A DNA stretch of 29,055 nucleotides from a virus, in IMG/VR virus record IMGVR_UViG_3300032053_000377, positions 1-29,055 of that record; one strand, given 5' to 3'. A program made the translations under genes and the position numbers. This document shows, in pieces, positions 1-29,055 of this stretch. Position 1 is the stretch's first letter, and the number at the start of each line of letters is the position of its first letter. The notes below the pieces were generated by a model. That model was not told the DNA's origin, searched no databases, and was given only the letters and a program-made list of their open reading frames with translations.

Positions 1-137
1 CGGTGGGTTTTGGGAATGTCCGCTTCCCGTTGCACCAACCGATCCCCAAAGGCCCGTTTCCACAGATCGGTCAGGGTCGGATTCTTGTGCGGAATGATGA
101 TCGCGTCCAAGTCGTACTTTCGGATGATGCTGTCAAC
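1..137. repeat. 137-bp near-identical direct repeat, copy 1
   Basis: Bases 1-137 match 1570-1706 with a single difference, at position 106 (T here, C in the other copy). Identity falls sharply beyond base 137, inside the coding sequence of both paralogues. The repeat reaches the left window edge, so its full length is unknown. Confidence 0.95.
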
Positions 138-230
138 CGAAAGGATATTCACGGCGGCGTCGCCCAGTGCCATCCGTCCCATCCATGCGTCGGGGTGCCG
201 ATCAAGGTTAAAGACGTGCAAGTGATTCAT
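1..230 (-). CDS. GT-B-like glycosyltransferase, partial (3' end outside window)
   Basis: Only the first 76 codons are visible; the gene runs off the left edge. The start is the ATG at 230, whose reading begins MNHLHVFNLD. It overlaps the stop of the 208-1032 gene by 23 bp. The protein is a close paralogue of the complete gene at 1029-1790: both share the stretch from VDSIIRKYDL to READIPKTH almost residue for residue, while the first 30 residues differ. The complete copy carries a GASTGP motif resembling the donor-site loop of GT9 heptosyltransferases, so this copy is probably also a GT-B-fold sugar transferase. That assignment is by paralogy, because the visible part holds no catalytic motif. 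It is the last visible member of the sugar cassette that follows the tail-fibre genes. Confidence 0.7.
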   Translation of the reverse strand, partial: MNHLHVFNLDRHPDAWMGRMALGDAAVNILSVDSIIRKYDLDAIIIPHKNPTLTDLWKRAFGDRLVQREADIPKTH

Positions 231-1032
231 TAGCAACTTTGACCACCACTTCCATGTTGAGTAGCGCGGGACTTTCGATCACGTGATATAGGTCCGGGAA
301 TAGCGCTGAAAGCGCTGTCGGCACACTGACGTAGGTTGCTCGCGGGCGGGGCAGCGTAAAAATCACCGGATGGTGAAACGGATGCGGCACGAGGCCCACG
401 GCCGGCGTGTTGGTCAGTCGCGACAGATAGAGCGGCCCCGAGTCCACGCCAATGTGCAGTTCCGCGTGTGCGATGATGTTTGCCAGCCGTGCGAGCGGCG
501 GGCGCTTCTCCAGCCATACACGCTCATTGGAAAATGTCGGGTAGGGGTTGTGCCATTCTAGTAGAACGATGTCCAACGACGTGCGCTCCAAAAGTCCGTG
601 GACCAATGACGCGATCTGCCCGTCGTTCAGCGACTTGCTGCCCCAATAACCGCCCGGGCCGCCTTGTGGGTGCATGGAAATGTACGGCCGCGGCGTCGGC
701 GCTTCGCGTTGTTGGCCGGCGTTGATTTCTATTTCCACGGCCGCAAGCTCCTCTATCGTAGTGTCGATTCGTGGCAGCGGATGGAGGTTGACCGCACGAA
801 ATGCCTTGTTGCCGTTCTGCCACGTCTCATGGTTGGTAATGTTGGTGTCTTCCTGCCACCAACCAAGATCAAGCCCCGGTTCCGTTGTGAAGTGCGGCCC
901 GAAAATAATCTGCTTGTCATCCGGCGCGTTGACGCCGATGTCATATCCCTTCTGCCGATAGAGTTCGCAGGCCAGTCGAAAGTGAACGGCATCCCCAAGG
1001 CCGTGCGGAAAGTTTATGACGGTACGGTTCAC
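208..1032 (-). CDS. GT9-like (heptosyltransferase-type) glycosyltransferase
   Basis: The product is 274 residues. The N-terminal HGLGDAVHF (10-18) matches the glycine-rich GxGD acceptor-side loop of family 9 glycosyltransferases. HIGVDSGPLYL (193-203) matches their C-terminal donor-binding loop, which in heptosyltransferases holds ADP-heptose. The start is the GTG at 1032, giving a GTGA overlap with the stop of the 1029-1790 gene, the coupling seen throughout this operon. No signal peptide or membrane segment is visible, so it is probably cytoplasmic. Family 9 enzymes usually add heptose to LPS core. Here, next to an RfaE2-type enzyme and phage fibre genes, the acceptor could be a virion protein or host glycan. 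The substrate cannot be read from sequence. Confidence 0.75.
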   Translation of the reverse strand: MNRTVINFPHGLGDAVHFRLACELYRQKGYDIGVNAPDDKQIIFGPHFTTEPGLDLGWWQEDTNITNHETWQNGNKAFRAVNLHPLPRIDTTIEELAAVEIEINAGQQREAPTPRPYISMHPQGGPGGYWGSKSLNDGQIASLVHGLLERTSLDIVLLEWHNPYPTFSNERVWLEKRPPLARLANIIAHAELHIGVDSGPLYLSRLTNTPAVGLVPHPFHHPVIFTLPRPRATYVSVPTALSALFPDLYHVIESPALLNMEVVVKVANESLARL

Positions 1033-1790
1033 AGCAGACTTTCAATCGTCGAGGCAATGCGGAGGTGCTTGGCCAACACTTTTTGGCAGCGATCGAAAAA
1101 CCAGCCTCCGGACGGCGAGCGATGCGACTCCAAAACAATCTGCGGTATGTCGCTCATCAGGCACGCCCACGTTGGCCCCGTGCTCGCTCCCATGGCGAGT
1201 GAGGAGGCCGCAATGCACTGCGCCATGCCGGCAACCGTCGCGGGAAACCACGCCACGGGGCCGCCTTCGCAAAAGTGCGCGCATTGGTTCACGTGACCCA
1301 GCACGTTGATTGCGTACCCCTTGTCCCTGAGCATCGAGAGCGTCGCTCGCCACCACTCTGGAGTGTAAACTCTATTGCCGTCCGTGTGTTCCAGCGGGTA
1401 GACCATCGCTGCCTTGCTGGACGGCGCGCAGCGATACAGCACTGGCGGCACGATGTAGAGGTGTTGCGTCTCGAAAAACCCAAGCTCCCACCAGACCTGC
1501 TCGAAAATGTTCCAGCCGGCCTGGCCGTAGCAGCCATCCTGCCCGGTGGGGAAAGAAACAGACGCATAGCGGTGGGTTTTGGGAATGTCCGCTTCCCGTT
1601 GCACCAACCGATCCCCAAAGGCCCGTTTCCACAGATCGGTCAGGGTCGGATTCTTGTGCGGAATGATGATCGCGCCCAAGTCGTACTTTCGGATGATGCT
1701 GTCAACGGCGAGAATGCGTGCGGCGGTATCGCCGAGAGCCATCCATGACAGGTGGGGACGATCAAGGCTGAAGACGTGCAGGCGGTTCAT
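1029..1790 (-). CDS. GT-B-like glycosyltransferase, complete paralogue
   Basis: The product is 253 residues beginning MNRLHVFSLD. The start at 1790 forms an ATGA overlap with the stop of the methyltransferase gene and aligns with the start of the partial paralogue at 1-230; an upstream start at 1826 is less likely. MGASTGPTWACL (200-211) resembles the IGVDSGP donor loop of GT9 enzymes but with Ser-Thr in place of Asp-Ser, and the following SDIPQIVLES continues the usual strand. The N-terminal half is not clearly GT9-like. I infer a nucleotide-sugar-dependent transferase with a GT-B fold; the sugar and acceptor are unknown. Part of it (1570-1706) is almost identical to the partial gene at the window edge. 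Confidence 0.6.
   Translation of the reverse strand: MNRLHVFSLDRPHLSWMALGDTAARILAVDSIIRKYDLGAIIIPHKNPTLTDLWKRAFGDRLVQREADIPKTHRYASVSFPTGQDGCYGQAGWNIFEQVWWELGFFETQHLYIVPPVLYRCAPSSKAAMVYPLEHTDGNRVYTPEWWRATLSMLRDKGYAINVLGHVNQCAHFCEGGPVAWFPATVAGMAQCIAASSLAMGASTGPTWACLMSDIPQIVLESHRSPSGGWFFDRCQKVLAKHLRIASTIESLL
1570..1706. repeat. 137-bp near-identical direct repeat, copy 2
   Basis: This is the internal partner of bases 1-137. It lies inside the complete glycosyltransferase gene at 1029-1790 and covers roughly its codons 29-74. The sharp boundary between near-identity and divergence suggests recent duplication with gene conversion. Confidence 0.95.
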
Positions 1791-2371
1791 CGCAGCAGAT
1801 ATGCAAACCAGGTGTTGTGCAGCCACACGATGTCTTCTGACAGTTCCAATTCCCCCAGCGCCTTATCCACGCCACAACCATTGTGGACGTCATGCCAGGC
1901 GATCGTGCCGTGTTCCGTCAGCAGCTCGAGCGCGAGCCGACTGTCGGCCAATGCGTGGGGGTAGGTGTGATTGCCGTCGATGAAAAAGAAGTCGAATCTC
2001 TTCTCTCCCCAGTCGATTTTTTGAAACTCTTCTTTAATGATCGTGACACTCGGAAACGGTGCCGCTATGTGACCGAGTTCCGCCTGCGAAAGATATTCTC
2101 CCGCTTGATTCCCCGGCCGCTCAGCGGGTGGGATCTTGTCGCCAGGATCAACGGTTGTGATTAGCAGGGTCGGAAACCGCTGCGCGATCAGGCGGGCAGT
2201 GTAGCCGCGGTGGGTGCCGACTTCCAGGAACGTGGCTGGCTTCCGCTTGCGGATTAGGTGCAGCAGACAGCAAAGATCGATCCACGGCGTACACTGCACG
2301 TCGAGGTTGTCGTAGAACCCGCTCTCGTCGGTCTCAAAGAGAAAATTATGCAGGGGCTTGTCGCGCAACAC
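1787..2371 (-). CDS. Class I SAM-dependent methyltransferase
   Basis: About 194 residues. FLEVGTHRGYTARLI is SAM-binding motif I of a Rossmann methyltransferase, TTVDPGD is the acidic end of strand 2, and FDFFFIDGNHTYPHALAD followed by GTIAWHDV matches the Methyltransf_24 / CmcI-like group, whose members often O-methylate sugars. A GGAGA Shine-Dalgarno lies 8 bases before the GTG at 2371; a TTG at 2377 is also in frame but sits too close to it. The gene overlaps the nucleotidyltransferase gene by about 26 bp and ends in an ATGA overlap with the next glycosyltransferase. In this setting it probably methylates a sugar or glycan made by its neighbours, which is an inference. Confidence 0.75.
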   Translation of the reverse strand: MLRDKPLHNFLFETDESGFYDNLDVQCTPWIDLCCLLHLIRKRKPATFLEVGTHRGYTARLIAQRFPTLLITTVDPGDKIPPAERPGNQAGEYLSQAELGHIAAPFPSVTIIKEEFQKIDWGEKRFDFFFIDGNHTYPHALADSRLALELLTEHGTIAWHDVHNGCGVDKALGELELSEDIVWLHNTWFAYLLR

Positions 2372-2837
2372 TGGCAATTTCTCCGATAATCTCGCTGGTC
2401 GATCGACACGGAAAACGAGGGAACAACAGCACGCGGCCGCCGTGCGATTCTACAATCTCAGAACCGCACACCCAATGCGCCCAGTCGGCTCCCTTGACCA
2501 GCACGTTGGGGATGATTTCTGCAACCATTGCCGCCGGCGTGTCATCGTCGAAAACGGTAACATAGTCGATACACGTCAGTCCAGCCAAGATCATGGCTCG
2601 CTCGCCCTGCGGAACGATCGGCCGTGACGACCCCTTCAGCCGCTTCACGCTGGCATCTGAATTGATCCCGACGATCAGCACGTCCCCTTGCGCTTTGGCA
2701 AACTGGAGGCATTGGAGGTGGCCGACGTGAAGAAGATCGAAGCAACCGTTGGTGAACACGATCAACCGGCCGGCGGCGCGCAGCTTCACAACCTCGGACA
2801 GAAGCGCAGCCAGTGGTAGGATTTTATTTGCCGTCAT
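2346..2837 (-). CDS. rfaE2: RfaE2/HldE C-terminal-type heptose-1-phosphate nucleotidyltransferase
   Basis: The product is 163 residues, the size of a stand-alone RfaE domain II. Family marks are clear: VFTNGCFDLLHVGH (27-40) with the HxGH nucleotide-binding motif, VGINSDASVKRLKG (56-69), RPIVPQGERA (72-81), LVKGADW (113-119) and the C-terminal STSEII (147-152), equivalent to the STTxII motif. The family transfers AMP (or CMP in some relatives) to D-glycero-D-manno-heptose 1-phosphate to give the activated sugar used by heptosyltransferases. The ATG at 2837 makes an ATGA overlap with the upstream GT9 gene. The kinase half of HldE and the GmhA/GmhB steps are not in the window, so the host must supply the heptose phosphate. 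The open frame extends upstream, but that part is a shadow of the GT9 gene. Confidence 0.88.
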   Translation of the reverse strand: MTANKILPLAALLSEVVKLRAAGRLIVFTNGCFDLLHVGHLQCLQFAKAQGDVLIVGINSDASVKRLKGSSRPIVPQGERAMILAGLTCIDYVTVFDDDTPAAMVAEIIPNVLVKGADWAHWVCGSEIVESHGGRVLLFPRFPCRSTSEIIGEIASVARQAPA

Positions 2838-3778
2838 AGCAACCGCTCCAGGACGTCCAGCACTTCGCCGGGCCGAATCATCGCCATGCACTTGGCCACC
2901 GGCCGCAAGCCGCCCAAAACCGGATGGTCGCACAAGCTCTTGTTCTTTTCGTCGGCCGCATCGCCGAAGGGAACAACCCGCGACTTCCAACATGCGCCGC
3001 CTTTGCAGCACGCCAGCGACGATCCGAAAGAGTGAAAGGTTGTCTGTCGCGGGTACTGAACCCACTGGATCGGCTCGCGCCCGCCAAGCAGGCAGAGATA
3101 CGGCTTCTCCCACGCGGCCATCAAGTGTTGCAGGTAGGTCACGGGCCCCATTCCGCCCTGCGCATGGTAGGTGAGTCGGATCAACTGCCGCTGGTCCGTC
3201 TTCCCCCGCAAGTCCAGCACGCCTCCCAAGTCGGGATGATCGTGCGATTTCTCGCCGATCTGAACCCACTGGATCCGTCCGCGCGTGGCATTTACGACTT
3301 CCTGGTAACTTTCCACCGGCCACTGTTTGGCGGTAAAGTCGTTTTTCACGCCCGCATTCACGATCCAAAACGGAATGGACCGCCCCGCTAGTTGTTGCTC
3401 CCACACGTCGCCGATCTGGTTTCGCCACTTTTTTTCGTCGTCGGATAGATACAAGTGCGGCCGATTGGTCGAGAGCATCAACGAGATGCCAAGTTGATCC
3501 CCCAGATTTTGCGTGTAGCCATGGAGGAAATGCAAGAGCGTTTGGTTGCATCGTTGGATCAAGGGATATTGCAAAGTGAGTCCACGACCGTCGGCGTCCG
3601 CGATCTCGCTGACGTGTGGGTTGTGCTCCCAAATGTCCGGCACGGGGCAGCGGATGGCCGTTGCGTAGCGGCCGGGATAGGCGGCGTGGAGTGATTCCAC
3701 GGCTGCCGTGGCAGTCAGCACGTCGCCCGGTGAAAGCGGAATATGCAGAATCAGTCGCTCCGGCTCGCTCGCTGTCAC
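2834..3778 (-). CDS. GT9-like heptosyltransferase with C-terminal cysteine cluster
   Basis: The product is 314 residues. The N-terminus (LILHIPLSPGDVLTATAAVESL) has the GT9 acceptor-side loop, with Pro before Gly-Asp. The middle carries FWIVNAGVKNDFTAKQWP, the usual start of the nucleotide-sugar domain, and QGGMGPVTYLQHLMAAWEKP (207-226) is the donor loop region. The C-terminus holds Cys257, Cys258, Cys263-Trp264, Cys283, His285 and Cys297. This recalls the four-cysteine iron finger of the autotransporter protein-heptosyltransferases (TibC/AAH type), which glycosylate serines. The resemblance is from memory and is only an inference. It starts at a GTG in a GTGA overlap with the preceding gene and runs by ATGA into rfaE2. 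Its position right after the Ser-rich fibre genes fits a role in modifying them. Confidence 0.78.
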   Translation of the reverse strand: MTASEPERLILHIPLSPGDVLTATAAVESLHAAYPGRYATAIRCPVPDIWEHNPHVSEIADADGRGLTLQYPLIQRCNQTLLHFLHGYTQNLGDQLGISLMLSTNRPHLYLSDDEKKWRNQIGDVWEQQLAGRSIPFWIVNAGVKNDFTAKQWPVESYQEVVNATRGRIQWVQIGEKSHDHPDLGGVLDLRGKTDQRQLIRLTYHAQGGMGPVTYLQHLMAAWEKPYLCLLGGREPIQWVQYPRQTTFHSFGSSLACCKGGACWKSRVVPFGDAADEKNKSLCDHPVLGGLRPVAKCMAMIRPGEVLDVLERLL

Positions 3779-4233
3779 AATTTGTTCCCGTGGGAATCTG
3801 CGTAGGTTTCCGGCGACACCAGGATCGGTTCCTCCGCGCCGGGGTAGGCGTCCGCGACGATCGCGCGTCCGGCCTGGGCGAAGAGCGGGCCGAGGGCCTG
3901 AATCAAGGACCGCAAGGCGGCGGCGATCGCGGCGGCGTCCTTCGCGGCGATGGACGTCGCCAGTGCGTCGAGGTCTTTATGCGCGGCGGCGATCGCGGCC
4001 CGTGCGTCGGCGGCGGCCGGCTTTGGCAACTGTGGAAGGTCGGACTCGTCCCAAGCGTGCGCCGGGTCGAGGGCCTGCCTTGCGAGTCGCTCCCAGAGGA
4101 CCGCCTGGCGGTGGACGGTCGCCGGTAGTGCGGCGGCGATCGCCGGCCAGGGCGGCTTGTCGCGACGCAACAAGCGCATCACCGCATGGACGTTTCCGAC
4201 GACGATTCGCAGGTGTTGCTGATAAGTTGGCAT
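3775..4233 (-). CDS. Small helical protein of unknown function
   Basis: The product is 152 residues, Ala-rich and predicted mostly helical by eye, with runs such as DARAAIAAAHKDLDALA and DAAAIAAALRSLIQAL. There is no signal peptide, membrane segment or motif that I recognise. The start at 4233 is supported by an AGGAG Shine-Dalgarno five bases upstream, and the stop overlaps the GT9 gene start (GTGA). It lies between the Ser/Pro-rich fibre gene and the sugar cassette. A fibre chaperone or tail accessory protein is conceivable, but nothing in the sequence demonstrates it. Confidence 0.6.
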   Translation of the reverse strand: MPTYQQHLRIVVGNVHAVMRLLRRDKPPWPAIAAALPATVHRQAVLWERLARQALDPAHAWDESDLPQLPKPAAADARAAIAAAHKDLDALATSIAAKDAAAIAAALRSLIQALGPLFAQAGRAIVADAYPGAEEPILVSPETYADSHGNKL

Positions 4234-4240
4234 GGGACTC

Positions 4241-5464
4241 CTAGGGGACGTAAATGTACTTGACGGTGCCGATGATCATGCCCGGCGTTCCGCCGATCGT
4301 GCAAGAAACGGTAATATCAAATGGCCCAAACGTCTGGGGAAGGGGAACTTCGTCGATCGTCAGGGTATGGATCAACACCGGCCCCCCGCCGCCATAGGCG
4401 TAAGTCGTCATCACGGTCTGATCCGGGCAGTCGATATGGTTGGAACACACGTCGGCCGACCAAATCTTGAGGGTCTCGAATATGGTCTGAGGATCGTACA
4501 ACCACTCGGGTTTGTCGGGGTATGGTGTGACTTCATCCATTAACTCCAGCTCGTCGACGTTGAAACTGATCGTGTGATCGTCGCTCGTGAAATTCAATGA
4601 CGTTTGAACCCAATAACCGGACGGGAGGCCGCTGCTGCTCGAGCTCGACTGGCTGGAACTTGGCTGGCTCGAACTTGGCTGGCTGGCCTGGCTGGGACTG
4701 GGCGGCCATGTCGATATATCTGTTGAGCCACTCAGTATGCTAGAAGGTGGTGGCCCGCCCTCGCTGCTGGACGGCGGTGGCCCGCCCTCGCTGCTGGACG
4801 GCGGTGGCCCGCCCTCGCTGCTGGACGGTGGCGGCCCGCCCTCGCTGCTGGAGGGCGGCGCCCCGCTCTCGCTGCTGGACGGCGGCGGCCCGCTCTCGCT
4901 GCTGGACGGCGGCGGCCCGCTCTCGCTGCTGGAGGGCGGCGGCCCGCTCTCGCTGCTGGAGGGCGGTGGCCCGCCCTCGCTGCTGGAGGGCGGCGGCCCG
5001 CTCTCGCTGCTGGACGGCGGCGGGCCGCTCTGACTTGAGCTCGGTTGGCTGGGGCTGCTGCTGGGGCTGCTGGGGCTGCTGGAGCTGCTGGGGCTGCTGG
5101 ACCCGCTGGGGCTGCTGGAGCTGCTGCTGGGGCTGCTGGAGCTGCTGGGGCTGGGCTGGCTGTCACTGGGCCCGCTGGGGCCACTGCTGGGGCTGGGCTG
5201 GCTATCACTGGGCCCGCTGGGGCCACTGCTGGGGCTGCTGGGCCCGCTGGGGCTGGGCTGGCTGCTGCTGGGGCTCGGGCTCGGGCTGCTGCTCTGCGAG
5301 ATGGAGGACGACGACTTGGCGGATCCGGTTTCTTCGGTCTCCGAAATCAGCATCGGCATGGAGGCCGAGTCGGACGCCCAGACGTCGAATCCCGCGCCGC
5401 GGCCGAGGACCGGGGCGCTTTGCGTGTCCGATACCCAACAGGTGAGGTCGGTCGCGGTGCTCAT
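4241..5464 (-). CDS. Ser/Pro/Gly-rich repeat tail-fibre-like protein
   Basis: The product is 407 residues. A short N-terminal domain contains two related motifs, CWVSDTQSAPVL and VWASDSASMPML. Residues of roughly 50-290 are almost entirely Ser, Pro, Gly and Glu: first irregular PSSS-type blocks with a duplicated 14-residue unit, then eleven copies of a 9-residue unit of the type GPPPSSSES. The last 120 residues form an ordinary folded domain rich in beta-type sequence, ending VSCTIGGTPGMIIGTVKYIYVP. There is no signal peptide, as expected for a virion protein. It overlaps the LamG adhesin gene by ATGA. I infer an extended, possibly glycosylated stalk joining two small domains, most likely part of the tail tip or fibres. 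The number of repeats may vary between relatives. Confidence 0.7.
   Translation of the reverse strand: MSTATDLTCWVSDTQSAPVLGRGAGFDVWASDSASMPMLISETEETGSAKSSSSISQSSSPSPSPSSSQPSPSGPSSPSSGPSGPSDSQPSPSSGPSGPSDSQPSPSSSSSPSSSSSSPSGSSSPSSSSSPSSPSSSPSQPSSSQSGPPPSSSESGPPPSSSEGGPPPSSSESGPPPSSSESGPPPSSSESGPPPSSSESGAPPSSSEGGPPPSSSEGGPPPSSSEGGPPPSSSEGGPPPSSILSGSTDISTWPPSPSQASQPSSSQPSSSQSSSSSSGLPSGYWVQTSLNFTSDDHTISFNVDELELMDEVTPYPDKPEWLYDPQTIFETLKIWSADVCSNHIDCPDQTVMTTYAYGGGGPVLIHTLTIDEVPLPQTFGPFDITVSCTIGGTPGMIIGTVKYIYVP
4739..5032. repeat. 27-bp coding minisatellite, 11 units
   Basis: About eleven tandem copies of a 27-bp unit encode the 9-residue GPPPSSSE(S/G) block of the fibre protein. Copies differ mainly at GAC/GAG and at C/T changes. 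Because 27 is divisible by three, gain or loss of a unit keeps the frame. Confidence 0.95.
5151..5234. repeat. 42-bp tandem duplication within the fibre gene
   Basis: Bases 5151-5192 are repeated at 5193-5234 with one difference. They encode the duplicated 14-residue unit (SQPSPSSGPSGPSD type). The flanks (5044-5290) are further CTG/GGGG-rich low-complexity coding sequence. Confidence 0.9.
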
Positions 5465-7485
5465 ACCTCGGCCCAGGGGTCATCGATGTAAATCGCATCG
5501 GCGGCGGCGTGGGTGCCTTGCATCGCCTCGATGCGGACGAGGCAAACGCCCGTACTGGTCGGCGTGACGGGTGTGGCCTCGTATTGGTGGTAATCGCCGT
5601 CATCGACGAGGGCCACTGTTTCGCTGCCGTTCAGGGGCGTGACCAGGTCGGTGTCGAAAATGGAAACCTTCAGCGTGCCGTTGAATCCGGCCGTGATCTT
5701 ATGCCAGAGCGAAAACGTGATCGGCGTGGCGGCCTCGACTGGCAAGTAAAAGTGCCAATGGCCGGCGGTGCTCGTTGAGCTAGGCGTCAGCTTGGCGCAC
5801 GTGCCGCTGCCGAATCTGGCGTTGGCGCCGATCTCCCGGGCAAGCGTTAGTGGGCCAGAGGCCCTGCCGGCGACGATCAGCGTGCCGGTTGTGCCGCCGG
5901 GGTACCGGGAAATCCCGTTCCGCACGTCGCCAGCCGCGGCCACGCTGCTCTTGAGCGTATATAGACTTCCGTCCAGCGTGCCGGCGATTTCGCAAATGGT
6001 CTGCGTGTTCACGAGGTATTCGGCCTTGGCGCTGACTTCGTCCTGATCGGTCGCGTATTGGTCCGCTGCACCATTCGCGTAGCCCTCGGCCTCGGTGCCG
6101 GCGGTGGGCGTGATCGATGTGCCGCCGGCCCCGAAGGTCGAGGCGGTGTGGACCACGTTCGCTCCGGCGGTCAACGTGGCCGTCGGCGTCGATCCCGTTC
6201 CGGCCACGCCGTAGGTGGCCGGTCCGCCCCAGGCTGTCGTCAGAACGTAGCCGACGCCGGGCAACGTGAGCGAAGCCGTCTGACTCACCCCCGCATAGGT
6301 GTAGTCGTGTGTGGCCAGTACGTTCGTCTTGCCGGGGTCGCTGTAGTCGGTCAGCAAGGCGTACAACGCGATGTTCAGCGTGCCTTGAATCTCGCACGCC
6401 GAGTAATTGCTGTCGAGATGAGCCTTGACAGACGTTACCGATGCCTGATCGGTGACATACTGTGCCGTCCCGCCCGCCGTGTAGACCGCCCCGCTCTTCG
6501 CCGTCCCATTCGATGCACCGAAGGTTACGGTCGTGTCCGTGCCGTCGGCATTGAGGGTCTTGGCCGTTAGCGTGCTCGCGTCCGCCGCCTGAGTGGTGGC
6601 CGTCGTCTGATAAGTGCCCGTTTGCGCATTGGCTGCGCCAAACTTCATACCCGACACCACCAGCGTTACATCGCCGCTGGCCGATGGCGAGTTGTTGTTC
6701 GGCAAGCTGACGTTGCCGGTCACGTCACCGATGGCCACGTTGTAGAGGATGTTCCCCGCCGAGCAATTCGTGATGCTGCTGGCAACCTTAGTCGGCGTCA
6801 ACTCCGCACCCGTGTAGCCGTAGGTGCCCGTGCCGGTCCACACGTTGGCAACCGCCGGGAACGTAATCGCAGGGGCATCCACTTCCGTTCCGTTGCCGGC
6901 GTTGTAGATGGCGACGATTTCCGCGGCCGTCAGGACGTGGTTGTAGATCCGCACGTCGTCGAGCCAACCGGCCCATCCTCGGTTGGCGGCCGCCCAATTT
7001 CCCAGATACGTCGTGCTGCCGGCCGCCGGAGTCCCCGTCGATCCGCAAACGACGAGGGCGACATTCAGCCAAACCGCTACGATCCCGGCGACCCGCTGCA
7101 CCACCAGGTGGTAGCTGGTAGACGAGACGATCGTTACCGCAACGGCGGCGCCAACCCAATTGTCGCTGTTGATCCACAGGGCGGTCGTGCTGTTGCCCAT
7201 GCAAATCGTAAACTTGGAATTGGAGATGATCGTTCCGTAGTTTCCTCCGCCCGCCCCGGTCGATTGGAACCAGCAGGAAAGCGTGAAATCTCCCGCTCCG
7301 ATCAGGTCGCCGGTGATCGCGACCAGATCCGTCGATGCGTTGAAGGCCAGGGCCTGGTTGATCTTGCCGGTGGTCGACATCAGCGACGTGTTCCTAGCCG
7401 CAGTACCGTTGTGAGCGGCGAGGCTGTCTGCGACCGTGGTATTGGCCGCGGAGTCGTTCATCAGGTAATGGGCGATCAGGCTCAT
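5461..7485 (-). CDS. LamG-domain tail adhesin/fibre protein
   Basis: The product is 674 residues. Residues 1-196 form a LamG/concanavalin-type domain: LIAHYLMNDSA at the start, FTLSCWFQ (67-74), and the signature WLDDVRIYNHVLTAAEI (174-190). Such domains bind carbohydrate or protein. The middle (205-520) is Thr/Ala/Gly-rich, with two related segments, QYVTDQASV...CEIQGTL (342-370) and QYATDQDEV...CEIAGTL (476-504). The C-terminal portion (about 540-674) looks like a beta-sandwich carbohydrate-binding module (FSLWHKITAGFNGTLKVSIF, then AIYIDDPWAEV). There is no signal peptide. Located after the tail-tip genes and coupled by ATGA to the Ser/Pro-rich gene, it is probably the receptor-binding fibre. 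Confidence 0.75.
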   Translation of the reverse strand: MSLIAHYLMNDSAANTTVADSLAAHNGTAARNTSLMSTTGKINQALAFNASTDLVAITGDLIGAGDFTLSCWFQSTGAGGGNYGTIISNSKFTICMGNSTTALWINSDNWVGAAVAVTIVSSTSYHLVVQRVAGIVAVWLNVALVVCGSTGTPAAGSTTYLGNWAAANRGWAGWLDDVRIYNHVLTAAEIVAIYNAGNGTEVDAPAITFPAVANVWTGTGTYGYTGAELTPTKVASSITNCSAGNILYNVAIGDVTGNVSLPNNNSPSASGDVTLVVSGMKFGAANAQTGTYQTTATTQAADASTLTAKTLNADGTDTTVTFGASNGTAKSGAVYTAGGTAQYVTDQASVTSVKAHLDSNYSACEIQGTLNIALYALLTDYSDPGKTNVLATHDYTYAGVSQTASLTLPGVGYVLTTAWGGPATYGVAGTGSTPTATLTAGANVVHTASTFGAGGTSITPTAGTEAEGYANGAADQYATDQDEVSAKAEYLVNTQTICEIAGTLDGSLYTLKSSVAAAGDVRNGISRYPGGTTGTLIVAGRASGPLTLAREIGANARFGSGTCAKLTPSSTSTAGHWHFYLPVEAATPITFSLWHKITAGFNGTLKVSIFDTDLVTPLNGSETVALVDDGDYHQYEATPVTPTSTGVCLVRIEAMQGTHAAADAIYIDDPWAEV

Positions 7486-7496
7486 GCGCGACGACC

Positions 7497-7838
7497 CTAG
7501 GCCGGCGATCCGTTGTGCTGGAAGGCGTCCATGATCGCCTTGACCGATGTGCCGACGCCGGCGACGGCGGTCGTGTCCCAGGCCGTCCTCAATTGTGAGA
7601 GCCCGGCATTCAAATTGATCACCTGGGTTCCGCTCAGGATCGGCAGGCCGCTGGCCGCGGCTCCGTCGGCGATCGCTCCGCTGGCTCCGGCCGCGTTAAT
7701 CCTGGCGACGATGCCTTGCGCCGCACAATCGTTCTGGTAGGCGAGCAGGGCGTAGTAGGCTTGCGTCAGTCGGTTTGCGAGCGTTCTGACGCGCTCGTTG
7801 GCAAACAGTTCCACTTGGGCATTAACGATGTCGGCCAT
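7497..7838 (-). CDS. Small tail-region protein, unknown function
   Basis: The product is 113 residues with an N-terminal helical segment (ELFANERVRTLANRLTQAYYALLAYQND), then a Gly/Ala-rich part and a helical end. I recognise no domain. The ATG at 7838 has a GGAGA Shine-Dalgarno about nine bases upstream, and the gene overlaps the end of the preceding tail gene by 17 bp. Its place between two tail genes suggests a virion or assembly role, which is an inference. Confidence 0.6.
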   Translation of the reverse strand: MADIVNAQVELFANERVRTLANRLTQAYYALLAYQNDCAAQGIVARINAAGASGAIADGAAASGLPILSGTQVINLNAGLSQLRTAWDTTAVAGVGTSVKAIMDAFQHNGSPA

Positions 7839-8847
7839 CTGATTTTCTCCGTGGGGGTTTTTTGTAGGCGGACTTGATGAAGGCTTCGTTGGCGACGAAT
7901 TGTGCTTTCGTGCGGCTGGGGAATCGTAGCTGGCGGAATCCGCGGCGGATCCCGCTGAGGTGAACGACGACGCGGAGGGGTTGCTGCGGCCGGCGGGCGG
8001 TTTGCAGGCGGATCTGGTCGCCTTCGATGCTGGCGCCGACCGCGACCGGCCTGGCCGGCACGCAACCGCAAACCTCGATGGTGCCGGCGTCGCAAACGGA
8101 CAAAAACCGCAGGTCGATCGGGACGCGGGTGGTCGTGCTCTTTAGCGTGGCGATCAGCAAATCCTCAAAGCGGACGTCGGGGGCCTCGGTCACAAATAGT
8201 GCGGCGTAGCCGGTCCTGTTCCAGGGCACGGGGACAATCGCGGTGCTCTTTCCCGATCCCTCGCCACTGCCGCTACCGCCACTCCCGCTTGACTGCGATT
8301 CGGATCCGCTCGACGGGCTGGAACTCGGACTGCTGGACGAGCTGGAACTCGGACTGCTGGGACTTGATGGACTGCTTTGACTCGAAGAACTGGAATGGAA
8401 AGCACCGAACCAATCCGGGGGAACGACATACCAGTAGCCGTGGATCGAAACGCACAGAACTTTTGTCCCCGGCGGAATCGGGGGGCTGCCGCGGTTTATC
8501 AGCCAGCCCCAGCCCGTGATGTCGACCCCGGTGTCTGTTTCTGAACCGGCCGTTCCGCCGTACACGCTCACCGTTGTCGAACTTGTCGGTGGTACCCCGG
8601 AAGTTGTGCCCTTCATGAAGGAACATGCGCCACAACAGGTGCGCGACGCGAAGGCCGCAGAACCTGAACCACCCAGGCCCAGCCAGTCGTCGAGCACTCC
8701 GAGAAGGTAACCGTCGCTGGCGAGTATCTGGCCGTGGCGGCCCGCGTGCGTTTCGCGGCCCAGGGCTCCGCGGCGCGGTTCGAACCACCGCAACATTTCA
8801 TTGAGGCGGCGGACGTGATCGGGTTGTAGCAGCAGGCCCTCGGCCAT
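7822..8847 (-). CDS. Tail structural protein with Ser-rich linker
   Basis: The product is 341 residues. An N-terminal part (to about residue 155) contains LLLQPDHVRRLNEML and a Trp/Gly-rich section ending PPDWFGAFH. A Ser/Pro/Gly linker of about 55 residues follows, then a C-terminal beta-rich domain with paired cysteines (CDAGTIEVCGC) and a basic tail. The start at 8847 lies directly after the stop of the previous gene (two-base gap). An in-frame start at 8913 would extend over the neighbour and is less likely. The linker is of the same kind as in the 4241-5464 protein, so the two share a modular design. Probably a tail-tip or fibre-connecting protein; no named family recognised. Confidence 0.6.
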   Translation of the reverse strand: MAEGLLLQPDHVRRLNEMLRWFEPRRGALGRETHAGRHGQILASDGYLLGVLDDWLGLGGSGSAAFASRTCCGACSFMKGTTSGVPPTSSTTVSVYGGTAGSETDTGVDITGWGWLINRGSPPIPPGTKVLCVSIHGYWYVVPPDWFGAFHSSSSSQSSPSSPSSPSSSSSSSPSSSPSSGSESQSSGSGGSGSGEGSGKSTAIVPVPWNRTGYAALFVTEAPDVRFEDLLIATLKSTTTRVPIDLRFLSVCDAGTIEVCGCVPARPVAVGASIEGDQIRLQTARRPQQPLRVVVHLSGIRRGFRQLRFPSRTKAQFVANEAFIKSAYKKPPRRKSDGRHR

Positions 8848-8849
8848 GG

Positions 8850-9704
8850 TCAGATCCCGGGCAATCCCAGCGAGTGCAGATTTGCAATCGGATACGTCCG
8901 AAAAACGTTCCAAACGGGCGTGCCGCCGACGGCGAGTTTGCCCCCGTTCCCGTTGAGAAGTATTGAACCGGTGGCGTAGGCTTTCACGCCGTCATGGTCG
9001 CTCAGAAATGCTGGCTGGTAACTGCCTCCCGGCCCTGTGGGGGCCAGCCAGAACGATCCGGCATCGAGGCGGCGCTCCTCCCATTTGATGGATCCGCTGC
9101 CGAGGCACCAGAATTCGTATTGAACCTCGACGTAGGAGACGCGGGAGCCCTTGTCGAGCAATTGCTCCCCCCCATCGAATTTTGTGCAAAGGATTTTTTT
9201 CGTCGAGTCGGTCGCCCAGGCCATCGCGAAGGCCCGGCTCTCATTGAAATAGACTTCGTTGCGCGTATATCGCTTTATGACGTACGGAATCTTGACGGGG
9301 ATGCCCTGTTGGATCGGCTCGTGATTCGATGCGCAGAACGGTTTCTGATCGAGGTCCACCTGCGGGTACGTTTCCAGACTGCCGATCGACCAACTGCGTT
9401 TGGGAGGCCTGGCCAGGGGATTCTCCTGCTGGTCCTCTTGCGACTGGCGTTGCGTGTTTTCATCGGGGGCCGTGGAGTAGAAGATTTCGGCATCGAAAAC
9501 ATCGCGGCTCACCTGGTGTGCCGCGGAGATCCCGACCATGCGGGCGAAGGGGTCGGCGAGGTCCTTGCATCGCCAGACGAAGGTCCGCGGAAAATCCCAA
9601 TCCATCACGACGCCGTGGACTTGGTACGTGCACCAATACTCCCTTTTCTTGGCGTCCTTGGCCATGCGGAGACCGTCAAATTTTTCTTTTATTCGCTCCA
9701 CCAT
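8850..9704 (-). CDS. Phage tail-tip/baseplate-region protein, unknown family
   Basis: The product is 284 residues. The sequence is rich in aromatic and beta-type segments (EYWCTYQVHGVVMDWDFPRT, VYFNESRAFAMAWATD, YVEVQYEFWCLG). The ATG at 9704 has an AGGAG Shine-Dalgarno six bases upstream that overlaps the tape-measure stop. It is the first gene after the tape measure, the position usually held by the distal-tail or tip protein in siphoviruses. I do not recognise the family, so the role is inferred from order only. Confidence 0.6.
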   Translation of the reverse strand: MVERIKEKFDGLRMAKDAKKREYWCTYQVHGVVMDWDFPRTFVWRCKDLADPFARMVGISAAHQVSRDVFDAEIFYSTAPDENTQRQSQEDQQENPLARPPKRSWSIGSLETYPQVDLDQKPFCASNHEPIQQGIPVKIPYVIKRYTRNEVYFNESRAFAMAWATDSTKKILCTKFDGGEQLLDKGSRVSYVEVQYEFWCLGSGSIKWEERRLDAGSFWLAPTGPGGSYQPAFLSDHDGVKAYATGSILLNGNGGKLAVGGTPVWNVFRTYPIANLHSLGLPGI

Positions 9705-9713
9705 GTCGGTCTC

Positions 9714-11534
9714 CTATGGGGCCGGGGCCACCGCGGCCTGTTTGGAGTAGAGCTTTTGCAGCCAGTCCCTTATGACGTCGAGGCGGCGGTTGGTCTCTGC
9801 GACCAGTTGGGCCTGTTTGTCGGCCTGCGGGCTCTGGGCCCGGGCCAGCACGTCGTAAGCCTCGCGGCTGCCCTGTGCGAGATTCGGCGCCAGGGTGTCC
9901 TTGCGGCTGCGGACGGCGTCGTCGGCGTCCAACTTGGCGATCAGGCCGGCGAGGGCTTCGGCTTTTTTGGGGTCCAGTCCCTGTTCGGCCATGTGCTGGA
10001 GTTGGATTTCGCGGCTGCTCCTGCCACCGCGGCGGGCCTCCTCATCTTGCAGGGATTCGCGCATGCGATCGCCGGCCAGGCCGAGGCGGTTCTTGGCGGC
10101 GTCGCCGGCCATGCGGTCGGCGTCCCTCTCCATCTCGTTGATCTTGGCGATGACGGCCGCCCGCTTTTCCACGTCGGCGATCAGGTTGGTCGCTTCGTAG
10201 CGCATTTTTCCATACTCGCCCATGCCCTGCGTGTTGTACATCTCGTTGATTCGCTTGGCGTAGGCGTCCTCTTTCCCGCTCTGTTCGGCCTCTCGGGCGC
10301 GCGCGGCGTCAAGTTCCAGAAACGCCCTCGCATCGGAGCCCTTGGGAAACTTGTCGATGGCGATTTGGTACTTGTCTGCGCCCGACGCAGCCTCCCGCCA
10401 AGCATCGCCTAGTTTTTGCGCCTCCTCGTTTTGTTTTTCGATCGTCTTCGTGGCGACCTCGGCCGCCTTCGCTGCTCGCGCCTGGTCCTCTTCGTGTTTG
10501 GCCATACGGGCCGCGACTTCTGGCGTGGCACCAACAAGTTCGACATCGCGCCCGATCAGGCCAAGGTTCCGCTCGGTCTTTTCGACGCCCACCTGAAGCA
10601 ACCCGACAAAACTAGTCCAGACGGTGTGGGCCTTAACGCCCGCATCGTGGAAAGATTCTCCCATCCGGCCGGCCGCCGCCGCGAGTTTTTCAATGGGGGC
10701 CTCTTTCATCGCCTCAGCAAAATCTGTGGCGACGTGCTTCAGCATCATGTCCATTTCCATGCCGCCGCGGCCAAACAATTCCGCCTCAATCCGGGCTCGC
10801 TCGAACTTGTTGCTGATGCTGGAAATCGCCTCCGCCACCCGCACGAACGCTTCCTCGGGAGTCTTGCTGGACAGGTCCTCGGGGTTGATATTCAGACTCC
10901 GCAACGCCTCGGCCGGCTTACCGCCCTCGACGGCCGCCATGCCGATTTTTTTTTCGAGGCCTTCGATGGCCCTCCCAAACTGCTCGGCGCCTATGCCGGT
11001 ACGGCCACCGAGAATCGTGAGCCCCTCCAATGCGTGCAGGCTGATCCCCAGCTTCTCCGCCGTGATGACCACCCCGCGCATTTCCTCGGCGGTGCCGTGG
11101 ATCGCGGTTCCCAGGGCGGCAAAGGTAGCGATGCCAGCGGTGATCGGGTTGAAGATGGCTCCCAGGGCCGCGCCGCCGACCGGGCCGAGCATGCCGCCCA
11201 ACTGGCCGGCGATCGCCTCGGCGCCCTCTCCGCGTGCGCCGGCGGTGCCGGGGATAGGGCCCTTGAACGGGGTGCTTCTCGCTACCTGATTTTCCGCGGC
11301 GGCAAACTTTTGGCCCAATTGGTCGAGGGCCCGGGTGTAGGTTTCCAGGCCGACCATGCCCTTGACGCGGTCCAGCTTTGCCAACTCCTGGGCGAAGCGA
11401 TCCGCGGCGGTGCGCGTTGACTCAAAGACCCGCTCAGCCTCCTTACCCCAGTTGCGGATATTGCCGGCGTTCTCGGCCAGGCCGCGCTTGAATTGGGCGT
11501 CGTTCAGCGTCTGTTTGATGGCGATCTCAGGCAT
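9714..11534 (-). CDS. Tail tape measure protein
   Basis: The product is 606 residues. The N-terminal 100 residues are charged and helical. Residues of roughly 105-150 form a hydrophobic Gly/Ala-rich stretch (GQLGGMLGPVGGAALGAIF and following), typical of tape measures. A family-typical region follows: EDLSSKTPEEAFVRVAEAIS then ERARIEAELFGRGGMEM. The remainder is long, charged and coiled-coil-like. In siphoviruses this protein sets tail length and is released into the host envelope at infection; 606 residues implies a fairly short tail. It lies immediately after the G/G-T chaperone genes, the standard order. The ATG at 11534 has only a weak GAGA upstream. Confidence 0.88.
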   Translation of the reverse strand: MPEIAIKQTLNDAQFKRGLAENAGNIRNWGKEAERVFESTRTAADRFAQELAKLDRVKGMVGLETYTRALDQLGQKFAAAENQVARSTPFKGPIPGTAGARGEGAEAIAGQLGGMLGPVGGAALGAIFNPITAGIATFAALGTAIHGTAEEMRGVVITAEKLGISLHALEGLTILGGRTGIGAEQFGRAIEGLEKKIGMAAVEGGKPAEALRSLNINPEDLSSKTPEEAFVRVAEAISSISNKFERARIEAELFGRGGMEMDMMLKHVATDFAEAMKEAPIEKLAAAAGRMGESFHDAGVKAHTVWTSFVGLLQVGVEKTERNLGLIGRDVELVGATPEVAARMAKHEEDQARAAKAAEVATKTIEKQNEEAQKLGDAWREAASGADKYQIAIDKFPKGSDARAFLELDAARAREAEQSGKEDAYAKRINEMYNTQGMGEYGKMRYEATNLIADVEKRAAVIAKINEMERDADRMAGDAAKNRLGLAGDRMRESLQDEEARRGGRSSREIQLQHMAEQGLDPKKAEALAGLIAKLDADDAVRSRKDTLAPNLAQGSREAYDVLARAQSPQADKQAQLVAETNRRLDVIRDWLQKLYSKQAAVAPAP

Positions 11535-11544
11535 GGCGTTTCTC

Positions 11545-11654
11545 GTGGCGCGTGGACCGTGGGGCGTGGGGATCCGGTCGCGTCATTTCTGACGATGCCG
11601 CCGGCGGCCTCGCCACAAAGGGCGATGGTTCCTGGCTCGCCCCACGCCTCACGA
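11545..11654. repeat. Heptad-armed double-hairpin repeat element, copy R1
   Basis: This fills the 121-bp gap between the G-T frame and the tape measure. The left arm is CGTGGNN-type heptads (11549-11570), and the right arm includes CGCCCCACGCC, its reverse complement. Between them a 29-bp core (11570-11598) is identical to 28884-28912 and forms a CGTCA/TGACG hairpin at 11581-11594. A second hairpin, TCGCC/GGCGA, lies at 11610-11625. Confidence 0.85.
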
Positions 11655-11655
11655 A

Positions 11656-12305
11656 TCATGTCTCGCTGTCGTCAAAGAGCGATCGCTCGGGCAGTTCGTC
11701 CGTGAACCAATTTTCCGGTCCGGCCATTTCCTGCGCGGCCTTCGGGCCTAGCAGCGAGGCCAACGTGCCGAAGCGGATGTTGTCTTGCTTCCAGCCCCAG
11801 GGCTCGACTTGCGAATACGCCCACCAGCGGGACAAAGCGCGGCTGCTACACCGCGAACACAACTCCTCGACCGAGCAACCCCACGCCAGGGCTAGGCGGT
11901 GGAGAAATCGCTCCCACTGGTTGGCGGCGAGTTTTTTAGTTCGTCCTTCGCGGCGGCGGCGCCGGTCTTGCCCTGTTGAATCCCGCTCAGTTGCATGGCC
12001 GCGTCGTAAAGTCGATCGAGCACGCCGCCGTGCTTGCCGGACAGTTCGCTGATTTGCTCGTCCGTAAAGACGCGCGTTCCGGTGGCGTCGACCAGGGTGG
12101 ACCCGACGGCTTGCGACCGTGGATCGCCCGGCGGCCGATCGCCGGTCAACGGGTCGCGGACAAACATCAATTCAAACTGGCGGCGTTCCAGGCCCGTCAT
12201 GCCGCGTTGAAACAACTCGCCGGCCGCAATTCCCCATTCCGGCACGCCGCCGGTGTCCTGGGGTGGCAAATCCTGCGCAGCGAGGATTCGGTGTGTGATG
12301 TCCAT
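11656..12305 (-). CDS. Tail assembly chaperone G-T fusion (by -1 frameshift)
   Basis: This is the 216-residue product expected if ribosomes slip -1 at the A_AAA_AAC heptamer (11937-11931). The first 125 residues are those of the G protein; the frame then continues from base 11931 without a stop to the TGA at 11658-11656. The extension contains SRWWAYSQVEPWGWKQDNIR, which matches the conserved (E)W.AY..LEP(W/F)G core of phage T-type chaperones (DUF4035 type). In lambda and many siphoviruses G and G-T coat the tape measure and recruit tail-tube protein. The T frame alone has only a TTG (11862) as a possible start and no ribosome-binding site, supporting expression as a fusion. Confidence 0.82.
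11892..12305 (-). CDS. Tail assembly chaperone G
   Basis: The product is 137 residues, the unshifted product. It lies just upstream of the tape measure, as in lambda-like tails. The region GTRVFTDEQISELSGKHGGVLDRLYDAAMQLSGI is typical of short tail-chaperone proteins. The ATG at 12305 is preceded by a GAGGAG Shine-Dalgarno that directly abuts repeat R2. The final residues after the slippery site (SPPTSGSDFSTA) are low-complexity, as expected for the read-out of the non-shifted frame, ending at a TAG (11894-11892). Confidence 0.8.
   Translation of the reverse strand: MDITHRILAAQDLPPQDTGGVPEWGIAAGELFQRGMTGLERRQFELMFVRDPLTGDRPPGDPRSQAVGSTLVDATGTRVFTDEQISELSGKHGGVLDRLYDAAMQLSGIQQGKTGAAAAKDELKNSPPTSGSDFSTA
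11931..11937 (-). promoter_or_regulatory. Programmed -1 ribosomal frameshift slippery heptamer A_AAA_AAC
   Basis: Read on the minus strand, the codons CTA AAA AAC present the heptamer A AAA AAC in exactly the phase X_XXY_YYZ. This is one of the best-known -1 slippery sites. A -1 slip here joins the G frame to the T frame without any stop. A 7-bp stem with one bulged base can form further downstream (11902-11881), but it is 28 bases away, too far to be a classical stimulator. Confidence 0.85.
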
Positions 12306-12320
12306 GATACTCCTCGGTTT

Positions 12321-12400
12321 TCAGTTGTCGGTTGTCAGTTCCCGTGGGCCGTGGACCGTGGCGCGTGGGCCGTTTCACGCCCCACGCCGCACGCCCCACG
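12321..12400. repeat. Heptad inverted repeat element, copy R2
   Basis: This occupies the 98-bp gap between the tail-tube-like gene and the G gene. It has a 7-bp period throughout: AGTTGTC/GGTTGTC units, then CCGTGGG/CCGTGGA/CCGTGGC units, then the inverted form ACGCCCC/ACGCCGC/ACGCCCC. The two GC arms are reverse complements and can fold into a strong hairpin between the two genes. The R1/R4 core is absent. Confidence 0.85.
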
Positions 12401-12403
12401 ATG

Positions 12404-12742
12404 TCAGGCGCTCTTGCGCACGGTCACCGTGTGGATGATGACGTTTCCCACCTGGCCGGATTTTTTCTTGCTGGTGACGACGCTGGAGGCCCAACTGACC
12501 GGGGGCGAACCGTCGCCCCAGTTGATACTGGTGACTCCGGCGGTTCCCTTGGCCAGGCCGTCGCCGCCGAGGACCTCGATCGTCAACTTCTCATCGTCGA
12601 GGCCGGCCTCGTAGGTCTTGGCCGAGTCGCCACCGCCGGTGGTGTCGACGTCGCTCTCGGGGTTGTCGTAGTCGACCTTGCGGAGCTTCTTGGTGAAGTT
12701 CACACCGCAAACGGATCCGGTGCCTTTGAATAGGTACGCCAT
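12404..12742 (-). CDS. Small tail-tube-like (major tail) protein
   Basis: The product is 112 residues. The pattern VDTTGGGDSAKTYEAGLDDEKLTIEV resembles the central strand-loop region of siphovirus major tail proteins, and the gene sits directly upstream of the tail chaperones, where the tube gene normally lies. At 112 residues it is short for a tube subunit, which is usually 150-250. The start at 12742 (MAYLFKG) is chosen because an AGGAG Shine-Dalgarno lies six to seven bases upstream; an open frame extends to 12793 but lacks such support. The alternative is that it is a minor tail protein and the 13776-14402 product is the tube. Confidence 0.6.
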   Translation of the reverse strand: MAYLFKGTGSVCGVNFTKKLRKVDYDNPESDVDTTGGGDSAKTYEAGLDDEKLTIEVLGGDGLAKGTAGVTSINWGDGSPPVSWASSVVTSKKKSGQVGNVIIHTVTVRKSA

Positions 12743-12752
12743 GGGTTTTCTC

Positions 12753-13340
12753 CTAACTGGGGCTGGCGGTGTTCCGTGCGTTCCACTCGGCAACTCCGCG
12801 GTTGAGTTCGGTTTCGATCAGGATCACGGTCGCCCGTTCGACCGCGTCGCGGGCCGGCTGGAAGACGGGGTGCGCTGTGACCTGTTTTGCATGCGCGAAA
12901 AAGCGGCCTTCTGGGTCGAGGGCCGGGTGCATGGCGCGCTTCTTTGTGGGCACCACGGCCTTGCGTCCCTTCTCGATCAGGTGCATGTACTTCCGCGGGT
13001 CTTGCACCCGGCCCAGGTCGGCCGTGGCCGAGGTTGTGCGGCGGCTGTGGATCGTCGTTTTGCCGGCGGCGGTCGCGGTGATGATTCGCTTAAAGCCCTT
13101 CTGTGCTTCGACCGCGATAAAGAGGGTTCCGCTCCCGCGATAGAACTTCACTCGGCTGTGCCCGATAGATTGCTGCGCCAACCCGGTTGCGTGCGGCAGC
13201 CGCGATTTGACGGCCATCACCGCCAGATCAGCGGCGGCCTCTAAGCCGCGCTGCGCGTATTTGTCCTGCAACTCCGCGGGGAGTTTCAGCAGCGCGGCGG
13301 AGATTTCTTCGCATCCGCTGACTTTAATCGTCAGGTCCAT
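12753..13340 (-). CDS. HK97 gp10-like tail completion protein
   Basis: The product is 195 residues beginning MDLTIKVSGCEEISAALLKL. The pattern of an N-terminal helix, LAVMAVKSRLPHATGLAQQSI (the common 'K.r.P..TG.l..S' segment), a strand-rich centre with RKYMHLIEKGRK, and a C-terminal helix of the HPVFQPARDAVERATVIL type is typical of the HK97 gp10 / minor tail Z group that completes the tail top. The start at 13340 overlaps the previous gene by 17 bp; the longer upstream frame is a shadow of that gene. The protein is basic and probably cytoplasmic until assembled. Confidence 0.75.
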   Translation of the reverse strand: MDLTIKVSGCEEISAALLKLPAELQDKYAQRGLEAAADLAVMAVKSRLPHATGLAQQSIGHSRVKFYRGSGTLFIAVEAQKGFKRIITATAAGKTTIHSRRTTSATADLGRVQDPRKYMHLIEKGRKAVVPTKKRAMHPALDPEGRFFAHAKQVTAHPVFQPARDAVERATVILIETELNRGVAEWNARNTASPS

Positions 13341-13779
13341 CAAAGGCCGCTTTCCAAAGGGTGTGGATCGTGGCGTCGAAAACGTCGAGGGTCTGAAGTT
13401 TCGCGGGGTCGTAGGAGGGCGTCGGCTTGGCGCTCTGACACTGGAATCCCAGGAATTCGCGGCCGACCAGGTGGGCACAGATCTCCTCGGTGACTTGCGC
13501 GGCGGCGTCGGCCAGCGTCCGGTCGTAACCGGCGTCCTGCCCTTCCAGTTTTCGCTGCACGACCATGCGTATGTCCGGATTGGCCTCATAGACGCCCTCG
13601 GCGTCGAGCGTCATCCCGGTTCCAAAGGGGATGATGGAGACCTGGGTGCCGATCAGGCCGGTCAGGTCCGTCCGCACGCTGCGGGTGCGCACGAAGGTCA
13701 CCCCGCCTCCGGTCGAAGGCCATGTCTTCGACCGCAGGCATCGTTCAATCGCGTCGGCGAGCGTGTGGGTGTAGATCAT
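13324..13779 (-). CDS. Tail-terminator/neck-like protein
   Basis: The product is 151 residues starting MIYTHTLADAIERCL at the ATG 13779, in an ATGA overlap with the preceding gene. Upstream in-frame sequence is the shadow of that gene. There is no clear motif. Its size, a mixed strand/helix pattern (FVRTRSVRTDLTGLIGTQVSI, then IRMVVQRKLEG) and its place between head closure and the gp10-like gene fit a tail terminator or tail-completion subunit. This is inferred mostly from gene order. Confidence 0.55.
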   Translation of the reverse strand: MIYTHTLADAIERCLRSKTWPSTGGGVTFVRTRSVRTDLTGLIGTQVSIIPFGTGMTLDAEGVYEANPDIRMVVQRKLEGQDAGYDRTLADAAAQVTEEICAHLVGREFLGFQCQSAKPTPSYDPAKLQTLDVFDATIHTLWKAAFDGPDD

Positions 13780-14402
13780 GTATCGAGCAGAACCGCGTAT
13801 TGAAGTTTGGCCTCCACGATGCCGCCATTGTAACAGACCACTTTGGTCGGATCGCTGCCCAGCGGCTTGGCGGCGCCGCTGGCCTTGTCCCAATAAACGG
13901 GCGCGTTGGCCACGGAGATCTGCACGGGGTAGATCGCGGCGGCGCCCCCGAAGATCGCCACGGCGGGCTGGTCGCAATCGACGCCGAGCATCGTCAGGTC
14001 GTCCTTGTCGATGCTAAAATTGCTGACCGTCTTCTTGCAAACGACCACTTCGTAATCCTCGGCGGGCAGGACGCTCGCCTCGGGGAATTCGCCCTGGTAT
14101 TCGCCGGCGTCCAGCGCGATCGTCGCATTGTTCCCGGCGACGGTCGCTTCGAATCCATACATCATGCAGGGGAGGCCGTCGGCGTCCGTCCAGGAAACGG
14201 CGACCTTGTCTCCTGTGATCAGGCCGTGGCCGTCGGCCAGGGTGACGACGCCGGCGGCGTCGCCAGTGCGGGTGCTCAGGGCGCCGGCCTGGCCGGCCGG
14301 CATGATGGGTTCATGGCCTTCGCCGCCGGGGAAGTCGCGGCTGATGTTGGCCTGCATCTGGATTCCGGCGATCGTCAGCAATCCGCTGAAAGTTCCTAAC
14401 AT
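13776..14402 (-). CDS. Phage structural protein, possibly head-tail or tube
   Basis: The product is 208 residues, starting MLGTFSGLLTIAG with a GAGG element upstream. It is strand-rich with a central small beta domain (VVTLADGHGLITGDKVAVSW, then GNNATIALDAGEYQGEFPE) and ends VCYNGGIVEAKLQYAVLLDT. The central domain has an OB/Ig-like look, but I cannot name a family. It lies between the head-closure-like protein and the terminator-like protein. Given its size it could be a second tube or collar component. Low acidic/Gly composition and no membrane segment suggest a virion protein. Confidence 0.6.
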   Translation of the reverse strand: MLGTFSGLLTIAGIQMQANISRDFPGGEGHEPIMPAGQAGALSTRTGDAAGVVTLADGHGLITGDKVAVSWTDADGLPCMMYGFEATVAGNNATIALDAGEYQGEFPEASVLPAEDYEVVVCKKTVSNFSIDKDDLTMLGVDCDQPAVAIFGGAAAIYPVQISVANAPVYWDKASGAAKPLGSDPTKVVCYNGGIVEAKLQYAVLLDT

Positions 14403-14418
14403 GGGTTTGCCTCGTTGG

Positions 14419-14790
14419 TTAGGCGATTCGTTTGGTGTGGACGCGGAGCACGGTCTCCAGGGCGTCGCAATATGCGAATGGCGGGCCGTCATTGGGGGCG
14501 AGGACTTCGAATATCTCGCCGGCCGGTCCGTCCGTTACCGTTATTCGGTGGCCCTTTTGGGGCTTCTTCTGGGTGCCCCGCAGAACCAGCAGGGCGGCTG
14601 GGAAAATAAAATCGTGGTCGTTGTACTCGATCCGCGCGACACTGCCATCGCTCACCTCGAAGGCGCTGCGGCCGAACGTAGCATCAAAGGTCGCGCTGTC
14701 CTCGCCGTCGCTATAGGTAATCTCGCCGCCCATGACGTAGGCGGTGGCCCGCAGGGAGGCCTCCAGGATGGCCGTCAAACGGTTGGACAT
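14419..14790 (-). CDS. Head-closure / head-tail joining-like protein
   Basis: The product is 123 residues from the ATG at 14790 (MSNRLTAILEASLRATAYVM). It has the pattern of small neck proteins: an N-terminal helix, several strands (RIEYNDHDFIFPAALLVLRG), a GHRITVTDGPAGEIFEVLAPND hairpin and a final strand (LETVLRVHTKRIA). The start overlaps the end of the glycosyltransferase-methyltransferase gene by 16 bp; the open frame upstream of 14790 is a shadow of that gene. Assignment rests on size, strand pattern and order after the capsid gene. Confidence 0.55.
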   Translation of the reverse strand: MSNRLTAILEASLRATAYVMGGEITYSDGEDSATFDATFGRSAFEVSDGSVARIEYNDHDFIFPAALLVLRGTQKKPQKGHRITVTDGPAGEIFEVLAPNDGPPFAYCDALETVLRVHTKRIA

Positions 14791-16118
14791 TGGACCTTTT
14801 CGAAGACGCGGAGGTTGTGCTTGAACCAGGGCAGCGTGGCGGCGGCCCGCAAAAGGGAGGGGTCGGTTTCGCGGTAGCCGTTGGCCACGAAAATCCGCGT
14901 CACGTAGTGCGGATCGCGCTCGTTGACGTGCCCGAAGCCATCTTTTCCCGGCACACACCAACTGATCACGATCCCGCGGCGGGCGGCGCCGAAAAGGTTT
15001 ACGAGGAATTCGCTCTCCAGGGCCGGCGGGATGTGCTCGGCCACCTCCAGGCAAATCGCCCAATCGGCCGAGATCTCGGGCGGGAGCGGCCTCGTTAAGT
15101 CGTGAACAAAAATCTGGCCGTTGGCCTGGCTGATGGCCTCGGTATGCGGATTCCCGTCGCAACCCGTGGCCTCGATCTGGGCGTCGCGGAGGGCCGCAAC
15201 GTAGCGTCCTGGGCCGCAACCGAGGTCCAAGACGGTCTGTCCGGCCAAACGCTCACAGAGGGCCGCTGCGAGTCCTGAATCGAAGAGGTGTCGCTCCTCC
15301 GTTTGGTCGGTCCATGCTCCCGTCGGCAGGATGGTCTTCTCGGCGGCCTGGCGGGCCCATTTCGATTCTTCGTCGCCTTCCTTGAATTTTCCCCACGGCT
15401 CCCAATTCGGAAAGCTGAAATCGCCAATGTGCCCGAGGCGGACTTCGCGGGTGGCGACGATCCTCCCACCATGCTCCCAAAGGGTGCGGCTGAAATACCA
15501 GTCTTCCGACTCCCGCTGGGACTTGGCCTGGCCGTCGGCCTGGCGGTACACGCGGGTGGGAAAATTGAAGCAAATCGGGACCGTGCCGTCCGGCTCCGTC
15601 GTGCGGAAGACGGGCCGCCGCAGGTCGCAAACGATGCACCCGGTACCGCTTAAGAGCATCTGGCCGGGGAATCCGATATCCGCGGCCTCGAACGTCGGCG
15701 GCATGCGATGGATTTCGTGCATCGTGAAGCGGCGGTATGGCTCCCAAGGATCGTCCGGGTCGCCGATGCCGCAGTTGGCGATGCCCCTGGCATCCTTGAT
15801 CGGAACGATCACCGAGACGGCGTCGGCCTGGTGGCGGTCGCAAATGTCCAACAGGATGTCGCCCCAGCCGGGGTCGACGTCCGAATCGGCATGCAACATG
15901 GCGAAGTGCGAGATCTCGCCGGCGGCGGCCATGTTCAGGGCGTCGACCCATAAAACGTTGAAGGCGTCCCATGCGGCCAGGGGGCTGTTGAGGAGGGTCA
16001 CTTCGTGGCGACCCACGGTGAACGTGTGCAGGCCGCGCGCAGCGGCAAAGGATAGGCTGGGGCCCGGGAACCCCAGCGCTACCTTGTAGCCCTGAACAGG
16101 GACGCCTGCTGCGCTCAT
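14775..16118 (-). CDS. Glycosyltransferase (GT-A-like) fused to SAM methyltransferase
   Basis: The product is 447 residues with two domains. Residues of about 10-235 resemble a GT-A transferase: HADSDVDPGW (76-85) carries a DxD-type metal site, and SEDWYFSRTLWEHGGRI (204-220) matches the acidic catalytic region plus the strand before a conserved His230. Residues of about 265-447 are a class I methyltransferase: VLDLGCGPGRY (296-306), EATGCDGNP (317-324) and LEVAEHIP (357-364). The start at 16118 has a strong GGAGG six to seven bases upstream. It lies inside the head-to-tail morphogenesis operon, between the decoration-like and head-closure genes. This suggests that it modifies a virion protein or is needed at the same stage; the acceptor is unknown. 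Confidence 0.78.
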   Translation of the reverse strand: MSAAGVPVQGYKVALGFPGPSLSFAAARGLHTFTVGRHEVTLLNSPLAAWDAFNVLWVDALNMAAAGEISHFAMLHADSDVDPGWGDILLDICDRHQADAVSVIVPIKDARGIANCGIGDPDDPWEPYRRFTMHEIHRMPPTFEAADIGFPGQMLLSGTGCIVCDLRRPVFRTTEPDGTVPICFNFPTRVYRQADGQAKSQRESEDWYFSRTLWEHGGRIVATREVRLGHIGDFSFPNWEPWGKFKEGDEESKWARQAAEKTILPTGAWTDQTEERHLFDSGLAAALCERLAGQTVLDLGCGPGRYVAALRDAQIEATGCDGNPHTEAISQANGQIFVHDLTRPLPPEISADWAICLEVAEHIPPALESEFLVNLFGAARRGIVISWCVPGKDGFGHVNERDPHYVTRIFVANGYRETDPSLLRAAATLPWFKHNLRVFEKVQCPTV

Positions 16119-16133
16119 TTGCCCCCCTCCGGG

Positions 16134-16550
16134 CTAGAACAACAATTCGAGCGTCATGCTCTTGGCGGCGCAATTTCCGGCGTTGGTGGAGCTGACCACC
16201 TTGGCCCGCACGTACCGCAAGCAATTGCTCGGCAGCTTGGCTCGGAACGTTCCGGCCGCGGCTCCGGTGTTGCCCGTCTGCACGATGCATCCGGTGGCGA
16301 TCGCCGTCGCGGTCGCAAAGTTGGCGACCGAGGAGCATTCGAGCGTGTAGGTCGTGGTGACCGTGTCCGGCAATTGGCCGGTGGTCAAGGCCGGGGCCGA
16401 AAGCAGCAGCTCGCACAGCGCCAACTGGGCGGCGTTTTGACTGGGCGCCGCTCCGAGGTCGAGGGCCGTGCCTCCGACGGTGCCCGCGGCCGCCGGTAGA
16501 GCGTCAGTTGCGATGAGTTTTTCATCGCGGAGGTTTAACAACTTGGTCAT
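16134..16550 (-). CDS. Capsid decoration-like protein
   Basis: The product is 138 residues. After a short N-terminus (LLNLRDEKLIATDALP) comes a strand-rich domain with Thr/Ala-rich loops and the segment KLPSNCLRYVRAKVV near the end. The pattern resembles small Bbp16-type proteins that follow the capsid gene in some phages and decorate the shell. The ATG at 16550 has AAGGA nine to ten bases upstream. It is the gene immediately after the major capsid protein. The family assignment is from overall pattern and neighbourhood, so moderate. Confidence 0.55.
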   Translation of the reverse strand: MTKLLNLRDEKLIATDALPAAAGTVGGTALDLGAAPSQNAAQLALCELLLSAPALTTGQLPDTVTTTYTLECSSVANFATATAIATGCIVQTGNTGAAAGTFRAKLPSNCLRYVRAKVVSSTNAGNCAAKSMTLELLF

Positions 16551-16611
16551 GGGTCAGGTTTCCTTGTGTGCGAAAACGGAAAGTGGATCGGACGCGGTCG
16601 GGCGGCGGCGA

Positions 16612-17562
16612 CTAGAGGGCGAGCGTTTCGGTGGCGATGATCCCCGAGCTGACATAGATCGGGATGGCGTTTCCGGCGATGCCCATCACTTCCGTCGGGA
16701 ACGGGGCCGGTGCGCCGGTCGGGTTCACGGCGGTGCGGCCGGCCTGCAGTTGGCCGTGGGACCGCTTGCCCATGAAAATCGCGTCCGGTGTGGTTCCCTC
16801 CGGGAATTTTGCCAGCGCGGTGGAAATCAGGGCGTCGGTCAGGCCCTTCCCGCTGTCGGCGGTTAATTTCTTGATCCGCACGACGCTCAACAGGCTGGCG
16901 ACCTGCAGGCCCGGGTAGCCCAGGAAGGTCTGAACGTAGGCTTCCATGTAGCTCTCGGGGGTCGTGCCCATCGGGACGCTCTCGATGCGGATGTCGCTGG
17001 GCTGGAGTTCGCCGTTGTTGCCCCAGACCCATTGCACGTGCTTCGGTCCGAAGCGGACCAACCACACGCTGCTGCAGGTGCTGTCGGTCGTGCCTGCGGC
17101 ATCGACGGACATGTTGGTGGCGTCGTACATGTCGAGCAGGCCGGGAAATGCCTTGGCGTTGGCGAGGCCGCTGGCGGCGCCGTAATAAAACTGCTTGCTG
17201 AGGGCCTGCATCTCGCCTTCGAGGGTGCCTTCGGCCTCCTGGGCGATGAAGACCAACGCGCCGTCTTCGTGCCGGTCGGCGACGGCCTTGTCACACTGCC
17301 ACCGCGGGTTGAGAATGTAGGTCTCAACCAGGCGGTTTTCGTATTGGTGAACGTGGGGCACGACGCCCTCGTTGGCGTTGCGAAAGCTGCCGGCGGTGTT
17401 GCCGAGGCCGACGCGGACGAGGGTCTTGTAATTCAGACCTTTGATCGTGCGCGCCGAAATAACCCGCAATTCGGGATGGACTTTGGTCGTTTCGTCGATC
17501 AGGCCGACCACGGCGTCGCTGCCGTTTGCTCGGGCGATGTCGAGTAGGGTGGGGAGTGCCAT
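16612..17562 (-). CDS. Major capsid protein
   Basis: The product is 316 residues. The opening MALPTLLDIARANGSDAVVGLI and the segment ARTIKGLNYKTLVRVGLGNT followed by FRNANEGVV are typical of a group of phage capsid proteins that I associate with the epsilon15 gp7 / Bbp17 type (HK97 fold). The remaining body is Gly/Ala-rich and strand-rich, ending at a hydrophobic C-terminus (IPIYVSSGIIATETLAL). It comes after protease/scaffold and before a decoration-like gene, the standard order. The Shine-Dalgarno is weak (GAAAG). There is no N-terminal scaffold extension, consistent with a separate scaffold domain on the protease. Confidence 0.82.
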   Translation of the reverse strand: MALPTLLDIARANGSDAVVGLIDETTKVHPELRVISARTIKGLNYKTLVRVGLGNTAGSFRNANEGVVPHVHQYENRLVETYILNPRWQCDKAVADRHEDGALVFIAQEAEGTLEGEMQALSKQFYYGAASGLANAKAFPGLLDMYDATNMSVDAAGTTDSTCSSVWLVRFGPKHVQWVWGNNGELQPSDIRIESVPMGTTPESYMEAYVQTFLGYPGLQVASLLSVVRIKKLTADSGKGLTDALISTALAKFPEGTTPDAIFMGKRSHGQLQAGRTAVNPTGAPAPFPTEVMGIAGNAIPIYVSSGIIATETLAL

Positions 17563-17632
17563 TGTGTGTACTTTCGTTTCTGGCGTGGTGTGGATTGGGA
17601 AAACCGACTATCCGTTATCGGCGGACACGTCG

Positions 17633-18691
17633 TTATGGGTTTTGGGACGGACTGCGGCTCTGGGGCAGGGTGAACGCGGCGGCGAAGGCCGCCTGTGCGG
17701 GTGTGATGCCCAATTTCGGCTTCTCGCCGGCGGCGGTCTTTCCGCCGCCACTGACCGGCTTCTGCTCGCCGAGGTTCAGCGAGGCGATGCGGGCGTCGGC
17801 GGCGGTGACCTTGGCCTCGGCCGCGGTCAATTTGCCCTGCAAGTCGGCCAGGGCGGCGGCGTGGGCCGTGTCGCGGCCGGCGATGGCCTCGGCATGCTGG
17901 CCGCGCAACTGCTGGCAAAACTCCGCATAGCATTCCAGCAGGGGCTTGTTCTCGCCGAGCGGGCCCCAGTTGGCCGCCAACTCGGCGCCGAAGCGGTCGG
18001 AGTAATCCTTGGTCTGGGCCACCAATTCGGCGCGGACTTCGTCGGCGCTCTTCGTGGTCGTGGATTCGGTCGCTGTTGCGGGCATATCGCCCTCCTGGGA
18101 AAAAAGGTTGACGGTCAAGGTCACGTCTTCGCCTTTCCCGGCCACGGAAAACTCGCTATCCGTGTACGGGTCGGCGCCGTATGGGCAAACTGCAATTCCG
18201 CGCAGCAAGCATTGGCGGATCACGGTCAGAGGGCCCGGCACGCTGCGGCCGTTTACCACGGCGGCGCTTCCGGGCTGGTATTCTTCTAAGACCAGGCCGT
18301 TCGACGAATCGAATTTGATCGAGGCTTCGTAAGGGACGCCGGCGGCGCCCTTGGCCGCGATCTCGGAGGCTCGGTCGCCTGGCTGGACGCTCACCAACTG
18401 GCCGGCGACGACGAGTTTCCCGTCGGACTTCTGTATGTTGTCGGCGAAACCGACGATTTCGTCGGGGTTGTGGCAATAGTCCAAGGTTAAGCGGTTTTTG
18501 GTCAGTTGCATCCCAGCGTTGTCGATCACCATGGGGCCCCAAAACCAATGATTGAAGACCTGGCCGCTGCTGGCCGTCAGCTTGATCGGCGCGCGGCCGG
18601 CCGCGGCTCCGTCGCCTCCGGCGAATTCGAACGGGCCGGCGGCCAGTTGGAATGCGCGGGCGGGGACTTTTCTTTGTTTGGTGGCGGCCAT
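17633..18691 (-). CDS. Prohead protease with C-terminal scaffold region
   Basis: The product is 352 residues from the ATG at 18691, which has AAGGA eight bases upstream; a GTG at 18697 also fits a GTGA overlap with the portal stop. Residues of about 20-190 look like an HK97-type (S78) prohead protease: LTLDYCHNPDEIVGFAD, in which His74 is the likely catalytic histidine, and GVPYEASIKFD with Ser124 the likely nucleophile. Residues of about 195-352 are charged and helical (LADLQGKLTAAEAKVTAADA), as in internal scaffolds, and end in a basic/proline-rich tail. The protease would mature the shell and remove the scaffold. Confidence 0.75.
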   Translation of the reverse strand: MAATKQRKVPARAFQLAAGPFEFAGGDGAAAGRAPIKLTASSGQVFNHWFWGPMVIDNAGMQLTKNRLTLDYCHNPDEIVGFADNIQKSDGKLVVAGQLVSVQPGDRASEIAAKGAAGVPYEASIKFDSSNGLVLEEYQPGSAAVVNGRSVPGPLTVIRQCLLRGIAVCPYGADPYTDSEFSVAGKGEDVTLTVNLFSQEGDMPATATESTTTKSADEVRAELVAQTKDYSDRFGAELAANWGPLGENKPLLECYAEFCQQLRGQHAEAIAGRDTAHAAALADLQGKLTAAEAKVTAADARIASLNLGEQKPVSGGGKTAAGEKPKLGITPAQAAFAAAFTLPQSRSPSQNP

Positions 18692-18693
18692 GG

Positions 18694-20217
18694 TCACTTT
18701 CCTTTCGCGTTGGCCCCGATATTGGTGCCGTCGGCGAGTTGTTTGGCGAGTTCGGCGTCGACTGCGAAGGTCAGGGTGACGCCCTTGGCCCTGGCGTAGT
18801 CGTTCGCCTTGGCGATCTCGTCGATGTTGTCATAGAAGTCGCCCTGGTCCGCCTCGACGCACACCCGTTGCGGGGTCGTCAGGCCGCCGGCGATCGCCTT
18901 GAGGTTCGCGGTCACTTCCTCCAAGGGCCGCCACCATGGCATTCCCCGCGGCACCCACAACCATGGCTTGTTGGCGACCGTCATCCCGGCCGGCAGCGTG
19001 ATCCGCTTGCTGCGGATCAGTTGGCTGTACTTAAACGCGGTGATGAAGTTCAACAGCCGGCGAACGCGGCGGCGTTTCGGGTCGCAAGAGCGGTCGTAGC
19101 TCAGCCAAGCCGTCTTGTTTCCAAAGAAGTTCGCGACGCTCTCGTCGAAAAGGCCGTATGGCAGGTCGAGGCTTTTCAGCGCGATCTGCGTCACGAACCG
19201 CCAGAAATCCTGCAAGTTCCCGCCCGGGTTGTCGCTGTCGAGGAATTTGGCGTCGTCGCCCGGGTCGAGGTCCAGGAAGACCGGGCCGCGGCCGAAGTCG
19301 ACTGTATAGGTGCCGCGGATCGGGTTCCCGTCGGCGTCCCTTTCGTACTCGATCGCGCCGGCGGCCTTGTCCGCGTTGCGGGTGATGGCCATGGCGAACA
19401 GCGAGGCGACCTTGCTGCGGACCATCGCATAGTCTTCGGCCTCGTAGATGTCGCGCAGTTGGTTGTAGGCCGTGGCGACCGGCGAAACGCCGCGGGCCTG
19501 GTCGTAGCGGTTGCGGTAGGCGTGCAGATGCATGTTCGCCGCGGGGACGCGGCGTTCAAACTCAAACCAGGTCCAGCCGTCGATGCGGCGGTGGATCGCG
19601 TATTCGATCGGCCGGCCGCTCGGCGTGGTGTGGACGCCGTTGTACCAGGTCTCGTCGGGGACGGCGCCGTAGCTGGCAAAATACGAGACCGCGTTGCTCG
19701 GGTTTCGTATGCGGTCGGCCTCGATGCCCTGCACCCGGCCGCCATCGGCGTCGACCAGCAGGGTGCCGCAATCGCCGTCGACGACGGCCATCATCTCGTT
19801 GATCTGGATGAATTCATCCAGGTCGTGGACGGCCAGTTCGTCGAAGCGATCGGCGGCGAATTCCTCCTGCATGGTGGCGTCAATTTCATCGTCCAGCACG
19901 TCGTCGCCGGTCTTCGAGTGGAATCGGTGCTCGCACACATAGTTGATGTGCTGGCGGATCATCCAGTCCAAAAGCGACGAATTGCGCCTGAGGTCGCGCA
20001 TATTCCCGATGAGTTGGCGGCGTTGCTCCTGCCCGAGGTGCCGGTCCTCATGGGCGGTCGTCATCCTGAGGGACTTGCGACGGCCCTTGGGATTCAGGGC
20101 GTCATAGGCGGCGGCATTCACCTCGGTGGGCGGGGCGGCGGTCTCGGTGAATTCGGCGACGCCCGAAGTGGACACGTCGCAGAGGGTGCAGCCGGGGCCG
20201 TTGCTCATGCTTGTCAC
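18694..20217 (-). CDS. Phage portal protein (lambda type)
   Basis: The product is 507 residues. Features of the lambda gpB portal family are visible: TAHEDRHLGQEQRRQLIGNM leading into RRNSSLLDWMIRQHINYVCEH, a DGDCGTLLVD strand, GIEADRIRNP, NGVHTTPSGRPIEYAIHRR, and NRYDQARGVSPVATAYNQL followed by a long clip/wing helix (YAMVRSKVASLFAMAI). Portals form the dodecameric ring at the packaging vertex. The GTG at 20217 gives a GTGA overlap with the gpW-like gene and lies three to four bases after GGGAGG; an ATG at 20208 is the alternative. Confidence 0.88.
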   Translation of the reverse strand: MTSMSNGPGCTLCDVSTSGVAEFTETAAPPTEVNAAAYDALNPKGRRKSLRMTTAHEDRHLGQEQRRQLIGNMRDLRRNSSLLDWMIRQHINYVCEHRFHSKTGDDVLDDEIDATMQEEFAADRFDELAVHDLDEFIQINEMMAVVDGDCGTLLVDADGGRVQGIEADRIRNPSNAVSYFASYGAVPDETWYNGVHTTPSGRPIEYAIHRRIDGWTWFEFERRVPAANMHLHAYRNRYDQARGVSPVATAYNQLRDIYEAEDYAMVRSKVASLFAMAITRNADKAAGAIEYERDADGNPIRGTYTVDFGRGPVFLDLDPGDDAKFLDSDNPGGNLQDFWRFVTQIALKSLDLPYGLFDESVANFFGNKTAWLSYDRSCDPKRRRVRRLLNFITAFKYSQLIRSKRITLPAGMTVANKPWLWVPRGMPWWRPLEEVTANLKAIAGGLTTPQRVCVEADQGDFYDNIDEIAKANDYARAKGVTLTFAVDAELAKQLADGTNIGANAKGK

Positions 20218-20411
20218 CAGCCTCCCAGGAAAACGGACGCGGCGACCGGCCGATTCGTTTGCGCGTTCGCGTCCTCGGCCTCCAGGCGTCGCAACTCTTG
20301 ACGCAAAGACTTGGGGTCAAAGGCGGTATGCGTGCCATCGGTGCTTACACTGGTGGCTCCCGTTGCTAAGAGGGCCTTGATCTCGGCAATCTTCGCGGAA
20401 TTGTCGGGCAT
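20214..20411 (-). CDS. gpW-like head-tail connector protein
   Basis: The product is 65 residues. The pattern KIAEIKALLATGATSVSTDG followed by SLRQELRRLEAED matches small gpW-family proteins: helix, short hairpin with a 'V..DG' turn, helix. gpW sits in the connector and is needed for tail joining. The gene is squeezed between the zinc-ribbon gene and the portal, where gpW lies in lambda. No Shine-Dalgarno is evident before the ATG at 20411. Confidence 0.7.
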   Translation of the reverse strand: MPDNSAKIAEIKALLATGATSVSTDGTHTAFDPKSLRQELRRLEAEDANAQTNRPVAASVFLGGW

Positions 20412-20420
20412 TTGCGCAGA

Positions 20421-20750
20421 CTAAGCGTCCGGCGGCGGCGCGTCAACGTTTTTGGGGGTGAAAGAATCGGGATTCCCGATTGTTTTTTCCGCGACCCGGT
20501 TTCGGTGCTCCTGCTCGATGTAGTATTGGCCGCAATTTTTGCAGCGGACGCGGCGCCAGACAATGTGCGTCCGCGGCTGGCCGCTGGGCATCGTGCCGGC
20601 GGCCTCGCGCTCGATTACGATGCGGATCGATTCCCTCTCTGTGCTCCGGCAACTCGGGCAGGCGGCCGGGATGACGGCCACGACGAGGTGCTCGCTATTA
20701 GGCATGCCGGCGGGGCGGCCGGCATGGTGGTCTGTTTTTTTCTTCGACAT
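20421..20750 (-). CDS. Zinc-ribbon protein
   Basis: The product is 109 residues. Two CxxC pairs, CPSC (31-34) and CKNC (70-73), separated by a strand-rich stretch form a zinc ribbon like those of transcription elongation factors or topoisomerases. The ends are charged and look disordered. The ATG at 20750 has AGGAG six bases upstream. Set between the terminase large subunit and the gpW-like protein, it could assist packaging or regulate late transcription; neither is demonstrated. Confidence 0.7.
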   Translation of the reverse strand: MSKKKTDHHAGRPAGMPNSEHLVVAVIPAACPSCRSTERESIRIVIEREAAGTMPSGQPRTHIVWRRVRCKNCGQYYIEQEHRNRVAEKTIGNPDSFTPKNVDAPPPDA

Positions 20751-20771
20751 GGCGGCTCCTAAAGGGACGGG

Positions 20772-22826
20772 TTAAAGGTATTGGACGCGCGGGGCTGTCG
20801 GCGACCGTTGCGGCGCACGCCGCGGTTTTCCCCACTCGGGCACGTGGCAGCCGGCGGACAGCGCGCCGACCATCGATCCGACGAGGCAATCCCACCAGTG
20901 GTTGTCCGCGTGCGGCATCAGCCATTCCCAAGCGTCATACGTGAGTCCGGCGGCGGTGATCTCCTGCGGCGCCTCCGAAATGCAATGGTCGGCAAAGAGG
21001 GCATGCTCCCGCGGCTCGCTGCCGAATAGTTCGATGCCTCCGGCCGTGGCGACCGGCATTGCGAGGCGGGCGGCCACGAGGCTCTTGCAGGCGTTCGTGT
21101 CGATGGTGACCCACCGATTGCCATCAGTCGGCGGAAGGATCCTCCAAACGCGGCCGTCGATCATGCCCTCCTTTGGCGGCAACGTGTGCAATGGCGGCTT
21201 GCGGATCGATCCGCTGCCGTACCCCTGGGCGGCCCATACCGTCCTGCCGGCCTGCGGGTGGCGGCGGCAAAACTGCTTGACCAAGGCGTTCGCCTCGCCC
21301 CACCTGGCGTCGATCAGCAATTTGCCGATGTGGAATTCGGCGTCGTCTTCGCGGATAAACGTCGCGGCCAAAAGGGTATTGGTGAGGGCCTCCAGGCCGG
21401 CATGGAGCCAAGCGTCCATGCTCATCGTTTTGCTTTCCATGGACTTCGGTGCGGTGGCCTGGGCGAAGTACCGCAAGGGCTGCTTGGGGTAGGTGCCGTA
21501 ATCGATCACGGTACCGGCCAGGGGGTCGCTCCAAGCCGAAACGACGTAATAGAGCAGTCGCTTGTGGACGTCGATGTACGCGGTTACGTACTCGGCGGTC
21601 TTGGGGATCGTTCCGCGGGCCAGGCCGTTGATTTTGTGGGCGATCTGGTCGGCGGTCAACGGGCGGCGGATTGATTCGCCGGGGATGGGCTCGTTTTGAT
21701 ATTCGGAAAAGAACGTTTCCCGGTCGCGGATCAGGAGTTTCATGGCGTGTTCGAGCGCCGAAACGTCGCGGCTGGACTTGCGGGCTATCCAGGCCACCTC
21801 GCCGCCGGCGTCCATGGCCTGGCGGTGGCGGCGGTAATGGCTGCGGGCCGGGCTGCCATCGCCGTCGCGGGCCAGATCGTCCTTCAGAAGCTGGGCGTAT
21901 TCGTCCCAGAGGTCGGTTCGCGTGGGGAATGCATAGATCATCTTCATGCGTTCGCCCTGCCAGTCGGGGTGCTTCTGGCGGTCGAGGAGGTTGTCCATCA
22001 CGTCGCCCTTGCGAATTACGGTTCCGCAAACCACGGCCGCGGGCGTCATCCCGGGTCCGGCCATCCCCAGGATCTTGCCGGTGATGGCCTTCTCTCGCTT
22101 TCCGCATTCGACCGGCGAGTAGGCCGATTCGTCGGTTTGCAGGTCGTCTCCGATGATCATGTCAGGTCGCAGGATGCTGCCGTCCTTCAATTTGTGTCTC
22201 AACCCGCGTAGTTTCCCGCCTTCGATGCCCGTGCCGACGATCACCACTCCGCTGGACTGGCTGCCGGCGATCGTGGGGAAAATCAACATTCCGGCGGTCC
22301 GTCCGATCAGCGTCAGTTGGCCGTTGCAGCGCTGGCCTTTCGCGCGGTTGTTGCTCTGCTCGAGCGCGCGAAAGGGAAAAACTACTTCAGGAAAATCCTC
22401 CAGCAGAATGTCGTTGTTCTCTAGTGTGCTATTGATGCTGTCCACCATCCCAGTGCCAAAATCGCCGACCGCGGCGATCAGGGCGATGAATTTTCGTAGG
22501 CCCTTCAGGCCGGCCCAAAGGCAGGCGGCTTCGCAGAGCGTGCTCTTCCCCGATCCGCGCGGCATGGCCTCCGCAAAATTACCCCCGACTGTCACCGCGT
22601 TTTCGATTTTCCTCGCAACTTTTTTTTGGTCGTCTGAAAAGGCCCAGGGAAACGCGCTGGCCAGGTATATCCGGCAAAAATCGAGCAGGGAGGCCATCCC
22701 GCGGATGCGGCGACGTGGGTTCCTAATCGGCGGAATTGGCCCGATGTCGCGGCCGACGCGGGCCTGTTGCTCTTGTCGTTTGGCGGCGCGTTCGCGGTGC
22801 CATCGGTATGCCAGGCTTCCGGGCAT
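20772..22826 (-). CDS. Terminase large subunit
   Basis: The product is 684 residues. Walker A is RGSGKST (90-96). Walker B is DMIIGDD (222-228), followed by LQTDES. The early GRDIGPIPP segment and the LENNDILLEDFPEV stretch are those of a terminase family that I know from planctomycete and related prophages. The nuclease domain starts near AYIDVHKRLLYYVV (Asp419 a likely metal ligand) and ends around HADNHWWDCLVGSMVGA. It pumps DNA into the prohead and cuts it. The start at 22826 retains the family N-terminus and overlaps the small-subunit gene by 104 bp; an ATG at 22697 would cut it off. Confidence 0.9.
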   Translation of the reverse strand: MPGSLAYRWHRERAAKRQEQQARVGRDIGPIPPIRNPRRRIRGMASLLDFCRIYLASAFPWAFSDDQKKVARKIENAVTVGGNFAEAMPRGSGKSTLCEAACLWAGLKGLRKFIALIAAVGDFGTGMVDSINSTLENNDILLEDFPEVVFPFRALEQSNNRAKGQRCNGQLTLIGRTAGMLIFPTIAGSQSSGVVIVGTGIEGGKLRGLRHKLKDGSILRPDMIIGDDLQTDESAYSPVECGKREKAITGKILGMAGPGMTPAAVVCGTVIRKGDVMDNLLDRQKHPDWQGERMKMIYAFPTRTDLWDEYAQLLKDDLARDGDGSPARSHYRRHRQAMDAGGEVAWIARKSSRDVSALEHAMKLLIRDRETFFSEYQNEPIPGESIRRPLTADQIAHKINGLARGTIPKTAEYVTAYIDVHKRLLYYVVSAWSDPLAGTVIDYGTYPKQPLRYFAQATAPKSMESKTMSMDAWLHAGLEALTNTLLAATFIREDDAEFHIGKLLIDARWGEANALVKQFCRRHPQAGRTVWAAQGYGSGSIRKPPLHTLPPKEGMIDGRVWRILPPTDGNRWVTIDTNACKSLVAARLAMPVATAGGIELFGSEPREHALFADHCISEAPQEITAAGLTYDAWEWLMPHADNHWWDCLVGSMVGALSAGCHVPEWGKPRRAPQRSPTAPRVQYL

Positions 22827-23607
22827 CGGTAATTACTCGCAAAACGGTAAGGCGGCACATTTCGGCGAGGCTAATCCCCTCGTCTTCGAAGCCCAAGGCG
22901 GCCAGGTGGGCGCGGGCGGCGGCGGCGTCGCTATCGGTGGCGGCGGCCGACATCGCCGTTCCCAGCGGTGCAGGATCCGGGGCCGGCGGCGCGGAGAGGG
23001 TCAGCAGCCGATTGATTTCCCGCTGCACGGCCAGGGCCGTTTTCGCGTCCTCGCTCCCTAGTGCCCGGCGGTAACAGTCATTGAGGCGGACCAGGGCCGT
23101 GCCCATCTGTTCGTTCCGGTCCCACCTGGCTGCGATCGCGATTCGCGTCTGGGCCTCCGCGATCGCGGTGGCCGCGGCGTCGCCGGCGAGCCCCAATTTT
23201 CCGACCGCCTCGGTAATGGTCGACCGGCCCACGCCCGAAACCAATAGCAGAATGATCTTGTCCAGGGCCCCCTCGGTCGCTTCCTGCGGTTCGTCTCGCC
23301 TGCGGGCAGATCCGGCCGCGGATTGCGTACACGGCCTCCCAGCCGATGCGATAGGCGTTCGAGCCAGCTTGCTTCGCCTCGACGAGCAGGATTCCGGCGT
23401 CCCGCGCGTCTGCGATGATGGAGCGGAGTTTCGAGCGGCCGCATGACGGGCCGCCGGCGGCGCAGAGGATCGTCTTATCGCCTCGCTCCGGTTGCCACGC
23501 GGGGCCGTGGCCCTCGCCCGGGCCTGCAAATTTCGCCGGCCGTGTTTGCGGGCGTTGGCTACCAAGGGGTGGTGCGAATGCTTCCTCTTTAGGGGGTCAT
23601 CGGTCAT
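22723..23607 (-). CDS. Terminase small subunit-like protein, with apparent compensating frameshifts
   Basis: As written the open frame encodes 294 residues from the ATG at 23607 (MTDDPLKRKHSHHPLVANAR). The C-terminal two thirds (from EATEGALDKIILLLVSGVGR) is convincing: helix-turn-helix-like VGRSTITEAVGKLGLAG, then long helices and a tail overlapping the large-subunit gene. The middle part in this frame is Arg/Ser/Pro-rich and unlike a protein. In the -1 frame, between about 23475 and 23300, lies a well-behaved sequence with GC-rich third positions (KTILCAAGG...SNAYRIGWEAVYAI) that has no start codon of its own. The simplest reading is one gene with a missing and an extra base. It recognises DNA for packaging, inferred from position. 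Confidence 0.6.
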   Translation of the reverse strand: MTDDPLKRKHSHHPLVANARKHGRRNLQARARATAPRGNRSEAIRRSSAPPAARHAAARNSAPSSQTRGTPESCSSRRSKLARTPIASAGRPCTQSAAGSARRRDEPQEATEGALDKIILLLVSGVGRSTITEAVGKLGLAGDAAATAIAEAQTRIAIAARWDRNEQMGTALVRLNDCYRRALGSEDAKTALAVQREINRLLTLSAPPAPDPAPLGTAMSAAATDSDAAAARAHLAALGFEDEGISLAEMCRLTVLRVITDARKPGIPMAPRTRRQTTRATGPRRPRHRANSAD

Positions 23608-23710
23608 TTTTTGTGCGTGAAAGAAAGTGTGTGTTGGCGGCGTTGGGTTGCTAAAACTGTCAGCGCGTGGACGCCCCAAGTAGTACCTTCGCCACCGCCC
23701 CACCGATTCC

Positions 23711-24037
23711 TTATGGTGGCTTGGCCGCGTGTGTGACGGCTGCGCAGTTCTCCCGCATTTGCGTTAGGGTCTCGTTCAAAGTTTCATGGTCCTCGTGTCT
23801 GGTTTTTTCCCAGCCATCCCATCGATCGCAGATGGCCTTGATGGTTGCGCCGGCGGCCTCCCGGTCGCTCTTGGCATCGGCGCGTTGTGCCGCCAGTTCA
23901 TTGAACAGTCGAACAAGCGTTACTCCCAGAATGCCCAGGGCACCCCATTGCAACCAAGGCCCAAAGTCTCCGACGACGGGCAATTCCCCGGCTCCCAGTA
24001 GTGCGAGCCCCGATGTCAACCCGAGTTTCCATAGCAT
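23711..24037 (-). CDS. Small membrane protein, holin-like
   Basis: The product is 108 residues from the ATG at 24037, which has GAGGAG eight bases upstream. Two hydrophobic segments near the N-terminus (LWKLGLTSGLALLGAG and WLQWGALGILGVTLVRLF) are followed by a charged helical tail (AQRADAKSDREAAGATIK, ending MRENCAAVTHAAKPP). This layout fits a class II holin or another small phage membrane protein. It overlaps the end of the HNH nuclease gene by 22 bp. No endolysin is adjacent unless the cysteine peptidase at 25028-25768 plays that part. The holin role is a guess from topology. Confidence 0.6.
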   Translation of the reverse strand: MLWKLGLTSGLALLGAGELPVVGDFGPWLQWGALGILGVTLVRLFNELAAQRADAKSDREAAGATIKAICDRWDGWEKTRHEDHETLNETLTQMRENCAAVTHAAKPP

Positions 24038-24630
24038 GGCTGGCTCCTCTTCTTGTCTCCTGTTGCTTTGTGTGGTCGCGGGCGTGCTTGTCGCTTGGCC
24101 TGGTAGGCGGCGGCGTCGATGCGAACGTCCGGGTTGCGGGACTGCCAATCGCCCAGGTGCCCGAAGACCAGGTGGCATCGCTCGCAAAGGGTGATCAGAT
24201 TAGTGGCGTCCAATTCCTTGCGTGGGTCGACCTGGAATGGCACGACGTGGTGCACGGTCAAGTGCTCGCTCGCTCCGCAGGCTGCGCACGCGGGGTGCTC
24301 TTTCAGCCAGGCGGCCCGCAATACGGGCCAATGTCCGCTCCTGGCCGGCTCGCTGGCGGTCCGCATCGCTCCTTCTGTCGATGGCGTGGTTGTTTTCGCG
24401 GGCGGGGCCTCGGCTGGCTGTGCGAGCAATCGTTCCAAGGCTTTGGCGTGCTGGTGGAGATGGATCAGTTGTTCATGTAGCTGGCCCAGTTGGCGGCCGG
24501 TCAGGCTGATCGAAAAAACCAGCACCAGGAAAATGAGCACGGGCGCAAACTTCGCTAAACTGAAAAGTTTGCGAACGCCGGCGATCACGGTGTGGCGTGC
24601 GCTGATTTTCCCAGCCCTGATTTTCGGCAT
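24016..24630 (-). CDS. Membrane-anchored HNH endonuclease
   Basis: The product is 204 residues. A single hydrophobic segment (VLIFLVLVFSISLTG, about 31-45) follows a basic N-terminus, then a coiled-coil-like stretch (QLHEQLIHLHQHAKALERLL) and a flexible PAE/PST linker. Residues of about 100-165 form an HNH domain: CAAC (115-118), HH (127-128), Asn144, CERCH (149-153), with the HLGDW that often ends this group. HNH nucleases of this type commonly sit beside terminases and help packaging cleavage. An internal ATG (24366) could give a soluble form without the anchor. Whether one or two products are made cannot be told from sequence. Confidence 0.75.
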   Translation of the reverse strand: MPKIRAGKISARHTVIAGVRKLFSLAKFAPVLIFLVLVFSISLTGRQLGQLHEQLIHLHQHAKALERLLAQPAEAPPAKTTTPSTEGAMRTASEPARSGHWPVLRAAWLKEHPACAACGASEHLTVHHVVPFQVDPRKELDATNLITLCERCHLVFGHLGDWQSRNPDVRIDAAAYQAKRQARPRPHKATGDKKRSQPCYGNSG

Positions 24631-24656
24631 TTTCCCGCGGTTTGCTCACTAAAATG

Positions 24657-24692
24657 GCCGCCTGCGTAGCATCCACCAAAGTCGCAGGCGGC
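24657..24692 (-). terminator. Terminator-like hairpin after the 24693-24923 gene
   Basis: A perfect 10-bp inverted repeat, GCCGCCTGCG / CGCAGGCGGC, with a 16-base loop begins directly after the TGA stop. On the minus strand it is followed by CATTTTAG, a short T run, so it could act as an intrinsic but leaky terminator or as an RNA-stabilising stem. Confidence 0.65.
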
Positions 24693-24923
24693 TCAGGAAG
24701 GGAGCGTCGGCCAGGCTTGTTCAACGGCCGCTGCGAGTGTCGACTTGGCGGTGACCAGGTCGGCAGCCTTGGCGGTCACTGCGGTTGCTGAATCGTCGGC
24801 GGTTTTTCGCGCGTCGTCCAATTCGGCATCGGCGTTCGCTTTGGCCCCAACGGCCTGACTCTGTGCAGCGCCGGCGACGGCGGTGGCCTGCATGGCATCG
24901 AGCACTGTTTGTGGAATGGACAC
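24693..24923 (-). CDS. Small Ala/Asp-rich coiled-coil protein
   Basis: The product is 76 residues. The GTG at 24923 is chosen because GAGGA lies seven bases upstream; the longer open frame above it is not protein-like. The sequence is Ala/Thr/Asp/Lys-rich, with heptad-like helices (AELDDARKTADDSATAVTAK), and has no cysteine or membrane segment. It lies between the peptidase gene and a terminator-like hairpin, so it may close a transcription unit. Function unknown. Confidence 0.6.
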   Translation of the reverse strand: MSIPQTVLDAMQATAVAGAAQSQAVGAKANADAELDDARKTADDSATAVTAKAADLVTAKSTLAAAVEQAWPTLPS

Positions 24924-25027
24924 TTTCGTTTCCTCGCTGAAAAAATGGACTTCGGTTCGTTCAACTCTACAAAGGCCGACCGCCACGCCGGCGCGCCGGC
25001 AATGGCGATCGGATTCCCCCTGCTTGC

Positions 25028-25768
25028 TTACGCGGCCAGCGCCTGCAAATCTGCCTGTAAAGCATCCGCGTTGAGCCCGTTCGGTGCTTTGCCAGGGGCA
25101 TACCAATCCGGGGATAGGATGGCATACAACTCATCAAAATAGCCAGGCAAGGCGTCGAAGGCCAAGGGAACGATTTTCCCCCAGGTGTAGACGCCGTAAT
25201 TCCTCGTTCTTTGGTCGTACGCGCAGATTGGAGTGCAGTGGCCGCCCTGGGTGCCGCGGCCGCGGTTGTCCAGCGACCAATGTGACAGGTCGTTGTACCA
25301 ACCCGACGGTAAAACCATCCCCGTGAAAAGCCCGCCGAAGATGGCGATCGCCTGTTGGATTTGCCGCGGGTTTTTGGGGTCGATCGCCACATAGGGCCCG
25401 ATGCGATCACCGCAGATGTCCCGCCCTTGCCAAAGTTTCAGGGCGTCGATCAAATTGGCGCCGACGTCGCGCCCGCCGGTAAACGAAAAGTAGGCTCGCA
25501 GCACCTGCTCGTTGCTCCAAAGGATTTCGGCCGGGCCGGCGTTGGCCGTCCACACCTGGTGTATGTGCGCGGCGGCCGCGAACACGCAATCTCCGGCCTG
25601 GTCGTTGCCGGCTTTGGAAAGGCGGCTGATGCGGCGGTAGCCGTTGACGACTGGCGGCGGTTCGGGCAATGCGACGTCGTAGCGGCCCAGGAATAAGCGG
25701 CGATCGAGATCTACCGCTGGCGACGGGTTGCGGCCCAGGAATCGCATCTCGCTTTCTGCGCTGCTCAT
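25028..25768 (-). CDS. Papain-like cysteine peptidase-fold protein
   Basis: The product is 246 residues. NDQAGDCVFAAAAHIHQVW places Cys61 at the start of a helix after a Gln (Q57), as in papain-like enzymes. RGTQGGHCTPICAYD gives His177, and YGVYTWGKIVPL (191-202) occupies the place of the usual Asn-Ser-Trp-Gly motif but has Tyr-Thr-Trp-Gly. Cys and His are thus in place while the third catalytic residue is changed. The ATG at 25768 makes an ATGA overlap with the preceding gene. No signal peptide. It could cleave a virion precursor or host protein or act in lysis. The similar proteins I recall in other phages are also uncharacterised. Confidence 0.65.
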   Translation of the reverse strand: MSSAESEMRFLGRNPSPAVDLDRRLFLGRYDVALPEPPPVVNGYRRISRLSKAGNDQAGDCVFAAAAHIHQVWTANAGPAEILWSNEQVLRAYFSFTGGRDVGANLIDALKLWQGRDICGDRIGPYVAIDPKNPRQIQQAIAIFGGLFTGMVLPSGWYNDLSHWSLDNRGRGTQGGHCTPICAYDQRTRNYGVYTWGKIVPLAFDALPGYFDELYAILSPDWYAPGKAPNGLNADALQADLQALAA

Positions 25769-26325
25769 TTTGCGGTCTGCGTTGCTGGCGCCGGCTGGGG
25801 CGCGTGGGTAACGGTGATTTCCAAGTTGTCGCGCGTCGTGACCGGGGGTACGACAACCGGCGGCGTGGGAAGATCGGGCGGCGTGGTCGGTGCATTGCCG
25901 ATCGGGGCGAAAAAGGACGCTACCGCTATGGCACCCGCCACCACGATCGCGGTCATCAGCACCTTGGCCCATGCCGGGGTAGCGGCCGGCACAGGGGGGA
26001 AAACCGGCTGCTGAATCACAATCGGCGTTGGCGGAGGGGGGCTGGCCTGCGTCACGTCGTCGGAGTTTACGCGAACTTGCACGTCCGATTTCCTCCCGTC
26101 TGCGCTGGTTGGGTCGGTTGCAATCTTCCCCCCCGCTGCCTCGCTGGCCTGAGCGTCGGCCACCTTATGATAGCGCTCCGACATGCGGCGGTTGTCTTCG
26201 GCGTCACGGTCCAGGCTGCGCAGCAGGTCGGCCTTGGTCGCCGCGTCCCAACCCAGACCCAGCGCCTCCCGAGTTTCGCAGTCCTGTGTGAGACTCTCGT
26301 CCCCGGATAGCCGCGATCTTGGCAT
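25765..26325 (-). CDS. Single-pass membrane protein with Pro-rich regions
   Basis: The product is 186 residues. The N-terminal half is charged and helical (ATKADLLRSLDRDAEDNRRM). A Pro-rich stretch leads to one membrane segment (WAKVLMTAIVVAGAIAVASFF, about 119-139), and a Thr/Pro/Val-rich C-terminus follows (DLPTPPVVVPPVTT). The ATG at 26325 has an excellent AAGGAG Shine-Dalgarno seven bases away, which fixes the start although the gene overlaps the previous one by 122 bp. It may be an envelope protein acting with the peptidase to which it is coupled. Function unknown. Confidence 0.65.
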   Translation of the reverse strand: MPRSRLSGDESLTQDCETREALGLGWDAATKADLLRSLDRDAEDNRRMSERYHKVADAQASEAAGGKIATDPTSADGRKSDVQVRVNSDDVTQASPPPPTPIVIQQPVFPPVPAATPAWAKVLMTAIVVAGAIAVASFFAPIGNAPTTPPDLPTPPVVVPPVTTRDNLEITVTHAPQPAPATQTAK

Positions 26326-26464
26326 TGCTTAACTCCTTGCATCGCTGGACCGCCTCCGCGGTTAGCGGCGCGATGGTGCGCGTCTTGTTGCGCCAGCCAT
26401 CGACCGCCGCCAACCGTAGGCGGTGGGTAAACTGATCTCGAATCCTTACCCGTTCAGCGTCCAT
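26204..26464 (-). CDS. Small basic protein, unknown function
   Basis: The product is 86 residues from the ATG at 26464 (MDAERVRIRDQFTHRLRLAAV), with AAGG seven bases upstream and a GTG one codon earlier. The first 50 residues are a plausible basic helical protein (DGWRNKTRTIAPLTAEAVQR). The last 40 (GLRNSGGAGSGLGRG and on) lie in the 122-bp overlap with the next gene and look like off-frame sequence. Either the overlap is real or an indel near 26300 has extended this frame. Confidence 0.5.
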   Translation of the reverse strand: MDAERVRIRDQFTHRLRLAAVDGWRNKTRTIAPLTAEAVQRCKELSNAKIAAIRGRESHTGLRNSGGAGSGLGRGDQGRPAAQPGP

Positions 26465-26466
26465 CA

Positions 26467-26817
26467 CTACGCCTTGGCAGGCGCGGGCGCGGGCTCGGGA
26501 ACGGGGGTGGGGCCGGCGAAGTCCCGCGAACCCGGTTGGTCGCGCACGGCGCGCAACAGCAACGTGTTCAGGCCAGCGGTTCCGTTCAGCAAGGTGTTGG
26601 CGGCAGCCGTGGTGATGAGAATCTGATTCTCACTGGCGGCCTTGCTGTTCAGATCGCTATTCTGGGCCGCAGCGTTGCGGACCAGTTCGGCGACCGCTCG
26701 GTCGCCGGCGCGGGCCGATTCGAGGGTCTGCCCCATTGCCTCGTGAACCGACGCAAACGATTGGTCCAACTGGGTGGCAATCTGGGGATCGGGGGTGGTC
26801 GTGAAACCGTATGCCAT
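26467..26817 (-). CDS. Small helical virion-type protein, unknown
   Basis: The product is 116 residues beginning MAYGFTTTPDPQIATQLDQS. The middle is helical and polar (AGDRAVAELVRNAAAQNSDL, then SENQILITTAAANTLLNG), and the C-terminus is a Pro/Ala/Glu-rich tail (PTPVPEPAPAPAKA). An AGGAGG Shine-Dalgarno lies about ten bases before the ATG at 26817. The stop shares one base with the following GTG/ATG start region. No family recognised; no membrane segment. Confidence 0.6.
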   Translation of the reverse strand: MAYGFTTTPDPQIATQLDQSFASVHEAMGQTLESARAGDRAVAELVRNAAAQNSDLNSKAASENQILITTAAANTLLNGTAGLNTLLLRAVRDQPGSRDFAGPTPVPEPAPAPAKA

Positions 26818-26888
26818 GTCAGATATTCCTCCTGGTATCGCTCGAGCGCTGGGCGGCGCGGATATTTCCCCGCCTGGTGACCCATCGC

Positions 26889-28243
<1,355 letters not shown>

Positions 28244-28247
<4 letters not shown>

Positions 28248-28768
28248 CGGGTTGCTCCTGATTGCGAAAGAGCCAGGACGCGATGCATTAGGTAGGCGTC
28301 CTCGCTGCTGTCCTGGTATGACTTGCGCAGGATTCGCGCGGCTCGAAAGCCGTTGGCGCGGAGAAAAAGTTGGGCGGGAAGATTGCTTTCGCCGACCTGA
28401 AACGTGATCCACTTGCGGCCGGGGTGTGAAAGGCGCCGGGTCAGGTGGGTCAGCATTTCCCGCCCGATGCCCTGGCGCTGTCGCTCGGGCTTGACCGCGA
28501 TGTTAAGCACCTCAATGCTGGTCTTCCGCAACTCGTAAATCAGATAGCCGGCGACGTCCTCGTCGGCCTCCGCGACCATGCCGATGCAAGCTTGCTGTCG
28601 CAGCACGCGTACAAACTCGGCCTCCATCCAGGGGTACTCGAAGCAGGCTTGTTCGATCGAGAGAACCTGGCAAAGGTCGTGCTGTATCATCCATCGAACG
28701 CGCGGCGGGGCGGCGGGGCGGCGGGACGAGGCGCCGAAGAGGCTGCTAGAATTGCTATCGCCCATCAT
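28244..28768 (-). CDS. RimI-like GNAT N-acetyltransferase
   Basis: The product is 174 residues from the ATG at 28768 (a TTG at 28810 would add 14 residues). GNAT marks are clear: ACFEYPW (41-47), similar to the RimI substrate loop; strand IEVLNIAVKPERQRQGIG (85-102) with the RQRQGIG acetyl-CoA pyrophosphate loop; and ESNLPAQLFLRANGF, the common NxxAxxLYxxxGF end. RimI acetylates the N-terminus of ribosomal protein S18, and related enzymes act on other protein N-termini. The gene overlaps the thioredoxin-collagen gene by ATGA, so it belongs to this operon and is probably not the housekeeping rimI. Its target may be a phage or host protein. Confidence 0.78.
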
Positions 28769-28852
28769 GCCACCGCATTTGGCCGGTGGCGCGTCCTTCC
28801 CCGGCTGCAAATCTAACAGGCCGCGGCCGTTTTGTCAAACCCGTTTTGGGCG

Positions 28853-28990
28853 TGATGCGTGGGGCGTGGGGCGGGGGGCGTGCGGATCCGGTCGCGTCAT
28901 TTCTGACGATGCGGACCGCCTCGCCGCAAAAGGCGATGGTCGACCATCGACATCGGCGGCGATGGCTCCACGCCCCACGCCCCCCCCCCC
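28853..28990. repeat. Heptad-armed double-hairpin repeat element, copy R4
   Basis: CGTGGGG-type heptads (28857-28883) are followed by the 29-bp core identical to R1 (28884-28912), with its CGTCA/TGACG hairpin at 28895-28908. A second hairpin, TCGCC/GGCGA, is at 28921-28936. A SalI-type palindrome ATGGTCGACCAT and the inverted arm CTCCACGCCCCACGC come next. It precedes the first gene of the operon, so it could carry the promoter region, but I see no convincing -10/-35. Confidence 0.85.
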
Positions 28991-29055
28991 CCGCCCCCCC
29001 TCCCGCGTGGATTTGTGGGGCCACGCCCGCCCCCCCGGGGGAGCGGCACGCCCCC
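28979..29055. other. Low-complexity C-rich right edge
   Basis: Runs of C up to 13 or more, interrupted by single G or T, continue to the window end, with CGTGG and GGCCACGCC pieces that extend the R4 arm. No gene is visible. The base-by-base sequence here is doubtful and may be an assembly end within a repeat. Confidence 0.7.

Follow-up and report, generated by a model that had tools for sequence, protein, structure and literature searches.

In this study, we found that the window, the whole 29,055-nucleotide stretch of viral DNA analyzed here, carries between its head and neck genes a single gene for a predicted GT-A glycosyltransferase fused to a SAM-dependent methyltransferase. This late enzyme probably glycosylates a head or neck protein, with the fused domain tailoring the sugar. 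More tentatively, related genes may form a modular virion-glycosylation system of uncultured phages, in which one GT-A family sits at the head/neck junction of several capsid lineages and a swapped tailoring enzyme diversifies the particle sugar; the partners in such a system would be methyltransferases of two families, placed N- or C-terminally, DUF3431, and a radical-SAM-like domain carrying an unusual Cx5Hx2C motif. Virion glycosylation is a modification of a known kind, while the glycosyltransferase family, the fusion pattern and their breadth are new within the libraries searched.

Gene Organization in the Window

The fusion gene and its surroundings are listed in Table 1. Farther upstream lie the genes for terminase gpA, a lambda-type portal and a head protease, then that of the GP7-type capsid protein, and neck genes recognized by Pfam or PHROG matches follow past the fusion gene. 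The first-pass annotation had described a two-domain sugar enzyme placed between a decoration-like and a head-closure-like gene; the methyltransferase was recovered by Pfam and the GT-A fold by predicted structure, and the ORF indeed precedes the Phage_H_T_join_3 gene. The strong ribosome-binding site and the 16-bp overlap with the next gene, both noted earlier, were confirmed as well: the minus strand reads TAG (the stop of the decoration-like gene) CCC GGAGG GGGGCAA ATG, and the overlap suggests translational coupling with the head-tail joining gene. No promoter of the fusion gene's own was predicted, and its late-operon position agrees with the structural-protein-like timing proposed at first. 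The label of the decoration-like neighbor stands by synteny, because Phage_cement_2 occupies the equivalent slot in relatives, but the window protein itself matches phrog_5707 only (unknown function, E 0.002). Another contig, L002, is 100% identical to the window across 8974 bp.

Table 1. Positions of the main features in the window.
Feature	Position	Strand	Remark
Left-end sugar cassette, five ORFs	208..3778	-	
GT9-like ORFs	208-1032 and 2834-3778	-	Below Pfam cut-off
265-aa ORF, no assignment	1029-1826	-	Within sugar cassette
Methyltransf_24	1787-2377	-	Within sugar cassette
Cytidylyltransferase-like protein	2346-2837	-	CTP_transf_like 4e-17; PDB matches to cytidylyltransferases
Phage_H_T_join_3 head-tail joining protein	14419..14790	-	Downstream of fusion; E 7.4e-22
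Predicted GT-A glycosyltransferase-SAM methyltransferase fusion	14775..16118	-	ATG start, 447 aa
16-bp overlap, fusion gene/head-tail joining gene	14775..14790	-	Fusion stop 14775, next-gene start 14790
Predicted class I SAM methyltransferase (Methyltransf_23)	14829..15281	-	Residues about 280-430; motif I DLGCGPG
N-domain, predicted GT-A fold	15360..16097	-	Residues 8-253; structure model and invariant motifs
Shine-Dalgarno GGAGG	16126..16130	-	7 nt upstream of fusion-gene ATG
Decoration/cement-like protein, candidate acceptor	16134..16550	-	138 aa; by synteny; 15 bp before fusion gene
Major capsid protein, GP7 family, candidate acceptor	16612..17562	-	E 5e-15

The phage had been credited with at least five glycosylation-type enzymes, which is broadly right. 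The left-end cassette and the fusion together provide two GT9-like ORFs, one Methyltransf_24 protein, one cytidylyltransferase-like protein, one unassigned ORF and the fusion itself; the count is soft, as both GT9-like ORFs fall below the cut-off and one ORF has no assignment. The cytidylyltransferase-like protein may activate a donor or precursor. Part of the unassigned ORF is duplicated in a 92% identical direct repeat (positions 1-175 and 1570-1744), one copy of which is cut by the contig end. Elsewhere, an ORF downstream of the tail genes (4241-5464, minus strand) encodes a Ser/Pro-rich protein in which a 27-bp repeat for GPPPSSSES occurs eleven times (4684-5088), and the region 26889-28412 (minus strand) combines a thioredoxin-like stretch, recognized by eye, with collagen-like G-X-Y repeats (Collagen above cut-off).

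The N-Terminal Domain

With eight relatives in the alignment, AlphaFold modeled most of residues 8-250 as a GT-A fold at a pLDDT of about 90. The best structural match of the N-domain was STIV A197 (Z 17.0, 2.6 Å over 172 residues, 15% identity; Foldseek E 2e-7), followed by LH3 (Z 15.7), COLGALT1 (15.2) and mimivirus R699 (14.9), these three at 9-13% identity; GalNAc-T2 ranked lower, and TarP, RmlT and chondroitin polymerase were also among the matches. Several of these enzymes, LH3, COLGALT1 and R699 among them, act on proteins, and structural likeness does not in itself indicate donor or acceptor.

Across 38 of 38 diverse homologues, a proline, H76-x-D78 (HxD), a phenylalanine, E205-D206-W207 (EDW) and H230-x-G232 (HxG) were invariant. 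HxD is a variant of the DxD-type metal motif, EDW corresponds to the xED motif and HxG would supply the C-terminal metal-binding histidine; a metal-dependent GT-A enzyme should show just such motifs, and from their invariance we infer the metal and base roles. No glycosyltransferase family was found for the N-domain of the window in Pfam, in PHROGs or by a PDB profile search, and the best glycosyltransferase-family scores among all members were E 0.018 (Glycos_transf_2) and 0.0028 (Glyco_trans_2_3, one member). The predicted identity of the N-domain as a GT-A glycosyltransferase, together with its position, is well supported, and the domain apparently defines a new, undescribed family within the libraries searched. 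The open-access literature yielded no description of a glycosyltransferase-methyltransferase fusion.

The C-Terminal Domain

Judged by its Pfam match to Methyltransf_23 (33.8 bits against a cut-off of 27, E 3.6e-8) and by motif I, the C-domain is a class I SAM-dependent methyltransferase. This half of the AlphaFold model had a pLDDT below 50, and the radical-SAM half of one relative (L008) folded poorly too, each with a thin alignment; because of these poor models, both halves were assigned by sequence alone. Among the fused methyltransferases, some have matches to TylF and RMNT_CmcI, which are sugar O-methyltransferase families, and several match phrog_2675, labelled 'DNA methyltransferase' (best E 2e-22). 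When the fusion was compared with isolate phages by tblastn, the methyltransferase domain alone matched, in Caulobacter phage Cr30.

Relatives and Exchange of Fusion Partners

The initial search gave a full-length match in the same phage only, because the remainder of the protein differs in relatives, where the N-domain alone matched (42-44%). A profile search with the glycosyltransferase domain then collected 57 IMG/VR loci, some of them redundant. The domain is joined to Methyltransf_23 in the window, L104, L129 and L135, and to a C-terminal Methyltransf_24 in L003 (L013 and L147 by eye), L003/L004 having this family in place of the window methyltransferase. An N-terminal Methyltransf_24 precedes it in L106 and L136 by Pfam (L107, L110 and L151 by eye), SPASM/radical-SAM-like parts follow it in L005 and L117 by Pfam (L007, L008, L011, L012, L113 and L118 by alignment or eye), DUF3431 accompanies it in L131, and many loci have the glycosyltransferase without a partner. 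All eight radical-SAM-like C-terminal parts (for example L005:6996-7835) have a SPASM-like end and Cx5Hx2C, as in CNLGSMHAACP, replacing CxxxCxxC; L118 has an additional Cys ahead of the His. In L129:5809-8229, a single chain of 806 aa contains a glycosyltransferase, a methyltransferase and a phosphoribosyltransferase, and its end may be HAD-like.

A maximum-likelihood tree of 40 glycosyltransferase domains, the deep branches of which are poorly supported, required at least nine changes of fusion state and at least ten of capsid type. Unlike states occurred even in sister pairs (L125 with no partner and L129 with a methyltransferase; L135 with a methyltransferase and L137 with none). Conversely, a relative of the window methyltransferase (28-36% identity) lies C-terminally in L025, L089 and L021, behind another, mostly glycosyltransferase-like N-terminal part.

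The family appears to belong to uncultured phages. Neither 50,697 phage records, searched by tblastn at E 1e-5 to 0.01 with the window protein and three further N-domain queries, nor plasmids gave an N-domain match. Two short patterns, which detect close relatives only, were scanned against 84,980 species genomes and had one match, L015, a prophage-like contig from a Chloroflexi bin, where capsid and connector genes surround a glycosyltransferase identical to that of viral contigs. A profile run over 400 genomes of the same phylum recovered L015 and one marginal partial match, with no other convincing homologue. Homologues confined to host polysaccharide loci, the pattern that the first-pass annotation had set against a virion role, were thus not what we observed, as the pattern scan and the phylum profile revealed none in a cellular locus. 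Just before its HK97 capsid gene, the phage of L015, in which the glycosyltransferase stands alone, also has genes for a GT2/GT92-like protein and an FkbM-type methyltransferase (L015:2-1482).

Placement Beside Capsid Genes

In 28 of the 34 contigs with a recognized capsid gene, this gene lay 0.5-2.4 kb upstream of the glycosyltransferase on the same strand. Random placement in the same contigs gave a mean of 3.5 and a maximum of 10 in 5000 trials, a comparison that is not a strict probability because the contigs are interrelated and collections of virus contigs favor structural genes. Five capsid families were represented at these loci, the window included (Phage_capsid_4, HK97 [Phage_capsid], P22, SU10 and GP7), some Pfam capsid models having been run on 39 contigs and others on the 12 that had a weak hit or no assignment at that stage. 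Relatives show Phage_cement_2 upstream of the glycosyltransferase and H_T_join_3, HCP, attachment or connector proteins downstream. A search for the same fusion near capsid genes, suggested at the outset, succeeded in L104, where a glycosyltransferase with Methyltransf_23 has a GP7-like capsid/decoration pair on one side and neck genes on the other. The six contigs off this slot have the glycosyltransferase 1.4-4.8 kb before the capsid gene (L120, L125, L127, L129), 3.6 kb after it (L122) or 30 kb away (L145).

As a control, we scanned the surroundings of methyltransferase-domain relatives at 33 phage loci. The commonest neighbors were glycosyltransferases and collagen-like proteins, and capsid, cement and joining families were absent among the 25 commonest of 59 neighbor families; this control is weak, because two capsid models match just four of 36 control contigs.

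Proposed Function and Alternative Explanations

Considering the above results, we propose that the GT-A domain, expressed late, would transfer a sugar from a nucleotide-sugar, with H76-x-D78 and H230 holding the metal and E205-D206 acting as the base motif, roles suggested by their invariance. The fused methyltransferase would then methylate the newly added sugar or a sugar built upon it. The acceptor would be a structural protein of the head or neck encoded in the same operon, such as the decoration protein, the major capsid protein or the tail tube, and the phage might benefit from shielding or an altered surface. Gene position and precedent make a virion protein a fairly likely acceptor. 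We infer methylation of the sugar because of the fusion itself, the repeated coupling on the tree and the TylF and RMNT_CmcI matches; the methyltransferase might instead have a different substrate. Since the glycosyltransferase is kept in its slot while the tailoring partner is exchanged, the final particle glycan would differ between phages, and the recurrence of this arrangement in many phages suggests that they decorate their own particles with sugar.

Phage glycosyltransferases that alter host polysaccharides, such as Gtr-type systems, are common, and it is conceivable, if rather unlikely, that the target is instead the surface of the host cell, for receptor masking, superinfection exclusion or serotype conversion, the place in the head operon being incidental. 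The sugar cassette elsewhere in the window and the presence of TarP, RmlT and chondroitin polymerase among the structural matches would fit such a role. However, the gene recurs in the late head/neck operon across five capsid families with no promoter of its own predicted, the cellular searches described above placed no homologue in a polysaccharide locus, and late expression is a poor moment for receptor masking, save on released debris. A serotype-converting Gtr system (gtrA/gtrB by attP/integrase) was rejected, as the fusion gene has head genes on one side and neck genes on the other; no GtrA-type match occurred among the neighbors scanned.

Mosaic phage genomes swap accessory genes at module borders, and some relatives carry the gene before the capsid gene, as might be seen if it were an accessory 'moron' hitchhiking at a recombination-prone head/neck junction without a functional tie to the virion. 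We consider this improbable in view of the tight coupling (a 15-bp gap and a 16-bp overlap), the lack of a predicted promoter and the recurrence of one glycosyltransferase family with changing partners; in the limited methyltransferase-relative control, moreover, sugar genes and collagen-like proteins were the neighbors and a recognized capsid gene was rarely near.

Glycosylation of a collagen-like virion protein, by analogy with the action of LH3, COLGALT1 and R699 on collagen, would suit the high rank of these enzymes and the collagen-like repeat protein of the window (27048-27245, minus strand), but a Collagen match occurred in just five, the window among them, of the 31 records examined, many of which are fragments; collagen was therefore rejected as a general acceptor, and this explanation is very improbable. 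Modification of DNA bases is less credible still: phage glycosyltransferases can target DNA and several fused methyltransferases match phrog_2675, but T4 AGT and BGT have the GT-B fold and are produced early, whereas the window enzyme is a predicted GT-A protein of the late head operon and would fall outside the T4-type class, and the methyltransferase partners match small-molecule and sugar O-methyltransferase families of Pfam.

To our knowledge, glycosylated virions have been described for few phages, and mycobacteriophages account for most of these. If the glycosyltransferase family proposed here to act on the virion is fixed beside the capsid genes of five families in uncultured phages, particle glycosylation would be far more widespread. 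Furthermore, the exchanged tailoring enzymes would offer a natural series for testing what sugars are presented on phage particles and to what end (shielding, adsorption or stability).

Comparison With Known Systems

The loci of L025, L089 and L021 share a related C-terminal methyltransferase with the window but differ in their N-terminal parts, and the commonest recognized neighbors at loci of this type are glycosyltransferases and collagen-like proteins, not capsid genes. Mimivirus R699, LH3 and COLGALT1 share the GT-A fold and act on protein acceptors; their target is collagen, and a collagen-like gene is present in few of the phage records. The closest structural match, STIV A197, is likewise a viral GT-A enzyme; it is essential, and its suspected target is the major coat protein, which is glycosylated (PMC10551542). 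It differs in belonging to an archaeal turreted virus with an unrelated capsid, in having no fused tailoring enzyme and in its identity of only 15%.

Virion glycosylation in mycobacteriophages (Corndog gp35-gp38, Che8 gp110 and Myrna) provides the nearest functional parallel, although no isolate phage record matched the window glycosyltransferase domain by tblastn. Glycosylation of the capsid is reported to require gp38 in Corndog and gp110 in Che8 (PMC12363180). Corndog has an O-methyltransferase and three glycosyltransferases between portal and protease, and peptide recovery from its capsid subunit was poor (PMC4351075). Corndog and the window thus both combine glycosyltransferase and methyltransferase in the head operon, as separate genes in the portal-protease interval in the former and as one fusion after the decoration-like gene in the latter.
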